Below the pieces are notes generated by a model. That model saw only the letters and a program-made list of their open reading frames with translations. It had not been told where the DNA came from and did no database searches. Below are positions 1-64,000 of a stretch of DNA of 64,000 nucleotides, in pieces. The stretch covers positions 310,001 through 374,000 of the forward strand of contig NZ_AUBX01000010.1 in assembly GCF_000429465.1 (NCBI RefSeq). The letters run 5' to 3'. Positions within the stretch are counted from its first letter, which is position 1, and each line of letters opens with the position of its first letter. A program made the translations under genes and the position numbers. The DNA comes from Algoriphagus vanfongensis DSM 17529. Its GTDB lineage: Bacteria; Bacteroidota; Bacteroidia; Cytophagales; Cyclobacteriaceae.

Positions 1-1382
1 AATTCCTGAACATGGGCGGCATAGACCGCTTGCATCAATTGCTCCTCTGTAGCCTGAGGCCGGGGAAAGAGAATATTGTCACGAATCGTACCCTCAAATA
101 GAAAATCGTCCTGAAGTACCACTCCCAGTTGAGAGCGAAAATCCTGAAGTCTCACCTTACCAAGATCTTGTCCGTCTAGTCGGATCTCTCCAGAATCTGG
201 ATTTAAAAAAGTAGCTGCAAGCCCTGCTATGGTAGTTTTCCCAGATCCCGACGTACCTACCAATGCAGTCACCGAACCGGCAGGAGCATCAAAACTTACA
301 TTTTTCACAACCTTTTTGCCCTCCTCGTAAGCAAATGAAACTTGGTCAAATACGATTTCTCCTTTGAATTTAGATAGAGCTACAGTCCGCTGCGTATCAT
401 CAGCTTCCAGAGGAGTATTCATGATCTCCTCCGTCCTATCAAGACCAGCAAACGCTTCAGTTAATTGGCTGCCTATATTGGACATCTGTACGATCGGAGC
501 GATCATAAAACCCAAATACAAGGTAAAAGCCAAGAAATCTCCGAAAGTCATCCTTCCTTCCATGATCATCCAACCTCCTATCCCCATGATCCCTGCAGAA
601 GCCAATCCCAAAAGTAAAGTTCCGGCAGAAGTCACAAAGGAAGTTGCTGTCAGACTTGCTTTGACATTTTGAAATAGCTCATCTACTCCTTGCTGAAAAG
701 TCTTAATCTCCTGATTTTCCGCATTAAATCCTTTGATCACACGGATACCGCCCAAAGTTTCTGTCAGGCGCCCAGTTACCTGAGCATTTATCTTGCCCCT
801 TTCTCTGAAAATCGGTCGGATTCGCCCAAACGCTTTTAAAGAAACCAAGCCAAATACAATCACTGGAACCAGTACATAGAGCGTCATCAAGGGACTGATA
901 CTGATCAATAAAACCAACGAAATAATGGCCGTCAATATCCCGCCTATCATCTGCGCAAAACCTGTCCCCACCAGATTTCTCACCCCTTCCACATCAGTCA
1001 TGATCCGGGAAACCAATTCTCCGGTTTTGGTATTGTCAAAAAAACGGATTGGCAACTGAATAATATGCGATTGCACCCGAGAACGAAGTTTTGCGATCAG
1101 ATTTTGGGCCTCTACAGATAAGATCTGAGTCAAAGCGTAAGAAGTGACAGACTGCACAACAATCGCAGCTACTACAGCCAAAATCAACCATTTCAAAAGC
1201 TCCAAATCATTGGAAGGTATCACATCATCTACCAAATACTTGCTGGCTCCAGGCAATACCAAACTTGCCAATCTACTGATGATGATCAACACCAGACCCA
1301 AAAAAAGATGTCTTCGGCGAGGCCAAATAATGGTCTTGAAGACCTGCCCCATCGTGACCTTTCGCTCTGCTTTTTTAGCCAT
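1..1382 (-). CDS. ABC exporter, fused permease and ATPase (MsbA-like), 3' end outside window
   Basis: Reading leftward from an ATG at 1382 gives an uninterrupted frame to the window edge, about 460 residues of a protein normally near 590-600. The N-terminal ~330 residues are the six-helix transmembrane exporter domain. The nucleotide-binding domain follows, with Walker A GTSGSGKT near residue 373 and a Q-loop (VLQDDFLFEGT). Signature motif and Walker B lie beyond the window. Half-transporters of this kind act as homodimers in the inner membrane, exporting lipids, drugs or peptides; the substrate cannot be read from sequence. No operon partner is visible upstream: 178 bp without a gene separate it from the ACR3 gene, which reads the same way and ends at 1561. 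Confidence 0.93.
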   Translation of the reverse strand, partial: MAKKAERKVTMGQVFKTIIWPRRRHLFLGLVLIIISRLASLVLPGASKYLVDDVIPSNDLELLKWLILAVVAAIVVQSVTSYALTQILSVEAQNLIAKLRSRVQSHIIQLPIRFFDNTKTGELVSRIMTDVEGVRNLVGTGFAQMIGGILTAIISLVLLISISPLMTLYVLVPVIVFGLVSLKAFGRIRPIFRERGKINAQVTGRLTETLGGIRVIKGFNAENQEIKTFQQGVDELFQNVKASLTATSFVTSAGTLLLGLASAGIMGIGGWMIMEGRMTFGDFLAFTLYLGFMIAPIVQMSNIGSQLTEAFAGLDRTEEIMNTPLEADDTQRTVALSKFKGEIVFDQVSFAYEEGKKVVKNVSFDAPAGSVTALVGTSGSGKTTIAGLAATFLNPDSGEIRLDGQDLGKVRLQDFRSQLGVVLQDDFLFEGTIRDNILFPRPQATEEQLMQAVYAAHVQE

Positions 1383-1560
1383 AAAGTTTAGATTTAGACT
1401 CAAAAACCCGGATTGAATCCAGACGGTTCAATTGGGAATGTACATTTTTTTGAGAAAATCGAGTTTGCAGAATTCTTGGATCAGTGATTTTCCCTCATAT
1501 TCCTTGGCAAGGACTTAAATGATAAGAAGGTTCTTGATTTCAATTCTCTTCCTTGAAAGA

Positions 1561-2601
1561 CTAAGCCTTTTGATAGAGCTTTCCCCTGATCCAAAAGGCC
1601 ACCCGAACCAATAGAATCAAAGCAGGAACCTCAACAAGAGGTCCGATGACTCCCGCAAAAGCCTGTCCTGAGCTCAGGCCAAACACCGCGATAGCCACTG
1701 CTATAGCTAACTCAAAATTATTTCCAGCGGCGGTGAAGGCCACAGAGGCTGCTTTTTCATAATCTGAACCCAAAACCTTGGTCACAATAAACCCGATGAC
1801 AAACATCAAAACGAAATAGATGAGAAGCGGTATTGCTATCCGAATCACATCCATCGGTATAGTCACGATCAACTGGCCTTTCAGCGAAAACATCACGACA
1901 ATTGTAAACAAAAGCGCCAATAAAGTAATCGGAGATATCCTCGGAATAAACTGATTCTTATACCAGTCCTCTCCTTTTATTTTGACCAAAATAAGTCTAG
2001 TCAAGATCCCCATCAAAAACGGGATACCAAGATAAATCGCCACGCTCTCAGCTATCATACCGATAGATACATCTACTACCAGCCCCTCCAGACCGAAATA
2101 CGGAGGCAGAACTGTGATAAAGAGCCAAGCATAGAAACTATAGCCAAAGACTTGAAAAATACTATTTAAAGCTACCAAACCAGCACCATATTCACTGCTG
2201 CCTTCGGCCAGGTCATTCCATACCAGCACCATCGCGATGCACCTTGCCAAGCCGATCAAGATCAACCCCACCATGTATTCAGGATAGTCTTTCAAGAAAA
2301 CTACAGCCAGGACAAACATCAATATCGGGCCTATTACCCAATTCAACAGTAAAGAAATGGAGAGGATCTTGACATTTTTAAACACCTTTGGAAGCAAACT
2401 ATAATCGACTTTTGCCAAAGGTGGATACATCATTAGGATCAGACCGATCGCAATCGGAACGTTGGTAGCCCCCACGCTCACAGAATCTATCCAGGAAGAA
2501 CTTGAAGGGAAAAAGTAACCCAAGCCCACTCCTATCCCCATCGCAAGGAAAATCCAAAGTGTCAGATATTGATCAAGAAAACCGAGTTTTTTGGCAGCCA
2601 T
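1561..2601 (-). CDS. acr3: Arsenite efflux permease, ACR3 family
   Basis: 346-residue hydrophobic protein with about ten membrane segments and the ACR3 hallmark [13 protein letters not shown], which carries the conserved cysteine of the fourth helix; the C-terminal half holds the [15 protein letters not shown] motif typical of the family. ACR3 exchangers expel As(III) (and sometimes Sb(III)) across the inner membrane using the proton gradient. It starts 6 bp after the arsC stop codon and is the last gene of a leftward arsR - DUF6428 - arsC - acr3 operon, so arsenate reduced by ArsC would be exported here. It is ACR3, not the unrelated ArsB permease. Length is normal for the family. Confidence 0.95.
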
Positions 2602-2607
2602 GTTTAC

Positions 2608-3222
2608 TTATTTAACAGATACATTGGCAAAAACATAAAACATCTCGGAGGCTATTTGCAGGGACCTCTCATCGTAGCGACTGGCCTCTTCTGGCGTATC
2701 ATCAAAAGCCTTCGGATCCTCGTATCTGACAGGGATTCTAGCCGAAGCCCCTGGAATGAAGGGACAATTTTCATCCGCATGCGCGCAGGTCATCACAGCT
2801 GCAAAATTGTCTTTGCTATTGATCGGGTCATCATAGAGCTTGGAGAAAGCCGCAATTGGATCTTCATCTTCTGAATAAAAAACAAAATAAAACGGATTGT
2901 CCACACCCTTTTGAGCGACACGAAAACCACTTCTTCGAATAGATGCCACTGCCCGATCATTGAAGGCTGTCACTTCCACACCTCCGGAATAGCAGTAGGC
3001 CGGAATTCTGTAAAAAGCAGCTGCGGTCTGGGCCCAAATCTGCGAAAACTGACTTCTCCGGGAATTGTGGGTACAAATAAAATTGAGATGAACTGCCTCT
3101 CCTGAATCGATTTTATCCTGAATAAAATCGATCAAAGACTGGAGTACTTTCTTTCTCTCCTCAGGTATGTCGAGAGACTGGGCTTGCGAAATAGTGGCGT
3201 GTAGGCTTTCTAAAAACTTCAT
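2608..3222 (-). CDS. arsC: Arsenate reductase, thioredoxin-coupled LMW-phosphatase type
   Basis: 204-residue protein built on the low-molecular-weight protein tyrosine phosphatase fold. The P-loop CTHNSRR (CX5R) lies near residue 50, and a CAHADENC segment supplies the two further cysteines, spaced as in Staphylococcus aureus ArsC (Cys82/Cys89). That cysteine trio marks the thioredoxin-coupled arsenate reductases, which convert As(V) to As(III) in the cytoplasm. It is longer than the ~130-residue Gram-positive enzyme because of an N-terminal extension of ~45 residues; such longer forms are, as far as I know, common in Bacteroidota. It sits between DUF6428 (29 bp gap) and the ACR3 gene. Confidence 0.9.
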   Translation of the reverse strand: MKFLESLHATISQAQSLDIPEERKKVLQSLIDFIQDKIDSGEAVHLNFICTHNSRRSQFSQIWAQTAAAFYRIPAYCYSGGVEVTAFNDRAVASIRRSGFRVAQKGVDNPFYFVFYSEDEDPIAAFSKLYDDPINSKDNFAAVMTCAHADENCPFIPGASARIPVRYEDPKAFDDTPEEASRYDERSLQIASEMFYVFANVSVK

Positions 3223-3251
3223 AACATCAATTGGATAGGATTAAAATCTAC

Positions 3252-3722
3252 TTAGCAGCAACCCGAACCCGGAGTGCAGCTTTCTGATTTGACATTCAAG
3301 CTGGACAGTCGAACCTTTGGTTTTTTGTCCGGAATCCCACACTTATCCTTCGCCAGACAATCAGTCTGCTTGCTCGTCAAAAGAAAATTAACGCCATCAA
3401 ACTCCAACCCAAATTTCCCAATGGTATCGGCCTGATATTCTACCTCCACTTCCAGGTCTTCCAGTCCCAACACCTTCTCAGAAAGCTCAATAATGTGAAT
3501 CAGCTTTTCCGGATGAAGGCGGTGATTGTAGTCATCCGCACTCCAAAGCTGGAAGTTTGCTACATTTTCTGTTCTCACAGTACCTCCACAGTCTATAAAA
3601 TGCTTAGAGATTTTGCCTACCTCCGTCACATGAAAGTGGGTAGGAACCAACTCTCCATCGGGCAATTGAAAAGCGATATTTTCGAGTTGGGCTAAGTGGT
3701 TTTTCACTTCAGATAGTTTCAT
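3252..3722 (-). CDS. DUF6428 family protein of the ars operon
   Basis: 156-residue soluble protein that I recognise as the DUF6428 family, found in Bacteroidota ars operons; its biochemical role is unknown to me. It has a conserved-looking N-terminal half (THFHVTEVG, FIDCGGTVR) and a cysteine-rich C-terminus ending CTPGSGCC, suggestive of metalloid or metal binding. Other cysteines fall at DCGG, QTDCLAKDKCG. It lies 50 bp after arsR, and the gap holds a second copy of the operator-like box, so it may be transcribed both from the arsR promoter and from its own. An accessory role in arsenic handling is inferred from position and the cysteine tail. Confidence 0.8.
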   Translation of the reverse strand: MKLSEVKNHLAQLENIAFQLPDGELVPTHFHVTEVGKISKHFIDCGGTVRTENVANFQLWSADDYNHRLHPEKLIHIIELSEKVLGLEDLEVEVEYQADTIGKFGLEFDGVNFLLTSKQTDCLAKDKCGIPDKKPKVRLSSLNVKSESCTPGSGCC

Positions 3723-3734
3723 CTTTTTATTTGT

Positions 3735-3752
3735 TTATTGCGATAATACGAT
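3735..3752 (-). promoter_or_regulatory. ArsR operator-like box, copy 2
   Basis: The 18-bp sequence TTATTGCGATAATACGAT (plus strand) lies 13 bp upstream of the DUF6428 start. It matches the box upstream of arsR at 16 of 18 positions, and its first 12 bases are near-palindromic (TTATYGCRATAA). A repeated, partly symmetric box in front of both arsR and the next gene is what an ArsR binding site would look like; binding is inferred. Confidence 0.55.
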
Positions 3753-3772
3753 AGATAGATTCAAATTTTTTT

Positions 3773-4105
3773 TTAACAGCAATTTCCCTGATCATCAATT
3801 TTTTGATCAAAAAAAACACCTAAGGCTTGTCTCATTTTTTCCCAATTTCCTTGGTCAATACAATAGCAAACACTAGTACCCGTAATATTTCCTTTGATCA
3901 AACCCAATGATTTGAGCTCCTTGAGATGCTGAGAAATCGTGGGCTGAGCTAGACCGATTTCCAAAACCAAATCTCCGCAGACACAGGAATTGATCTTGAA
4001 AAGGTGCTGGAGGATAGCCACCCGAGCGGGATGGGCAAAAGCTTTTGCAAATTGAGCTATCTCATTTTGCTGGTCAGAGAATATTTCAGTTTTGGTCAAC
4101 CCCAT
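3773..4105 (-). CDS. arsR: Arsenic-responsive repressor, ArsR family
   Basis: 110-residue winged-helix protein of the ArsR/SmtB family. The helix-turn-helix region reads LGLAQPTISQHLKELKSLGLIKG, and an SCVCGD segment just before it matches the ELCVCDL-type As(III) site, with two cysteines. The protein ends with a second cysteine pair (GNCC), which could give a third thiol ligand. It is the first gene of the leftward ars operon and would repress that operon until As(III) binds. The upstream region carries an operator-like box ending 13 bp before the start codon. Confidence 0.93.
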   Translation of the reverse strand: MGLTKTEIFSDQQNEIAQFAKAFAHPARVAILQHLFKINSCVCGDLVLEIGLAQPTISQHLKELKSLGLIKGNITGTSVCYCIDQGNWEKMRQALGVFFDQKIDDQGNCC

Positions 4106-4117
4106 GATTCAATTTAT

Positions 4118-4135
4118 TTATTGCAATATTACGAT
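4118..4135 (-). promoter_or_regulatory. ArsR operator-like box, copy 1
   Basis: TTATTGCAATATTACGAT (plus strand) upstream of arsR; 16 of 18 positions match the box at 3735-3752. It contains the perfect palindrome TATTGCAATA. Read leftward it also includes TAATATTG, one mismatch from the Bacteroidota -7 element TANNTTTG, so repressor and polymerase sites may overlap. Function is inferred from the repeat and location. Confidence 0.55.
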
Positions 4136-4241
4136 TAATAATTTTTCAAGTTCAATGATTTGACACTTTTTTTCAAAATTCAACTAGTTACCTCCTCCGA
4201 TAAAACACCTAACTTCCCCAATATTGAAAATCCTCCATGTC

Positions 4242-4541
4242 ATGATGAAGAAAAGCTTGTTTTATGGGATCGCCTGTGTCGTATTCCTTTCCTGCGACAA
4301 GGATGACACCTTGCCTCTATTGGCCGAGACCGGAACCATTTGGCGTAGCGGAGGACTTTATTACTGTGCCGAGCAGATCCATCTAGACAATGGAGACATA
4401 GTAATAGTGGCGGATTTGACAAGTATGCTTGAGTATCCATCCGGAACCCGAGTGTCTGTCGCCTACCAAAAACTGGGAATGAATAAAAACTGTGCGCCAG
4501 CTATTGATGGTGAAATCATAGAAATCGAAGAAATAGAGTAA
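4242..4541 (+). CDS. Small putative lipoprotein
   Basis: 99-residue protein beginning MMKK with a short hydrophobic stretch and a lipobox-like VFLSC followed by KDDD-type residues, indicating an exported, lipid-anchored protein. The mature part is about 80 residues, contains single cysteines (YYCAEQ, KNCAP) and resembles no family I can name. I chose ATG 4242 (ATG 4245 is equally possible) because a start at an upstream TTG (4224) would add residues before the charged signal-peptide start. It ends 2 bp before map, so the two are probably co-transcribed. Confidence 0.65.
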   Translation: MMKKSLFYGIACVVFLSCDKDDTLPLLAETGTIWRSGGLYYCAEQIHLDNGDIVIVADLTSMLEYPSGTRVSVAYQKLGMNKNCAPAIDGEIIEIEEIE

Positions 4542-4543
4542 AT

Positions 4544-5305
4544 ATGTCCATATCCAAAGAATCCGAACTCATCGGAATGAAAAAAGTAAGTGAAGTCGTA
4601 GCTCAAACGCTCAAGCAGATGAGAAATCACGCCAAAGCCGGAATGAGCACCAAAGAGCTGGACGAGTTTGGCGGGCAAATTCTAAATAGTTTAGGCGCCA
4701 AATCTGCACCTTTCGAGACCTATGGCTTCCCTGGCTATACCTGTATCAGCGTCAACCAAGAAGCCGCACATGGGATTCCATCCGAAAACAAAATTTTGAA
4801 GGAAGGTGACCTGATCAATATAGATGTTTCAGCCGAATTAGATGGTTTTTGGGCTGACAATGGAGGCTCCTTCGTCATTGGCAAAGACATTCATCAGCAT
4901 CAGCCATTGGTAGATGCTTCCAGGACTATTTTGCAAAAGGCAATCAACCAAATCCGTGGAGGAGTGAAAATCGCGGACATTGGACATCTTATCGAATCGG
5001 AAGCCAGAAAATCTGGCTTCAAAGTCATCAAAAACCTAGCAGGCCATGGAGTAGGTCGGAGTCTCCATGAAGCACCCGAGGATATCCTAAACTATCGGGT
5101 CAAGAGCAACCGGGAGCGTTTTAAGAAAAATACGACAGTTGCTATCGAAACATTCATCTCTACACATTCCACCTATGCAGTCGAGCAAGCCGATGGCTGG
5201 ACACTGGTTGGCAATAAAGGAGGATTTGTGACGCAGCATGAACACACGATTTTGATCACTGATCAAGCTCCCCTGATACTGACCGCAGCAAATGAAATCT
5301 GGTAA
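4544..5305 (+). CDS. map: Methionine aminopeptidase, type I
   Basis: 253-residue cytoplasmic metalloprotease that removes the initiator methionine from nascent proteins. All five metal ligands are recognisable: Asp94, Asp105 (NIDVSAELDGFWADNG), His168 (GHGVGRSLHE), Glu202 (AIETF) and Glu233 (HEHT); the substrate-contacting His76 (HGIPS) is also present. Length and spacing match type I enzymes without an N-terminal zinc extension. It follows the small lipoprotein gene by 2 bp. Normally map lies in ribosomal-protein operons in many bacteria, so this may be a second copy, which cannot be decided from the window. Confidence 0.93.
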   Translation: MSISKESELIGMKKVSEVVAQTLKQMRNHAKAGMSTKELDEFGGQILNSLGAKSAPFETYGFPGYTCISVNQEAAHGIPSENKILKEGDLINIDVSAELDGFWADNGGSFVIGKDIHQHQPLVDASRTILQKAINQIRGGVKIADIGHLIESEARKSGFKVIKNLAGHGVGRSLHEAPEDILNYRVKSNRERFKKNTTVAIETFISTHSTYAVEQADGWTLVGNKGGFVTQHEHTILITDQAPLILTAANEIW

Positions 5306-5332
5306 AACCCCACCCAAAAAAACCTATCATCA

Positions 5333-5767
5333 ATGACTAGTAAAATCCTGAAAATCTTCCTCAGACTTGCTTTGGCATCTTCATTTCTATCAGCAGTAGC
5401 GGATAGATTGGGGATGTGGCCCTCATCCGTTTCAGTCTGGGGAGATTGGGCTACTTTTTTAGATTATACCCAACTCATCAACCCTTGGTTTCCTCCCTCC
5501 ACCATTCCTATCCTCGGTGCCTTGGTCACAGGCTTGGAGGTTTTGTTTGCTATGGCACTCCTACTTGGATTCAAAACAGAGTTTTTCGGAAAATTAAGCG
5601 GAATACTGATCTTAATTTTTGCCCTCTCCATGACACTTTCTACAGGAATCAAAGGCGCCTTTGACTATTCCGTTTTTTCGGCAGCCGCTGCAGCATTTTG
5701 TTTGGGGCAAATGAAAGACAAATTTCTGGAGCTAGATTTAGTCTTTCAGAGAGGCCTGGCAAATTAA
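5333..5767 (+). CDS. DoxX-like integral membrane protein
   Basis: 144 residues with four predicted membrane helices (N-terminal FLRLALASSFLSAVA, then PILGALVTGLEVLFAMALLLGF, LSGILILIFALSMTLSTGI and FSAAAAAFCLG). This is the layout of small DoxX/DoxD-type proteins, whose roles range from quinone-linked oxidation to stress membrane complexes; none can be assigned here. It begins 27 bp after map and is followed by a bidirectional terminator hairpin. A second DoxX-like gene lies at 35248. Confidence 0.75.
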   Translation: MTSKILKIFLRLALASSFLSAVADRLGMWPSSVSVWGDWATFLDYTQLINPWFPPSTIPILGALVTGLEVLFAMALLLGFKTEFFGKLSGILILIFALSMTLSTGIKGAFDYSVFSAAAAAFCLGQMKDKFLELDLVFQRGLAN

Positions 5768-5853
5768 AGCTTTTATGCTCATAAAAATAGACCCAAACAA
5801 AATCCGAGACCATTGAGGAATCAGTGAGCTTCAGTCTCATTTGACACAAAAAA

Positions 5854-5875
5854 AGCCTCCCGAAATCGGGAGGCT
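5854..5875. terminator. Bidirectional terminator between DoxX and DUF1573 genes
   Basis: Ten-base arms AGCCTCCCGA and TCGGGAGGCT with a 2-base gap, flanked by A-runs on the left and T-runs on the right, so it can end transcription from both converging genes. Confidence 0.85.
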
Positions 5876-5899
5876 GAATTTTTTAGAGCTACTTTCTAA

Positions 5900-6295
5900 T
5901 TATTTGGTCTTAGGAAGTACATTAGAGATCAAAGAGACTTTCTCTATCGGCTCAGAAGCATTGGAGTAAATTCTTACAACAGAATTCTGCTTGCCCATTT
6001 TTCCAGCTGAGTTAAAAGAAACCTTAATTTCAGCTGATTTTCCTGGAGCGATAGGCTCTTTTGGCCAGCTAGGTACAGTACAGCCACAGGTCGCAGCCAC
6101 ATTGGATATGATCAACGGAGTAGAACCAGAGTTGGTCAATTCGAACGTGTGAGAGACTTTATCTCCTTGCTTGATATCTCCGAAATCCACAGATTTTTCC
6201 TTGAACGTGATGACAGCACCTGACTCGCTTTGCGCATTGGCCTGAAAAGCAAATACCAAAGCAAAGAAGCTGAGAAGCAATCCTAATTTTTTCAT
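5900..6295 (-). CDS. DUF1573 domain protein, secreted
   Basis: 131 residues: an N-terminal signal peptide (MKKLGLLLSFFALVFAFQANA) followed by one DUF1573 domain, an immunoglobulin-like MSP/ASPM-Hydin-type fold (VDFGDIKQGDKVSHTFELTNSG; CGCTVPSWPKEPIAPG). This family is very common in Bacteroidota and is predicted to be periplasmic or extracellular; no enzymatic role is known. The two cysteines of ATCGCT are the family's conserved pair. It is transcribed alone, ending at the shared terminator. Confidence 0.88.
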   Translation of the reverse strand: MKKLGLLLSFFALVFAFQANAQSESGAVITFKEKSVDFGDIKQGDKVSHTFELTNSGSTPLIISNVAATCGCTVPSWPKEPIAPGKSAEIKVSFNSAGKMGKQNSVVRIYSNASEPIEKVSLISNVLPKTK

Positions 6296-6440
6296 AGTCT
6301 TTAACAGTTAATTATTCAAATATTCAATTTTTCAATCTTTTTCAAAAGCAAAATGCCTTTCTCTTTGCTACAAATCATGGAAATACCCTGCCAATCATAG
6401 CAGTGAGAATTCTTAAAATTTCTTAAAACAAAGAAAAGCC

Positions 6441-7883
6441 TTAGCTCTCTTCAGAACTCCCAACAAAGAACTGGGGCAAAAAATTCACTAAATAAAGCTC
6501 CTCGGTAGCGCGTGTAATAGCCGTGTACAACCACCTTACGAAATCCCGGTCGACCTTCTCTTCTGGCAGATATCCCTGATCTACAAATACTGCCTTCCAC
6601 TGACCACCTTGGGCCTTATGACAGGTCAGTGCATAGGCAAATTTAACATGCAACGCATTGAGATAGGGATCCTTTCTGATCAGCTCCTGTCGCTCTGTCT
6701 TGCTCGCCACATCGGCATAGTCTTCCGAAACTTGCTCATAAAGCGCTCTGTACTGATCTCTGGTCAAGGAAGGACTCGGGGAATACAATGTCTCCAAGAT
6801 CACTTTGGCTTCAAAATGAGGCTCCTCAGGATAATCAAGTAGTCTTAACTCCAGGGTGGCAAATCGAAAACCATACAACTCCTCAAAGGATCGGATTTTC
6901 ATAATTTCTGCCATATCGCCATTCGCCAAAAAATTCACCTTCTCCGAATCGGCCATATAGGTGTAGTTATTTTTGACAATCATCAGGAGGTCTCCTGTAC
7001 TGATCTCATCTTCATAGAAATGGATTACTTTCCGAATATAAAGATTGTATTGAACGGCCGTTTTATTGGATCTCGTCACAATAACGGTGTTATCTGTACC
7101 ATATTTATCATAGGCATAGCGTAGACCATCTTCCAGTCTTTCTCCGGTCATCTTGAAAATATCCCGAAATCGGCTCGTCAGCAACTGAACCATGGGCTTT
7201 TCCTGAGAGATAATCGATCTTAAGGCTGTGGCATTATACAGCACGCCTGATTCCAATCTCTGACGCATCACCTCCACGAGCTCCACCTGATCCGCATGGA
7301 TACGAAAGTGACGCTGCAAATAGCCTGAATCCAATGCAGGACTATAATCTGAGCCTACCGGCGGCAGCTGAGCCGTATCCCCTACCAATACCAATCTATT
7401 CTCTTCACCTGAAAAAACAAATCGAATCAGATCTCCCAGCAAATTTCCCGACATGCCCCCGTCATCCGCCAGCATGGATGATTCATCTACGATGAAAACC
7501 GTATTTTTATAGTAATTTTTCTGCCTGACAAATCCCTGCCCAAGATTCCCTATCTCGCCTTTCGGTTTGTAGATTATTTTATGAATCGTGAAAGCTGCCC
7601 TACCACTATAATTGCTCATGACTTTGGCCGCCCGACCTGTCGGTGCCAAAAGAAGCGACCGCTGTTTCATCCGAGGCAGGCACTGTACCAAAGCAGAAAT
7701 GAGGGAAGTTTTACCCGTTCCGGCATATCCTCTCAGCACAAATGTGGGCTCTTCACTCGGATCCTGAAGGAGAAAAGCATCCATCTTGCTGAAAAAATCA
7801 GCCTGACCTCGGGTAGGTTCAAAAGGAAAATTAACCCGAATCAGCTCTGAAGGCTTCCACTTGCTCTGATTATCTTTGGTCAT
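6441..7883 (-). CDS. RecD-like superfamily 1 helicase / AAA ATPase
   Basis: 480-residue ATP-dependent DNA helicase of the RecD/RecD2 type. Motif I reads GYAGTGKTSL near residue 50, motif II VDESSML, motif III VLVGDTAQLPPVG and the C-terminal motifs VKFAYALTCHKAQGGQW and YTAITRATEELYLV are intact. It lacks the long N-terminal domain of RecD2, a form widespread in Bacteroidota. Likely role is DNA unwinding in repair or recombination. I chose ATG 7883; an open frame continues upstream to 8009, but that stretch lies inside the divergent Nudix gene starting at 7893. Only 9 bp separate the two start codons. Confidence 0.88.
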   Translation of the reverse strand: MTKDNQSKWKPSELIRVNFPFEPTRGQADFFSKMDAFLLQDPSEEPTFVLRGYAGTGKTSLISALVQCLPRMKQRSLLLAPTGRAAKVMSNYSGRAAFTIHKIIYKPKGEIGNLGQGFVRQKNYYKNTVFIVDESSMLADDGGMSGNLLGDLIRFVFSGEENRLVLVGDTAQLPPVGSDYSPALDSGYLQRHFRIHADQVELVEVMRQRLESGVLYNATALRSIISQEKPMVQLLTSRFRDIFKMTGERLEDGLRYAYDKYGTDNTVIVTRSNKTAVQYNLYIRKVIHFYEDEISTGDLLMIVKNNYTYMADSEKVNFLANGDMAEIMKIRSFEELYGFRFATLELRLLDYPEEPHFEAKVILETLYSPSPSLTRDQYRALYEQVSEDYADVASKTERQELIRKDPYLNALHVKFAYALTCHKAQGGQWKAVFVDQGYLPEEKVDRDFVRWLYTAITRATEELYLVNFLPQFFVGSSEES

Positions 7884-7892
7884 AGAAAACGA

Positions 7893-8408
7893 ATGTACAT
7901 GAAGGAAGACGACATCGGCAAGGAAATCAATGCAAAGTTTGGACATCAACTTCGGGTGAGGGTCAATGGGATTCTGATCCAAGATGACAAAGTCCTGATG
8001 CTCCGTCATCTGATGGGCGGTGGAAAGGAATTCTGGTCTGTACCGGGGGGAGGCATGCAGTATGGAAGCAATGCCGAAGATAATCTAAAGCGGGAGTTTG
8101 AAGAAGAAACTGGGCTGGAAATTAAAACCAACCGTTTTCTTTTTGTGCATGAATTTTTCAGAGAACCGCTCCATGCTATAGAAATGTTTTTTGAGGTTTC
8201 CTATATTTCGGGAAAAATCAACCTTGGCACCGACCCGGAGCTAGACCACGACAAGCAAATCCTAACAGATATTCGCTGGATGAGCATTTCGGAAATCCAT
8301 TCATTGTCTCCTGAGTCAGTTCATCAAATCTTTTGGGGCATTAAATCCCTTCAAGACCTAGGATTGTGTAAAGGATATTTTAATTTTGGAAATAATTATC
8401 TAAAATAG
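7893..8408 (+). CDS. Nudix hydrolase
   Basis: 171-residue protein with a complete Nudix box (GGGMQYGSNAEDNLKREF followed by EEETGLEI, matching GX5EX7REUXEEXGU). Such enzymes hydrolyse nucleoside diphosphates linked to another group; the substrate is not readable. The preceding strand region QLRVRVNGILIQDDKVLML is the usual Nudix N-terminal strand. Start at ATG 7893; a second in-frame ATG lies 6 bp downstream. Divergent from the helicase gene with 9 bp between starts, so its promoter must sit inside the helicase coding sequence or the two share one. Confidence 0.88.
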   Translation: MYMKEDDIGKEINAKFGHQLRVRVNGILIQDDKVLMLRHLMGGGKEFWSVPGGGMQYGSNAEDNLKREFEEETGLEIKTNRFLFVHEFFREPLHAIEMFFEVSYISGKINLGTDPELDHDKQILTDIRWMSISEIHSLSPESVHQIFWGIKSLQDLGLCKGYFNFGNNYLK

Positions 8409-8458
8409 CACGATTTAAAACCATCAACCTTACCAACAAGATTTAAAATTTCAACAAA

Positions 8459-9040
8459 ATGAATCTAACCAAAGTATTATCATTTGTATTCTTATTGGCG
8501 GCGATCGCCCTTGGCTACCTTCTTTGGAAAGGCGTAGACGATGTAGTAGAAGCAGAAAAGAGAATTGCACTAGTAGAAGGAGCTATCATCGAAAAGCTAC
8601 AAATGCTGCGTGATGCACAGTTGGCATATCAAGCTTCCAATGGCGAATATGCAGGCAACTGGTCTGACCTTAGAAACTTCATCCAAAACGGTGAAATCTG
8701 GTTGGTACAAAGAACTGAGACTACCAAATTGTTGGAATACGGAAAAGAAGAAACTACGGTAAGTTTTGATACATTAGGATCAGTACCAGTGATGGACTCT
8801 TTGTTCAACAAAGCAAAATATCCTGATTTCAACCTAGAAACACTTGCAGTAGTACCTGCTTCTGGTGGCAAGCAATTTGAATTCTTTGCTGATAAAATCG
8901 AAAGAAACAGCTATGAAATCAACGTGTTTGAGATCAGAGATCCAGATCCGATGAATCCTGAAAGAAGATTGAACAATAAAGAAAAAGCTCTTAGAGTTGG
9001 ATCCAGAACTGACGCCTCTACTGAAGGTAACTGGAAATAA
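8459..9040 (+). CDS. Membrane-anchored protein of unknown function
   Basis: 193 residues: one N-terminal membrane helix (VLSFVFLLAAIALGYLLW), a helical segment (VVEAEKRIALVEGAIIEKLQMLRDAQ) and a soluble remainder. The order helix, then coiled region, then small domain superficially resembles a pilin-like or periplasmic anchored protein, but I do not recognise a family with confidence. It is followed 11 bp later by the DUF3822 gene, with a terminator-like hairpin inside the start of that gene, so the pair is probably one transcription unit with attenuation. Confidence 0.75.
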   Translation: MNLTKVLSFVFLLAAIALGYLLWKGVDDVVEAEKRIALVEGAIIEKLQMLRDAQLAYQASNGEYAGNWSDLRNFIQNGEIWLVQRTETTKLLEYGKEETTVSFDTLGSVPVMDSLFNKAKYPDFNLETLAVVPASGGKQFEFFADKIERNSYEINVFEIRDPDPMNPERRLNNKEKALRVGSRTDASTEGNWK

Positions 9041-9051
9041 TATCTCCTATT

Positions 9052-9870
9052 TTGGAAAATACTCTTAAAGTATTCAAAAGTGATAAGTTTGATGTGGAAG
9101 ACACAGCGAGCTTATCACTTTTTTTATATCCTGATTTTTTGGTGATTTTCGCCAAAGATCAAAATCAGACCAATATTGGGATCCATCATTACCCTCAACT
9201 CAAGTGGGAAGACCTGGATCATCTGATCTTGACAGACCCGCTTCTCAAGCTTGACGTCCCTACCCGAGTCTATGTGCATCATTCATCATTTAGTCTCGTG
9301 CCCGGAGTACTCTATGCTGCCGGTAATGAAGAGAAGTTTCTCTCCTTTGCCCAGCAAATCACTTCCAAACCTTTTTATTTCAATACGCCATTAGACAGCA
9401 ACAATCTCCAGATTGTTTCGATGGTAGATGAAAAACTCAAAAAGCATCTGGAAGCCAGGTTTTCTGATTTGACATTTGATCATGGGGCCTCCTCTTTTCT
9501 CTCTTACCTCTTCAAGGAGCGGTTTAACCTGATCGGTCAGGAGATTCTCATCAATATTTTTGGAGATCACATGTATCTCGCAGCCTTTACCGATCAGGAA
9601 CTGAGCACTTTCAATCTCTTTTCTATCTCCTCCAAAGAAGATATTCTAAAGTACATCCTGATCGTGATCGAGCAGCTTGGCTATGAAAGGAATCTGGTTA
9701 GAATCAATTTATTTGGAGTCCCTGCCAACAGTGACATGACGGAGGATTGGGGGAAGGAGTATTTCCTCAACTTCAGACTTTTGAAGCCTCACGTCAACCA
9801 AAACTACCCGCATGGATTCAAACACCTGAAAGACCTCGGGCTCTTTGAGGTATCATGGCAATATCAGTAA
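9052..9870 (+). CDS. DUF3822 family protein
   Basis: 272 residues recognised as DUF3822, a Bacteroidota family usually next to coaD, as here (3 bp gap). The fold resembles the actin-like ATPase/pilus-assembly PilM group by general appearance, which is an inference. The start is a TTG at 9052; no ATG occurs in frame near the conserved beginning (FDVEDTASLSLFLYPDFLVIF), so a non-ATG start is needed. The first codons overlap a terminator-like hairpin. Confidence 0.82.
   Translation: MENTLKVFKSDKFDVEDTASLSLFLYPDFLVIFAKDQNQTNIGIHHYPQLKWEDLDHLILTDPLLKLDVPTRVYVHHSSFSLVPGVLYAAGNEEKFLSFAQQITSKPFYFNTPLDSNNLQIVSMVDEKLKKHLEARFSDLTFDHGASSFLSYLFKERFNLIGQEILINIFGDHMYLAAFTDQELSTFNLFSISSKEDILKYILIVIEQLGYERNLVRINLFGVPANSDMTEDWGKEYFLNFRLLKPHVNQNYPHGFKHLKDLGLFEVSWQYQ
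9076..9127 (+). terminator. Terminator-like hairpin inside the 5' end of the DUF3822 gene
   Basis: Perfect 12-base arms AAAAGTGATAAG (9076-9087) and CTTATCACTTTT (9111-9122); the loop contains a further TGTG/CACA stem, and five more T residues follow. It is placed to end transcripts of the upstream 193-residue protein gene or attenuate DUF3822-coaD. Confidence 0.6.
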
Positions 9871-9873
9871 CTC

Positions 9874-10329
9874 ATGGACAAAATCGCAATATTCCCTGGC
9901 TCCTTTGATCCCTACACCATGGGACATCATGACATCGTACTTCGGAGTTTGGATCTATTTGATCAGGTCATCATTGGGGTTGGGTACAATTCGACCAAAA
10001 AGAACCGATACTTCGATATCGATCTGATGGTAGAAAAAATCGAAGGAGTCTACCGAGCCATCCCCAGAGTCAAAGTGATTGTCTACAATGAGCTGACATC
10101 TACTTTGGCCAAAAAGCATGATGCTGGTTTTTTGATTCGGGGATTGAGAAATACGACTGATTTTGAATATGAAAACACAATCTCTCAGATGAACCGTTAT
10201 CTCAACGATGATCTGGAAACTGTTTTTCTGATCACCTCTCCGCAATATGCCTCGATCAGCTCCACGATAATTCGTGAAGTACATCGCTATGGCGGCAATG
10301 TGAGCGAATTTCTTCCTTACGACATCTGA
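9874..10329 (+). CDS. coaD: Phosphopantetheine adenylyltransferase
   Basis: 151-residue enzyme of coenzyme A synthesis that transfers AMP from ATP to 4'-phosphopantetheine. The nucleotidyltransferase motif GSFDPYTMGHHDI near residue 8 carries the HxGH-type site (here TMGH), RGLRNTTDFEYE is the substrate-binding segment and ISSTIIRE the C-terminal ISSTxVRE motif. Length is normal. Co-transcribed with DUF3822; its stop codon directly abuts the stop of the convergent Nudix gene (shared TGATCA). Confidence 0.95.
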   Translation: MDKIAIFPGSFDPYTMGHHDIVLRSLDLFDQVIIGVGYNSTKKNRYFDIDLMVEKIEGVYRAIPRVKVIVYNELTSTLAKKHDAGFLIRGLRNTTDFEYENTISQMNRYLNDDLETVFLITSPQYASISSTIIREVHRYGGNVSEFLPYDI

Positions 10330-11004
10330 TCAGGATTTTCTCTTTTTCAGAAACTGCTTGAAAAGCCATCTCATCGACGGGTAGGAATTGATCAGTGAGG
10401 TTTTAGCCTCTGCTTCCCTAAACCACCGAATATCATCTATCCCCTCCTCTTTCTGTGGCTTCATCCCCACGTCTGAGATACAGCTCATTTCATACCAATA
10501 GGTCTTTTTGAGAATACTTTTTCGATTTTGGGTGTAAGTATGCCACGTATTGCAAATCGGAGAATCCAATTTGACCTGAATCGCACACTCCTCCTCCACC
10601 TCTCGCACAGCACACTGCTCCGGCGTCTCTCCTTTATCAAACTTCCCCTTCGGAAAATCCCACTTCCCCAATCGGTGAATCAGTAGGATTTTGTCTTTTT
10701 TGGTAACCAATCCTCCAGCGGCTTTGATGATAGAGAACCTGCTCTTGACAAACTTTTTCAATGCGCCTTTTTCTTTTGAGACCAAGGTGACAGAGTCCAA
10801 GTCTTTGAGCTTTCGGGTACGCAATTGGTAAAGTATCCTGATAATCAGATCATGGGATGGTTCTTCGAAAAGAATATCATCCTGCCACAGTTGTGCTGCC
10901 GGAAGCTCGTCAGGGTCCGAAAAAGTAGAATCAAATTGTTTGGCAGGATCTAAATCCTTAAAGCTGATCAGATCCAAAGGTTTGTCATTGACAAAGATTC
11001 GCAT
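10330..11004 (-). CDS. Nudix hydrolase with N-terminal extension
   Basis: 224 residues; the Nudix box GKFDKGETPEQCAVREV followed by EEECAI lies near residue 135, in the C-terminal half. The N-terminal ~95 residues (MRIFVNDKPLDL onward) form a small extra domain I do not recognise; such two-part Nudix proteins are common in Bacteroidota. I chose ATG 11004 because it begins the MRIFVNDKP strand; the open frame to 11085 runs into the pyrE promoter. Divergent from pyrE. Confidence 0.87.
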   Translation of the reverse strand: MRIFVNDKPLDLISFKDLDPAKQFDSTFSDPDELPAAQLWQDDILFEEPSHDLIIRILYQLRTRKLKDLDSVTLVSKEKGALKKFVKSRFSIIKAAGGLVTKKDKILLIHRLGKWDFPKGKFDKGETPEQCAVREVEEECAIQVKLDSPICNTWHTYTQNRKSILKKTYWYEMSCISDVGMKPQKEEGIDDIRWFREAEAKTSLINSYPSMRWLFKQFLKKRKS

Positions 11005-11086
11005 GCGAGAATCGTTTATTGTTGGGTAATTGGCCAAAAATGCATAAAAAATTGACGTACCACAACCCGAACCATTCTTAATCATT

Positions 11087-11094
11087 TATTTTTG
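11087..11094 (+). promoter_or_regulatory. Bacteroidota -7 promoter element of pyrE
   Basis: TATTTTTG matches TANNTTTG exactly and ends 4 bp before the pyrE ATG, implying a leaderless or nearly leaderless transcript. No convincing -33 element was found at the usual distance. Confidence 0.5.
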
Positions 11095-11098
11095 TACC

Positions 11099-11743
11099 AT
11101 GAAAATCCTAGACTCAAGCATCGCTGCTGAAGTAGCTGATAAGCTACTGGAAATAGAAGCAATCCGACTTCAACCAGAAAAACCATTCACTTGGGCCTCC
11201 GGATGGAAATCCCCCATCTATTGTGACAATAGGCTTTCACTATCCTTTCCGGCTGTCAGAGATCTTATCAAGGACAATTTGGTGAAAAGTATCCGCCATT
11301 TTTATCCTGAGGCAGAAGCCATCGCCGGTGTAGCTACGGCTGGTATTCCACAGGGAGCTTTATTGGCCAACGATCTCGGTCTGCCTTTTATCTATGTCAG
11401 ATCCAAGGCCAAAGGACATGGAATGGAAAATATGATCGAAGGCAAGGTAGTTTCAGGTCAAAAGGTCGTGGTGGTAGAAGATCTGGTATCGACTGGTGGC
11501 AGCTCTCTCAAAGCTGTTCAGGACCTGCGCAATGCCGGATTTGAAGTATTGGGAATGGTTGCAATTTTCAGTTATGGCTTTGGTATTGCGGAGGAAAACT
11601 TCAAAAATGCCAACGTAGACTTGATCGTCTTGTCACATTATGAAGCCATGCTACCTCGAGCTGTCGAAAGAAAATACATCCAAGACGAAGTATTGAATTC
11701 ACTGGCTGACTGGAGAAAAAATCCAGCAGATTGGAATCCATAA
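11099..11743 (+). CDS. pyrE: Orotate phosphoribosyltransferase
   Basis: 214-residue cytoplasmic enzyme converting orotate and PRPP to orotidine 5'-phosphate in pyrimidine synthesis. The PRPP-binding motif VVVVEDLVSTGGSS lies near residue 122, and the flexible catalytic loop KAKGHGMENMIEG carries the conserved Lys-x-His-Gly. Length matches the family. Monocistronic: promoter element just upstream, strong terminator just downstream. Confidence 0.95.
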   Translation: MKILDSSIAAEVADKLLEIEAIRLQPEKPFTWASGWKSPIYCDNRLSLSFPAVRDLIKDNLVKSIRHFYPEAEAIAGVATAGIPQGALLANDLGLPFIYVRSKAKGHGMENMIEGKVVSGQKVVVVEDLVSTGGSSLKAVQDLRNAGFEVLGMVAIFSYGFGIAEENFKNANVDLIVLSHYEAMLPRAVERKYIQDEVLNSLADWRKNPADWNP

Positions 11744-11749
11744 ATAGAA

Positions 11750-11776
11750 ATGCCGGCTTGACCGGCATTTTTTTTA
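11750..11776 (+). terminator. Rho-independent terminator of pyrE
   Basis: ATGCCGG and CCGGCAT arms around CTTGA, followed by a run of eight T residues. Confidence 0.9.
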
Positions 11777-11782
11777 TCCTAT

Positions 11783-12292
11783 TCAGTTTTCTATTGCCAG
11801 AGCTGCCCTTTTGATCCAGACAGACCTCAGGACGCCAACAATAATCATCGATAGCAATACAGCGACCAAAACCCATTTGGTAGTGGTAAAGCAAGATGTC
11901 AAGAAAGCTATCGTAGCGTCGACCTTTGGAAAGTAATCCAGTAACTCCAACACCAGAAAGTTTTCACAGAGATCCATCAGGCTGACTAACGGAGGCAAAA
12001 GCAGAAAAATGCCTTTTCCATAGAGCCTGTGTAGCAGTCCCAAGGTGAATAAGCCATAAACAAACAAATACGGCAAGTCCAAAGCCCAGACACCAAGCTG
12101 ATAAATACTCCTCGACTCTGCTCCCATCGAGCTCAAAGCATAGGAGACATCTGCTGAATTGTAAGCAAACTTCAAATCCAATGCATATTCCTTGGGCATG
12201 AAGTGAGAAAGTAGCCAATTGAACCCCAATGTGAGTAGAAATAAAATGATCAAAGAGGTTTTTCCCTTGAGGAAGTTCAAAAACTTATTCAT
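11783..12292 (-). CDS. Four-helix membrane protein, unknown function
   Basis: 169 residues with four hydrophobic segments (SLIILFLLTLGFNWLLS, WALDLPYLFVYGLFTLGLL, IFLLLPPLVSLMDLCENFLVL, TKWVLVAVLLSMIIVGVL). The acidic DLCEN motif in the third helix may be functional. I recognise no family; a hypothetical inner-membrane protein. Its only neighbours are the convergent pyrE and the upstream gamma-carbonic anhydrase gene, separated by 80 bp. Confidence 0.7.
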   Translation of the reverse strand: MNKFLNFLKGKTSLIILFLLTLGFNWLLSHFMPKEYALDLKFAYNSADVSYALSSMGAESRSIYQLGVWALDLPYLFVYGLFTLGLLHRLYGKGIFLLLPPLVSLMDLCENFLVLELLDYFPKVDATIAFLTSCFTTTKWVLVAVLLSMIIVGVLRSVWIKRAALAIEN

Positions 12293-12372
12293 AAAAGTAA
12301 GATTTAAAAGTATACCCTAAGTTAGAAAAAACTTCAGAGGATCAAAAAATCAAGGTTCAATTTAGCCCTGAA

Positions 12373-12903
12373 TCAGGCTTTTTTCTCAAACCATGAGGCA
12401 TACATCGGGTAATTTTTTGCTGTTCGATCGATGACTGCTTCCATTTCAGGCCCTGCGTCCTTCACTTTTTTGGCAGGCATACCAGCATAAATTGAGTTTG
12501 ACTCTACTATGGTATTGGCCAGCACCACTGCTCCAGCTGCTATGACCGCACCGGAATGAACAATCGCTCCATCCATCACGATAGCTCCCATCCCTATGAG
12601 CACACGATCGTGGATCGTGCAACCATGAACTATCGCATTGTGCGCTATAGAAACTTGATTGCCGATATAGGTCCCGGCTTTTTGATAGGTACAGTGGATT
12701 ACGGCACCGTCCTGAATATTCGTATCATCCCCGATTCGGATCTCATGGACATCGCCCCGGATCACCGCATTGAACCAAACTGTACAATTTTTCCCCATCA
12801 CCACATCTCCTACCAAGGTGGCATTGGGAGCTATCCAGCAGGTGGGATCATAGGTTGGAGTTTTTCCATTCACCTCAAGTATCAGAGCATCAGTATCTTT
12901 CAT
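12373..12903 (-). CDS. Gamma-carbonic anhydrase family protein (left-handed beta helix)
   Basis: 176 residues made of hexapeptide repeats. The zinc-binding histidines of gamma-class carbonic anhydrases are in place: HCTYQKAGTYIGNQVSIAHNAIVHGC gives His-x(n)-His-x4-His, read here as H of IHC, H of IAHN and H of VHGC. Members (PaaY, YrdA) form trimers and many show weak or no carbonic anhydrase activity, so the precise reaction is uncertain. Start ATG 12903. Confidence 0.88.
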   Translation of the reverse strand: MKDTDALILEVNGKTPTYDPTCWIAPNATLVGDVVMGKNCTVWFNAVIRGDVHEIRIGDDTNIQDGAVIHCTYQKAGTYIGNQVSIAHNAIVHGCTIHDRVLIGMGAIVMDGAIVHSGAVIAAGAVVLANTIVESNSIYAGMPAKKVKDAGPEMEAVIDRTAKNYPMYASWFEKKA

Positions 12904-13017
12904 GTATTTCTAAAATATTTTTCAGCAATTTGAAAAAATAATTTCACGGGTTCGAACTTTTTGCACAATTTTGGGTTTCCGTGTATATACATTTAATTGG
13001 AAAATTATTTCAACCTC

Positions 13018-13740
13018 ATGAAACTACTCACAAAATCAGGACTAGTCCTTGCTACTGCTTTGATCACTTTTGCATGTAGCAAACCAAGCGAAACAGTAGA
13101 AACTACTGAAGCGCAAGCTGTTGCTGAAACTACCGGCACCACTCTGACTGTAGAACCTAGCGAATCATCCATCTCATGGAGAGGATACAAGCCTGCTGGT
13201 CAGCACTTTGGTAAAATCCCTTCTACAGAAGGCACTCTTTCTATTGAAGGCACTGAAATCACAGGAGGCAAATTCTCTTTTGATATCACAGGCTTGACTA
13301 TCGAAGATCTAGAAGAAGGATCTGACGGCTATGGCAAACTTTACGGTCACTTGCAGTCTGCAGACTTCTTTGATGCTGCCAACCATCCTACTGCTACTTT
13401 TGAAATCACTTCTGTGGAGCCTTTCGCAGCTGGTGATGTAGTAGCAGATGCAGAGCAGTTCCAAACTGACAACACTCCTCTTGCCTCTTCTGAGCTTTCT
13501 CCTGAAGCTCCTACCCACTGGATCAGTGGCAACTTGACTTTGAGAGGAACTACCAAAAACATCAAGTTCCCTGCAGCAGTAAGTGCTCAAAACGGCGCTG
13601 TGACCGCTAAAGCTGGTTTCAACATTGACAGAACCGAATGGGGTCTAGCTTACGGAAACGAAGCTGACGCTGTAGATAAAGCAAAAGACAAGTTTATCTA
13701 CAACACCGTTTCTATCCAGTTGGAAGTAAACGCAGAATAA
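13018..13740 (+). CDS. YceI family lipoprotein
   Basis: 240 residues with a signal peptide ending in a lipobox (LITFACSK), a Glu/Thr-rich linker and a YceI domain (LTVEPSESSISWRGYKP; FDITGLTIEDL; HPTATFEITSVEP; LTLRGTTKNIKFPA). YceI proteins are lipocalin-like barrels that bind isoprenoid-type lipids; here it should be membrane-anchored in the periplasm. I chose ATG 13018 rather than a TTG 21 bp upstream because it places the lysine directly before the signal helix. A strong terminator follows. Confidence 0.9.
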   Translation: MKLLTKSGLVLATALITFACSKPSETVETTEAQAVAETTGTTLTVEPSESSISWRGYKPAGQHFGKIPSTEGTLSIEGTEITGGKFSFDITGLTIEDLEEGSDGYGKLYGHLQSADFFDAANHPTATFEITSVEPFAAGDVVADAEQFQTDNTPLASSELSPEAPTHWISGNLTLRGTTKNIKFPAAVSAQNGAVTAKAGFNIDRTEWGLAYGNEADAVDKAKDKFIYNTVSIQLEVNAE

Positions 13741-13766
13741 TAACCAATCACAAATTTGACTGGAAA

Positions 13767-13797
13767 AGAGGATTCCCGACGGAATCCTCTTTTTTTT
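13767..13797 (+). terminator. Terminator of YceI gene, touching the pabB start region
   Basis: AGAGGATTCC and GGAATCCTCT arms around CGAC, then a T-run. The T-run continues as TTTTGTACC directly into the GTG start of pabB at 13803. Confidence 0.9.
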
Positions 13798-13802
13798 GTA
13801 CC

Positions 13803-15038
13803 GTGATCGAGAGACAGCATTCTTATCAGCTTACCAGCCCTTCCGCTCTTACTCAAGTAGTAGAATGGGTAAACCTAACGTATCCATTTTTTTGCCTGAC
13901 TACAGGCCATCAGCAAGACTATCCCCGAGGCACATTTCCCGATCAAATTCTGGCCGGAAACAAGGAGCTTACGCAAGAGGATCTCTGGAAAAGCACAAAA
14001 AACAAACTAGCTGGTATTATTTCTTATGATTATAAAAATCAACTGGAAAAATTAAGTTCGGGCAATCCATCTCTGGTAAAGGTCCCAGACCTGACTTTTT
14101 TCGAAGCCGAATTAATCATCACCTTCTCCTCTGAGCAGATTCAGTCAAATCTCCCTCTTCCTGATCATCTTTGGAGCGGCACTAGCAGCAGTCAAACTGA
14201 AACCAAAGTCACTCTCCAAGCTCTCACTACCAAAAAAAATTACCTAGAGACATTCCATCGCATTCAGGATCAAATTGTTCAAGGCAATACCTACGAGATG
14301 AATTACTGCATAGCGATGGCAGGAGAAATCCAACAACTGCAACCTGTCGCAGCCTTTTTCAACTTGATGAATCTTTCCCCCATGCCTTTTTCAGCATTGT
14401 TTAAGGCTAATGACAAATATCTGATATCGGCGTCTCCTGAAAGATTTTTGAAAAAAATAGGTTCGCAACTCATCGCACAGCCTATCAAAGGTACAGCACG
14501 TCGGAGTGCAAATACTGAGCAGGACGAAGCCAACAAAAAGAATCTTTTGGCAAGCGAAAAAGAAAGAGCCGAAAACCTCATGATTACCGATCTCATGAGG
14601 AATGACCTCTCCAAGGTATCCAAGACAGGAAGTGTAGAAGTACCCGAACTTTTTGGGCTTTATTCATTCCCAAAGGTTCATCAGATGATCAGCACTGTCC
14701 AATCTCAACTACAAGACAATATTAGTCTCCGTGATATCATCCAAGCTAGTTTCCCGATGGGAAGCATGACTGGTGCCCCCAAAATCAAAACCATGGAATT
14801 GATAGATCAACTCGAAAACTTTCAAAGAGGTTGGTTTTCCGGATCACTGATGCTCATTGACGAAACCGGTGATTTTGATTCGTCAGTGATAATCCGAAGC
14901 ATCATCGTAGATCAACGCCAAAATAAACTGTATTTTGGGGTAGGCAGTGCCGTGACTATTGATGCAGATGCGGAAGCCGAATACGAAGAATGTCTCCTAA
15001 AAGCCAGTGCCATACTGGAAGTTTTGAGTGGAAAATGA
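13803..15038 (+). CDS. pabB: Aminodeoxychorismate synthase component I
   Basis: 411-residue chorismate-utilising enzyme. The PIKGTARR motif, with the lysine that distinguishes PabB from TrpE (PIAGT), points to 4-amino-4-deoxychorismate formation for folate synthesis; GSMTGAPKIKTMELI and MITDLMRNDLSKV are further family motifs. N-terminal region is shorter and divergent as in many Bacteroidota PabB proteins. The start is GTG 13803, six bases after the upstream terminator T-run. It overlaps dinB by 11 bp. Confidence 0.9.
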   Translation: MIERQHSYQLTSPSALTQVVEWVNLTYPFFCLTTGHQQDYPRGTFPDQILAGNKELTQEDLWKSTKNKLAGIISYDYKNQLEKLSSGNPSLVKVPDLTFFEAELIITFSSEQIQSNLPLPDHLWSGTSSSQTETKVTLQALTTKKNYLETFHRIQDQIVQGNTYEMNYCIAMAGEIQQLQPVAAFFNLMNLSPMPFSALFKANDKYLISASPERFLKKIGSQLIAQPIKGTARRSANTEQDEANKKNLLASEKERAENLMITDLMRNDLSKVSKTGSVEVPELFGLYSFPKVHQMISTVQSQLQDNISLRDIIQASFPMGSMTGAPKIKTMELIDQLENFQRGWFSGSLMLIDETGDFDSSVIIRSIIVDQRQNKLYFGVGSAVTIDADAEAEYEECLLKASAILEVLSGK

Positions 15039-16125
15039 CACTAGCTCACATCCAATCCGAAAAATCATCCACGTGGATATGGATGCATTTTATGCTTCAG
15101 TAGAGCAACTAGACCATCCGGAATGGAGAGGAAAAGCACTGGTAGTCGGAGGCAATGCTGCCAGAGGTGTGATAGCCGCAGCTAGCTATGAAGCCAGAAA
15201 ATATGGCATTCATTCAGCTATGTCCTCGGTACTTGCCGCCAAAAAGTATCCCCAATTGATTTTTGCAAAACCTCGATTTGAGAGGTACAGAGAATTATCC
15301 TTACAGATTCGGGATATTTTCTATGAATATACAGACTTGGTGGAGCCGCTCTCCCTAGATGAGGCATTTCTTGATGTCACAGAAAATAAATTGGGCATCA
15401 AATCGGCAATACTAATTGCAAGACAAATCCGTGAAAAAATCAAATTAAAAACGGGTTTGAATGCCTCAGCAGGGGTCAGCTACAATAAGTTTCTCGCCAA
15501 AATCGCTTCTGATCTCAACAAACCCAATGGGCAAGCTGTGATTCTACCAGAAGAAGCCGAGGAGTTTTTGGAGAAACTCCCTATCGCCAAATTCTTTGGG
15601 ATCGGTAAAGTAACTGCGGAAAAAATGAATCGCTTGGGCATCCACAATGGAAAAAACCTTAAGGAATTTTCATTGCAATTTCTGAGTAAAAAATTCGGCA
15701 AATCAGGTCTTCATTATTACAATATCGTCAGGGGCATTCATCTCTCGGCAGTGCAGCCTCACCGAATCAGGAAGTCTTTGAGTGCAGAAAACACATTCGA
15801 AAAAGACCTGGCGACAACCGCCGAAATGGAAGATAAACTCAAGCCTATTTTCGAAGAAGTGATCCGAAGAATCGACAAAAGCAAGATCAAAGGTCGCACG
15901 ATCACGCTGAAGATAAAACATGCTGATTTCACCCTTCAGACGAGAAGTAAAACTCTCGAACAATATCCGGATCCCGAACAGATTTGGACAGTAGCAGTGG
16001 AGCTACTCCATCAAGAAGAAGTCAGCAAACCTGTAAGATTGCTGGGCCTAGGCCTTTCCAATCTTAATATTACAGAAGAGCAGGAGCATTTTGGCGAGCA
16101 GCTGAAGATTCCTTTTTTAGAATAA
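15028..16125 (+). CDS. dinB: DNA polymerase IV (Y-family translesion polymerase)
   Basis: 365 residues. Catalytic carboxylates are present in HVDMDAFYASVEQ (first aspartates) and SLDEAFLDVT (Asp-Glu pair); the little-finger region follows. Y-family polymerases copy past damaged bases with low fidelity and are often SOS-regulated; no LexA-type box can be seen because the gene lies inside the pabB end. The GTG start at 15028 overlaps pabB, implying translational coupling. No beta-clamp motif is obvious except the C-terminal QLKIPFLE-like end, which fits QLxLF-type clamp binding loosely. Confidence 0.93.
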   Translation: MENDTSSHPIRKIIHVDMDAFYASVEQLDHPEWRGKALVVGGNAARGVIAAASYEARKYGIHSAMSSVLAAKKYPQLIFAKPRFERYRELSLQIRDIFYEYTDLVEPLSLDEAFLDVTENKLGIKSAILIARQIREKIKLKTGLNASAGVSYNKFLAKIASDLNKPNGQAVILPEEAEEFLEKLPIAKFFGIGKVTAEKMNRLGIHNGKNLKEFSLQFLSKKFGKSGLHYYNIVRGIHLSAVQPHRIRKSLSAENTFEKDLATTAEMEDKLKPIFEEVIRRIDKSKIKGRTITLKIKHADFTLQTRSKTLEQYPDPEQIWTVAVELLHQEEVSKPVRLLGLGLSNLNITEEQEHFGEQLKIPFLE

Positions 16126-16192
16126 ATAACTCACTCGCCTGCCATTTTGTCCGCTTTTTCGTAATTTCGCATCCCTAAGTTGGAATACATTC

Positions 16193-17671
16193 ATGGAAAA
16201 CCTAATCAAAGACATCGACATCATCAGTGGAGAAGAGGCGCAAGCGGTCGATTATAAAACTACCCTGGAAGAAAACACCGGTAAAACCAAGAAGATCTAT
16301 ATCGAAAGCTATGGTTGCCAGATGAATTTCTCCGATTCGGAGATCGTCGCATCCATTATGAAAGAAAATGGCTACGATACCACTTCTGATTTTCACCAGG
16401 CAGACGTGGTCTTTCTCAATACCTGCTCGATTCGTGAAAAAGCCGAACAAACTGTTCGCCATAGATTGAATCAGTTCAACTCGGTCAAAAAACAAAAGCC
16501 CGAAATGACCATCGGTGTTTTGGGCTGCATGGCTGAGCGGCTCAAAGACAAACTTCTCGAAGAAGAAAAAATCGTCGACGTAGTTGTAGGACCTGACGCC
16601 TACCGTGATCTTCCTAATTTGGTCAATGCTGCAGAGGATGGCAGAAAAGGTGTTAACACGTTCCTTTCCAGGGAAGAGACCTACGCCGACATTGCCCCTG
16701 TCAGACTCAATTCCAATGGCATCACCGCATTCATCTCCATCATGAGAGGATGTGACAATATGTGTTCTTTCTGTGTGGTACCATTTACAAGAGGTCGAGA
16801 GAGAAGCCGCGACCCTCATTCCATCGTCGCAGAAGCACAGGAACTTTTTGCCAAAGGCTACAAAGAAGTGACCTTATTGGGTCAGAATGTGGACTCGTAT
16901 AAATGGTCTCCTGAGGAAAACAACAAAGCTCGCCTCAATAAAAATGAAGTTGCCGCCAGCCAAGTGATCAACTTTGCACATCTTTTGGAAATGGTCGCCC
17001 AAGTCAGCCCGCTTTTGAGGGTGAGGTTTTCTACTTCCCACCCGAAAGACATTACAGATGAGGTACTTTATACGATGAAAAAGTATGACAACATCTGCAA
17101 ATACATCCACTTACCAGTTCAGTCGGGAAACAGTCGTGTATTGGACATGATGAACAGAACCTACGATCGTGAGTGGTACCTGGACAGAGTACGTGCTATT
17201 CGTGAGATTTTGGGAGAAGAGTGTGGTATTTCTTCCGACATGATTGCCGGATTCTGTACGGAGACCGAAGAGGAGCATCAAGACACCTTGACTCTGATGG
17301 ACATCGTGAAATACGACTTTTCTTATATGTTTTTCTATTCAGAGAGACCCGGGACTTTGGCTGCCAAAAAGTACGAAGATGACATTCCTTTGGACATCAA
17401 AAAGCGGAGACTGGCCGAAATCATCGAAAAACAAAGTAAGCTTTCTGCAGAAAGAAATCAATTGGATCTAGGTCAGGAACAGATTATTCTCATCGAAGGC
17501 ACCTCGAAAAAATCCAAAGATGAGCTGAAAGGAAGAAACTCTGCCAATAAAGTAGTCATCGTGCCTGCAGCAGGCCTCCAACTGGGCGACTATGTGAAGG
17601 TGAAAATCACGGACTGCTCTCCAGCTACCCTATTCGGAGAAGTCCTAGAAATCAACCCAATACTTGCATGA
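16193..17671 (+). CDS. miaB: tRNA-2-methylthio-N6-dimethylallyladenosine synthase
   Basis: 492-residue radical SAM methylthiotransferase that modifies A37 of tRNAs reading UNN codons. Order: N-terminal UPF0004 domain with cluster cysteines ([24 protein letters not shown]), radical SAM motif CDNMCSFC near residue 190, and C-terminal TRAM domain. Length slightly above the usual 440-475 because of an N-terminal extension. TAATTTCG upstream (16162-16169) resembles the -7 element. It starts the miaB - activator - lptE - TPR - secG run. Confidence 0.94.
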
Positions 17672-18963
17672 TTACAGCCCAAGAAATCCACAGTGTCAAG
17701 CTCCGATTTGGTATCATAGGAAATAGTCCCCTACTCAATCATGCCATTCAGGTAGCCATGCAGGCTGCTCCGACAGACATGACTGTTTTGATCACAGGGG
17801 AAAGCGGAAGTGGTAAGGAAAGCTTTTCCAAAATCATCCATTCTCTCTCGCTCAGAAAACACGGGAAATTCATAGCTATCAACTGCGGAGCTATCCCAGA
17901 AGGCACAATAGATTCCGAACTTTTTGGTCACGAAAAAGGCTCATTCACCGGAGCGCACGAGGCCAGAAAGGGTTATTTCGAGGTGACAGATGGTGGATCT
18001 ATATTCTTAGACGAAATCGGAGAAATGCCTTTGGGAACCCAGGCTCGATTGCTCAGGGTGTTGGAAAATGGAGAATTCATCAAGGTGGGATCTTCCAAGG
18101 TTCAAAAGACCAATGTGCGTGTGATCACTGCTACCAATGTCAATTTGATCAAAGCTGTCGAAAAAGGGAAATTCAGAGAAGATTTGTACTACCGTCTGAA
18201 TACTGTTCCGATTTTCGTTCCTCCCCTGAGAGATCGCGGAGAGGATATGGTGCTTTTGTTCAGGAAATTCACCTCTGATTTTTCGGAACGCTATCATGTC
18301 AAACCTATTTCCTTGGATGCTGGGGCACAAAATCTCCTCATGCGCTATCCTTTTCCGGGCAACATCCGTCAACTGAAAAATATTGCTGAGCAGATTTCCC
18401 TACTGGAGCAAGAGCGGGATGTGGATGCACAGACATTATCCAAATACCTTCCCACGGACAATTCTCGCTTGCCAATGACCTTACCAGGACATCCCGGCAA
18501 AAGCTCAGAAAGCACAGATTTCTCAGAGCGAGACCTGCTCTACAAAGTCCTCTTTGATATGAAAAAGGACATGAATGAGCTTAAAAAATTGGTTTTGGAA
18601 TCTTATCAAAACGGAGGTCTCAACCAAAGTATTATTCAAAAACACAGCGGACTTTTTGAAGACATGGACAATAATTTTGCTCCATCCGAAAGTCCAGAGA
18701 GCTCGTCCAACTACTCCATGCCGCTCGTCTTGGAATCACAAAAATCCAGCAATATCGATGAGCGGGATTATGAAGACGAAGCTATCGAAGACATCATCCA
18801 TGAGGAAGATGATAATTCACTTTCTTTGGAGAAAAAAGAAAAGGAAATGATCCTGCGTGCGTTGAGAAAACACAACAACAAACGTAAGTATGCAGCCAGT
18901 GATCTCGGGATATCTGAGCGAACCCTGTACCGAAAAATCAAGCAATATGAAATTGACCAATAA
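17668..18963 (+). CDS. Sigma-54-dependent transcriptional activator without receiver domain
   Basis: 431 residues starting directly with the AAA+ sigma-54 interaction domain: Walker [10 protein letters not shown] at 44-52, the sigma-54 contact loop as GSFTGA at 91-96 (canonical GAFTGA), [12 protein letters not shown] as Walker B, and [10 protein letters not shown] as sensor II. A Ser/Glu-rich linker of ~120 residues follows, then a Fis-type helix-turn-helix at the C-terminus ([23 protein letters not shown]). With no N-terminal sensory domain, it may be controlled by level or partner proteins. It overlaps miaB by 4 bp and lptE by 17 bp. A sigma-54-like promoter lies 3.7 kb downstream at groESL. 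Confidence 0.92.
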
Positions 18964-19486
18964 AAAACTGGTCTGGACTTTAGGATTGGTAGTATTGCTT
19001 TTCCAAAGCTGTTCTGTCAAATATAGTTTTACAGGTACCAATATCAATTATGATTTGGTGGACACCTTTTCGGTAGACAATTTCTTCAATGATTCTGGAG
19101 GTGGTCCCGCCAATATGGAGCAGCAGTTTACAGAATCTCTCAAGGAATATTATCAGAGAAACACACAGTTGGAACTGGTAAGAACCAATGGTGATCTTCA
19201 GTTTTCCGGCGCTATCAAAAGATACACGCTCACTCCTCAATCTGCAGTATCCAGCGGCAGCTCCAATGTAGCCGACCGAGCGGGACAGATGAGACTGACT
19301 ATAGCCATCGAGGTAGAATATATCAACCTGAGCAATGAAGAGGAAAACCTTAAACAAAGCTTTTCATTCTTCCAGGATTATGATCCCCGAACTACGACAC
19401 TATTAGACGTGGAAAGTCAGCTGATTGAGGAAATTTTCAAAAACATCATTCAGGATGTCTTTACCGCCACAGTAGCCAATTGGTAA
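18947..19486 (+). CDS. lptE: LptE-like LPS assembly lipoprotein
   Basis: 179 residues: signal peptide with lipobox LLFQSCSVKYSFTG, then a mixed alpha-beta domain typical of LptE proteins of Bacteroidota. LptE plugs the outer-membrane LptD barrel and helps insert lipopolysaccharide. ATG 18947 was chosen since it starts the signal peptide (MKLTNKK); it overlaps the preceding activator gene. Position after a sigma-54 activator and before secG is, to my knowledge, conserved in the phylum. Confidence 0.85.
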   Translation: MKLTNKKLVWTLGLVVLLFQSCSVKYSFTGTNINYDLVDTFSVDNFFNDSGGGPANMEQQFTESLKEYYQRNTQLELVRTNGDLQFSGAIKRYTLTPQSAVSSGSSNVADRAGQMRLTIAIEVEYINLSNEEENLKQSFSFFQDYDPRTTTLLDVESQLIEEIFKNIIQDVFTATVANW

Positions 19487-19517
19487 TTTTTCTCTATTTT
19501 CACACAAAAGCCACATC

Positions 19518-20282
19518 GTGAACGCCAGCCAATTTCAAGAAATACTCAGTCGCGCAGATTCATTGGAAAAAAGTGAAATTCTCCAGCTCCGTAAAGTGCA
19601 GGAAAATTTCCCCTATTTTCAGATTCCCCATGTACTGATCGCACGATATGAATTTTTGAAAAATACCAAAGCCTCTAAACAGGCACTTGGATGGGCAGCC
19701 ATTACTAGCCCAGATCGTGTTTGGCTCAGAAAACTGGTGGAAAATCCTGGCAATCCCAGCCCAGCTTCCCCTAGCGAAGACTTATTGCCAGAAGATCAGC
19801 CGAGCAAGACAAACTCTGCCAGCCGAACTCAGTCCCTCAAAAATCTGGGAGAGCAACTAAAAGGCAACCCTCCTACCGAGGAGAAAAGTCAAGAAACAGC
19901 TCCTACTCCAGCTCCCAAAAAACCAAGGAGAACACGGAGACCGGGCGCAGGAGAAGATCTGATCGAGACCATCAAGCGAAAAGAGAAAAAGAAAATAGTC
20001 GACTCCAAGAAAAAGGAGCAAATAGACCTGATCAAAGCGTTTAGCAAAAAATCAATCAAAATGGCTACGATCAAGGAAATCGAAGCCAACCAAAATACGG
20101 AGAATTTGGCAGCCGCAAGCACGCAGATCAATGACAACCTGATCTCTGAAGGCTATGCCAAACTGCTTATCAAGCAAAATAAAAAGGAAAAAGCCATTGA
20201 AATTTATCAAAAATTGAGTTTGAAGTTTCCAGATAAAAAGGCTTACTTTGCGGACTTGATCGAAAACCTGAAGAATAATTAA
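19518..20282 (+). CDS. TPR-containing hypothetical protein
   Basis: 254 residues from a GTG start. The N-terminal ~75 residues are helical (LQLRKVQENFPYFQIPHVLIARYEFL), the middle is a charged Pro/Glu/Lys-rich low-complexity linker (~80-150), and the C-terminus is a tetratricopeptide-like helix pair (EGYAKLLIKQNKKEKAIEIYQKLSLKFPDKKAYFADLIENL). No enzymatic motif. Conserved placement between lptE and secG suggests an envelope-related scaffold role, which is inference. 7 bp precede secG. Confidence 0.8.
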   Translation: MNASQFQEILSRADSLEKSEILQLRKVQENFPYFQIPHVLIARYEFLKNTKASKQALGWAAITSPDRVWLRKLVENPGNPSPASPSEDLLPEDQPSKTNSASRTQSLKNLGEQLKGNPPTEEKSQETAPTPAPKKPRRTRRPGAGEDLIETIKRKEKKKIVDSKKKEQIDLIKAFSKKSIKMATIKEIEANQNTENLAAASTQINDNLISEGYAKLLIKQNKKEKAIEIYQKLSLKFPDKKAYFADLIENLKNN

Positions 20283-20289
20283 TTAGTAT

Positions 20290-20655
20290 ATGTTTACCTT
20301 ATTAATCACCATCATCCTTATCCTAGCTGTATTGTTGATCCTAGTGATCTTGGGACAAAACTCCAAGGGAGGAGTAGGAGCAGCTTTTGGCGGCAGTGCA
20401 TCTCAAATCATGGGTGTCACTCGTACAGGAAATGTATTGGAAAAAGCTACTTGGATCTTGGCAGTATCTATTTTGGTGCTTTCATTGGCATCTTCAGCAT
20501 TCTACCATGGCGCTCAGCCTAACCAGTTTTCATCTCCTAATATTGAGAATGCAAAACAACAAGTGGTAAGCCCGGCATTTGGTGATACCGAAAGCGAAAG
20601 CCTTCTTCCTACAGAGACTGAAACTTCCACTCAGGAAGACAGTACTGGAAACTAA
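20290..20655 (+). CDS. secG: Preprotein translocase subunit SecG
   Basis: 121 residues with two membrane helices (LLITIILILAVLLILVILGQ and ATWILAVSILVLSLASSAF) separated by the diagnostic loop NSKGGVGAAFGGSASQIMGVTRTGN. SecG assists SecYE in protein export. The acidic, Ser/Thr-rich C-terminal tail of ~45 residues is an extension typical of Bacteroidota. Last gene of the miaB run; a terminator follows. Confidence 0.93.
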   Translation: MFTLLITIILILAVLLILVILGQNSKGGVGAAFGGSASQIMGVTRTGNVLEKATWILAVSILVLSLASSAFYHGAQPNQFSSPNIENAKQQVVSPAFGDTESESLLPTETETSTQEDSTGN

Positions 20656-20692
20656 TTTCACCGATTTTAAGAGGTTTTAAGAAGAAATTTAG

Positions 20693-20721
20693 AGTCCGCC
20701 TTCACAAGGCGGACTTTTTTG
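20693..20721 (+). terminator. Terminator after secG
   Basis: AGTCCGCC and GGCGGACT arms around TTCACAA followed by six T residues. Confidence 0.9.
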
Positions 20722-20806
20722 TTTAGTTTGGTATTTAAAGCATTCTTTTTTAGCGGATTGTTAATCACCGTTTCTAAAAATCTGCTGCTCAACCAAATAC
20801 ATACCT

Positions 20807-21745
20807 ATGAATAAACAACCTCTCCGATTGGAGGACCTCAACCTAGAGAGCTGGCCAAACCTCATCTTATGGGCTGCTCCGATCATGTTTTTGCTCGTGT
20901 TCGTCGAATGGGGCATTTCCTGGTACCAAAAGAAAGACGCTTACAACACCAAAGATTTCTTCGCTGCTGCGACCATTGGACTGGTCAATGTAGGGATCTC
21001 TGCCATGATCAAACTGGCCACGTTTGGAGCGGCACTTTTTTTCTACAACATCTCACCGTTCCAAATCCCCGCCACCTGGTGGTCATTTATCCTATGCTTT
21101 ATCGCCATTGATTTTGCGAGATATTGGGCTCATCGTATTTCTCACGAACAGCGCTTCTGGTGGGCCACCCACATCACCCATCATAATAGTTCCAAATACA
21201 ACCTATCTGTATCGTTTCGATTGGGATGGACACAGCACATCAAGATTGTATTCTTCTTGCCTGTACTATTTATGGGATTTGATCCTTTTGTGTTCTTCAT
21301 CTGTCACCAGATTGCGGTCTTATACCAATTTTGGATTCACACCGAGTACATCCAAAAACTGCATCCTGTGATAGAGTACATCTTCACTACTCCATCCCAT
21401 CACCGGGTACACCACGCTAGTGATGAGCATTATTTGGACAAAAACTACGGCTCAACCTTTATCATTTGGGACAGAATGTTTGGCACATTCATGCCAGAGG
21501 GAGAAAGACCTACCTATGGAATCACCAAACCGGTCACATCCTACAATCCCGTTTATTTGGTATTCCATGAATGGCGGGACATCGTCAAGGACCTTGCCCA
21601 AGCAAAAAGTGTCAAAGAGGTCTGGCTCATTCTTTTTGACAAACCAGGCGCAGAAATCATCGCCAATCGAAAGAAAAAGGAAGCAGAAGTAGTACCGACT
21701 CCATCTGTACCACTTGAGAAAGAAAAAAAGCTCGTCGAAGCTTAA
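20807..21745 (+). CDS. Fatty acid hydroxylase / sterol desaturase family protein
   Basis: 312 residues with four or five membrane segments and the di-iron histidine clusters of the family: HRISHEQRFWWATHITHHN (HX3H and HxxHH), H of QFWIHTE, and HHRVHHASD (HxxHH). Bacterial members hydroxylate or desaturate membrane lipids, sterol-like or carotenoid substrates with oxygen; substrate unknown here. The ~40-residue charged C-terminal tail is outside the domain. Flanked by terminators on both sides, so monocistronic. Confidence 0.9.
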   Translation: MNKQPLRLEDLNLESWPNLILWAAPIMFLLVFVEWGISWYQKKDAYNTKDFFAAATIGLVNVGISAMIKLATFGAALFFYNISPFQIPATWWSFILCFIAIDFARYWAHRISHEQRFWWATHITHHNSSKYNLSVSFRLGWTQHIKIVFFLPVLFMGFDPFVFFICHQIAVLYQFWIHTEYIQKLHPVIEYIFTTPSHHRVHHASDEHYLDKNYGSTFIIWDRMFGTFMPEGERPTYGITKPVTSYNPVYLVFHEWRDIVKDLAQAKSVKEVWLILFDKPGAEIIANRKKKEAEVVPTPSVPLEKEKKLVEA

Positions 21746-21753
21746 TCAAAAAA

Positions 21754-21783
21754 AAGGAAGGCTATCCAAAGCCTTCCTTTTTT
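21754..21783. terminator. Bidirectional terminator
   Basis: AAGGAAGGCT and AGCCTTCCTT arms around ATCCAA with an A-run before and T-run after; serves the hydroxylase gene and the convergent gene ending at 21796. Confidence 0.9.
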
Positions 21784-21795
21784 GTTTGTCCAGAT

Positions 21796-22506
21796 TTATT
21801 CTTTTACATGCTGTAGTAGCAGCCTTTTGCCGATAGGCACAAGCGTCTCATCTATGGGAAAAGATTGCTTGCTGTGAAGACGCCAAGTGGCTGGATTGGG
21901 GAGTTCTTTGATTTCGCGGATCAGCTCCAGCTTCAGAGTTTCCAAGGTTTTGATCAGTGTCTTTTGGAAAACCCCAATCAGCCATAGCGAAACACTTCTA
22001 AATCTCTCACCAGCTATCTGAAGCAATCCTGATCGATATCGATAGGCATGAATATCGGAAGACTGCTCTTGGGTCAGCAGGACAAAACCTTCCCTCCGAT
22101 AGATCGGTTGGATCCCTACAGGCTCAAATTCCACATGCTCTTCGACATAGTCATAGATACTTCGTCCTTCTTTGATTTTCTTCTCCAATCTTGGCAATGC
22201 AAAATCTGTGATCTGATTGATCTCGGAGACAATTTCCCCCTCGCTTTCTAGAGGCCTGTAGTGCAGCTGTGCTTTGGAGAGATCTACATGTGTAAGACTC
22301 TTGGGAAATAACTCATTGAGTTTTTTCTTACCAGACCTGAACTCATGGAGGTGTCGATGATGCTCGATCAGCTCACCCAAGACAGGGTAAAGCCGCGTCG
22401 CTCTAAATTGTCGATCAGTCTCCTGCAAGTAGGCCATCAGTTGATATTTTTTGTATTCAAAATCTATCAACCCTTCGGTCATCCAGTTTTTAGATAAAGA
22501 CTTCAT
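21796..22506 (-). CDS. Conserved-looking hypothetical protein divergent from groES
   Basis: 236 residues, soluble, rich in charged helices (EGLIDFEYKKYQLMAYLQE; HHRHLHEFRSGKKKLNELFP). No motif I can tie to a family; the protein contains no signal peptide or membrane segment. It shares a 221-bp upstream region with groESL that contains four TGWCAGG half-sites and an AATACAAA/TTTGTATT inverted repeat, so it may be co-regulated with the chaperonin operon. Function not assigned. Confidence 0.78.
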   Translation of the reverse strand: MKSLSKNWMTEGLIDFEYKKYQLMAYLQETDRQFRATRLYPVLGELIEHHRHLHEFRSGKKKLNELFPKSLTHVDLSKAQLHYRPLESEGEIVSEINQITDFALPRLEKKIKEGRSIYDYVEEHVEFEPVGIQPIYRREGFVLLTQEQSSDIHAYRYRSGLLQIAGERFRSVSLWLIGVFQKTLIKTLETLKLELIREIKELPNPATWRLHSKQSFPIDETLVPIGKRLLLQHVKE

Positions 22507-22530
22507 AGGTTTAGTTAGCTTTTACCAAAA

Positions 22531-22559
22531 AATACAAATTTCTGTCAGGATTTTGTATT
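22531..22559. promoter_or_regulatory. Inverted repeat in the groES divergent region
   Basis: Perfect 8-base arms AATACAAA (22531-22538) and TTTGTATT (22552-22559) enclosing the first CTGTCAG half-site. Possible operator or promoter element for the leftward gene starting at 22506. Confidence 0.4.
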
Positions 22560-22644
22560 CGTTTTGGAAATTTTGACAGGCCAAAGGATCAGAAAACTGC
22601 TATTAGGAGTGTAATTACTGACAGGATGTAGTCGATTTGTCAGG
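22542..22644 (+). promoter_or_regulatory. Four YTGWCAGG half-sites upstream of groESL (possible enhancer)
   Basis: CTGTCAGG (22542-22549), TTGACAGG (22573-22580), CTGACAGG (22618-22625) and TTGTCAGG (22637-22644). They lie 20-120 bp upstream of the -24 element, where sigma-54 activators bind. CTGTCAG and CTGACAG are reverse complements of each other. Binding by an activator is inferred. Confidence 0.5.
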
Positions 22645-22663
22645 CTTTTGAGAATCTGTGCAC

Positions 22664-22680
22664 TTGGCACAGGAATCGCT
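22664..22680 (+). promoter_or_regulatory. Sigma-54 promoter of groESL
   Basis: TTGGCACAGGAATCGCT matches the consensus TTGGCAC-N5-TTGCW with one mismatch (TCGC for TTGC); GG and GC are exactly 10 bp apart. Predicted transcript start near 22691, giving a leader of about 37 nt before groES. No CIRCE element is present. Confidence 0.6.
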
Positions 22681-22727
22681 CAGGAGGGAATGTAGATTTT
22701 AAACTAACCTTTAAACAAATTCATACT

Positions 22728-23006
22728 ATGTCAAACGTGAACATCAAACCTCTTGCAGACAGAGTGCTGGTACAACCTGCTGCAGCTGAAGAGAAAACCG
22801 CATCCGGCCTTTACATCCCGGATACTGCCAAAGAAAAGCCTCAAAGAGGAACCGTCGTGGCAGTGGGCAATGGTAAAAAAGATGAGCCCTTGACTGTAAA
22901 AGTTGGAGACACTGTTTTGTACGGAAAGTATTCCGGTACTGAATTGAGCGTGGACGGAGCAGATTACTTGATCATGAGAGAATCTGACATTTTCGCGATC
23001 CTTTAA
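22728..23006 (+). CDS. groES: Co-chaperonin GroES
   Basis: 92 residues; full-length 10-kDa chaperonin with the opening [10 protein letters not shown], mobile loop region ([21 protein letters not shown]) and roof loop. Seven copies cap GroEL and enclose folding substrates. Followed 37 bp later by groEL. Upstream region carries sigma-54 promoter signals rather than a CIRCE operator. Confidence 0.97.
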
Positions 23007-23031
23007 TTAATCACCAAAAACATTAACCTAA

Positions 23032-24672
<1,641 letters not shown>

Positions 24673-24691
24673 GATTCCCAAACATCCATTT

Positions 24692-24719
24692 GAAAAGGAG
24701 GCCTATTGGCCTCCTTTTC
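24692..24719 (+). terminator. Terminator hairpin after groEL
   Basis: GAAAAGGAGGCC and GGCCTCCTTTTC arms around TATT; the T-tract is part of the stem and followed by TATTTC. Confidence 0.8.
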
Positions 24720-24842
24720 TATTTCATTCATCCTGAGGAACAAAAGATTTCTTCAGAAAAAATGACTGGAAACTTTTTCCATGCTCTGATATTAATTGTA
24801 TTTTGCTTAGAATACAGCCTTAGGATGCACTTTTAAAGCCCA

Positions 24843-25232
24843 ATGATCCAATTCGACGCAATTTTTCTTGTGGATGACGACCCCATCAATAACCTGATCA
24901 ATAAGCGGATCTTACAAAAAGTTGAGATCACTAATTTGATTCAGGAATTCCTGGAAGGAGCAGAAGCTTTGAGCAAAATCGAAAACTTGGATCAGGAGCA
25001 TCAGTTGCTAATCTTTTTGGACATCAACATGCCCGTCATGAATGGGTGGGAATTCTTAGAACACTACCTTGCAAAATTCCCACAACGTCAAGACAAAATA
25101 GTCATCCTGTCCAGCTCCATAGACTTTCAGGACAGACAAAAAGCGCAAGAATATAAAGTAGTAACCGGATTCTTGGAAAAGCCTCTAACACTGGATAAAA
25201 TCCACCAACAACTCGGCAAATATCAATCCTGA
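24843..25232 (+). CDS. Stand-alone response regulator receiver protein
   Basis: 129-residue CheY-like domain without output domain. Acidic pocket DDDP near residue 11, phospho-acceptor aspartate in LIFLDINMPVMNGWEF (about residue 59), Ser of LSSS and Lys of LEKPL complete the receiver set. Single-domain receivers pass phosphate in phosphorelays or act by protein contact. No kinase gene adjoins it; its last 10 bp overlap the convergent serine hydrolase gene. In Bacteroidota such receivers commonly pair with hybrid or PAS kinases elsewhere. Confidence 0.9.
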   Translation: MIQFDAIFLVDDDPINNLINKRILQKVEITNLIQEFLEGAEALSKIENLDQEHQLLIFLDINMPVMNGWEFLEHYLAKFPQRQDKIVILSSSIDFQDRQKAQEYKVVTGFLEKPLTLDKIHQQLGKYQS

Positions 25233-26323
25233 ATAATCGGGTCCAAGCGATCCCATAGCTGTCTGATCAGCATAAATGGAATCATGGTAGTTTCAGAAGC
25301 TCCTCCCATTCGCACGATGACCATATTTTCAGAAGGAACTACCATTAAAAACTGTCCATTTTTACCCATAGCCTGATACATGTCTGCAGGTGCAGATGGA
25401 ATTAAGGACCCAGCAAGGCTTTTTTGGACTCGTGGAAGCTGATAGGATGACTGACCATTGAGCCATGTCAGGAATCCATAACTCGGATTCAGCTCTTGCG
25501 AAGACTCCACCATCTCGTCGAAGTACTTTCCTTCCCAGATTTCTTGCCCATCCCATATTCCTTCAGAAAGAAGCAGTAGCCCAAACCTGGCCATAGACCT
25601 CGGAGTACTATAGAAGACATTGTTTTTCCCAGCTTTCTGCCAAAAACCCTTCATCCCGATACGATCCCCAATGCTGGACTTGAAATAAGACTGATAGCTT
25701 CGCCCCGTAGCATTTTCCAAAATTTGCTCCAACACAGTGTAGGTGCCATTGTGATAACTCCAGCGTGTACCTGGCTTAGCCAAAAAATGGAAAGATTCAG
25801 GAGACGTATCATCCAAATTGGCTACCTGATCATCCAATCCGGTCGTCATGGTCAAATGATGAAAGATTCGGATTTTCTTCTCCTCTTTGGCTGTCATAGA
25901 TGTCCAGCCAGCCCCTAGGTATTTCTGACTCTTGTCTTTGATTTTCAAAAATTTATCATTTTCAGCGATACCGATCATAGCCGCAGTGAGGGTCTTTCCG
26001 GCCGAAGCCCAATACCAAAACGACTCTGAATCCATCGGCCCTAGTCCTGTCAATTTTCCTCCCCAATACTCCTCCACGACCAACTTACCATCTTTCAAAA
26101 TCAAAAATGCCCGTGTGTCAGTTTGCGAAAGCCAAGCTAGAAACTCTCCCATTTTGCCCTGATCCAACCCAGCATCTGCTAAAGACATTTTCTCCCATTC
26201 CTGTGAGTCAATCGGCGGAAAATAAAAAGAAGTAGCAGACATTTGCTGCCCAAAAAGTGGAAAAGTAGAAAAAAAAGCCCCGACAATTATCAGGGCTTTC
26301 AACTTACTGAAAACATGATTCAT
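25223..26323 (-). CDS. Serine hydrolase, beta-lactamase class C family, exported
   Basis: 366 residues with a signal peptide (LIIVGAFFSTFPLFG). Penicillin-binding-protein-like fold: SxxK nucleophile motif as SAGK (WASAGKTLTA), YxN as YHNGTY, and a C-terminal MGKNGQ in place of KTG. Such enzymes act as esterases or peptidases in the periplasm; true beta-lactamase activity is not implied. It starts 14 bp after the S10-type peptidase gene, but its first codons contain a terminator-like hairpin that may limit read-through. Confidence 0.88.
   Translation of the reverse strand: MNHVFSKLKALIIVGAFFSTFPLFGQQMSATSFYFPPIDSQEWEKMSLADAGLDQGKMGEFLAWLSQTDTRAFLILKDGKLVVEEYWGGKLTGLGPMDSESFWYWASAGKTLTAAMIGIAENDKFLKIKDKSQKYLGAGWTSMTAKEEKKIRIFHHLTMTTGLDDQVANLDDTSPESFHFLAKPGTRWSYHNGTYTVLEQILENATGRSYQSYFKSSIGDRIGMKGFWQKAGKNNVFYSTPRSMARFGLLLLSEGIWDGQEIWEGKYFDEMVESSQELNPSYGFLTWLNGQSSYQLPRVQKSLAGSLIPSAPADMYQAMGKNGQFLMVVPSENMVIVRMGGASETTMIPFMLIRQLWDRLDPIIQD
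26266..26299 (-). terminator. Terminator-like hairpin inside the serine hydrolase signal sequence
   Basis: On the minus strand AAAGCCC and GGGCTTT arms enclose a 12-base loop, followed by further T residues. It lies 39 bp past the stop of the upstream peptidase gene and within codons 9-20 of the hydrolase. Confidence 0.5.
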
Positions 26324-26337
26324 GCTTCAATATGCCA

Positions 26338-27843
26338 TTATTTTCTCAATGTATCTTCAATAAATGCCTTCAAATCATCACGGAATTTCTGTGCAGATGG
26401 CAAATGTGTGTACATCATATGCCCTGCCTCATAATAGGTCATTTTGATTCGATCCGAGGCAGACTTTGGCAATCCCAAATGTGAGATAGAATGCTCAACT
26501 CCATAGAAAACCGTAGCCAGATCATAATATCCGTTCATGATCAATACCTCCATATTCGGATCCTTGCTCAGCGCATCGGCCATATCAGGCAGGGTCGTGA
26601 TGGCACCGGTGGTTCCCCAATATTGATTACCTCTATGTGACCAGTCCCATCTAAAGCCATTTCTTCCACCTGCCGAAGTCGCATACAACAAGTCCTTGCT
26701 CACTCCCAATGTCTCATGGAAATAATCCAAAAACAAACTGGTATAGGCTGGAGAAATAGCATCACTCTGCGGGTCGGTAAACGAAGACATGGACATCGGG
26801 TCGATATTGATTCCTTTGTAGCGAGAGTCTAATCGGCCTACCGTCATCCCTTCTTCTCGGAGCATTTCTTGAAAAGTTTCACCCGCATTGAGTTTCAAAT
26901 CAGCTCGCTTCCATACCTCGGCACTGATACCTGAATATGACTCCAGCTTCTGGGCCACCTGATTTTTCTCCGTGTCCGAAAGACGATTCCCCTTGAACAA
27001 TGCGGGAGCGTATTCATTCTCAGTAAATTCCCGCACCTCCTGCACAAAGGATTCAATGTCTGCACCTTTATTCGAGATCAAATCATGATATCTCGCTGTG
27101 ACTGCTACCGTAGGAAAATATGCGATATTTGAAATATCCTCATTTGGTACAAAGAACAAAGTACGCAAATCAAATACTGCCGAGACCATGACCACTCCAT
27201 TCAGTGCATAGCCACGATTAAGCAGGTAACTCATCACTCCGGCATTTCTAAAAGTGCCATAGCTTTCACCCAAAATGTACTTGGGAGAATTTAATCTGCC
27301 ATGCTCTTTCAGAAACTGCATGATAAACAAGCTGACGCTTCTGATATCCTGATCTACCCCCCAAAAGTCCGAACCCTTGGCATCACCAATAGGCACAGAC
27401 AGCCCTGTTCCCACAGGATCCATCATCACTACATCCGCAACATCTAGAATGGAAAATTCATTGTTTGCCAATTCGTATGGACCAGCCTGATTGTAGTTCG
27501 GATCATCGACTACGATTCTTTTTGGTCCCATGATTCCCATATGCAACCAGTAGGAAGAGGATCCAGGACCTCCATTATATGAAAAGATAATGGGTCTGTC
27601 TTTTTCAGGATTCTCTTTGAAGTAGGCTGTAAAACCAAATAGAGCGATGGGCTTGTTATTTTCATCCTTCAGCTCCATCGTGCCTGCTTTTGCAGTTAGG
27701 TTGATTGTCTTCCCATCAATCGTCACCGATTGTTTGGATTCAAACACCTGAGCTTTTGGATCTTCTTTTTTTGCCTCCTGCTTATCCTGAGCCCAGGTCA
27801 CATTGGACACAAGTAGAAGGACGAGTAGAAATCGTACTTTCAT
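26338..27843 (-). CDS. Serine carboxypeptidase-like (S10 family) secreted peptidase
   Basis: 501 residues with signal peptide (FLLVLLLVSNVTWA). Alpha/beta-hydrolase features: oxyanion segment NGGPGSSSYW, nucleophile GESYGTFR, acidic residue in MNGYYDLAT, and histidine in YEAGHMMYTH. S10 enzymes remove C-terminal amino acids; this places it in the periplasm or outside. Substrate specificity unknown. Adjacent to an amidohydrolase gene upstream (64 bp with a terminator between) and the serine hydrolase gene downstream, a small cluster of exported hydrolases. Confidence 0.9.
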   Translation of the reverse strand: MKVRFLLVLLLVSNVTWAQDKQEAKKEDPKAQVFESKQSVTIDGKTINLTAKAGTMELKDENNKPIALFGFTAYFKENPEKDRPIIFSYNGGPGSSSYWLHMGIMGPKRIVVDDPNYNQAGPYELANNEFSILDVADVVMMDPVGTGLSVPIGDAKGSDFWGVDQDIRSVSLFIMQFLKEHGRLNSPKYILGESYGTFRNAGVMSYLLNRGYALNGVVMVSAVFDLRTLFFVPNEDISNIAYFPTVAVTARYHDLISNKGADIESFVQEVREFTENEYAPALFKGNRLSDTEKNQVAQKLESYSGISAEVWKRADLKLNAGETFQEMLREEGMTVGRLDSRYKGINIDPMSMSSFTDPQSDAISPAYTSLFLDYFHETLGVSKDLLYATSAGGRNGFRWDWSHRGNQYWGTTGAITTLPDMADALSKDPNMEVLIMNGYYDLATVFYGVEHSISHLGLPKSASDRIKMTYYEAGHMMYTHLPSAQKFRDDLKAFIEDTLRK

Positions 27844-27874
27844 GATTTTTGATTTAGGTTGGTAGGTATGGTTA

Positions 27875-27905
27875 TAAAAAAGAAAAGCCCTGATGAGGGC
27901 CTTTC
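27875..27905 (-). terminator. Terminator after the amidohydrolase gene
   Basis: Read leftward: GCCCT/AGGGC stem around CATC extended by CTTTC and followed by a T-run, 3 bp beyond the stop of the amidohydrolase gene. Confidence 0.75.
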
Positions 27906-27907
27906 AT

Positions 27908-29185
27908 TTAGTTTTTAAAGATTTTTCCATCTTTCATGACAAAGATGACATCTTTCATCACGGCGATGTTTTCATCTGGATTACCATTTACTGCGATGAT
28001 GTCGGCTGTTTTGCCACTTTCGATGCTGCCCAGCTTCTCTTCAATATCCAAGAATATGGCATTGGTGTAAGTAGCAGCCTGCAAGGCTTCCATGGCAGGC
28101 ATTCCTGCTTCGACCATGTAGACAAATTCCCGGTAATTGTCTCCGTGTGGGTATACTCCCGCGTCAGTCCCAAAAGCGATTTTCACTCCATTTTTATAGG
28201 CTTTTGCAAAAGTGTCTTGAATTTGAGGGCCAATTCGTCGAGCCTTTTCAGCTACTACTTCGGGATAATAGCCTGGCACTTCAGCCAGCTGAGCGGCTGT
28301 CATTCCAGCAGTAATTGTAGGCACGTACCAAGTCCCTTTAGCTTTCATTAGGCTCATCGTCTCATCAGTCATCATCGTACCGTGCTCAATGGAATGCACA
28401 CCAGCTTTGATCGCCCGCTGCATCCCCTCATCACCATGAGCATGCGCTGCTACATGGATTCCAAAATCCTTGGCTGTTTCCACGATTGCATCCAGCTCAT
28501 CTTGCTGAAACTGCGGTGCAGAACCATCTCTCGCAACAGATAGTACTCCTCCGGTAGCTGTCACTTTGATGACGTCCGAACCGTACTTGACAGCCTGTCG
28601 CACAGCTTTTCTTGCATCGTAAGGTCCATTGATCACACCACTTTCTGGCCCTGGATTCCCCATCAAATCTCTCTTTCTTCCATTGGTAGGATCAGCATGT
28701 CCTCCCGTAGGTGCGATGGACTTACCTGCTGTATAGATTCTCGGACCAGAGACTGTACCTGCATTGATGGCATCCCGCAGTGCAATATTCACCCCGGAGC
28801 CACCCAAGTCACGAACCGTAGTAAAGCCCGCCATCAATGTCTTCTCTGCCAGAGGAAGCGCCTTATATGCTACATCTGCTTCATTGTCCCGAAAACCATC
28901 AATGTAGCGGGTAGGGCTTGTCTCTCCTTCGATATGTACATGCATATCCATGAGTCCTGGGAGGACTGTAGCACCTTTCAAATCGACGGTTTCATCAGAG
29001 GAGGTGCCATCCTGATAGCCCGAACTGACGGAAATGATTTTTCCATTTTCTACGATGATCGTCTGCTCTGTGAGCACTTTCATAGCTTTGACATCGATCA
29101 TCCTTCCGGCATGGATGTACGTTTTTTGAGCAAAAGCTCCCATAGCCAGCATGCAAGCCAGCCCTGTGAGTACTAGTTTTTTCAT
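27908..29185 (-). CDS. Amidohydrolase superfamily protein, exported (imidazolonepropionase/prolidase-like)
   Basis: 425 residues with signal peptide. Metal-binding HxH in LMDMHVHIEGE near residue 82, Lys in SDVIKVTATGG, histidines in HAHGDEGM and SIEHGTMM, and catalytic Asp in FGTDAGVYPHGD. The group includes secreted Xaa-Pro dipeptidases and related enzymes, consistent with its neighbour being a carboxypeptidase; exact substrate unknown. Full length. No frameshift or odd composition. Confidence 0.9.
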   Translation of the reverse strand: MKKLVLTGLACMLAMGAFAQKTYIHAGRMIDVKAMKVLTEQTIIVENGKIISVSSGYQDGTSSDETVDLKGATVLPGLMDMHVHIEGETSPTRYIDGFRDNEADVAYKALPLAEKTLMAGFTTVRDLGGSGVNIALRDAINAGTVSGPRIYTAGKSIAPTGGHADPTNGRKRDLMGNPGPESGVINGPYDARKAVRQAVKYGSDVIKVTATGGVLSVARDGSAPQFQQDELDAIVETAKDFGIHVAAHAHGDEGMQRAIKAGVHSIEHGTMMTDETMSLMKAKGTWYVPTITAGMTAAQLAEVPGYYPEVVAEKARRIGPQIQDTFAKAYKNGVKIAFGTDAGVYPHGDNYREFVYMVEAGMPAMEALQAATYTNAIFLDIEEKLGSIESGKTADIIAVNGNPDENIAVMKDVIFVMKDGKIFKN

Positions 29186-29235
29186 AAAGTGTTTAGTTGA
29201 TCGTTTGCTAGAGAAATATATGGAAATACCTCTTT

Positions 29236-29643
29236 TCAGAGAAGCTTATCTTCCGGTTTTAGCTGAAAACAGTGATTATGGGGATAAAAGCCCAATTTGT
29301 GGTAAAAAGGAATAGCTGTCTCGGCTGCGAACAGAAACAATCTCGCATCTTCGGCTGAATTTCGAGCCTCTTGGAGCAAAGTCTTCCCAATCCCCTGCTT
29401 TTGATAGGAAGCATCTACAGCCAAATCAGCGATGAAACATCGAAATGAAAAATCAGATAGGGCACGGAGCAGGCCAACCAACTTCCCTTCAGATCTGGCA
29501 GTAATGATCAGATTAGATCCAGAGATCATCCGCCTCAGCTGTGAGTGATTTTCCATCGGGCGCCTTTTGGAAAGGGTGGAAGATTCTAGGATGCTGATGT
29601 ATTCTTCTAAAGAGATTTCTTTTTCTATCTGATAGCTTATCAT
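29236..29643 (-). CDS. GNAT family N-acetyltransferase
   Basis: 135 residues, a single GNAT domain with acetyl-CoA loop YQKQGIGKTLLQEA and C-terminal AIPFYHKLGFYPHN. Transfers acetyl from acetyl-CoA to an unknown amine. Divergent from the small membrane protein gene at 29667 with only 23 bp between starts, so promoters overlap coding sequence. Confidence 0.87.
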   Translation of the reverse strand: MISYQIEKEISLEEYISILESSTLSKRRPMENHSQLRRMISGSNLIITARSEGKLVGLLRALSDFSFRCFIADLAVDASYQKQGIGKTLLQEARNSAEDARLFLFAAETAIPFYHKLGFYPHNHCFQLKPEDKLL

Positions 29644-29666
29644 TAATTTCAGAAAAAAGGTTTGAT

Positions 29667-29924
29667 ATGGCTGGTGGCTCTGGATTTATTGTAGACTCCA
29701 ACAATTTGGGGAAAAATAATCGGGAATTGAGAAAAATCCGTCCAAGCCTCAAACCTAATACTCGTTCTCGATCTGGCAAAAATGCTTCCATTGCTGAGCT
29801 CTCTGATGCCATCCGACATCGTTTTGTAGTCAAATTCCGCTCTCAGCACATGACACGCTTTGTTTACTCGGCATTGGGAATCGGGATTCTCCTATTGATC
29901 TTGATTTTGTATTTCTCAAGCTAG
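29667..29924 (+). CDS. Small single-pass membrane protein, unknown function
   Basis: 85 residues: basic, Gly/Ser/Arg-rich N-terminal region (MAGGSGFIVDSNNLGKNNREL) and a C-terminal membrane helix (FVYSALGIGILLLILILYF). Short Bacteroidota proteins opening with a similar GF-rich, Lys/Arg-rich segment and ending in one helix are familiar to me, but have no assigned role. The last 9 bp overlap the convergent acetyltransferase gene. Confidence 0.7.
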   Translation: MAGGSGFIVDSNNLGKNNRELRKIRPSLKPNTRSRSGKNASIAELSDAIRHRFVVKFRSQHMTRFVYSALGIGILLLILILYFSS

Positions 29925-30197
29925 GACATCCTGCAAATCTGGATTTTTGGCAAATGTCGCTTTCGCAAATGGACATAAAGGAACCACCTTGATTGATTCT
30001 TTTCGGACATAATCAACCAAGGTCAATAGCAATTTCTCCCCGATTCCCTGTCCTCTCAGACTCTCGTCCACCTCGGTATGTTCTATGATCAATTTCTGAG
30101 GGCCAGCCATGACATAGGTCATTTCCGCAAATCGCTTCGCTCCTTCTTCGATATAAAAAGCTCCTCTTCTCCCATCAAAATCATGTAGTATTTCCAT
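29916..30197 (-). CDS. Small GNAT-like N-acetyltransferase
   Basis: 93 residues of the YjdJ/Gtt1-like short acetyltransferase family: EHTEVDESLRGQGIGEKLL carries the acetyl-CoA site, and VVPLCPFAKATFAKNP is the typical C-terminal motif. Role unknown; often near other small metabolic genes. 3 bp downstream of the VOC family gene, reading the same way. Confidence 0.85.
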   Translation of the reverse strand: MEILHDFDGRRGAFYIEEGAKRFAEMTYVMAGPQKLIIEHTEVDESLRGQGIGEKLLLTLVDYVRKESIKVVPLCPFAKATFAKNPDLQDVLA

Positions 30198-30200
30198 TGT

Positions 30201-30620
30201 TTACGTTTTGGCGTTATCATTTAAGATTTTTTCATACACCTCGTCCACAGGCTCCCAGAGTTCGATACTATGTCCATCTGGATCCATGATATGGACAAAT
30301 TTCCCATAATCATAAACCTCGATCTCATCCAGAACCCTCACTCCTTCTTTTTTCAACTCATCCACTAACTCCTCCAGATTTTCGACCCGGTAATTGATCA
30401 TAAAATCCTTATTAGATGGATTGAAATATTCCGTTTTGTCGCTTATAGGAGACCATTGTGTATGGCCCTTGAGATTGGGATTTTCGGCTTGCCTCCACTC
30501 AAAAGTGGTCCCGTATTGATCCGTGTTTAGTCCCAAATGTTTTTGATACCAGGATTTGGTGGCATCAGGATCTTCTACTTTAAAAAAGACCCCGCCAATG
30601 CCAGTGACTCTCTTTTTCAT
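30201..30620 (-). CDS. VOC (glyoxalase/bleomycin-resistance) family protein
   Basis: 139 residues with paired beta-alpha-beta-beta-beta modules: GIGGVFFKVEDPDATKSWYQ and the C-terminal KFVHIMDPDGHSIELWEP, whose final Glu is a usual metal ligand. VOC proteins include lactoylglutathione lyases, dioxygenases and binding proteins; no choice is possible here. ATG 30620 was taken as start because it begins the first strand; the open frame upstream overlaps the preceding gene. Confidence 0.87.
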   Translation of the reverse strand: MKKRVTGIGGVFFKVEDPDATKSWYQKHLGLNTDQYGTTFEWRQAENPNLKGHTQWSPISDKTEYFNPSNKDFMINYRVENLEELVDELKKEGVRVLDEIEVYDYGKFVHIMDPDGHSIELWEPVDEVYEKILNDNAKT

Positions 30621-30658
30621 GTTTTTTTTGTGAGAAGATACGCAAAAGTCACGGAGTA

Positions 30659-31018
30659 TCATTCCTTCACTTTCACGATCAGCATCCATCCTGACTCAAG
30701 TGGGAGAAAACCATAATCATAGCAATAGGTATAAATGCTGCCTTTTTTGGTTTCGTAGGTATGGGTAGAATATTTAAACTGATAACCTTCCTGAGTCAGT
30801 TTTTCCTTGGGCACTTTAGCCATCTCATCACCTTCCTTCACCAAAGAAGCCAAAATATTTCTGTTCTTTTTCAGGGCATGGTTGATCCGCCGGATCAGGT
30901 TGCTGCCATCGGCATAAAGCTGATAGTTGTAGGTATTCCTACATTGATCATCACAAAATTTCTTATCAATTCTGCCCTGAATCGGGGCTCCACAGTTTAA
31001 ACAGGTTTTGCCTTGCAT
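30659..31018 (-). CDS. Zinc-ribbon protein, DUF2116-like
   Basis: 119 residues. An N-terminal zinc ribbon CLNCGAPIQGRIDKKFCDDQC (CxxC...CxxxC) is followed by a helical segment and a C-terminal beta-rich part (YTYCYDYGFLPLESGWMLIV). The ribbon resembles DUF2116 proteins of uncharacterised function. First gene of a leftward trio with the VOC and acetyltransferase genes. Confidence 0.78.
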   Translation of the reverse strand: MQGKTCLNCGAPIQGRIDKKFCDDQCRNTYNYQLYADGSNLIRRINHALKKNRNILASLVKEGDEMAKVPKEKLTQEGYQFKYSTHTYETKKGSIYTYCYDYGFLPLESGWMLIVKVKE

Positions 31019-31090
31019 CGCTTAAAAATCTAAAAAAACACTGTATCAATTTAAAAAATCAGACCCAAAAAGCAATCTCGCACAAACTAA

Positions 31091-31116
31091 AAAAAGGAGC
31101 CCGAAGGCTCCTTTTT
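31091..31116. terminator. Bidirectional-type terminator after the PQQ-dehydrogenase gene
   Basis: AAAAAGGAGCC and GGCTCCTTTTT arms around CGAA, 3 bp beyond the stop of the leftward gene ending at 31119, with an A-run giving a leftward T-tract. Confidence 0.88.
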
Positions 31117-31118
31117 AA

Positions 31119-33773
31119 TTATTGTTTCAAATGGATCGTATCCAGGTTGAAGGTGTTCCAAATATTGACATCCGACTCGGATCGCAATACAAAGTAAACT
31201 TTCCTGATTCCGTCCCCTTTTGTCAAGGCTACACGCACCGGGAAATATCCTTTTCTATCTCCCTGCGAAAGCAATTCTGTGCTTCCCCAAAGCTCTCCCT
31301 CAGGCGAATCCAACCTGATTTCCAACGTACCTTTGATACCAGCTGGATTGACAAGCAATTCTGCAGAATTTATCCCTGTGATATCCCATCCATCGAATGC
31401 CAACCAAGAATCCTTGGAGGTGAATCGAATAAAATACACTCCATCAATATTGGCTTTTGCGGTATTCTCAAATTCATTGGCGGTCAATGCAGGCACTAAA
31501 CTATTTCGGATTAGCAGCTGAGAGCTTCCCTTCAAAGATGCAATTCCATTGGCTCCCTTGTCTGCATAGATTCCCTGTACCAAATAATAACCTTCTGGAT
31601 TCGTAGTCTGGTCTATTTCAAAACTTCCTTTCAGTGGCAGATTTTCCTTTCCGTACTCAGGATCTTCCAGTCCTAGCACAAAATCCACCATCTCTCCTAC
31701 CTGATCCTCCGGCAAATGCAAATGGCCCGGCATGACTTGCTCTCCCCAGACTCCATTTCCACCATTCCGAATCTTATTGACCAAATAATCTCTGGCATCA
31801 GCCTGTCCTTTGTATTTGTCTGAGACTTTTCTGAAAGTAGGCCCCACAGACTTATTGTCCACATCGTGACAGGCCTTGCAACCTGCCTGAGTGATAAAAT
31901 TCTCACCCACAGATACCTGCTCTTCCTGATGTCCTGCTTCGATGACATCAAAGCCTCCAGCGATATAATCAATGCTAAACTGAATGGCTTGTGGATCCAC
32001 TTCTCCATCTTCCAAATCAGATACTTTCACCTCATAATCAACAGACTGCGGACCAAAATAAAAACTCTTGTTGCCACTCCATTCGATTTCTACCTGAGGC
32101 CTTTCATTTCCAACCCGAATCTCCATAGAAGCCGAGGCTTTTTCGCCTTCCAAATCTTCTACAGTCAAAGTAGCCTGATACGTCCCTGGTTTCTCATAAA
32201 CATGCATCGGACTAGCATTGGTATCCTTGGATGAGCCGTCTCCAAAATCCCAAGAGTAATTCAATTGATCTTCTGGATCAAAATCCAACGAACCCTCAGA
32301 GGAAAACTGCACCTTCAAAGGAGCTCCTCCGGTAGTTTGATCTGCTTTGATCTTGGCTACAGGTTTTCTATTTCCAGCTGCAAATTCGATTCGATACAGC
32401 CCAGAATTATCATTTTGAGAGCGCCAGAAGGTTCCATATTCCAGTACATACAAAGCACCGTCCTTGCCAAACTGCATATCCATAGGTTTTTCGAAAACCG
32501 TCGAAGGCATAAATCGCTCCATGGAATCGTACTCGAAATTCTCCGTCATCGTGACAGTGAAAATCCAGTTTCTCATCCAATCGTAGATGAAAAGCTTTTC
32601 ATTGTAATATCCTGGAAATCGAACCTCAGTTTTGTCAAAATCCTCCCGATAATAAACCGGCCCTGCCATGGCATTTCTACCACCTGAACCCAGCATCGGA
32701 AACTCCTCCGATTCGTTGTATGGGTAATAAATCATCGCGGGCTGAGCCGGTGGAAGGTTTTGAATTCCGGTATTGTTTGGAGAAGTATTGACTGGAGCTG
32801 CTGGATCAAACTGAAACAAGCTTTCCTGCTTTTCAAAGTCATATTTCCAATAGGCTGAATTGTTGCCTACAAAGTAAGGCCAACCATAAAACCCTGGGCC
32901 AGTAGCCACATTGACTTCGTCAAAACCTCTTGGTCCACGCCCTTCTTTATCCTGAGAGCCATCAGGCCCAACTTCTCCCCAATACAGATTTCCATTGTGC
33001 TGATCCAAGGAAATTCGGAATGGATTTCTATTTCCCATCACGTAGATTTCAGGCCGTGTACCTTCTGTTCCGGGAGGAAACAAATTCCCTTCTGGAATGG
33101 AATAAGTACCATCATCCTCTGGTTTGATTCGGATGATCGCCCCACGAAGGTCATTCGCATTTCCTGAAGATCGCTGCGCATCGACATTGTCCGGACGATC
33201 CTGACGTTCATCTATGGGATTGAAATTTTGGGAATCAAATGGCGTCGTATCGTCTCCTGTGGAAAGGTAAAGTAAGCCATTCGCATCAAATTCAATAGAT
33301 CCTCCTGTGTGGCAGCATCCTCTGAAAACAGGGATTTCCAGCAAGATTTTTTCCGAGGTCAAATCCAGAAAATTGTCTTTGAAGGTAAAGCGAGAAAGTC
33401 GATTGACGTCCGGACTATAGTTTACGGGCGCATAGTAGAAATAAACCCAGTGGTTTTCATTGAAATTGGGATCTATCGCAAAGCCATCTAAGCCATCTTC
33501 ATGCTCCAAAAACACATCCAGCTCACCGACTACAGAGGTCTCTCCTGTCGTAGCATCATACATTTTTAGTTTGCCTGCTCTTTCGATAAAAAGCACATTC
33601 CCATTGTCGAGCACTTCCAGCTCCATCGGCTCGTTGAGCTTTTCTACAAGGGTGACTTTGGTAAATCGGGACTCATCCGGCTTGATGGTAGAAAAAGGAT
33701 CTACATCTTTTTCTGCACAACTCCATCCTGCCAATCCGGTGAAAAGCATCGCTGCCCAAACCGCTTTTTTCAT
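31119..33773 (-). CDS. PQQ-dependent sugar dehydrogenase with PKD and cytochrome c domains, lipoprotein
   Basis: 884 residues. A lipobox (LAGWSC) anchors it to a membrane outside the cytoplasm. Residues ~35-460 form the soluble glucose/sorbosone dehydrogenase beta-propeller; ~466-560 a PKD domain (YSWDFGDGS); ~625-710 a class I cytochrome c with heme motif CKACH at about 632 and methionine ligand in MPGH; ~737-884 a beta-sandwich resembling a CBM6-type carbohydrate-binding module. The combination suggests oxidation of a sugar on the cell surface with electrons passed to the fused cytochrome. Substrate not identifiable. Confidence 0.9.
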   Translation of the reverse strand: MKKAVWAAMLFTGLAGWSCAEKDVDPFSTIKPDESRFTKVTLVEKLNEPMELEVLDNGNVLFIERAGKLKMYDATTGETSVVGELDVFLEHEDGLDGFAIDPNFNENHWVYFYYAPVNYSPDVNRLSRFTFKDNFLDLTSEKILLEIPVFRGCCHTGGSIEFDANGLLYLSTGDDTTPFDSQNFNPIDERQDRPDNVDAQRSSGNANDLRGAIIRIKPEDDGTYSIPEGNLFPPGTEGTRPEIYVMGNRNPFRISLDQHNGNLYWGEVGPDGSQDKEGRGPRGFDEVNVATGPGFYGWPYFVGNNSAYWKYDFEKQESLFQFDPAAPVNTSPNNTGIQNLPPAQPAMIYYPYNESEEFPMLGSGGRNAMAGPVYYREDFDKTEVRFPGYYNEKLFIYDWMRNWIFTVTMTENFEYDSMERFMPSTVFEKPMDMQFGKDGALYVLEYGTFWRSQNDNSGLYRIEFAAGNRKPVAKIKADQTTGGAPLKVQFSSEGSLDFDPEDQLNYSWDFGDGSSKDTNASPMHVYEKPGTYQATLTVEDLEGEKASASMEIRVGNERPQVEIEWSGNKSFYFGPQSVDYEVKVSDLEDGEVDPQAIQFSIDYIAGGFDVIEAGHQEEQVSVGENFITQAGCKACHDVDNKSVGPTFRKVSDKYKGQADARDYLVNKIRNGGNGVWGEQVMPGHLHLPEDQVGEMVDFVLGLEDPEYGKENLPLKGSFEIDQTTNPEGYYLVQGIYADKGANGIASLKGSSQLLIRNSLVPALTANEFENTAKANIDGVYFIRFTSKDSWLAFDGWDITGINSAELLVNPAGIKGTLEIRLDSPEGELWGSTELLSQGDRKGYFPVRVALTKGDGIRKVYFVLRSESDVNIWNTFNLDTIHLKQ

Positions 33774-33861
33774 TGTATATCGTTTTAATAGGATTTGATC
33801 AAACCTCGAAGGTAACTAAAAAATATAGCTCAGTTTTGCCGATGGTGGAATTCTAGGGCTA

Positions 33862-34701
33862 TTAGCCTAATTTCACTTCTAGCCAATTCAAGATAGTCTC
33901 CAGCACCTTTTCTCGATCAGAGTCATTGAGTAGTTCATGATATGCTCCAGGAACTAGTTGGAGGGTCTTATAATGCGTCTTGGCTTTTTCATAAAGCAGC
34001 TCCGAGCCTTCAGGATTGGTCAATCGATCGGCTGTGCCATGCATGAGCAAAAGTGGGACATCAAACTCAGAAGCATTCTTTTGAATAAATTGCATCATTT
34101 GATAGAGCTCATAGCCTGTCCGGACAGGAATGGATTTTTTGTAAACCAAAGGATCATTTATATACTTTTCTACTTCCATCTCAATTCGTGATATTCCTTC
34201 AATATCGAGCTTCACAGCATTCAATTTGGGTGCTAAATCATTCAAAACCCCAGACAAAGCAATCAAAATTTTTGATGTGCCCGCTGCTTCCATTATCGCA
34301 GGAGCAGAAAGAATCACTCCCGCCAGTTTGGGTTGGTACTTCAAAATATAGGCTGAGGCCAGCCCACCTCCCATACTATGACCGAAGAGAAACAATGGCT
34401 TTCCTGGATGATAGGAATTGACTTTTTCCACTAAGGCATGAATATCTTCCAGATACTTTTCATAAGAGTCTACGTATGCAGTAGGTTTTGGCAAAGATGA
34501 CTTCCCATGTCCCCGACCATCGAAAGTGAAGACAGCAATTCCAAGCGCTGTGAGACTGTGAATAAGTCCACCATACCTTCCGCTGTGCTCACCTAATCCA
34601 TGAACAAGCAATAGTGATGCTCGTGAAGTTTCGGGCAACCACGCTTGGAGATACAAGGTGACGCCATCTGGGCTTGTATAATCTGTCTCTAAATGTTGCA
34701 T
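33862..34701 (-). CDS. Alpha/beta hydrolase, monoacylglycerol lipase-like
   Basis: 279 residues. Serine nucleophile in GHSMGGG, LLVHGLGEHSGRY as oxyanion/HG region, acid in LMHGTADRLT and histidine in GAYHELLND. The GEHSGRY motif marks the monoglyceride lipase/lysophospholipase group. I chose ATG 34701, where homology-like sequence begins (MQHLETDYTSPDG); an open frame continues to 34881 but lacks any recognisable feature. Confidence 0.9.
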   Translation of the reverse strand: MQHLETDYTSPDGVTLYLQAWLPETSRASLLLVHGLGEHSGRYGGLIHSLTALGIAVFTFDGRGHGKSSLPKPTAYVDSYEKYLEDIHALVEKVNSYHPGKPLFLFGHSMGGGLASAYILKYQPKLAGVILSAPAIMEAAGTSKILIALSGVLNDLAPKLNAVKLDIEGISRIEMEVEKYINDPLVYKKSIPVRTGYELYQMMQFIQKNASEFDVPLLLMHGTADRLTNPEGSELLYEKAKTHYKTLQLVPGAYHELLNDSDREKVLETILNWLEVKLG

Positions 34702-35031
34702 TTGGATAAGAGTTGTACTTCTAGAATTGGAATAAGATAAGATGATTATTTGTATCCGCAGCAGTTTATACAGTTGCCACTTCAAAAGTATCCTATGACA
34801 CCTGCCTGACAAAGAAAAATGAGGAGGTGAATGGAAAGCGAAAAATCGGTACTTGAATGGAAACTGTCTGAATCCGAACAAAAAAGCTGTCCGATGGGAC
34901 TAAATCACGTCCAAAACCGTCCAGTGGTATTTTTTGCCCATTATCGCCCCCTTTTATTAATCACAAAATAAAACCGATAAACAGGAAAATACTCCTGAAA
35001 TCACAAAGACAGAACAGTTTAGAACCTATTC

Positions 35032-35165
35032 ATGACAACTCATGTATGTCATTATTGCAATGTCAATTGAATTCTTTACTGCTCACACGGAGAGTAAGGC
35101 TTTTCTCTTAGTTTAGTTGATCCCGACATTGCACAGAAAGCCCCTCCACGGGGCTTTCCTTGTTT
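35032..35165 (+). ncRNA. Candidate structured small RNA ending in a terminator
   Basis: No gene lies between 34702 and 35247. Within it: hairpin ATGACA/TGTCAT (35032-35052); 9-bp stem TGCAATGTC (35056-35064) with GACATTGCA (35125-35133); inside that a 10-bp bulged hairpin (35074-35099, with TTACT/AGTAA and CTC/GAG); finally GAAAGCCCC/GGGGCTTTC (35136-35158), a terminator with a weak T-tract. The nested stems plus terminator suggest a stable transcript; 6S RNA is one possibility, unproven. Confidence 0.45.
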
Positions 35166-35247
35166 CCAAGGGGTTAAAATAACCTGAAAACCAATAGTTT
35201 AACAGCCATTATTTTCGTATTTTTTACTAGATCAAACCCAAATAATC

Positions 35248-35691
35248 ATGGAAACTACAAACAAAATGGAGTTATGGGCGGATACCCATCACCCAAGCTG
35301 GCTGGATTTTATTCGAATTGCCCTTGGGCTATTCATTATGTATAAGGGAGTCCTATTCATCTCGAATACCGGGGCATTGCTTCAGATCATGAAGGATTCC
35401 GACTTGCAGTTTTTCAATTTGGCACTGGCTCATTATGTAGCTTTTGCTCATTTGGTGGGAGGGTTTATGATCGCAATGGGATTGAAAACTCGCTTTGCCA
35501 TTCTATTCCAACTTCCCATTCTGATGGGAGCTGTGTTCTTTGTCAATATCGACCAAGGTTTCCTCTCTATCTCCAATAATCTTGAGTTTGAATTGTCTCT
35601 AGCCGTCTTAGTTCTGCTTTTCGTTTTCCTATTTTATGGCTCAGGAAGAGTATCCTTGGATTACTGGATGAAAAACCACCCCAACTGGTAA
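35248..35691 (+). CDS. DoxX family membrane protein
   Basis: 147 residues with four membrane helices (IRIALGLFIMYKGVLFI, YVAFAHLVGGFMIAMG, FAILFQLPILMGAVFFV, ELSLAVLVLLFVFLFYG). A DoxX-type architecture, second in the window. No catalytic motif. Stands alone after the candidate RNA terminator. Confidence 0.8.
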   Translation: METTNKMELWADTHHPSWLDFIRIALGLFIMYKGVLFISNTGALLQIMKDSDLQFFNLALAHYVAFAHLVGGFMIAMGLKTRFAILFQLPILMGAVFFVNIDQGFLSISNNLEFELSLAVLVLLFVFLFYGSGRVSLDYWMKNHPNW

Positions 35692-35831
35692 ATATTTTCT
35701 CACTGAAAACCAACAAAATACAAGTATCACTTCATTTTTCATCTTCAAAAAGATTGAGTGAATTGATATTTGATTACATTTGCAATCCCTTTAGCGATCA
35801 GCTGGAGGGATTGTTCTTTAAGATCAATTTT

Positions 35832-35905
35832 CGGGGTGTAGCGTAGCCCGGTATCGCGCCACATTTGGGATGTGGAGGTCGTAGGTTCGAATCCTGCCAC
35901 CCCGA
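35832..35905 (+). tRNA. tRNA-Pro, anticodon TGG
   Basis: Acceptor arms CGGGGTG and CACCCCG, anticodon stem CCACA/TGTGG with loop TTTGGGA, and T-arm GTAGGTTCGAATCCTGC. CCA is not encoded. All helices are complete. Confidence 0.96.
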
Positions 35906-36044
35906 CTTAAAATACAAGAAAGAGTAGAGTCTCCGAGTTTCCGACTACAATCGGGATGGAGTTTTCTTTCAGACTTAGTATGAGATAAACGATCTCTCAG
36001 ACGACCTCAATGGAGGATCATCTTTATTGGAACAAATAATATTT

Positions 36045-36126
36045 GCGGATGTGGCGAAATTGGTAGACGCACTAGACTTAGGATCTAGCGCCGCGAGGCA
36101 TGGGGGTTCGAGTCCCTCCATCCGCA
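36045..36126 (+). tRNA. tRNA-Leu, anticodon TAG
   Basis: Acceptor arms GCGGATG and CATCCGC, anticodon stem CTAGA/TCTAG with loop CTTAGGA, variable arm as expected for class II, and T-arm GGGGGTTCGAGTCCCTC. CCA is not encoded. Confidence 0.96.
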
Positions 36127-36130
36127 CTGA

Positions 36131-36162
36131 AAGCTTCTCAGTTTCTGAGGAGCTTTTTTTTT
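36131..36162 (+). terminator. Terminator after tRNA-Leu
   Basis: AAGCTTCTCAG and CTGAGGAGCTT arms (one mismatch) around TTT, followed by a run of T residues. Confidence 0.88.
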
Positions 36163-36258
36163 GTTTTTAGCCACCCTTTACGTCCCCGTCTCCACCTACT
36201 ACCCATTTTTCGGATTTACTTCGTATTTTTCTTTTCTCTAACCCATTCAACCTACCTC

Positions 36259-37110
36259 ATGAAAAGACTCTTTTTCCTTCTTTTTCTTTCCCCTATTGCG
36301 GCATTCTCGCAGGCCACAGTCGATACGATTGGCATTTATAGCCAGAAAATGGACAAAACCCTTCAAGCTGCCATTACTTTACCTAGCAATTATGGTGAAT
36401 CTGACCGCCACTATCCAGTGATTTATCTCCTTCATGGAGGGAGTGGTGCTTTTAGCGACTGGCATCAAAAAGTCACTCAACCTGGCTTGGTCAACAAGCT
36501 GGCTGATCAATATGATCTCATCATCGTCACGCCGGGAGTAGGACCAGCCAGTTATTATTTCGACAGTCCCCTGATGGACTCTGTCCAGTATGAAAGCTAT
36601 TTCATAGAAGAACTCATTCCATACATCGATCAACACTACCAGACACTGGCCCAAAAAGAATCCAGAGCGATCACAGGCCTATCCATGGGTGGTCATGGAT
36701 CTATTTACTTGTCAGCCAAGCATCCCGAGCTATTTATAGCTGCTGGAAGCATGAGTGGTGTGATGAATATCGATACAAGAATGTGGAAGGTCCCTGAAGA
36801 TTTTAAAAACCTCCGTGCCAATGGACAAAAAGAAATGCTGGGAGAAATCAACTACGACGCGCCGAACTTCAATCCTTATACCGCTGTTGGCTATGTAGAT
36901 CAGCTCAAATCAAACGGATTGGCCTTGCTGATAGACTGTGGTGTGGATGATTTCCTGATCGATACCAACCGCCAACTGCATCAATTGCTATTGGAAAACG
37001 GAACTCCGCATGACTACACTGAAAGACCAGGTGCCCATACTTGGCAATACTGGACAGAAGCTTTGCCAAGCCATATTTTGTTTTTGGACAAGTATCTGAA
37101 ACGAAACTAG
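36259..37110 (+). CDS. Exported esterase (esterase D / putative esterase family)
   Basis: 283 residues with a signal peptide (LFFLLFLSPIAAFSQA). Nucleophile in GLSMGGHGS, oxyanion segment YLLHGGSGAFSDW, acid in DCGVDDFL and histidine in GAHTWQYW, the layout of the feruloyl/acetyl esterase and S-formylglutathione-hydrolase group. Likely acts on esters in the periplasm. ATG 36259 was chosen as it begins the signal peptide; the open frame upstream runs into the tRNA-Leu gene. Confidence 0.9.
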   Translation: MKRLFFLLFLSPIAAFSQATVDTIGIYSQKMDKTLQAAITLPSNYGESDRHYPVIYLLHGGSGAFSDWHQKVTQPGLVNKLADQYDLIIVTPGVGPASYYFDSPLMDSVQYESYFIEELIPYIDQHYQTLAQKESRAITGLSMGGHGSIYLSAKHPELFIAAGSMSGVMNIDTRMWKVPEDFKNLRANGQKEMLGEINYDAPNFNPYTAVGYVDQLKSNGLALLIDCGVDDFLIDTNRQLHQLLLENGTPHDYTERPGAHTWQYWTEALPSHILFLDKYLKRN

Positions 37111-37197
37111 ATAGCTCATTCCTAAGGTTTCAAATAGCAAAACACCTTCGATTTTTCGACTATTTTTTGCTTTTTGCAACCGTTATTTCACCCAAAT

Positions 37198-38343
37198 ATG
37201 TCAAAATTCGATTCCATAAGACCCTTTTATGATGCAGAAGCCAACCCGGCTATCATGCAGATTCTGGAGGATCCTATGCTAGAAGCCATGATGAGTTTTA
37301 CCTTTCCACATGACAGAACCCAACTGTGGAAAGAACTCATGCGTCATACTCATTCCCTGCGAGACTTTCAGATCAATTTCATTTATCCAGGTCTGATGAA
37401 AGTACTGGAGAAGAGTTCGGATGGACTTAGCACTGGTGGATTTGAACAGCTGGAGCCCAACACTCCTTACCTCTTCATCTCCAATCATCGAGACATTATT
37501 TTGGACACGTCCCTGCTCAATGCTTGCCTCTATGAAAATGGCCTGGTAATGACTACCTCTGCCATCGGAGACAATCTGATCAAGAAACCATTCTTGCATA
37601 CGCTATCCCGATTGAGCAGAAACTTTGCGATCAAAAGAGGAGTATCTGGACGGGATCTTTTCGAAAGCTCCAAACTCGTATCAGACTACATCAGTCAGTC
37701 CCTGCTCAAAGAAAATCGGAGCGTATGGACAGCGCAGCGAGAAGGTAGAACCAAAGATGGAAATGACATCACACAAAAGGGCGTACTCAAAATGCTCACC
37801 TTGGCTGAAGAGAGCAAGGATTCATTTTCATATTTTGAAAAAGTGAATGTAGTCCCCGTATCTATCTCTTATGAGTACGATCCTACCGACATGCTTAAAA
37901 TGCCAGAATTGCTGGCTAAAGCTCGAGACGAAAAGTACGTCAAAAGCGAGAATGAGGACTTTCTCAACCTACTACGCGGTATCATGGGTACCAAGAAAAG
38001 AATCCACATTCAAGTCAATAAAATCCTAAATTCAGAGATTAAGGAGATTTCTAAAAGCGAGCTTAGCCAAAGTGACAAACTCAATCAGCTGGCCAATCTC
38101 ATCGATCGTGAAATCTGGACAGGCTACAAACTTTGGCCGAGTAACTACATCGCTCATGACTTGCTCTATGGCCAAAACGAATACGCCAATCATTACTCTG
38201 AGACTGAAAAGGCAGATTTTGAAAGGCGAATTGCAAGCAAAGTCAATACTGCGATCCCTGAAGAAGTGAAAAGCTACCTCGCCATGTATGCCAATCCAGT
38301 CAACAATCAAAAACTAGGCATAGAATCATGCCAATCTAGCTGA
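37198..38343 (+). CDS. PlsC-like acyltransferase family protein
   Basis: 381 residues. The catalytic NHRDIILD (HX4D) lies near residue 101, with a later EGRTKDG motif matching the glycerolphosphate-binding EGTR-type block. It belongs to the 1-acyl-glycerol-3-phosphate acyltransferase superfamily, but its length and extra N- and C-terminal helices differ from ordinary PlsC, so the acyl acceptor is uncertain (membrane lipid assembly is likely). ATG 37198 chosen. Its last 8 bp overlap the convergent kinase gene. Confidence 0.85.
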   Translation: MSKFDSIRPFYDAEANPAIMQILEDPMLEAMMSFTFPHDRTQLWKELMRHTHSLRDFQINFIYPGLMKVLEKSSDGLSTGGFEQLEPNTPYLFISNHRDIILDTSLLNACLYENGLVMTTSAIGDNLIKKPFLHTLSRLSRNFAIKRGVSGRDLFESSKLVSDYISQSLLKENRSVWTAQREGRTKDGNDITQKGVLKMLTLAEESKDSFSYFEKVNVVPVSISYEYDPTDMLKMPELLAKARDEKYVKSENEDFLNLLRGIMGTKKRIHIQVNKILNSEIKEISKSELSQSDKLNQLANLIDREIWTGYKLWPSNYIAHDLLYGQNEYANHYSETEKADFERRIASKVNTAIPEEVKSYLAMYANPVNNQKLGIESCQSS

Positions 38344-39574
38344 CCGGAATCCTGATCTGAATCAAAGTCCCTTCGCCGGGTGCAGACTCACAAGTCATTT
38401 GCCCTTCCAGAGACTTCACCAAATGCAGGACCAGCTTCATCCCAAATCCATACCCGCTTTCCCCTTGGGTACCCAGAGTCGATGAACCACTCCCTTGCAT
38501 GATTTCGTGGAGTTTCTCAGCGCTCATGCCTTCTCCACTATCCTGCACAGCAAACTGCAAAGTCTTCTGCGATCCTTCTACATGCCAAGCCAATCGAACA
38601 ACTATCTTACCTGATGGAGCAGTAAATTTGATTGAATTGGAAATTAAATTCCCCAAAATCTGCAGGATTTTGTTTCTAGGAAAAGTAGGTGTCACATGAG
38701 TTCCTTCTACTAAAATCTCCAACCGAACACCTTTGGACTTTGCTTGAGGAAAAAACATGTCCTCGAGCTTTTGCTTGAGTTCGGCCAGCGTCCACTGCGC
38801 AGATGCCAACAGTTGATCAGAATTTTGCGCTTGCTGCTCTTTGTCTTGTGTCAGGATTTCATTTGCCAAATCCAAGATGGACTTGCTGCTTTTTTTGATC
38901 AGCCCCAAAAACTCCATCATCTCCTCCATTTCATTCTCCTCCCCTTGGTTTTCGATGATATCAGCCAAGCCTATGATCCCGCCAATGGGGCCACGAATAT
39001 CATGGGCTAGTCTATTTTTGACCTGTGTCATGGTCATGATTCTTTGCTTCATCTCTTCCAGTTGCTTATTGGCTTTCATCCGATTCACGATTTCCTTCGC
39101 CACAATCGCCAGCATTTCTCTTTTTTCGGCAGTCAAATCCTTCATCTCTGTATCCATCACACAGAGCGCTCCGATACTCAGGTCTTGACTTACCTTGAGC
39201 GGTATTCCGTAATAATAGCGGAGGTTGGGCTGGTCCCGTACATAGTCCCGGCTGCTGAATCTCTCATCTTCAGCCAGATTTTTCACCTCAAACTCTTCCG
39301 TTTCTACTTCCATCACTGTGTATTGACAGACAGACTCTTCCCTCGGAAGTCGCTCCACCTCCATTCCAAAGGCAGATATGTTCCATTGAGTAAAATGATC
39401 CAAAAGATTGATCAGGGAAATTTTTGTTCCGGCTATTTTGGCTGCAAGCCGAGAGAGATCAGTCATAGACCTGCTCAGATCCAAGTAATCCGGATCTAGT
39501 TCTCCCAGTGCTTTTGCCCGGGCAAATTCATTGGCTGGAACAGGAAAAGATTGCTTTTCAAATCGATCGTTCAT
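38336..39574 (-). CDS. GAF-domain sensor histidine kinase
   Basis: 412 residues: N-terminal GAF domain (~30-180; FTQWNISAFGMEVERLPRE), dimerisation/phosphoacceptor domain with His in RLAHDIRGPIGG (~200), and HATPase domain with N box GNLISNSIKF, DSGEGM and GYGFGMKLV. No membrane segment, so cytoplasmic sensing. Its partner regulator is not adjacent. ATG 39574 chosen over an upstream frame start because it precedes the conserved part closely. Confidence 0.9.
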   Translation of the reverse strand: MNDRFEKQSFPVPANEFARAKALGELDPDYLDLSRSMTDLSRLAAKIAGTKISLINLLDHFTQWNISAFGMEVERLPREESVCQYTVMEVETEEFEVKNLAEDERFSSRDYVRDQPNLRYYYGIPLKVSQDLSIGALCVMDTEMKDLTAEKREMLAIVAKEIVNRMKANKQLEEMKQRIMTMTQVKNRLAHDIRGPIGGIIGLADIIENQGEENEMEEMMEFLGLIKKSSKSILDLANEILTQDKEQQAQNSDQLLASAQWTLAELKQKLEDMFFPQAKSKGVRLEILVEGTHVTPTFPRNKILQILGNLISNSIKFTAPSGKIVVRLAWHVEGSQKTLQFAVQDSGEGMSAEKLHEIMQGSGSSTLGTQGESGYGFGMKLVLHLVKSLEGQMTCESAPGEGTLIQIRIPVS

Positions 39575-39656
39575 AATAGAAATAACCGCTATATTAGGAT
39601 TCATTCCTAATTTAAAACATGCAATTTCAGCCCAAAAACATAGATTTCAATTTTTT

Positions 39657-40286
39657 ATGATCCAAAAGCAAAATTTTCTATTCGATTGTAGAGCGCTCGG
39701 ATTCTCACTCATTTTGAGTCTGGCCTTCTGGCTCTGCTTGCTCCATCCAACTACAGCTATCGGACAGGCAAAGTCTGCAATTGGAAAAATCGAAACTCCG
39801 CATGGAACCGTCTGGATCGAACTGGATGACCGTACGCCGAAACACAAGGGAAGCTTCATCCAACTAGCTGAAGCCGGCTACTGGGACTCACTGACATTCA
39901 ATCGGGTCATACCCAATTTTGTAGCACAAGGAGGTTGTCCAGACACACCTGAGGGATTCACAGATCCAGAGTACCTATTGAATCCAGAGTTTCACCCAGA
40001 TCTGACTCATAGCTACGGAGCAGTGGGAGCAGGTGGAGATGACAATCCGGGCAAACTTTCGGCTAGGTGTCAGTTTTATATTGTTCAAAATAAAGAGGGC
40101 CTTCATCGGCTGGACGGAGATTATACCGTGTTTGGTCGGGTCATATCAGGAATGGAGTATATCGATGAGATTGTGCACCTTGAGAGAGATTCCACAGACA
40201 TGCCCCTTGATCCAGTTACCTTGGATGTATCCATTGTCTATTTGACCGAGCCGGAGATATCCCAACTTAAAACTCAAAATCCATGA
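39657..40286 (+). CDS. Peptidyl-prolyl cis-trans isomerase, cyclophilin type
   Basis: 209 residues with an N-terminal hydrophobic signal segment (LGFSLILSLAFWLCLL) and a cyclophilin domain: FNRVIPNFVAQGGCP holds the catalytic Arg and the FVxQGG block, CQFYIVQNKEGLHRLDGDYTVFGRVISGME the rest of the pocket. Assists protein folding outside the cytoplasm. Overlaps the following oxidoreductase gene by 4 bp. Confidence 0.92.
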   Translation: MIQKQNFLFDCRALGFSLILSLAFWLCLLHPTTAIGQAKSAIGKIETPHGTVWIELDDRTPKHKGSFIQLAEAGYWDSLTFNRVIPNFVAQGGCPDTPEGFTDPEYLLNPEFHPDLTHSYGAVGAGGDDNPGKLSARCQFYIVQNKEGLHRLDGDYTVFGRVISGMEYIDEIVHLERDSTDMPLDPVTLDVSIVYLTEPEISQLKTQNP

Positions 40287-41353
40287 AACCTCTAAGAATA
40301 CTGGTAGTAGGCTGCGGCAACATGGGCGCTTCTCATGCCACCTCTTATCATCACATGCCCGAATTTGAGATCTGTGGCTTGGTATCACGCGGTAATAGTA
40401 AACACGAACTGAATCAAAAGCTTCAGGCAGACTATCCTCTTTTTGAAAATTTTGAGCAGGCTTTAAACAGTACAAGCCCTGACGCAGTTTGTATTTCCAC
40501 CTACCCAGATACACACGAAGAGTTTGCTTTGAAAGCCCTAGATCACGATTGCCACCTGTTTATAGAAAAGCCTCTGGCTGATAGCATTCTCGGCTGCGAA
40601 AAAATCATTGCCAAAGCGAAAGAAAAAGACAAAAAGGTGGTGGTGGGGTATATTTTGAGACATCACCCATCTTGGATCAGATTTATCGAGGAAAGTCAAA
40701 AACTAGGCAAACCTCTGGTCATGAGGATGAACCTGAACCAACAGTCTCAGGGATATATGTGGGATGTACACCGCAACTTGATGAAAAGCCTCAGCCCCGT
40801 TGTCGATTGTGGAGTACACTACATCGATGTGATGTGCCAAATGACCCGCTCCAAACCAGTCTCTGTCTCAGCCATCGGCGCTAGGCTGACTGATGAAATC
40901 TCAGAGGACAATTACAATTACGGTCAGCTTCAGATCCGCTTTGACGATGGATCGGTAGGCTGGTATGAAGCTGGCTGGGGACCCATGGTATCCGAAACCG
41001 CTTTTTTTGTCAAGGATGTTTTTGGTCCCAAAGGCGCTGTTTCCATCGTGGCCAAAGAAGCTGCGCAAACAGGAAATTCAGACCATGTGGATTCCCACAC
41101 CCAAACAGAATCTATTCGCATCCATCATGCGGCTATAGATTCTACAAATCAGTTTACTCAAGAAGACGAATGGATAGATATGAAGGACGAGCCTTCCCAT
41201 CAGGAATTATGTGATAGGGAACAGCGCTATTTCCTAGACTCTATCTTGTCAGAACTAGATCTTACAGACCACTTACAAGACGCACTCAACAGCCTCAAAA
41301 TCGCATTTGCTTGTGATGAATCTGTCAAAACAGGAAAAACAGTAATGCTTTAA
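40283..41353 (+). CDS. Gfo/Idh/MocA family oxidoreductase
   Basis: 356 residues: Rossmann fold with VVGCGNMGASHATSY near the N-terminus, the EKPLADS motif near residue 95 (nicotinamide-side Lys), and a C-terminal alpha-beta domain with HYIDVM as part of the active site. These enzymes oxidise or reduce sugars, inositols or related compounds with NAD(P). Coupled to the cyclophilin gene by a 4-bp overlap and followed by the sensor gene after 13 bp; the substrate is not indicated. Confidence 0.9.
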   Translation: MKPLRILVVGCGNMGASHATSYHHMPEFEICGLVSRGNSKHELNQKLQADYPLFENFEQALNSTSPDAVCISTYPDTHEEFALKALDHDCHLFIEKPLADSILGCEKIIAKAKEKDKKVVVGYILRHHPSWIRFIEESQKLGKPLVMRMNLNQQSQGYMWDVHRNLMKSLSPVVDCGVHYIDVMCQMTRSKPVSVSAIGARLTDEISEDNYNYGQLQIRFDDGSVGWYEAGWGPMVSETAFFVKDVFGPKGAVSIVAKEAAQTGNSDHVDSHTQTESIRIHHAAIDSTNQFTQEDEWIDMKDEPSHQELCDREQRYFLDSILSELDLTDHLQDALNSLKIAFACDESVKTGKTVML

Positions 41354-41366
41354 GTACATCGGCAAT

Positions 41367-43343
41367 ATGGCTTCCATCCTTCGGAAAATATTCTTCACAT
41401 CTCCCCTATTCACAGGTGCTATTGCATTTCTGATCACCTTGGGCTTTGGGTTGTTTTTGAGTTTCCGGGAGTTTCAGCTCAAAGAATATAATGCAAAGGA
41501 GGATGTAGAAAATCTCTCGAAAACCATCGAAGAGCGCATCAACGCCGCCCTTTTCACAGCCAACTCTGCAGTGAAGGTTTTGGGGTACCTCGTCCAAAAT
41601 GGAGAAATAGAAGGGAATTTTCATGAGGTAGGCAAAAGCATCATTGAGAATATCAAAATTCTTGATCAGATTCAATACTTGGATAGCGGTACAATAGTCA
41701 ACACCTACCCGTTGGAAGGCAATGAAATAATCATTGGCTACAATATTCTTGAAGACCCGAAAGTATTGGCAGAAGCCCAAGAAGCCATTCGGAGACGGGA
41801 AGTGTTTTTTGCAGGGCCTATCAATCTCAAGCAAGGTGGCAGAGCTATCATTTGTAGACTCCCCCTTTTTGATGAAAATCGATTTACCGGCTTTGCTGCT
41901 GTGTTGATGGATTGGGAGGAATTCAAAGATGAAATCTTTGCTCCCCCACTGGCTCAAGAAGGCTACACCATTGATTTGATCAAAAGTTCGCCGGAGCTAG
42001 ATGAAGCACAATCGCTTTTGTCAGCAGATTTCACGGATCTGCAAGGTCCCATCTTGGAAACACTCATTCCAGAAGGAAACTGGACTCTCAAAGTCCAAAT
42101 GAATCAGGACAAATCCTTCAATGAAATGCTCTTGCCTGTGGGTTTTAGGTTTTTGAGTGCATTGGCATTCGGATTTCTGTTTTGGAATTTTGCCAAACAG
42201 CCATCTATCCTACAAAAGAAAATCGCTCAAACAACCCATAAACTCAAGGAAAGCAATCAGAGGTTTCAGTATGTATCCATGGCCAATTCGGAAATGATCT
42301 GGGACTGGGACATTTCCACCGATGAAGTGTACAGAAGTCCCGGTTTTCAAAAATTCTTGGGATACACTGCTGAGGAACTCACTTCTGATTCCGGCTTCTG
42401 GCTCTCATTGATTCATCCGGATGACCAGGCACAAAGCGAAAGATTTGTAAAAGAGGTCTTTCAAAGTCAGGAAAATTACTGGTCGGAGGAGTTGAGAATC
42501 AAAAGCAAATCAGGCAAATATCTCTACGTACTGGAAAAAGCCTACATCCTGCGCAATGATGCCGGTAAGCCAATCCGAATTATCGGTTCGACACAGAATA
42601 TTACCGAACAAAAAGAATCAGAACAAAAATTACTTCAATCCAACCTTCAGCTTCAAAAGATCAATCAAGAACTCGAAGAATCCCAAAAGAAATACTCTGG
42701 ACTTTTTGATTTCAACCCCTCTCCTATCATAGTTCATGACTCGGAGACGTATAAAATCATAGACATCAACCAGGCCGCAGTCACCAAATATGGCTATACT
42801 AGGGAGGAGTTTCTCAAGATGACCATCTTGGATATTCGGCCAGCCAAGGACATTCCCAAAGTACAACAGTATCTTTCCGAATTTGGCGATAGCCCCAAAA
42901 AGACCTATCGAAGACTATCCAAGCATCTCAAGAAAAATGGAGAGATCATGGAGGTAGAAGTCAGTCCTGCCAAATTCAAGATCGGAAACAAGGAAGCCGC
43001 GATGGCTTTGGTTATAGACTTGACAGATAAGCTGAACTACATCCGGAAAATAGAACAGCAGAATGAGCTTTTTCGGGAGATAGCCTGGATCCAGTCCCAT
43101 GTGGTCAGAGCTCCATTGGCACGGATCTTAGGGCTAGCCCAACTGTTGGATACTTCTGCCAAAAACCTTTCTCCGGACGATCGGGAATTGCTCTCCTATC
43201 TTTTAGCTTCTTCCAACGAACTGGATGAAATCATCCGGGACATCAGCTACAAAATTTCCCAAGTAGGTACTGCCGAAAGCGCCCGAAAAGAATGGGGATT
43301 GCTGGAAAAATCGAAAGAAAAACAACCCAAGCCGAATTCTTAG
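41367..43343 (+). CDS. CHASE/PAS sensor protein with HisKA-like end but no ATPase domain
   Basis: 658 residues: a membrane helix at ~15-35, a periplasmic CHASE-like region (~36-250; FFAGPINLKQGGRAIICRLPLF), a second helix (~252-270), two PAS domains (~295-415 and ~435-555), then a helical dimerisation segment with IQSHVVRAPLARILGLAQLL (~565-632) that resembles a phosphoacceptor domain. No HATPase domain follows; the protein ends in a Lys-rich tail. It may pair with another kinase or act by protein contact. Confidence 0.85.
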   Translation: MASILRKIFFTSPLFTGAIAFLITLGFGLFLSFREFQLKEYNAKEDVENLSKTIEERINAALFTANSAVKVLGYLVQNGEIEGNFHEVGKSIIENIKILDQIQYLDSGTIVNTYPLEGNEIIIGYNILEDPKVLAEAQEAIRRREVFFAGPINLKQGGRAIICRLPLFDENRFTGFAAVLMDWEEFKDEIFAPPLAQEGYTIDLIKSSPELDEAQSLLSADFTDLQGPILETLIPEGNWTLKVQMNQDKSFNEMLLPVGFRFLSALAFGFLFWNFAKQPSILQKKIAQTTHKLKESNQRFQYVSMANSEMIWDWDISTDEVYRSPGFQKFLGYTAEELTSDSGFWLSLIHPDDQAQSERFVKEVFQSQENYWSEELRIKSKSGKYLYVLEKAYILRNDAGKPIRIIGSTQNITEQKESEQKLLQSNLQLQKINQELEESQKKYSGLFDFNPSPIIVHDSETYKIIDINQAAVTKYGYTREEFLKMTILDIRPAKDIPKVQQYLSEFGDSPKKTYRRLSKHLKKNGEIMEVEVSPAKFKIGNKEAAMALVIDLTDKLNYIRKIEQQNELFREIAWIQSHVVRAPLARILGLAQLLDTSAKNLSPDDRELLSYLLASSNELDEIIRDISYKISQVGTAESARKEWGLLEKSKEKQPKPNS

Positions 43344-43560
43344 TCACGAGTGGTAGCCACAGTTTCTTTAGCCCACAGGCTCAAGGCATCATCAACGGCC
43401 CAATTAATCCTATCAGAAGACCGCAATCCAAAGACTCATCCGATTGTATAAAAAATTGATGGCCTTTTTGCGAAAAAGCCATAAATTTCGCCTTATTCAA
43501 CAAATCGACTAGAAGATTCTACGCTTTAGTTTCTTCGAAGCCGATAATCCAACACATATT

Positions 43561-44319
43561 ATGAAAGATCGAACAGTCCTTATCACGGGCGGAGCAAGTG
43601 GTATCGGCCTTGCCATGGTCAGAAGGTTTGCTAGGGCAAATGCCCAAGTATTTTTTATCGATGCTAATGTTTCCCAAGGGGAATTAGTGGAAAAAGAAGA
43701 GCAGGAAAAAGGGCATCAGGTTACCTTTTGGCATGCAGATGTGACTTCACTGGAGCAAATCAGTGAACGTATCCAGCAACTGCCCGGTAAAATCGACACC
43801 TTGATCAACAATGCCGGCGTATCTCATGTTGGCAAAGTGGAAAACACCTCTGAAGAGGACTTTGATAGATTATATCAGGTCAATGTCAAAGGGATGTTTG
43901 TCTGCACCAAAGCAGCTCTACCCAAGCTGATCGAAAACGGTGGCGGTTCGATTCTCAATATGTGTTCTGTCGCAGCCACGATGGGCATTCCTGATAGATT
44001 TGCCTATTCCATGACCAAAGGTGCAGCTTTGTCTATGACATTGAGCATTGCCAGAGATTATGTGTCGCAAGGTGTGCGATGCAATTGTCTATCGCCGGGG
44101 AGAGTTCACACCCCATTTGTGGATGGGTTTTTGGCAAAAAACTACCCAGGACAGGAAAAAGAAATGTTTGCCAAGCTGGCTGCCACCCAACCCATCGGTC
44201 GCATGGGCACTCCTGAAGAAGTAGCCGAACTGGCCTATTTCATCAGCAGTGAGGAAGGCAGCTTTATCACAGGCTCTAATATTAATATCGATGGAGGATT
44301 TTTGGGATTAAAAATGTAA
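43561..44319 (+). CDS. Short-chain dehydrogenase, probable 2-keto-3-deoxy-L-fuconate dehydrogenase
   Basis: 252 residues of the classical SDR family: cofactor motif TGGASGIG, NNAG, catalytic Ser of CSVAA and YSMTK (YxxxK). In L-fucose oxidation this step makes the 2,4-diketo acid that the next gene's product would split. Assignment rests on the surrounding pathway genes, since two SDRs are present in the cluster and either could hold either role. First gene of the operon; the 217 bp upstream show no operator I can recognise. Confidence 0.85.
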   Translation: MKDRTVLITGGASGIGLAMVRRFARANAQVFFIDANVSQGELVEKEEQEKGHQVTFWHADVTSLEQISERIQQLPGKIDTLINNAGVSHVGKVENTSEEDFDRLYQVNVKGMFVCTKAALPKLIENGGGSILNMCSVAATMGIPDRFAYSMTKGAALSMTLSIARDYVSQGVRCNCLSPGRVHTPFVDGFLAKNYPGQEKEMFAKLAATQPIGRMGTPEEVAELAYFISSEEGSFITGSNINIDGGFLGLKM

Positions 44320-44349
44320 TCCTCCTCTAAAACATCTAAATTTTAACTC

Positions 44350-45213
44350 ATGAAATTGATACGATTTGGCCAGATCGGCCAGGAAAGACCAGGAATACAA
44401 GCTGCAAATGGAGACTATCTGGACTGCAGTAGTTTTGGAGAAGACTGGAACGAAGATTTTTTCAACAACAACGGTTTGGAAAGATTGAAGATCTGGCTGG
44501 AAGCCAATGAATCTACACTTCCAAAAATCCCTGCGGATTCCCGTTTGGGGTCCCCGGTAGCAAGACCTTCCAAAATTGTCTGCATCGGACTCAATTATCT
44601 CAAGCATGCCGAAGAATCTGGCATGGCAGTACCAGAAGTGCCTATTATTTTCATGAAGGCAACTTCTTCGCTTTGCGGACCTTTTGATCCGATCTATATT
44701 CCAAAAAACTCGGTTCAGACCGATTGGGAGGTAGAATTGGCTGTAGTCATCGGCAAGCGAGCCAAATATGTAAGCAAAGAAAATGCGATGGATTATGTAG
44801 CCGGCTATGCGCTGCACAATGACGTCAGTGAGCGTGACTTCCAGCTTCGTCACGGTGGTCAGTGGGTCAAAGGAAAAAGTGCGGATAACTTCGCTCCACT
44901 CGGCCCTACTCTAGTCACCAAAGATGAGGTCTCTGACCCACATAATCTCAGACTTTGGCTCAAGCTAAACGATGAACTACTCCAAGACAGCAATACCTCT
45001 GACTTGATCTTTGACATCCCTACTTTGATCGAGCATCTCAGTCAATACATGACTCTACTCCCTGGTGATGTGATCTCTACCGGCACTCCTTCAGGAGTTG
45101 GGTTGGGTCTCAAGCCAGAGCCTCGCTACTTGAAGCCTGGTGATGTGGTAGAATTAGGAATCGACGGTTTGGGTATTTCCAAGCAAGTGGCTATGAATGA
45201 TCCTGAAGCATGA
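44350..45213 (+). CDS. Fumarylacetoacetate hydrolase family, probable 2,4-diketo-3-deoxy-L-fuconate hydrolase
   Basis: 287 residues. FAH fold with metal ligands in DWEVELAVVIG and HNDVSERDFQ, and the HGGQWVKGKSADNFAPLGP block characteristic of the diketo-acid hydrolases. In the Xanthomonas-type L-fucose pathway this enzyme cleaves the 2,4-diketo-3-deoxy acid to pyruvate and lactate. Overlaps the next gene by 4 bp. Confidence 0.88.
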   Translation: MKLIRFGQIGQERPGIQAANGDYLDCSSFGEDWNEDFFNNNGLERLKIWLEANESTLPKIPADSRLGSPVARPSKIVCIGLNYLKHAEESGMAVPEVPIIFMKATSSLCGPFDPIYIPKNSVQTDWEVELAVVIGKRAKYVSKENAMDYVAGYALHNDVSERDFQLRHGGQWVKGKSADNFAPLGPTLVTKDEVSDPHNLRLWLKLNDELLQDSNTSDLIFDIPTLIEHLSQYMTLLPGDVISTGTPSGVGLGLKPEPRYLKPGDVVELGIDGLGISKQVAMNDPEA

Positions 45214-46037
45214 AAATAGATTCTCATCAACATTTTTGGGAATATAACCCAAAGCGTCACGAATGGATCGATGAGAGCATGAAAAGAATCCGTCGGAATT
45301 TTCTTCCGGCGGATCTCAAACCTCTTTTGGAGGATGCCAAACTAGACGGCTGTGTAGCCGTGCAGGCGGATGAAAGCCTCAGGGAAACCGATTTCTTGTT
45401 GGATCTAGCTGCTCAAAACCCTTGGATCAAAGGAGTAGTTGGCTGGGCTGATCTCGGTTCTGACAATCTCAGCGAAATTTTGGAAAAGTATTCTGAGTAC
45501 AATTACTTGAAAGGATTTCGTGAAATTCTCCAAGGGAAAGATCCTGCCTACATGCTGAGAGAGGAATTTATCAGAGGCCTGAAATCCCTCCACAAAGCCG
45601 GCTATACCTATGACATTCTCGTTTTTCCTCACCATCTCAAAGCTGTTTTGGAGCTGGTCAAAAAATGTCCGGAACAACCGATGGTGATCGACCATCTTGC
45701 CAAACCCTATATCAAAAAAGGAGAATGGAAAGACTGGGAAAAAGAGCTAAAACCCATCGCAGAAAGGGAAAATATCCACTGCAAAATCTCCGGAATGGTC
45801 ACAGAGGCAGACTGGCAAACCTGGACTGCAGACCAGATCAAACCCTACATGGAAATTGCCTTGGAGCTTTTTGGCCCGGAGAGATGCATGTACGGCTCCG
45901 ACTGGCCTGTCTGCTTGGTAGCAGGAGAATACGAAAAGATAATTGACCTAGTTCGGGATTTTATAGCTTCCCTGTCTCCTTCTGAGCAGGCTCAACTAAT
46001 GGGTGAAACTGCCACTCAATTTTACAATTTATATTAA
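45210..46037 (+). CDS. L-fuconolactonase-like amidohydrolase
   Basis: 275 residues of the COG3618 amidohydrolase group: N-terminal DSHQHFWEYNPKRHEW, VIDHLAKPYI, KISGMVTEADW and YGSDWPV carry the residues of the lactonase active site. It would open the L-fucono-lactone made by the dehydrogenase encoded next door. Overlaps the FAH gene and ends 1 bp before the second SDR gene. Confidence 0.88.
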   Translation: MKIDSHQHFWEYNPKRHEWIDESMKRIRRNFLPADLKPLLEDAKLDGCVAVQADESLRETDFLLDLAAQNPWIKGVVGWADLGSDNLSEILEKYSEYNYLKGFREILQGKDPAYMLREEFIRGLKSLHKAGYTYDILVFPHHLKAVLELVKKCPEQPMVIDHLAKPYIKKGEWKDWEKELKPIAERENIHCKISGMVTEADWQTWTADQIKPYMEIALELFGPERCMYGSDWPVCLVAGEYEKIIDLVRDFIASLSPSEQAQLMGETATQFYNLY

Positions 46038-46038
46038 T

Positions 46039-46809
46039 ATGGATTTACAGTTAAAAGATAAAGTCATCCTCATCTCGGGTGGAGCCAAAGGCATCGGTGG
46101 AGCTATTTCCAAAAGCTTGATTGCAGAAGGCGCCATTCCTGTATTCATCGATCCTTCGGAAAAAGAGGGAAAGGAACTGATTGAGTTGGCAGACGGGAAA
46201 GCACTTCAGATCCCGATGAGAATGTTTACTGCTGAAGATGCAGAAACAGCCGTTAAGCTTTGCTTGGAAAAATTTGGTCGAATAGATGGTGTCGTCAATA
46301 ATGCCGGAGCCAATGACGGTGTCGGCTTGGAGCATGGAAGTCCGGAAGCTTTTGCAAACTCCGTCACCAAAAACCTCAACCATTATTATTACCTCACGCA
46401 TTATGCCCTTCCTGAGTTGAAAAAAACACAGGGAGCCATTGTCAATATTTCATCCAAAACTGCCGTGACGGGACAGGGAGGTACTTCTGGCTATGTAGCT
46501 GCAAAAGGTGCTCAACTCGCTTTGACCCGTGAATGGGCTGCGGAGCTACTTCCCTATCAGATTCGCGTCAATGCCGTGATTCCTGCAGAAGTATTCACTC
46601 CTCTTTACCAAAACTGGATCAATACCTTTCCCGATCCTGACAAAAAACTGGAAGAAATCAACCAAAAAATTCCTCTGGGAAGAAGGATGACTTCGCCAGA
46701 AGAGATCGCTTCCATGACTTTGTTTTTACTTTCATCTCAAGCTTTACATATCACCGGTCAGCATCTTTTCGTCGATGGCGGCTATACTCATCTGGACAGA
46801 ACCCTATGA
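46039..46809 (+). CDS. Short-chain dehydrogenase, probable L-fucose dehydrogenase
   Basis: 256 residues, SDR: SGGAKGIGG, NNAGAND, SSKTA (Ser) and YVAAKGA (YxxxK). The first step of the pathway oxidises L-fucose to its lactone; family resemblance to L-fucose dehydrogenases of the SDR type supports this, though the role could be swapped with the SDR at 43561. ATG 46039 is 1 bp after the lactonase stop. Overlaps fucP by 4 bp. Confidence 0.85.
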   Translation: MDLQLKDKVILISGGAKGIGGAISKSLIAEGAIPVFIDPSEKEGKELIELADGKALQIPMRMFTAEDAETAVKLCLEKFGRIDGVVNNAGANDGVGLEHGSPEAFANSVTKNLNHYYYLTHYALPELKKTQGAIVNISSKTAVTGQGGTSGYVAAKGAQLALTREWAAELLPYQIRVNAVIPAEVFTPLYQNWINTFPDPDKKLEEINQKIPLGRRMTSPEEIASMTLFLLSSQALHITGQHLFVDGGYTHLDRTL

Positions 46810-48122
46810 ACCCGAAACCAGCACTAATACCCAAAAACCTACTTCTCCCATTTATCCTCATCACCTCACTATTTGCCCTTTGGGGCTTTGCCAATGACAT
46901 CACCAATCCCATGGTGGCGGCATTTAAGAGAGTGTTGGAACTCAACAATGTCCAGGCCTCCTTGGTCCAATTGGCATTTTACGGGGGATATTTCACCATG
47001 GCTTTGCCAGCAGCATTTTTTATCAAAAAATACTCGTATAAGACCGGAATCCTGCTGGGTTTAGGCCTGTATGCTTTTGGAGCCATTTTGTTTTATCCAG
47101 CAGCAGCGTTGGAAAGCTATGGCTTTTTCCTCGCCTCCCTCTATATCTTGACATTTGGCTTGGCGTTTTTGGAGACCACCGCCAATCCTTACATCTTATC
47201 GATGGGACCGGAAGCTACTGCGACTCAGAGACTCAATCTTGCCCAAGCTTTCAATCCCATGGGAGCATTGGCAGGACTATTTGTAGCCAAGCAGTTTATC
47301 CTCAACTCACTCCAATCCAATGAGACTGACGCTGACGGAAATCTGATCTATAGCAGCTTGGACGAGGCTTCCAAAGCCATCATTCGGACCAATGACCTGA
47401 TGATCATCCGTAATCCCTATGTGATGCTGGGGGTAGTCGTAGTGGGAATATTGGTAGTCATAGCACTGGTCAAAATGCCTGAAAACAAGGATGCTTCCAA
47501 TAAAGTGGATTTTGGACCAACGATGAAACGCTTGTTCAAAAACAGGAATTTCGTAGAAGGGACTTTCGCTCAGATGTTTTATGTGGGTGCGCAGATCATG
47601 GTGTGGACCTACATCTACCAATATGCCGAAGCGATGGGCATCGACAATGCCTCAGCCGTCAATTACGGCTACGCCGCATTGGTGGTATTTTTAGTTGGAC
47701 GATGGGTATGTACCTTCCTCCTTCGCTACATTTCCTCCTCCAGGCTTCTATCTCTTTTCTCATTATTGGCAATGGCCTTTACGCTCGGAGCGATCTTCAT
47801 CCCAGGCATGACAGGACTGTATAGCTTGGTAGGCATAAGCTTTGCCATGTCTTTGATGTTCCCAACTATTTATGGAATCGCACTCGAAGGCTTAGGAGAA
47901 GATTCCAAATTCGCAGCAGCATTTCTCGTGATGGCGATTGTAGGTGGTGCGATCATGCCTACCCTTCAAGGAATGATTCTAGACTTGGGCGGTACAGGCT
48001 ACACCGACGTCACGATCCTTGGAGTTTCAGAGGTCAACTTCTCTTTTGCTCTTCCATTAGCCTGTTTCTTGATGGTTTTCCTTTTCGCCGTGCGTGTCAA
48101 AAAACCAAGTATTACTACCTAA
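46806..48122 (+). CDS. fucP: L-fucose:proton symporter
   Basis: 438 residues with twelve membrane helices of the FucP branch of the major facilitator superfamily. Recognisable family blocks include LFALWGFANDITNPMVAAFKR and LETTANPYI, with the acidic and Asn residues that bind the sugar and proton in FucP. Its presence is the best indication that the operon handles L-fucose or a close stereoisomer. Confidence 0.92.
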   Translation: MNPKPALIPKNLLLPFILITSLFALWGFANDITNPMVAAFKRVLELNNVQASLVQLAFYGGYFTMALPAAFFIKKYSYKTGILLGLGLYAFGAILFYPAAALESYGFFLASLYILTFGLAFLETTANPYILSMGPEATATQRLNLAQAFNPMGALAGLFVAKQFILNSLQSNETDADGNLIYSSLDEASKAIIRTNDLMIIRNPYVMLGVVVVGILVVIALVKMPENKDASNKVDFGPTMKRLFKNRNFVEGTFAQMFYVGAQIMVWTYIYQYAEAMGIDNASAVNYGYAALVVFLVGRWVCTFLLRYISSSRLLSLFSLLAMAFTLGAIFIPGMTGLYSLVGISFAMSLMFPTIYGIALEGLGEDSKFAAAFLVMAIVGGAIMPTLQGMILDLGGTGYTDVTILGVSEVNFSFALPLACFLMVFLFAVRVKKPSITT

Positions 48123-48131
48123 TCATTCCCC

Positions 48132-48467
48132 ATGCAGACATACCTTTTGATTTGTGATTTGAAAGATGAACCGGAGGCCATCCAAGCTTATGTGGACTGC
48201 CACAAGGCGGTAGCTCCGGAGATTCTGGAAAGTATCCGCGTAGCGGGGATTCTTCAGATGAGCATCTACCGATGGAAAAACCGCCTTTCCATGATCATGG
48301 TAGCCGATGATCAGTTTAGCTTTGAGAAAAAAGCAGAACTCGACAATGCCAACCCCAAAATCCAAGAATGGGAGGCATTTCTCGGCCAATACCAAACCAA
48401 TCTGCCCGGCACACCTCCCAACTGGAGATGGGCCATCACAGAAAAAATATTTGAATTCAAAGCCTAA
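48132..48467 (+). CDS. L-rhamnose/L-fucose mutarotase (DUF718/RhaM family)
   Basis: 111 residues of the RhaM fold: YVDCHKAVAPEILESIRVAGI with the catalytic His, MSIYRWKNRLSMIMVADD and the C-terminal W(R)WAITEKIFEF. The family interconverts anomers of 6-deoxyhexoses; in this operon it would supply the anomer used by the dehydrogenase. Last gene of the operon, followed by a terminator. Confidence 0.9.
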   Translation: MQTYLLICDLKDEPEAIQAYVDCHKAVAPEILESIRVAGILQMSIYRWKNRLSMIMVADDQFSFEKKAELDNANPKIQEWEAFLGQYQTNLPGTPPNWRWAITEKIFEFKA

Positions 48468-48477
48468 ACAGGCCATG

Positions 48478-48508
48478 CAAACCCGGGACTTTCTCGGGTT
48501 TGTCTTTT
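48478..48508 (+). terminator. Terminator of the fucose operon
   Basis: CAAACCCG and CGGGTTTG arms around a 9-base loop followed by TCTTTTAT. Confidence 0.8.
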
Positions 48509-48531
48509 ATATTTGATTAAAATTAAAACAA

Positions 48532-48626
48532 CGGGGTGCCTACATACGGCTGAGATCATACCCGAAAAACCTGATCTGGATAATGCCAGCGTAGGAATTG
48601 TGAGAGTCGTGCGGACTCTATTCTTT
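48532..48626 (+). promoter_or_regulatory. TPP riboswitch (THI box) with downstream terminator hairpin
   Basis: The aptamer spans 48532-48602: GGGGTGCC, GGCTGAGATCATACCCG, then ACCTGATCTGGATAATGCC and AGCGTAGGAA are the conserved THI-box segments in correct order. An AGAGTC/GACTCT hairpin (48603-48619) followed by ATTCTTTCT is the likely expression platform. It precedes the four-gene operon at 48660-51364, so that operon should be shut off when thiamine pyrophosphate is abundant. Confidence 0.95.
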
Positions 48627-48659
48627 CTGGAATTCATTCAGGTCTAAGTATTTAGACGA

Positions 48660-49385
48660 ATGAGCGAACTGATCAAAAAAGAAAATTACCAAGTGGCGCC
48701 GGAAGAACTCCGGACTTGGCAAGGGCGTAAAGAGTGGTTTTTTAATCGAGATGATACCGATCATTACGAGCAATACTACGAGGGTCCCTACAAAGAACAG
48801 GAGATTTGGCAGAAAAGGACTTTGGAAGGCCTGATCAAGCAGGATCATCGAGTCAAAACCCTTTTGGAATTCGGCTGTGGAACTACCCGCTTTACGCGAT
48901 GGTGGCATGAAATCGGCCTGGAAGCTACAGGTGGAGACATTTCTCCCTTTATGCTTGCCCAGGGCGTACAGTTATTTGACGGGGATCTGGTACTGGCAGA
49001 CTCTCATCACATGCCCTTCAAGGATCATTCCTTCGATGCCTTGGCTTTTGTGACCACTTTCGAATATTACAAAAATCCTGTAGCCGTCATCCGAGAAGCT
49101 GTCCGAGTTGGTAAATATGGGATCATTTTCGGAATGATGAATCGCAACACGCCCAAGCTAATCCGAAGGAGAGTGCAGCAGGTTTTTGGAAAAAACAATT
49201 ACTATGTCACGGCCAATTTCTACACACCTGCTTCACTAAAAGCCTTAGTAGCAGAAGCACTACCGGATCGTGACTACAGCATAGAATGGAATGCAACCGG
49301 CCTTCCCAAGTGGTTTCCCAAGCAACAATGGAAAGTCCCCTATGGAGATTTCTTCGGATTTCATGTCAAACTCAATGATGTGTAA
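48660..49385 (+). CDS. Class I SAM-dependent methyltransferase, TPP-regulated
   Basis: 241 residues; SAM-binding motif I LLEFGCGTTRFTRWW, acidic motif GGDISPFML and DHSFDALAFVTTFEYYKNP identify a Rossmann-type methyltransferase. The substrate is unknown. It is the first gene behind the TPP riboswitch and its stop overlaps the start of the AIR-synthase-like gene by one base, so it belongs to the operon. A Trm112-like partner gene closes the same operon; pairing is inference. Confidence 0.88.
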   Translation: MSELIKKENYQVAPEELRTWQGRKEWFFNRDDTDHYEQYYEGPYKEQEIWQKRTLEGLIKQDHRVKTLLEFGCGTTRFTRWWHEIGLEATGGDISPFMLAQGVQLFDGDLVLADSHHMPFKDHSFDALAFVTTFEYYKNPVAVIREAVRVGKYGIIFGMMNRNTPKLIRRRVQQVFGKNNYYVTANFYTPASLKALVAEALPDRDYSIEWNATGLPKWFPKQQWKVPYGDFFGFHVKLNDV

Positions 49386-50449
49386 TGGGAGCTTTTGAGG
49401 ATTTTTCCGGAAAAATCAGTGCTGCTGTTTTCAAAAAAGACTTGCTCAACCGCCGTGGAGCCAGTCGGGATGAGGTGATTTGTGGGCCTCAGTTTGGAGT
49501 GGATACTGCCCTCATCGATTTGGAAAATGGCAATGCTTTGGCTGTTTCCAGCGATCCTTTGTCACTGATTCCCTCATTAGGGATGAAAGTTTCGGCTTGG
49601 CTATCCATCCATTTACTAGCCAATGATTTATGCACAACGGGTTTTGCTCCGCAGTATGCACAGTTTGTACTCAATCTCCCATCGAGCATGAGCAGAGAGC
49701 AATTTGGAGAATATTGGCAGTACATTCATGAGCTTTGCACGGATCTGAATATAGCGATCACGGGGGGCCATACAGGACAGGTTCCCGGTCAGGAATCCAC
49801 CATTTCGGGTGGTGGAACGATGTTTTTGCAAGCTCCCAAAGAAAAACTCCTCTCAAGCAATAGGGCAAAAGCCGGGAATTCGATCATCCTCACCAAAGGA
49901 GCTGCTTTGTCGAGCACCTCTTTGCTGGCTATGGCCTTCCCTAATTTTGTATCAGATGCTCTGGGTGATGAGATCCAGCATAAGGCCGCTGCCAATTTCT
50001 GGAAGCTTTCCGTACTTCCAGAAGCTCTTTTGGCGTCCTCTACCCTCCTGCCGAATAAGGAACTCTTGGCCATGCACGATGTCACTGAGGGAGGTGTTTT
50101 GGGGGCATTGGATGAAATGGCAGATGCATCTGGTTTGGGTTTTTCTGTCAAGAAATCGGGAATTCCTGTTTCAGATGAAGTTGAAAAAGTAGCCAAGCTT
50201 TTTGGAATTGACCCTTTGATCTCAATCGGAGCTGGAGCCTTGTTGATGGCCGTGGAAGAAGGTTCAGAAGAAAAACTACTTCAAGCCTATCAGGAAAAAG
50301 GCATTGAAGCCTCCTGTATCGGCCAGTTCACCGCTGATCCGAAAAAAGAAATCATAGCTGAAAAGAATCAAAAATCAATCTTTGATTTTAACGGGAAAGA
50401 CCCATACTGGGACGCCTTTTATGAAGCTATCAAATCTGGAAAATCATGA
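49385..50449 (+). CDS. AIR-synthase/HypE-like protein, TPP-regulated
   Basis: 354 residues of the PurM/HypE/SelD/ThiL superfamily: GPQFGVDTALIDLENG near the N-terminus, SSDPLSLIPSLG, HLLANDLCTTGFAPQYA, and TGGHTGQVPG plus MHDVTEGGVLGAL in the C-terminal half. These enzymes phosphorylate or activate substrates with ATP. It is nearer to the HypE-like 'AIR synthase related' group than to ThiL (thiamine phosphate kinase), whose signature I do not see, yet it is under TPP control. Overlaps the next gene by 4 bp. Confidence 0.85.
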   Translation: MGAFEDFSGKISAAVFKKDLLNRRGASRDEVICGPQFGVDTALIDLENGNALAVSSDPLSLIPSLGMKVSAWLSIHLLANDLCTTGFAPQYAQFVLNLPSSMSREQFGEYWQYIHELCTDLNIAITGGHTGQVPGQESTISGGGTMFLQAPKEKLLSSNRAKAGNSIILTKGAALSSTSLLAMAFPNFVSDALGDEIQHKAAANFWKLSVLPEALLASSTLLPNKELLAMHDVTEGGVLGALDEMADASGLGFSVKKSGIPVSDEVEKVAKLFGIDPLISIGAGALLMAVEEGSEEKLLQAYQEKGIEASCIGQFTADPKKEIIAEKNQKSIFDFNGKDPYWDAFYEAIKSGKS

Positions 50450-51072
50450 AGCAAATCAAAGGATTGTATTTGGTATTGGACCCTTCTCAGGATTGGTCCT
50501 TGCTATTGGGAAAGTTGAAAGAGGCGCTTAGGGCCGGAGTCGGTGTGGTTCAGATATGGAATCACTGGCAGAAAGGTATCCAAGAAGAGGACAAAATCAG
50601 CTTTTGCAAATCAGTAGTAGAGTTTGCGGAGTCCTTTTCTGCACCCGTCTTGGTCAATGAGGACTGGAAGCTGGCACTGAAAGCCAAGGTGGACGGAGTT
50701 CATTTTGATCAAATCCCAATAAACTGGGATCTAGTCAAAGTGAAACTCCAACATAAGATAACAGGATTGACTGTCGGAAACGATCTAGAAACGATCCGAT
50801 GGGCAGATCAAAATCAGATGTCCTACATCAGTTTTTGCTCGGTATTCCCCTCTTCCTCCGTGGATACCTGCGAACTTGTGGACCCAGACACAATCCGACA
50901 AGCTCAGAACCTGACGAGTTTACCCATTTTCCTTTCCGGAGGAATCAAACCCGAAAACCTGCATCTTTTGCAGGAATTCTCCTATCAAGGGCTAGCAGTC
51001 ATTTCAGGGATTTTGAATCAGGAAGATCCCAAGGCTGCCACCCAGAATTATCTCAAACAAATGAAACACTAA
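50446..51072 (+). CDS. ThiE/TenI-fold protein lacking ThiE catalytic residues
   Basis: 208 residues with the TIM-barrel pattern of thiamine phosphate synthase (LVNEDWKLALKAKVDGVHFDQ; LPIFLSGGIKPENL; LAVISGIL). By comparison with B. subtilis ThiE from memory, Arg59, Lys61, Asp93, Asp112 and Lys159 are replaced here by Trp38, His40, Glu72, Pro91 and Val139; the phosphate-binding SGGI loop is kept. The TenI histidine (Ser132 here) is also missing. So ordinary ThiE or TenI activity is doubtful. Operon position between the AIR-synthase-like and Trm112-like genes. Confidence 0.85.
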   Translation: MKQIKGLYLVLDPSQDWSLLLGKLKEALRAGVGVVQIWNHWQKGIQEEDKISFCKSVVEFAESFSAPVLVNEDWKLALKAKVDGVHFDQIPINWDLVKVKLQHKITGLTVGNDLETIRWADQNQMSYISFCSVFPSSSVDTCELVDPDTIRQAQNLTSLPIFLSGGIKPENLHLLQEFSYQGLAVISGILNQEDPKAATQNYLKQMKH

Positions 51073-51076
51073 TCGT

Positions 51077-51364
51077 ATGAACAGGAAATTATTAGATAAA
51101 CTCTGCTGTCCTTTTGATAAAAAGGACCTCAATCTGGAAGTATTTCAGGAGACGGAAGACCAACAAATCATCGAAGGCATATTGACTTGCACTAGCTGCA
51201 ACAGATATTTCCCCATCATCTATGGCATTCCCATCATGACCCCGGATGAGTACCGAGAAAAATCCCTAGAACTTCCCAGCTTAAAGAGATGGGGACTTGA
51301 AATGGCTGCAGGCCAACAGTCCTTTCAGCTTGCTGCCCCCGAAAACTTTAAAAAGCTAGAGTAA
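51077..51364 (+). CDS. Trm112-like zinc-ribbon protein
   Basis: 95 residues. LLDKLCCPFDKKDL and GILTCTSCNRYFPIIYGIPIM are the two cysteine knuckles of the Trm112/UPF0434 family, small zinc proteins that bind and stabilise SAM methyltransferases. About 25 extra C-terminal residues lie beyond the domain. The operon opens with a methyltransferase gene, its probable partner. Ends directly before the operator array of the next gene. Confidence 0.85.
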   Translation: MNRKLLDKLCCPFDKKDLNLEVFQETEDQQIIEGILTCTSCNRYFPIIYGIPIMTPDEYREKSLELPSLKRWGLEMAAGQQSFQLAAPENFKKLE

Positions 51365-51440
51365 TATCGTCATAAAAAGCGATATTTGATTTTATCGTCT
51401 AAAAAAACGATATTTAAGATTATCGCTCAAATAAACGATA
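51365..51440 (+). promoter_or_regulatory. Three-copy operator array with 28-bp period
   Basis: TATCG-N10-CGATA occurs at 51365-51384, 51393-51412 and 51421-51440, exactly 28 bp apart. Half-sites alternate in orientation with spacings of 15 and 13 bp. The array starts at the base after the Trm112-like stop codon and ends 10 bp before the SatD-like ATG. Autoregulation by the SatD-like protein is the simplest reading. Confidence 0.65.
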
Positions 51441-51450
51441 AAATCAGACT

Positions 51451-52095
51451 ATGATAGCAGTCATAAAAGGAGATATCATGTCTTCGAGAAAAATTCAAAA
51501 TCCGGAAGTCTGGCTGATACCACTTCAAAAACTTATGGGAAAATGGGGAGAACAGCCTAAGGATTGGGAATTGGTCTGGGGGGATTTTTTCCAATTGGAA
51601 GTAAAAAACCCAGCGGAATCCCTTCATAAGGCCATCCAAATCAAGATTTTGATCAAAAGCATCTCTGAGCCCAATATCTCCAAAACATCCAGTCCCATTG
51701 ACGTGAGAATGTCTATCGGGATAGGGGAAAAAACCTATGGAGGAGCTCGTATTTCCGAAAGCAACGGACCGGCATTTATTCACTCCAGTGAGCAATTTGA
51801 CAGGCTAAAAAAGGAAAAAGTAAACCTTGCGATCCAAAGTCCATGGAAAGACATGGATGAGGAGATCAATCTTTACCTCAAATTGGCCGGGATATTTATG
51901 GACAAGTGGTCTTTATCCTCCGCCGAACTCATGCAGATCATCTGGGCTGATCCCCAGGCGACTCAAGAGGAAGTCGGACGGAAACTCGGAATCAAACAAA
52001 ACTCAGTCAGTGACAGATTCAAAAGAGCCAATGTCGAAGAACTGATGGAAATCGAACAGATTTTTAGGAAAAAACTCCAGAACCATCTGCCATGA
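51451..52095 (+). CDS. SatD-like regulatory protein
   Basis: 214 residues of the SatD family: the N-terminal nucleotide-cyclase-like region (MIAVIKGDIMSSRKI; LVWGDFFQLEV; MSIGIGEKTYGG) and a C-terminal helix-turn-helix (ATQEEVGRKLGIKQNSVSDRF). SatD was named in Streptococcus mutans acid tolerance; its activity is not established to my knowledge. The C-terminal DNA-binding domain and the operator array just upstream suggest it controls itself and the DUF3307 gene, which it overlaps by 4 bp. Confidence 0.83.
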   Translation: MIAVIKGDIMSSRKIQNPEVWLIPLQKLMGKWGEQPKDWELVWGDFFQLEVKNPAESLHKAIQIKILIKSISEPNISKTSSPIDVRMSIGIGEKTYGGARISESNGPAFIHSSEQFDRLKKEKVNLAIQSPWKDMDEEINLYLKLAGIFMDKWSLSSAELMQIIWADPQATQEEVGRKLGIKQNSVSDRFKRANVEELMEIEQIFRKKLQNHLP

Positions 52096-52805
52096 TCATC
52101 CTTCTCAAGCTTCTCCTTGCGCATCTGATCGGTGATTTTGTCCTTCAGCCCAGCTCTTGGGTTCAAGAAAAAGAGCAACTGAAAGTCAGATCTTGGAAGC
52201 TTTACTTACACTTCCTCATCCACGGACTATTGACAGCGATCCTTCTTTTTGACAAGGCTTTATGGTATATCCCCATTTTGGTAGTCATTCTCCATGGAGC
52301 TATCGATCTACTCAAAATTTACTCTCAGACAGGAAAAAATAGGGTATTTTGGTTTATTCTGGATCAATGCCTCCACGTATTAAGTTTAATAGGCATTTGG
52401 CTGGTAATAACTCAAAAAACACCTGACATCCTCCCTCTTTTTTCATCAGTCTATTTTTTGGCAATAGTGACAGGTTTGCTGTTCGTCACCCAAGTTTCGG
52501 CCCTCTTGCTACAGGTATTGCTAAAAAACTGGTCCAAAGAACTCGATCTACCAAAAAAATATTCTCTACAGCAGGCCGGCAAATACATAGGAATATTGGA
52601 AAGACTGTTTGTCTTCACCTTTGTGTTGCTAGGCAAATGGGAAGCTGTAGGTTTTCTCCTCACTGCAAAATCTGTCTTCAGATTCAGTGATCTCAGCAGA
52701 TCTAAGGACCGAAAATTGACTGAATATATTTTAGTGGGCACTCTTTTAAGTTTTGCATTAGCAATCTCTGCAGGACTTTTTGTAAACTGGGTTTCCAAAA
52801 TTTAA
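52092..52805 (+). CDS. DUF3307 integral membrane protein
   Basis: 237 residues with six or seven membrane helices; the N-terminus LLLAHLIGDFVLQPSSWVQEK is the DUF3307 signature (HxxGDFxxQ), and HFLIHGLLTAILL plus VILHGAIDLLKIY follow. Members are found beside SatD-type regulators. Function unknown; the conserved His/Asp/Gln pattern in the membrane suggests an enzymatic or transport role, which is inference. Confidence 0.88.
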   Translation: MIILLKLLLAHLIGDFVLQPSSWVQEKEQLKVRSWKLYLHFLIHGLLTAILLFDKALWYIPILVVILHGAIDLLKIYSQTGKNRVFWFILDQCLHVLSLIGIWLVITQKTPDILPLFSSVYFLAIVTGLLFVTQVSALLLQVLLKNWSKELDLPKKYSLQQAGKYIGILERLFVFTFVLLGKWEAVGFLLTAKSVFRFSDLSRSKDRKLTEYILVGTLLSFALAISAGLFVNWVSKI

Positions 52806-52810
52806 CCTTT

Positions 52811-53731
52811 ATGCAAAAAGCGATCTATTTCCTATCCCTATTTTTAATTTCAACGGCTACGATGGCTCAAAATCACATTATTCCTCTCTGGGAAGGCACG
52901 CCTCCGCTGCAGGAGGACATGGGGTTTGAAGAAGAGGTTCGTCAGGAGAATATCATTCGCATCGCGAACGTACAGATACCCACCATCGAAGTTTACCTAC
53001 CGAATAAGTCAATTGCTACGGGCCAAGCCGTGATGATTTTCCCGGGAGGTGGCTACGGCATTTTGGCTTATGACTGGGAAGGAACAGATTTCGCCAAGTG
53101 GCTAAACGCACAAGGCATCGCAGGGATCGTCGTCAAATACAGACTTCCTATCTCCAAATCCCTGACCGATCCCAAAGAAGTACCATTGCTCGACGCTCAG
53201 CGGGCCATCCGTCTGACAAGAGCCCATGCCGCTGAGTGGAACATCAATCCGGCAAATGTGGGAATCATGGGCTTTTCGGCTGGTGGACACCTTGCTTCCA
53301 CCCTTAGCACCCAATATGCTCATGAGCTGGATCGCAGCAAAGATGAGATAGACTTACTTGACGCCAGACCAGCGTTTTCCATTTTGGTCTATCCCGTGAT
53401 CACTTTCCAAGAGAAATACACTCACGGTGGCTCGAAGAAAAGCCTTTTGGGAGAAAACCCTTCCCCAGAATTGGTAGATCGCTTTTCTAACGAGAAAAAT
53501 GTCACGGAGCAGACACCTCCGACGTTTTTGGTTCATGCGCAAGATGATACAGGCGTGCCAATCGAAAACAGTCTTTTGTACTATCAAGCATTGCATCAGC
53601 ATGGCATCCCGGCTTCATTGCATATCTATCCAAAAGGTGGTCATGGCTTTTCCTTTGGCTTGGGAAAGGGTCCTGTCGAAAACTGGCGAGACGTACTGCT
53701 TGACTGGATGAAGGCTTTGGAGAGCAATTGA
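52811..53731 (+). CDS. Exported alpha/beta hydrolase (BD-FAE / acetylxylan-esterase-like)
   Basis: 306 residues, signal peptide (IYFLSLFLISTATMA), oxyanion motif FPGGGYG, nucleophile GFSAGGHLAS, acid in HAQDDTGVP, histidine in KGGHGFSFG. This pattern matches bifunctional carbohydrate esterases and lipases of the BD-FAE group that deacetylate plant polysaccharides in the periplasm. Begins 5 bp after DUF3307 but is functionally unlike it. Confidence 0.9.
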   Translation: MQKAIYFLSLFLISTATMAQNHIIPLWEGTPPLQEDMGFEEEVRQENIIRIANVQIPTIEVYLPNKSIATGQAVMIFPGGGYGILAYDWEGTDFAKWLNAQGIAGIVVKYRLPISKSLTDPKEVPLLDAQRAIRLTRAHAAEWNINPANVGIMGFSAGGHLASTLSTQYAHELDRSKDEIDLLDARPAFSILVYPVITFQEKYTHGGSKKSLLGENPSPELVDRFSNEKNVTEQTPPTFLVHAQDDTGVPIENSLLYYQALHQHGIPASLHIYPKGGHGFSFGLGKGPVENWRDVLLDWMKALESN

Positions 53732-54110
53732 GAAACATTCTTTAAATGAGTATCCGCTTTTGCGCATCCTCCCCATTTTCATTTGCTATAAGGACTGGAA
53801 GACAGGAGACAGGAGACAGAAGCGGCCTGGAACTCTCTATAGGGCTTCTTTTTAGCCGTCTTCATATTAAACTGGTGTGATCACGGGTAATCATATTTCA
53901 TTAAATGATTTCTAAAATTTCATTCAATAAATCAGCTTTCATTCCGTACGAAAAAAAGGTAAGGTCTGACTCTCAATAGAATGGCTATGGACTGTCGTCG
54001 GCCGTCGGTGGTCGAGTCTCTACACTTCAGAAGTTCTATTAGTTAAAAGCAAATAAACTCAAAAACCCCAACCCTGCGGTCTTTGGACCATGGATAATAC
54101 GCTTAACCCT
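53732..54110. other. Intergenic stretch without a gene
   Basis: About 380 bp with no supported coding sequence. It contains the short tandem GACAGGA repeat (near 53793-53810) and GTCGGCCGTCGGTGGTCG (near 53997-54014), low-complexity strings rather than recognisable sites. No tRNA, terminator with T-tract or promoter could be supported. Confidence 0.6.
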
Positions 54111-54803
54111 ATGCCTATTCAAGTAATTGCATTTGACGCGGACGACACACTCTGGGTCAACGAACCATTTTTTCGGGAAGCAGAAGAAAAGTTCGCTTCG
54201 CTGCTGGAGGATTTCCTACCGGCTCATCAAAGCATCAAAGAACTCTACCGTACCGAAATCCAAAACCTCAGCCTCTATGGCTACGGGATCAAAGGATTCA
54301 TGCTATCCATGATCGAAACGGCCATGAATGTGACGGATCAACAGATGCCCATAGCCCTGATCGAGAAAGTGATTCAAATCGGCAGAGAAATGCTAGAAAA
54401 GCCTGTTGAGCTGCTCCCAGGAGTCGAGGAGGTTCTTCAGTCCCTCAATGGAGATTATCGAATTGTACTGGCGACAAAAGGGGATTTGCTGGATCAGGAA
54501 CGCAAACTCAAAAAGTCAGGATTGGAACAGTATTTTCACCATATCGAAATCATGAGTGAAAAGAAAGTAGCTGATTTCGACAAGTTAATCCGGCACTTGG
54601 ATGTGAAACCCGAGGAGTTTGTCATGCTAGGAAATAGTCTTAAGTCCGATATTTTGCCTGTTTTGGAGTTGGGAGGACATGCGATTCATATTCCTTTCCA
54701 TATCACATGGGAGCATGAGCAGGTGGACCATGTCATCGAGCATGAGCGATTTACGGAAGTGGAAAATATCAATTTGGCCGCTGAGTTGATTCGGGGGATG
54801 TAG
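54111..54803 (+). CDS. HAD family hydrolase
   Basis: 230 residues: motif I FDADDTLW, motif II LATKGD, conserved Lys of EKKVADFDK and motif IV MLGNSLKSDI; an alpha-helical cap lies between I and II. Haloacid-dehalogenase phosphatases act on small phosphometabolites; substrate unknown. ATG 54111 places motif I at residue 8 as usual; ATG 54090 in the same frame would add seven residues. Last gene before the accessory island. Confidence 0.88.
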   Translation: MPIQVIAFDADDTLWVNEPFFREAEEKFASLLEDFLPAHQSIKELYRTEIQNLSLYGYGIKGFMLSMIETAMNVTDQQMPIALIEKVIQIGREMLEKPVELLPGVEEVLQSLNGDYRIVLATKGDLLDQERKLKKSGLEQYFHHIEIMSEKKVADFDKLIRHLDVKPEEFVMLGNSLKSDILPVLELGGHAIHIPFHITWEHEQVDHVIEHERFTEVENINLAAELIRGM

Positions 54804-55016
54804 GGTGGTGGGAGGTTGGAAGTTTGGATGTTGGATGTTGGATTTCAATTTTCCTCTTCCTATTATCTCTTTGTCTTTGCAACGGACCGGCTAAGCTTTC
54901 AAACGGATTTTACAAAAGCTATCGTGTCGGCTATGAGTAAAAATGGTGGACAAGTAAAAACCTCGCGGACTGCCGCCATGCCCCCTGAAGCTTAGATATT
55001 ATTGGGCGTTCCGGCT
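54804..55016. other. Non-coding left edge of the accessory island
   Basis: Contains short GGATGTT tandem repeats (near 54828-54842) and a large imperfect inverted repeat, CTAAGCTTTC (54891-54900) with GAAGCTTAG (54987-54995). The inner region is GC-rich (CCTCGCGGACTGCCGCC). It may be a degenerate cassette-end element like those at 55464 and 56140; its outer ends do not match the adjoining gene's 5' end, so this is uncertain. Confidence 0.35.
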
Positions 55017-55445
55017 TTATTTTATTTTTTTAAATTCTTTTCTCGTTCTGTTGTCGGCAATTGTCATTACAATCACTCCTGTAAATGGTTTACACCAAAT
55101 AAATTCTTCGGTCTGTTGTTCTAATATCACAATGTCCGTATTCTCAAAAGTCAACTGATTTATTAAGAAATTCTGAGTTTTTAGATCAATTGTGTCTGTA
55201 ATCAGAATTCCATCTATTATGAAAATCGGAGATTCCAAATTTTGGTCAGTCGTTGTTGCATTTCTGTTAAATAAAAGTCGTTGTCTTATGGATTCAAATT
55301 GAGATTTATCGTCCAAGGCTTTTACTTTTTTTAGCCAATCAAAATTGTCTTGACTTGTCATTTTATATGTCTGGTCAGTCGGAACTTGTCCAAACGAAAA
55401 AATGGAAATAGTCAAAAACGCTAGTATCGTTAAAAATCTTTTCAT
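55017..55445 (-). CDS. Exported hypothetical protein in the cassette array
   Basis: 142 residues with signal peptide (FLTILAFLTISIFSFG). The remainder contains ESPIFIIDGILITDTIDLK, reminiscent of the plug-domain 'IDG' motif of TonB-dependent receptors and related small proteins, but no domain can be assigned. ATG 55445 is 19 bp after an attC-like element, so the gene looks like cassette cargo. AT-rich relative to the flanking chromosome. Confidence 0.65.
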   Translation of the reverse strand: MKRFLTILAFLTISIFSFGQVPTDQTYKMTSQDNFDWLKKVKALDDKSQFESIRQRLLFNRNATTTDQNLESPIFIIDGILITDTIDLKTQNFLINQLTFENTDIVILEQQTEEFIWCKPFTGVIVMTIADNRTRKEFKKIK

Positions 55446-55463
55446 TTCATTATTTTCAGCATG

Positions 55464-55597
55464 AAGCACAACGGTTTGGCTATGAGCAGGCGGGCTTTAA
55501 AAGCTACTTTCCTGTCAGCCGAAACCATAGTTTTTTAAAAGTATTATCGTTTCGTTTAGCACTGTCCGCCCGCCTGCTTGTAGGTGTTGTTGTGCTT
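55464..55597 (-). repeat. attC-like hairpin element C
   Basis: 134 bp bounded by perfect 9-bp inverted repeats AAGCACAAC (55464-55472) and GTTGTGCTT (55589-55597), with inner perfect 11-bp arms AGCAGGCGGGC (55485-55495) and GCCCGCCTGCT (55568-55578). Nested arms with AAC/GTT ends are how integron attC sites are built. The 3' end of the gene at 55504 lies inside it. Confidence 0.55.
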
Positions 55598-56028
55598 TCG
55601 TCCTTTTTTATTTTTTTAATTCTCATGTGTTCTTCTGGTCCAAATCTGTCGAACACGTAATGGACTATTTGAACCGACTCAAATTTCCAAGCATAATTTT
55701 TATATCCTTCGTTTCCATTTGCTTCTGAAGTCGGTTTTCCAAATTCTTTTTCGAAATGAGATTGAAAGTTGTTAAATGATTTCTCAAGGTCGTTGTAGTC
55801 TGTTCGGAAAAATTCCAATTCGTTTAAATTTCCGTTTTTCCTGGGTTCAAAGTGAAATCCGAGCATACAACATAGTCCATTCAAGGATGTACATGAAATG
55901 GTGTAATAGCCTGCCGTTACATGCTTAAAGTCGTGTCCATTCAATTTCTGAGTCAAAGTCTGTTCGTCAATGTCCCAAGGAACGAAAATGTCGGGTTCGT
56001 CAATTTTATATCCTTCTTGAATGTTCAT
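55504..56028 (-). CDS. Hypothetical protein in the cassette array
   Basis: 174 residues, soluble, acidic to mixed charge; a GYYTISCTSLNGLCCMLGFHFEP segment is followed by FFRTDYNDLEKSFNNFQSHFEKEFGKP. No family recognised. ATG 56028 chosen; it is preceded 18 bp upstream by the 95-bp hairpin repeat copy A. Its last ~30 residues (through FRLTGK) are encoded by element C. Function unknown. Confidence 0.6.
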   Translation of the reverse strand: MNIQEGYKIDEPDIFVPWDIDEQTLTQKLNGHDFKHVTAGYYTISCTSLNGLCCMLGFHFEPRKNGNLNELEFFRTDYNDLEKSFNNFQSHFEKEFGKPTSEANGNEGYKNYAWKFESVQIVHYVFDRFGPEEHMRIKKIKKDESTTTPTSRRADSAKRNDNTFKKLWFRLTGK

Positions 56029-56046
56029 TTTGTCTTTTTCTGCATG

Positions 56047-56145
56047 AAGCACAACGAATTGCATATGACTTGTGGCGGTTTCGAAGTCCCGCAACTTCGG
56101 GATCCACCGAAACCAAAGTTGGCTACAAATTGAAACTTTGCTAAC
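56047..56145 (-). repeat. Hairpin-forming dispersed repeat, copy A
   Basis: The 95-bp core (56051-56145) matches copy B (60533-60627) at about 86 of 95 positions without gaps. Inner arms GGTTTCG/CGAAACC and a TCCCG-CGGGA stem form an extended hairpin. Its right end on the minus strand is GTTGTGCTT, the same sequence that bounds element C and the cassette of the gene at 56028. Confidence 0.7.
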
Positions 56146-56255
56146 GACCAGATATGGCACGTGCCTCTGGCCTTTCAAATATCGGTCAAGTTTCGGTTTC
56201 CCAATTCAGTATTAGATAGCTCAGTAGAGGCATGTGCTATATTGTTAGTTAGCGG
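56140..56255 (-). repeat. attC-like hairpin element D at the 3' end of the helicase gene
   Basis: 116 bp. Outer GCTAAC (56140-56145) pairs with GTTAGC (56248-56253); inner 17-base arms ATATGGCACGTGCCTCT (56152-56168) and AGAGGCATGTGCTATAT (56226-56242) pair with two G-T wobbles on the plus strand only. Minus-strand left end CCGCTAAC is the exact complement of the helicase cassette's own 5' boundary GTTAGCGG (58870-58877). Confidence 0.55.
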
Positions 56256-58820
56256 TTCGCCTATATTCCGTTTTATGTTTTGTAGTTCAACCAACTTACT
56301 TCTCAATCTTTCCTTTTCGTTGCTTTCATTTGTTCTAAAGCGCAGAATTGGAAAGTTATACTTCTCCAAGATTCTGTCTTTCATCTTATCCCTGTCGGCT
56401 TGCTTAGTTCCACCTTTGTGATATTCAAAGCCATCAACTTCTATTCCGAGCACAGAAGCTTTACTAAGCTTATTGTATATCAAAAAGTCAAGGTGTGTCA
56501 ATGGATTTGATGCGTATTTCACTTCTTGTTCGTCTAGCTTAGAGAAATCCCTAATGAGGTGTCTTATGGGGAAGTGAAGGAGGATATCATACTTCAAAAA
56601 TTGGTCTTCAGCCAAGACTTGTTTGATTAGTTGAAACATTAGATTCTCACTATCAAACTCTGAAACCTTCCCGGATTTCGCGATAATCTTTGCTCGTTCC
56701 TCCTCATAGCCCCTATATAGCAAATCGAAAATGGAGCTTAACTCACTTTGTACAATTGAGAAGTTGTTATACTCAATGTATTTTATCAAATCAGAAATGT
56801 TGTTATCGCTTTCATTGTCATTTCCATTGACAATAACAATCAATTGATCTATGGCTCTGGAGACTGCTACATTTAAACGATTAGGATTATCCGTAAACTC
56901 TGAGATATCATTATCAACCGTTGAAAGAATGATAACTTCATTCTCTCTGCCCTGAAACTTGTCAACCGTATCGGATTTAATGGATGTCCCCTGAAATGCA
57001 CTTTGCAATGCATTAGTTTGATTGCGATAGGGAGTAACAATTCCTAAATCCACATTTTCCAGGTTCTCATTTGGAATGATCTCCTGTTTTATCATGTCTA
57101 TTTGTCGTTGATTCATTCGCTCTCTTGCGTGATTCCCGTGAGCCGTTTTATAAACAACAAGAGGCTGGCGCTTCTCAGGGTATTGTGTGTGAATAATGAG
57201 TTGACTGTCATAGAATTTCTTGTTGCAGAATTCTATGATTTTCGGATGGCACCTATAATGTTCTCTCAGAAGCGTCTTTGGAACATTGGGGAATAATTCA
57301 AGGAGGGATGATAGCAAGCTGTGATTTGCATAACGATAAGGTTCTTGCAGTTGGTAAGCATTGAAAACCATGTCAGTTTTCTCTTGCATATTGGCATCAA
57401 CCACGTTCGGCAATTGCTTAGTATCTCCAACAATGACCGCTCGTTTAGCACATGATAAAGCCAGTGCACCAGTTGCCAAATCAACTTGCGAGGATTCATC
57501 AATGATCACATAATCGTAAGAAATGTCCTCAGATAAGCTTTGTCTCAATGAGTAAGTTGTACTCATAATGACGGGGTAATCTTTAATGAATTTGTCTGAC
57601 TGAAAGCGAAGTTCTGAAATCGTATAGGGTTATCGATTTTGGTTATTGTATCGCTTACACAATTCCGCCTTAAGGAGTTGCATTGACGTTTCTGAGTATT
57701 CTTTCATTTTGTCGTCAAATGAAAAATTCTGTAAAGAAGTTTCTAATGATTCTATTCTTCGAATAAGTTCACTAATCTTGGTTGGATAATACTTTGACTG
57801 ACAGATGTAAATCATCTCACCAAGTGAATTGGTATAGAATGACTTATCCTTAATACCGTATTTCAGTCGAAAAATGAATCTTTTGATGAATCCGATTTTC
57901 CTATGTCTGTTGCCAAATGATTCCAGTGTTATCCAAAATTGAAGGATTTTATCAGCCGTGATATCTCTTCGAAACGCTACAGTTTTCTCCGCTTTGTCCT
58001 TATGTGTTTCTTTGAAGTGTTCGTATTCCGTTTCGATGTTTTCAAGTTGAAGTTTTAATAACGCCAACTCATTTTTCTTACTAAGATTTTCGGAGAGCAC
58101 GGAAACAAGCGTGGTTGCCCTTTCTTTCAAGTTTGCTTTTTCTTCATCATCCAAATGGAATTCCGATAGGTCGGGAATTGCTTTTTGCGAATCAATGAAC
58201 TCCTTTTTGTTTTGAGAGTTTCCAAGAAGTGCTGCTATAAATTCAACGCCGTTTTTCTCAAGCTTTTCATAGACATTCTTGGTAGCTGAGTTATTGCTTG
58301 ACACCACCGCCACACTTTGCTCATTCAAAATAGCATTAGCAATGATGTTCAGAATGGTTTGTGTTTTGCCCGTTCCCGGTGGGCCTTCAATTACACTGAG
58401 ATTGTTGGAAAAGGCAATATTTACAGCCTTTCGTTGGCTTAGATTAAAACCAAAAGGGAAAAAATCAGGATTTGTTTTGCTTCCTTTGGCGGCAGATAAA
58501 GAATGATTTAAAAAAGCCTCAAGCACACAGTCTTCTTGAATGGCAGCAATGCTTTCGTAACTCCTTGCCAGTATATTGTTCCCTTCTTCTGTTTTTAGTC
58601 CTACAGTTTCTGCAATTTCTTTTAGATAATTGAAGACGTTAAATGCCTTGTCACTGCTTACAGCTGTTCTTACAATTCTTGCTCTCGTTCTGCTATAAAA
58701 GAACTCCTTGTTCGTGTTGTGGAATACGATTCTTATTTTGTCGCCTTGATACGAATACTCAGCAATTCTATCTGTTTTGTCTTTTTCGTCAATGTATATC
58801 AGTTCTCTTCTAAGCGACAT
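56175..58820 (-). pseudogene. Superfamily 1 helicase with C-terminal nuclease-like domain, interrupted by an in-frame stop
   Basis: One reading frame of 881 codons, broken only by TAA at 57630-57632. Upstream part (396 residues): beta-rich N-terminal region, Walker A GPPGTGKTQT near residue 142, coiled region. Downstream part: VIIDESSQVDLATG (motif II), VGDTKQLPNV, LLREHYRCHP, DKFQGRENEVIILS and NVAVSRAIDQLIVIV (motifs III-VI of UPF1-like helicases), then a PD-(D/E)xK-like end (HLDFLIYNKLSKASVLG, IEVDGFEYHK near 793). The stop separates motif I from motif II, so neither half should be an active helicase. AT-rich; probably defence cargo. Confidence 0.85.
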
Positions 58821-58869
58821 TTTCCAATAATGATTTTTGCTGATTTCGCTTGGAGTCCTCTAAAAGTGA

Positions 58870-58877
58870 CCGCTAAC
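58870..58877 (-). other. Predicted 5' boundary of the helicase cassette
   Basis: GTTAGCGG on the minus strand, 49 bp upstream of the helicase start; exact complement of the left end of element D (CCGCTAAC at 56248-56255). In integron logic this is the joining point with the preceding cassette. Confidence 0.4.
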
Positions 58878-58910
58878 GTGCTTATATACCTAATTCAATT
58901 TTTTCTTCTC

Positions 58911-59496
58911 TAAACCTACTCATTTTTTCTAAAAATTATTCTGCCATAACTCCCTAGAATCAAGGATTATCCGATGACAAACGACTACTGTCGGATACTA
59001 ACGACTGCTTCCCGACTAATTCTTGCCCCCCTCCTGAACTTTGGTCCATCAAGTTTTTCCTCTGGCGAAACGAAAAATCAAATTCACAATCAAAACAACA
59101 AACATCATGAATGCGCTAAGAAACAAAGTTCAGCTAATCGGCCGCATGGGCGACAAAATCCAAGTCAAAACTTTCGACTCTGGAAAAATCAAAGGAAGTG
59201 TCAATCTCGCTACCAGTGAGACCTACAGAAATGCAAAAGGCGAAAAGGTCAGCGAAACCACTTGGCACCATCTCATCGTCTGGGGCAAGCAAGCAGAAAT
59301 CCTAGAAAAATATACCGACAAAGGATCTGAAATCGCCGTCGAAGGCAAGATCAGCAACCGCGACTTTACCGACAAGGACGGTGTCAAAAAATACATCACC
59401 GAGATCATCGTCCACGAGTTCCTGCTCATGGGTGGCAATAAAGCCAAATCACAAACAACAACTAGTGAAACTGATGAGGAAGACCTTCCTTTTTAA
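58911..59496 (+). repeat. 586-bp direct repeat carrying ssb, copy 1
   Basis: Collinear without gaps with 62082-62667. It includes a 196-bp leader plus the complete ssb coding sequence. The leader has a hairpin ATCCGAT (58969-58975) / GTCGGAT (58990-58996); copy 2 has ATCCGAT/ATCGGAT, so the one difference keeps the pairing (T-G versus T-A). Confidence 0.9.
59107..59496 (+). CDS. ssb: Single-stranded DNA-binding protein, copy 1
   Basis: 129 residues: one OB-fold (NKVQLIGRMGDKIQVK; TTWHHLIVWGKQAEILEKY; YITEIIVHEFLLMG) and a short acidic tail ending DEEDLPF, the partner-binding tip. Binds ssDNA as a tetramer and recruits repair and replication proteins. Shorter than a main chromosomal SSB because the linker is brief, as in mobile-element or phage-type SSBs. 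ATG 59107 chosen. Near twin of the gene at 62278. Confidence 0.93.
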   Translation: MNALRNKVQLIGRMGDKIQVKTFDSGKIKGSVNLATSETYRNAKGEKVSETTWHHLIVWGKQAEILEKYTDKGSEIAVEGKISNRDFTDKDGVKKYITEIIVHEFLLMGGNKAKSQTTTSETDEEDLPF

Positions 59497-59809
59497 GCAA
59501 GAAAGCACGTAAGCGGAGGTCGAATGGCTTGCGCTTTTTTTGGATTGGTGGACTCTTTTTAGCTCTAAACTTTCGGTTACCAACAGAGATCCCTTAGGTT
59601 TTCTTAGTTCAAGTATTCCTTGTATTTTCCCTTTCGAGGTAGGCCTTTTCGGTTTACCACCGTTCGGTGGACGGACATACTATTTGACTAGTTTCGGTAT
59701 GTGCGGTTGCCTTGTGCGACTTGGTCCCGAAAGCTTTCGGGATGTATGGCTGAGAAGGATAGGCTGTTTATTGGACATTTATCGGACATTTCACCTAGTT
59801 ATCGGCCAT
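59497..59809. other. Non-coding stretch with an 18-bp perfect palindrome
   Basis: No supportable gene. Contains TCCCGAAAGCTTTCGGGA (59725-59742), a perfect palindrome without a T-tract, and a second inverted pair around CACCGTTCGGTGG (59658-59670). These could be remnants of hairpin repeats like those elsewhere in the island. Confidence 0.5.
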
Positions 59810-60016
59810 TTATCGGTCGATTTTATCTTTATAAAGGTATTCGGATGTTTTTAAATCGCCTGTTTTTATCAATAAGCCTTTTTCTTCTAAATCAATAATG
59901 TCTCTTCGAGCAGTTCGGTCGCCAATATCAAATTTCTCCGTTTCCCACGAGTCTATCTTGAGCCAATTAGAATTCATTTGATCCAATTGGTTATAATTCG
60001 TAAAGCACCCATTCAA
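59810..60016 (-). pseudogene. Possible remnant of a winged-helix (Fic- or DeoR-type) protein
   Basis: 68 residues whose middle (FDIGDRTARRDIIDLEEKGLL) looks like the C-terminal DNA-binding wing found in Fic-family proteins and DeoR-type regulators. No complete domain precedes it; upstream codons are interrupted by stops. Most likely the 3' scrap of a lost gene, with low confidence. Confidence 0.3.
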
Positions 60017-60165
60017 ACCTCTGGTGGTATTTTCCGATCCTCACTGATAGGAGAAAGTTGATTCTAATTGCTTCTTCGGCGTCAAATCAGGTCATTTTGT
60101 GTTAGTTAGTGTCTATCGTGGGTGCATAAGTAGTGCCTCGTTTCTCATCTATCTGCCTGTCCAAA

Positions 60166-60519
60166 TTAGTGAAAGTGTCCATTTTGACTTTTCCAGAATG
60201 AATGAGGAATACCGTAGAACTCACACTTGTAAAATGGTAATTCAAGAACAATCCTAATTGTCAGCATGATTATGAAGGAAAAATTTGCTCTCCGTTTGTT
60301 CTCTTTTTGTTTTATGTAACTATGTTCCAATGCAACCCCCGTAATGAAGATAAGCAAGTACATTGTCCCTTGAGCTACAGCTATTAGATAGTCCTTAAGT
60401 CGTAAATAGACTTCTCTCTTCTCAAAGACATAGTAAAAATCCACATACTTTTCCCAGTTCCAGAGCAACAAAAGAGTACTTAGTCCAATAAGTCCCCAGC
60501 CTATTAATTTATCTCTCAT
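60166..60519 (-). CDS. Small membrane protein, orphan
   Basis: 117 residues with three hydrophobic segments (LIGWGLIGLSTLLLLWNW, YLIAVAQGTMYLLIFITGVAL, FSFIIMLTIRIVLELPF). No family recognised. It starts 13 bp after the end of repeat copy B, the same arrangement as the gene at 56028 with copy A, so it looks like cassette-type cargo. Composition AT-rich. Confidence 0.55.
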   Translation of the reverse strand: MRDKLIGWGLIGLSTLLLLWNWEKYVDFYYVFEKREVYLRLKDYLIAVAQGTMYLLIFITGVALEHSYIKQKENKRRANFSFIIMLTIRIVLELPFYKCEFYGIPHSFWKSQNGHFH

Positions 60520-60532
60520 CTATGCTTTGCCT

Positions 60533-60627
60533 ACAACGATTTGCATATGGCTTATCACGGTTTCGAAGTCCCGCAACTGCGGGATCCACCGAAACCAAAA
60601 CTCGCTACAAATTGAAACTTTGCTAAC
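60533..60627 (-). repeat. Hairpin-forming dispersed repeat, copy B
   Basis: 95 bp, about 90% identical to copy A. Arms GGTTTCG (60559-60565) / CGAAACC (60590-60596) and TCCCGC/GCGGGA form a strong stem; ATTTG/CAAAT pairs further out. Minus-strand ends are GTTAGCAAAG and GTTGTAGGC. Confidence 0.7.
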
Positions 60628-60665
60628 AGACTTTTAATCACCATAAGCTACATGCGTTTTTGTGC

Positions 60666-61052
60666 TCAGTTTTCTACTTTTTTTGTATGACAGTCAATGT
60701 TCAGGGCTATTCCATTTTTTCCTAAACGTTCAAGTTCTTTAGGACTTAATTCCAAAGCACATTGGTGTTCGTATTCATATATAAGCCAAATCAAAATATT
60801 CTCCTTACCAACCCCAATGGATTTTAACCTTTCAAAGTTTGGTTCAAGTAAGTCCATGAAAACATTAATGAAGTCAACATAAATGTCATTTTCTTCATCT
60901 TCCAATAGTTGTAGCCACCAAGTTGAAGGTTTATCGGTTTCATCAAATTTTGATTTTTCATGTTTTTGAGGAGTCCGCCCAAATATTTCTGTCACTCTAT
61001 TATAAGTGTCCCAACTCGGTTCAAAGTCAAGATATAGATTTAAATATTTCAT
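60666..61052 (-). CDS. Hypothetical protein, possibly DUF4279-like
   Basis: 128 residues, soluble. The opening YLNLYLDFEPSWDTYNRVTEIFGRTP followed by STWWLQL and a helical region resembles the DUF4279 family of small proteins, some of which sit in toxin-immunity and cassette contexts; the match is by eye and weak. Located 39 bp upstream of repeat B in the minus direction. No partner toxin gene visible. Confidence 0.5.
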   Translation of the reverse strand: MKYLNLYLDFEPSWDTYNRVTEIFGRTPQKHEKSKFDETDKPSTWWLQLLEDEENDIYVDFINVFMDLLEPNFERLKSIGVGKENILIWLIYEYEHQCALELSPKELERLGKNGIALNIDCHTKKVEN

Positions 61053-61230
61053 TTTTTAATACAGCACAAATTCCCTATATCCCGAACACTATTTTTTCAT
61101 CCCTAAACCTAGAAATTTTCTCAAAAAAGGAAGCTTCACTCAATAAACTAGATTCTATATCAAGTTATAAAAGCACCCACAATCTTTACCCAGAAATTCC
61201 CCAGAAGAGAGCCAACAATTGAACAATTTT

Positions 61231-61998
61231 TTAGCCCTTGGCACTTCTGACAAAAAGCACAAAATATTTGGTATCCAGCTTGACATCACCGGGCGGCCAG
61301 TTCCCATCTACTGCCCATGCGCATCCGCTGTGGGCCAGATTGGCAGACCAAAGTAAGTTTTGGGATAGTTTTTTTAAGTTGGGGAAGAGTCGTTCTCTCA
61401 AAGCTACCGCTTTGTCACTACTAAATGATTGGTAGCCTTCCTCCTCTTTGACCACAAAACTCAGGCTATTAAGTTCATAAGCTGTGGGCATACGCCAATC
61501 ATCGTAATTGGCAAACAGAATCGTTGCTTTTCCCATCTGGTAGTGATCCATCAAATTCGAAGTCGTTAAGTCTTTCTCACTAATGGTTCCTGTTGGGTTA
61601 TGTCCCGCAGCAGCCCCCTTCCCAAAATAATGGGATGCCTCATACCAATCTAAGCTCACTGGCTCTCCGACAAATTCTCTTCCATTCCAATTCATTCCCC
61701 AAGGTGCTCTGATCCACATTAACTCATTCTTTGTATCAATCATCACCCCATTTGGCTGAATGATAAATTGTCCAAAAAAAGGATCTTCTAGGAATTCATT
61801 TTCTTTAGCTTGCATGTACTCCCTGTTTTGCCCAAAATCAGTTTGCTTGATCTTTTTAAGCTGTATTAGTTTCGATTCACGGATGCGGGGAGTAGAGAAA
61901 TGAGAAGAAATATACCATCCGATCAGGCCGCTGATTCCTATTCCGGCAGCAAAAAAGATAAAGTCCCGGGATGAGATGATTTCTAAAACCTGTTCCAT
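61231..61998 (-). CDS. Membrane-anchored DUF1566 (Lcl C-terminal-like) protein
   Basis: 255 residues: one N-terminal helix (DFIFFAAGIGISGLIGWYI), then a domain with the DUF1566 pattern NELMWIRAPWG, LDWYEASHYFG, YDDWRMPTAYELNSL, LLWSANLAHSGCAWAV and VLFVRS. Such domains occur in surface or adhesion-related proteins (Legionella collagen-like protein); role unknown here. ATG 61998 chosen, nine codons after an upstream alternative, because it starts the helix region (MEQVLEI). Confidence 0.75.
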   Translation of the reverse strand: MEQVLEIISSRDFIFFAAGIGISGLIGWYISSHFSTPRIRESKLIQLKKIKQTDFGQNREYMQAKENEFLEDPFFGQFIIQPNGVMIDTKNELMWIRAPWGMNWNGREFVGEPVSLDWYEASHYFGKGAAAGHNPTGTISEKDLTTSNLMDHYQMGKATILFANYDDWRMPTAYELNSLSFVVKEEEGYQSFSSDKAVALRERLFPNLKKLSQNLLWSANLAHSGCAWAVDGNWPPGDVKLDTKYFVLFVRSAKG

Positions 61999-62081
61999 TT
62001 CAAAACTTAAAATCCAGACCAGCAATTAAAAAAGCTACACGTATACACCGGTCTAGGCATGATCAGATAATTTCCTTCTCC

Positions 62082-62667
62082 TAAACCTACTCATTTTTTC
62101 TAAAAATTATTCTGCCATAATTCCCTAGAATCAAAGATTATCCGATGACAAACGACTACTATCGGATACTAACGACTGCTTCCCGACTAATTCTTGCCCC
62201 GCCTCTGAACTTTGGACCATCAAGTTTTTCCTCTGGCGAAACGAAAAATCAAACTCACAATTTAAACAACAAACATCATGAATGCGCTAAGAAACAAAGT
62301 TCAGCTAATCGGCCGTATGGGCGACAAAATCCAAGTCAAAACTTTCGACTCCGGTAAAATCAAAGGTAGTGTCAATCTCGCTACCAGTGAGACCTACAGA
62401 AATGCACAAGGCGAAAAAGTCAGTGAGACCACCTGGCACCATCTCGTCGTCTGGGGCAAGCAAGCGGAAATCCTAGAAAAATACACGGACAAAGGATCTG
62501 AAATCGCCATCGAAGGCAAAATCACCAACCGCGACTATACGGATAAAGATGGAGTCAAAAAATACATCACCGAGATAGTCGTCCACGAGTTTCTGCTCAT
62601 GGGTGGCAACAAAGCCAAATCACAAACAACCGCTGGTGAATCTGAGGAAGATGACCTTCCTTTTTGA
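62082..62667 (+). repeat. 586-bp direct repeat carrying ssb, copy 2
   Basis: Gap-free match to 58911-59496. The leader hairpin arms are ATCCGAT (62140-62146) and ATCGGAT (62161-62167). Substitutions are spread over leader and gene, so the duplication is not very recent. Confidence 0.9.
62278..62667 (+). CDS. ssb: Single-stranded DNA-binding protein, copy 2
   Basis: 129 residues, differing from copy 1 at six conservative positions in the OB-fold plus several in the acidic tail (ESEEDDLPF); the tip DLPF is kept, so both proteins appear functional. Purifying selection on both copies is implied by conservative changes. Expression likely depends on the shared 196-bp leader. Confidence 0.93.
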   Translation: MNALRNKVQLIGRMGDKIQVKTFDSGKIKGSVNLATSETYRNAQGEKVSETTWHHLVVWGKQAEILEKYTDKGSEIAIEGKITNRDYTDKDGVKKYITEIVVHEFLLMGGNKAKSQTTAGESEEDDLPF

Positions 62668-63058
62668 GGAGTACCTCGTGCCTTTGAGTATAAACATTGA
62701 TGTAGAAGAACTGTCATTTCGACACCTTCCACCCAACTATATTTATCTTTAAATAGTCAGGTAATACATCAAACACTAAAAAACTTACTCCTCAATCACT
62801 ATTTGGAAAAGGATAAATCCTTTTCCAAATAGTACAAACAAGGTAAAATAAACAGACTCTCTAAGAGTAATATCCTAGTGAGTTTGGTGATAAACTTACC
62901 AATAACCTCAGAAATGAAAATGATAAAACCCTCCTGAAGCGGCAATGAAAAAACTCATAAAATACTGATATCTAACTACTTATATAGACATAGAGCTATT
63001 CAATGACACGTCTAAGGATTTAACTAGGCCCTCCATAGAGGTATTGCTTTACAATCCA
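62668..63058. other. Intergenic stretch with a long perfect palindrome
   Basis: No gene supported in 391 bp. Contains ACTATTTGGAAAAGGAT (62798-62814) and its exact reverse complement (62817-62833) separated by AA, with no T-tract after it. The rest is AT-rich without recognisable sites. Confidence 0.7.
62798..62833. repeat. Perfect 17-bp inverted repeat with 2-bp centre
   Basis: A 36-bp near-uninterrupted palindrome. Lacks the U-tract of a terminator in either direction; may form a cruciform, be an mRNA end structure of ssb, or a remnant of a mobile-element end. Confidence 0.85.
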
Positions 63059-64000
63059 CTATTTATCCTCAAAATTCAAATACCGCTTTTTGGCGTGTTT
63101 ACTTTGCGGATAATAGACAGTATTCCTCCGAAGCAATTCCTTTGCTTGTTCATTCAGTTCCTGCCGCTCACACACCTTTGCCAAATCATCAATCATCTTT
63201 TCATCAGGCAATACGCGATATCCAAGTCTTTTGGAAACTTCTTCATAGTGCCCATCTAGTAGGCTTGGGTCTTTCATCACCTGCTTTACAGGCATTTCAT
63301 AGCCTTCAAAAATAAACCTCAGAGCCTCATACTCTGCCGGCACGACTACACTTCCATGCCCTTCTTTTTCATAGAAAGTATACCGATACCGCAGCGGACT
63401 ACCTGGCTGAAGCCGGTTGAATTCATCACGAAACTTAAACAGAGCATTATGATGGTCTTCACCAGATCCGGAGTCATTAGCTTTTGCAAGGAAAAGTGTT
63501 TTCCCTTCATACTTCAAAGGATTCCAAAGACTATCGATACTGCTTAGCAGCTTTTCACTATCCCACCACATGCTGGCATCTATGGGTACATAAGCATCAA
63601 ATCTCTCCGGATGGGTGATGAGGGCATTGGCTACTGCAAGGCCTCCAAAAGAATGGCCGATCAGAATTTCATAGCCATTCGTTCTGAACTCTTGATTGAC
63701 CCAAGCTTTCAATTCCTGTTCGACAAACTCCATGAACTGCAGATTCCCTCCACTACTAGAAAAGTCTGCTCTTTTCCATTCCTCCGGAGTTGCCATTGCT
63801 GTTGGAGTCAATTCTTGAGTTCGGTCTTTTTGAATGATTCCCACAAGAATAACCTCTGGCATTTCGGCATACAAGCCACTGGACAAGCGATTTGTCTGAG
63901 CCACTAGGTTTTCGAAATGTAAATTTCCATCGAAAAAATAGCATACTGGATAGTTCTTTTGACTATAGATACTGTCTTCATAACTATCAGGTAGGCTGAT
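63059..64000 (-). CDS. Exported-type esterase (IroE/BesA-like), 5' end outside window
   Basis: At least 313 residues; the frame is open to the window edge, so the start is not seen. Nucleophile GHSFGGLAV, DG of YFFDGNLHFENL, histidine in KEGHGSVVVP. This layout fits the putative esterase family including siderophore (trilactone) esterases and S-formylglutathione-hydrolase relatives. A C-terminal ~55-residue extension is helical (EEVSKRLGYRVLPDEKMIDD; NEQAKELLRRN) and resembles a TPR-like tail. Substrate unknown. Confidence 0.85.
   Translation of the reverse strand: MSLPDSYEDSIYSQKNYPVCYFFDGNLHFENLVAQTNRLSSGLYAEMPEVILVGIIQKDRTQELTPTAMATPEEWKRADFSSSGGNLQFMEFVEQELKAWVNQEFRTNGYEILIGHSFGGLAVANALITHPERFDAYVPIDASMWWDSEKLLSSIDSLWNPLKYEGKTLFLAKANDSGSGEDHHNALFKFRDEFNRLQPGSPLRYRYTFYEKEGHGSVVVPAEYEALRFIFEGYEMPVKQVMKDPSLLDGHYEEVSKRLGYRVLPDEKMIDDLAKVCERQELNEQAKELLRRNTVYYPQSKHAKKRYLNFEDK

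Follow-up and report, generated by a model that had tools for sequence, protein, structure and literature searches.

Behind a TPP riboswitch in Algoriphagus vanfongensis DSM 17529 we find a co-inherited cassette of four coupled genes, encoding a methyltransferase, an AIR-synthase superfamily protein, a ThiE-fold protein with a changed HMP-diphosphate site and a Trm112-like protein, which appears to be an undescribed means of acquiring or reworking vitamin B1. That the compound handled is a B1 vitamer is suggested by the way the cassette is regulated, by the ThiE fold of one protein and, at two loci, by a TonB receptor gene inside the operon. An earlier note on this DNA could match the cassette to no described pathway, and our search of open-licence PMC texts likewise found no account of the gene set.

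Gene arrangement and regulation

The cassette lies on contig NZ_AUBX01000010.1 (assembly GCF_000429465.1), and all coordinates are those of the window, the 64,000-nt stretch of DNA that was analysed. Its features are as follows.

48522..48614, + strand: TPP riboswitch aptamer (THI element), Rfam RF00059, 68.8 bits
48603..48619, + strand: 6-bp hairpin just 3' of the aptamer, from the terminator scan; the terminator of the earlier note
48635..48662, + strand: hairpin predicted in the leader fold, CATTC pairing with GAATG at the methyltransferase start codon
48660..49385, + strand: class I SAM-dependent methyltransferase (MT), Pfam PF08241, 59 bits
49385..50449, + strand: AIR-synthase superfamily protein, HypE/ThiL/SelD-like (AIRS), PF02769, 79 bits, and PF00586, 37.6 bits
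50446..51072, + strand: ThiE/TenI-fold protein with changed HMP-diphosphate and Mg positions, PF02581, 104.3 bits
51077..51364, + strand: Trm112-like zinc-knuckle protein, PF03966, 32.7 bits

Pfam assigns all four proteins to families. The MT and AIRS genes overlap by 1 bp and the AIRS and ThiE-fold genes by 4 bp, and a 4-bp gap precedes the Trm112-like gene, exactly the coupling that the earlier note had described.

The same note had called the TPP riboswitch well formed, and the RF00059 match confirms this (68.8 bits, where the gathering score is 54.3; E 1.9e-11); on sequence evidence, the cassette is predicted to be under TPP riboswitch control. A TPP riboswitch stands 5' of MT at the loci of all nine neighbour genomes, or at all ten nearest cassettes with the window counted, and 5' of the cassette in 74 of the 80 loci of a named-genome scan; none was found at the other six. 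These two sets overlap, sharing at least five genomes.

The riboswitch had also been credited with its own terminator hairpin. There is a 6-bp stem at 48603-48619, followed by ATTCTTTCTG, but the five terminator-like sites observed in 48100-51800 are not above chance (3.9 +/- 1.8 in shuffles). The whole leader also folds no better than shuffled sequence (z -1.15; 32 of 200 shuffles as good). The close relatives L110, L112 and L113 have a hairpin similar to that at 48603..48619, and among 42 leaders compared, L149, L170, L177 and L178 carry a strong hairpin and then a T-run at the terminator place. The leaders of L112, L114 and L115 take a shape similar to the start-codon hairpin. Because this predicted hairpin would hide the MT start codon, TPP control through translation is as likely in this genome as control through a terminator.

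Distribution and inheritance

Whether the genes keep company beyond close relatives was a point on which the earlier note's reading hung, and they do: of 80 loci fetched across Bacteroidota and Balneolota (from 216 scan relatives; THI boxes at 74), 76 have the identical four genes in identical order, and the remaining four are broken by contig ends. This conserved order rules out a chance neighbourhood. Additionally, the pairwise identities of the four genes covary across 77 cassettes (r 0.68-0.85, against a shuffle maximum of 0.11), and Algoriphagus falls into at least three separate lineages of the AIRS tree, with three changes forced. Both observations fit transfer of the whole four-gene unit.

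A fifth conserved gene was sought among ORFs of at least 90 aa within about 5 kb on each side, and no family occurred in more than eight genus labels. One recurring neighbour family, ABC-transporter-like by eye (20 members, seven on the + strand), was rejected as a cassette gene; its distance from the cassette varied and it looks generic.

Cassette proteins

The model of the ThiE-fold protein (pLDDT 95.2) has B. subtilis ThiE as its best PDB match (2tps, TM-score 0.86), and its score against the thiE equivalog TIGR00693 is 103.2 bits, below the cut-off of 145.1. We take ThiE residues R59, K61, N92, D93, D112 and K159 to be those that bind HMP diphosphate and Mg. Each is present in ten of ten canonical ThiE sequences used as a control. 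Among 77 cassette sequences R59, K61, D112 and K159 never occur and D93 occurs twice; tryptophan occupies position 59 in 75 of them and tyrosine in two, and position 159 is a gap. The earlier note's claim of lost catalytic residues is borne out, with five of these positions changed in nearly all 77. N92 persists in 67 sequences and Q57 in all 77, as does T at position 130, which is also found in eight of ten canonical ThiE. The phosphate cradle retains its double Gly (77/77) and its Ser (76/77), and new invariant cysteines appear. The protein has kept the cradle, which in ThiE is the thiazole phosphate site, and most of the HMP-diphosphate site is missing. With these positions changed, we judge an ordinary ThiE unlikely.

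The AIRS model (pLDDT 93.8) best matches HypE, ThiL and SelD in the PDB, and the protein is probably ATP-using. It reaches 78.1 bits against the thiL model TIGR01379 (cut-off 184.15), in agreement with the earlier note that it is not a clear ThiL; another gene of this genome is the true ThiL at 322.9 bits, which excludes AIRS from that role. Scores against HypE (TIGR02124, 75.8 bits, cut-off 251.6) and SelD (TIGR00476, 59.9 bits, cut-off 125) are also too low. HypE has a C-terminal cysteine, and the AIRS C-terminus, IKSGKS, is without one.

MT is the most conserved member: over 77 cassettes its median pairwise identity is 0.74, and the other three genes have 0.52, 0.42 and 0.50. It matches generic, UbiE-like and BioC-like models far under their cut-offs, and its sole rRNA-methyltransferase match is at 12.7 bits (E 0.066). 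Homologues with 27-35% identity occur in six plasmid records, and five of these carry a methyltransferase annotation. The Trm112-like protein exceeds the PF03966 threshold (32.7 against 22 bits) and misses the cut-off of the archaeal NCBIfam model NF038101 (70.3 against 77 bits). From their gene neighbourhood, we regard MT and the Trm112-like protein as a putative complex.

Thiamine genes and uptake in carriers

No ThiC match was found in overlapping sets of 10, 47 and 13 cassette carriers. Searches for ThiG and ThiD took in the ten nearest carriers and returned partial, weak matches in place of full-length ones. The window's genome, with no ThiC match and low-scoring, partial ThiD- and ThiG-like matches, falls outside the canonical thiamine synthesis pathway as judged by ThiC, ThiG and ThiD. 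The cassette ThiE-fold protein is the sole PF02581 match in nine of the ten. Ordinary B1 salvage enzymes, for example ThiM, TenA and thiaminase, may coexist with the cassette.

Across the phylum, ThiC is present in 138 of 395 genomes, and 244 have neither ThiC nor the cassette; thus, auxotrophs in general do not need it. Genus g31 includes five genomes with ThiC and another that carries the cassette and lacks a ThiC match; the window's genus includes two genomes with ThiC and nine others with the cassette. The exclusion is partly a lineage effect, because family f42, which supplies nine of the 13 phylum carriers, contributes none of the 138 ThiC-bearing genomes.

In two loci (L039 and L111) a TonB receptor gene lies between the riboswitch and MT, a rare arrangement (one of the ten nearest loci, one of the 80 scan loci). 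Two further TPP riboswitches of the window's genome also precede uptake genes: one scoring 68.6 bits stands before a similar receptor, and a weaker one, at 43.5 bits, before a transporter of the PnuC family.

Proposed function and alternatives

The reading that we favour, with confidence a little short of even, is that the cassette is a B1-starvation module with which Bacteroidota that lack ThiC rework an imported B1 vitamer using SAM and ATP. It would be turned on when TPP is scarce, and would convert a fragment, damaged form or analogue of thiamine into thiamine phosphate or a usable precursor. The Trm112-like protein would activate MT, which would move a methyl group from SAM; AIRS would phosphorylate or otherwise activate the substrate at the expense of ATP; and the ThiE-fold protein would carry out the thiazole or pyrimidine step, in which something other than diphosphate leaves and the protein's invariant cysteines may take part. 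Counting against this reading, we know of no B1 salvage route that a methyl transfer fits.

A more specific proposal, possible but doubtful, is an undescribed B1 route of Bacteroidota that lack ThiC, driven by SAM and ATP: the four proteins would work as a unit, and the ThiE-fold enzyme would build or mend the thiamine skeleton with no need for HMP diphosphate. If true, a bacterial Trm112 would thereby have a part in small-molecule chemistry. One variant, a guess to which we give very little credence, is that MT-Trm112 methylates a pyrimidine thioether to a sulfonium that replaces the diphosphate, and that AIRS perhaps phosphorylates the thiazole.

Alternatively, the cassette may answer B1 starvation outside B1 chemistry, either with a lipid or macromolecule as the methylation target of MT and the Trm112-like protein, or with the module standing in for a TPP-dependent step. 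The unusually high conservation of MT would suit this, as would the known targets of eukaryotic Trm112 partners, which include tRNA, rRNA and release factors (PMC5372719). We consider it unlikely, since 76 of 80 loci have the AIRS and ThiE-fold genes after MT (contig ends cut the remaining four), and since the cradle of the ThiE-fold protein still has its double Gly and its Ser.

An alternative de novo route, in which the cassette makes a thiamine moiety such as the pyrimidine from common metabolites and so replaces ThiC, would explain why no examined carrier has ThiC and why one genus can hold both carriers and ThiC genomes. It seems distinctly unlikely to us: four genes are few for the task and include no radical SAM, sulfur-carrier or ThiG parts, and import is indicated both by the operon TonB receptors of L039 and L111 and by the uptake genes that the window's genome carries.

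The cassette could also be a plain HMP and thiazole salvage operon whose thiamine phosphate synthase has diverged yet works in the ordinary way, with AIRS as substrate kinase and two accessory genes. ThiE is the fold and top PDB match of the cassette protein, which is the sole PF02581 member in nine of ten carriers and retains Q57 and, mostly, N92, and a true ThiL is at hand in the window's genome to use TMP. The substitutions (W or Y at 59, never K at 61, D at 93 in two of 77, never D at 112, a gap at 159) make this improbable, full-length ThiD-like kinases were not found in the ten nearest carriers, and MT, the most conserved gene, is left without a role. A still poorer candidate is the making or detoxifying of a thiamine antimetabolite, a bacimethrin-like methylated pyrimidine, at B1 scarcity, for although bacimethrin synthesis uses a methyltransferase in a B1-related cluster, of which the cassette MT is reminiscent, no further neighbour family exceeds eight genus labels and the listed neighbours, by eye, resemble neither hydroxymethylcytosine chemistry nor thiaminase.

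Genes such as ThiC, ThiG and ThiE are the common basis for predicting B1 auxotrophy. If the vitamer-reworking cassette opens to its carriers vitamers that are closed to others, auxotrophy predictions for them would be wrong or incomplete, and annotating the ThiE-fold gene as a thiamine phosphate synthase would mislead.

Comparison with known systems

With ThiE the cassette protein shares the fold, the conserved Gln at 57, the phosphate cradle and, in 67 of 77 sequences, N92; it differs at 59, 61, 93, 112 and 159 and in its new invariant cysteines. The thiazole tautomerase TenI belongs to the same superfamily, and 1yad is among the PDB matches, but the score against NF005819 (54.9 bits) is far below the cut-off of 251, and full-length ThiG, which would supply the TenI substrate, was not found in the ten nearest carriers. 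AIRS has the two-domain fold of ThiL, HypE and SelD, with first-domain aspartates aligned, yet lies under every matching NCBIfam cut-off and reads GGHT where the aligned ThiL chain has GGDT, the HypE chains GDT and SelD GGHS.

Known TPP-riboswitch operons of Bacteroidetes include thiSEGCHF-tenI, OMthi and pnuT-tnr3 (PMC5613172). The likeness to them lies in the phylum, TPP control, and, in the window's genome, a TonB receptor and PnuC-family transporter behind TPP elements. In contrast, the cassette carries a methyltransferase, an AIRS protein and a Trm112-like protein, and the window's genome has no ThiC match and no full-length ThiG or ThiD.

Partners of eukaryotic Trm112 methylate tRNA, rRNA and release factors, and the function of bacterial Trm112 was stated to be unknown in 2017 (PMC5372719); the same paper gives the signature [C/D]PX[C/D]X19-36CX2C for one archaeal subfamily. 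The zinc-knuckle signature is shared by the cassette protein in 75 of 77 cassettes, while its partner MT fits generic, UbiE-like and BioC-like models only far below their cut-offs. The cassette offers a bacterial Trm112 a concrete partner and setting.

A cassette behind a TPP riboswitch, and its leader

The four coupled genes that an earlier note had placed behind a TPP riboswitch are arranged as it described, and the riboswitch itself scores above the Rfam gathering score. The features of the region are:

48522-48614, TPP riboswitch (Rfam, 68.8 bits against a gathering score of 54.3)
48635-48662, hairpin predicted by folding to pair the start codon
48660-51364, four coupled cassette genes (overlaps of 1 and 4 bp, gap of 4 bp)
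51451-52805, SatD-like gene and DUF3307 gene (4-bp overlap)

By Pfam family, the cassette encodes a class I methyltransferase (MT), a protein of the AIR-synthase superfamily (AIRS), a TMP-TENI protein of ThiE fold and a Trm112p protein. The terminator hairpin also ascribed to this leader is doubtful, as its stem has just 6 bp, its tail is mixed and the five terminator-like sites in the region compare with 3.9 +/- 1.8 in shuffled sequence. Hairpin shapes resembling the one at the start codon recur in three relatives' loci (L112, L114 and L115), and the leaders of some other lineages (L149, L170, L177 and L178) carry a strong hairpin with a T-run behind it, which suggests that the mode of control may differ from lineage to lineage.

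Between the Trm112-like and SatD-like genes (51365-51450), several TATCG/CGATA copies can be seen by eye over about 85 bases, an arrangement that resembles an operator with multiple binding sites for the SatD-like HTH protein.

Spread and co-inheritance of the four genes

An AIRS protein search of 58 genomes, 57 of them relatives of the window's own, gave matches of at least 296 bits in ten, and the next best drops to 48 bits. All ten of these nearest carriers have the four genes in identical order with a TPP riboswitch ahead. Named genomes were scanned with the MT alignment, taking the best 80 of 216 relatives by match, at least five of which are also among the ten. Conserved co-occurrence and upstream THI boxes, proposed as checks in the earlier note, were both found: the four genes are ordered on one strand in 76 of the 80 loci, the other four (L119, L146, L151 and L166) being interrupted by contig ends, and a model derived from 11 riboswitch sequences places an aptamer ahead of MT in 74. 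That model finds none at L119, L121, L124, L125, L126 and L127, and Rfam, applied to four of these (L121, L124, L125 and L126), detects no TPP riboswitch there. Carriers include Algoriphagus, Ekhidna, Roseivirga, Neolewinella, Pontibacter, Arenibacter, Runella, Sphingobacterium and Balneolaceae; across a phylum draw of 395 genomes, AIRS reaches at least 500 bits in 13, with the next best at 62 bits.

The three successive gene borders fall within -10 to +20 in 72/78, 73/76 and 61/76 cases, counted from whichever start codon lies closest to the preceding stop, which biases the result towards tight borders. The four genes are co-inherited, their pairwise identity matrices over 77 cassettes correlating at 0.68 to 0.85 (maximum in shuffles 0.11; 500 per gene pair). 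Median pairwise identity in these cassettes is 0.74 for MT, 0.52 for AIRS, 0.42 for the ThiE fold and 0.50 for Trm112, and MT is by this measure the slowest-changing gene. In a quick AIRS tree with two long branches, the label Algoriphagus needs three changes and well supported branches force three, which is consistent with the cassette having been transferred as one unit. No fifth gene family occurs in the flanks under more than eight genus labels (ORFs of at least 90 aa).

Two Arenibacter genomes hold two cassettes each (L169/L182 and L172/L174).

Features of the encoded proteins

The predicted structure of the ThiE-fold protein (pLDDT 95.2) lies closest to Bacillus subtilis ThiE (2tps, TM 0.86), and its diphosphate site is altered across 77 cassette sequences. 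The claim that it has lost catalytic residues holds for R59 (W in 75, Y in 2), K61 (N, H or G), D112 (D in none) and K159 (an alignment gap in all), and for D93 in 75 of the 77 (D in 2); N92 is kept in 67 and is H in 10. All six, which serve HMP-diphosphate and Mg binding in ThiE, are present in each of ten canonical sequences. Q57 and G187-G188 stand in 77/77 cassette sequences and S209 in 76/77; position 130 is T in all 77 (T in eight and S in two of the canonical ten), position 156 holds S (73) or T (4), and position 158 has one of these two residues in 75. Cysteines 131 and 142 (window protein numbering) are invariant in 68 aligned ThiE-fold sequences.

For AIRS, the predicted structure (pLDDT 93.8) resembles HypE, ThiL and SelD to much the same degree, HypE ranking first. 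The first-domain aspartates of these proteins are also present in the window's AIRS, which has GGHT where aligned ThiL has GGDT, HypE has GDT and SelD has GGHS. It falls below the cut-off of each NCBIfam model matched, and the window's genome encodes a separate ThiL (322.9 bits), in keeping with the earlier view that AIRS is not a clear ThiL. The Trm112-like protein carries the published Trm112 signature (PMC5372719) in 75/77 sequences.

Thiamine genes elsewhere in carrier genomes

ThiC is absent from the ten nearest carriers (0/10, against 7/48 other genomes of the 58) and from the named carriers searched (0/47, from 50 loci), and the 138/395 phylum genomes listed with ThiC include no phylum carrier. 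Of the 13 phylum carriers, three appear among the listed genomes that gave no match, and the remaining ten are presumed to have been in the same draw. These three carrier sets overlap and are not independent. For some part the exclusion is a lineage effect, because one family (f42) holds 9/13 phylum carriers and no genome among the 138. One genus (g31) has a single genome with the cassette and without listed ThiC, and five others with ThiC; the window's genus has ThiC in two genomes and the cassette in nine others. Neither is found in 244/395 phylum genomes.

Full ThiD and ThiG were likewise not found in the ten nearest carriers, where partial matches reach at most 33.4 bits for ThiD and 24.9 bits for ThiG, save one of 34.3 bits (genome G045), a score with neighbours in frame. 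A few of these partial matches exceed the Pfam cut-off, and we take them to be other kinases and barrels. Best ThiD matches in two ThiC genomes score 177 to 290 bits, and ThiG there scores 345 bits. The cassette's ThiE-fold protein is the sole PF02581 match in 9/10 nearest carriers; the tenth, G030, has a second (161 bits).

At that second gene (locus L056), the ThiE-family match outscores the cassette's in a carrier without ThiC, and no recognisable thiamine genes lie nearby (3.5 kb, neighbours judged by eye).

The TPK catalytic domain occurs in none of the 21 genomes tested from the window's family (its own genome and 20 others), whether or not they carry the cassette, and in 13/13 genomes tested outside that family, 11 of them carriers. 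The cassette thus neither substitutes for TPK nor needs it. In the window's genome the domain is lacking although ThiL and uptake genes of thiamine type are present.

A link to uptake

In the window's genome, a second TPP riboswitch (68.6 bits) precedes a TonB receptor gene, and a third, which is weaker and scores below gathering, precedes a PnuC-family transporter gene. The latter stands at locus L047 (C5):

5482-5594, TPP element (43.5 bits) ahead of the PnuC-family transporter gene
about 3766-5476, - strand, PnuC-family transporter and next gene, behind the TPP element

The gene closely after the transporter has weak, below-cut-off acyl-CoA-dehydrogenase matches.

At L039, one of the ten nearest carriers' loci, a TonB receptor gene sits between riboswitch and MT, and it is alike on sight to the receptor of the window's genome, at 795 aa as well. 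A receptor within the operon also occurs at L111 (Ekhidna lutea), giving 1/10 nearest carriers and 1/80 loci. Together with the TPP-linked uptake genes, this small sample favours salvage over de novo synthesis.

Discussion

The sequences are best read as a B1-starvation module that would rework an imported vitamer. MT, presumably in complex with Trm112, would perform a methyl transfer, AIRS would activate the substrate in an ATP-dependent step, and the ThiE-fold protein may carry out a ThiE-like step without HMP diphosphate. What the sequences themselves show is the regulatory element, the gene set and its co-inheritance, the lack of ThiC in the carriers searched and the altered diphosphate site; the identity of the compound, the MT-Trm112 complex and every chemical step are inferred.

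We found no description of this gene set under a TPP riboswitch in the literature that could be searched, and the accessible text of an RNA-motif regulon survey (PMC3766115) makes no mention of such genes. There is a smaller than even chance that the chemistry of the cassette is new; TPP-riboswitch B1 operons are themselves a known kind.
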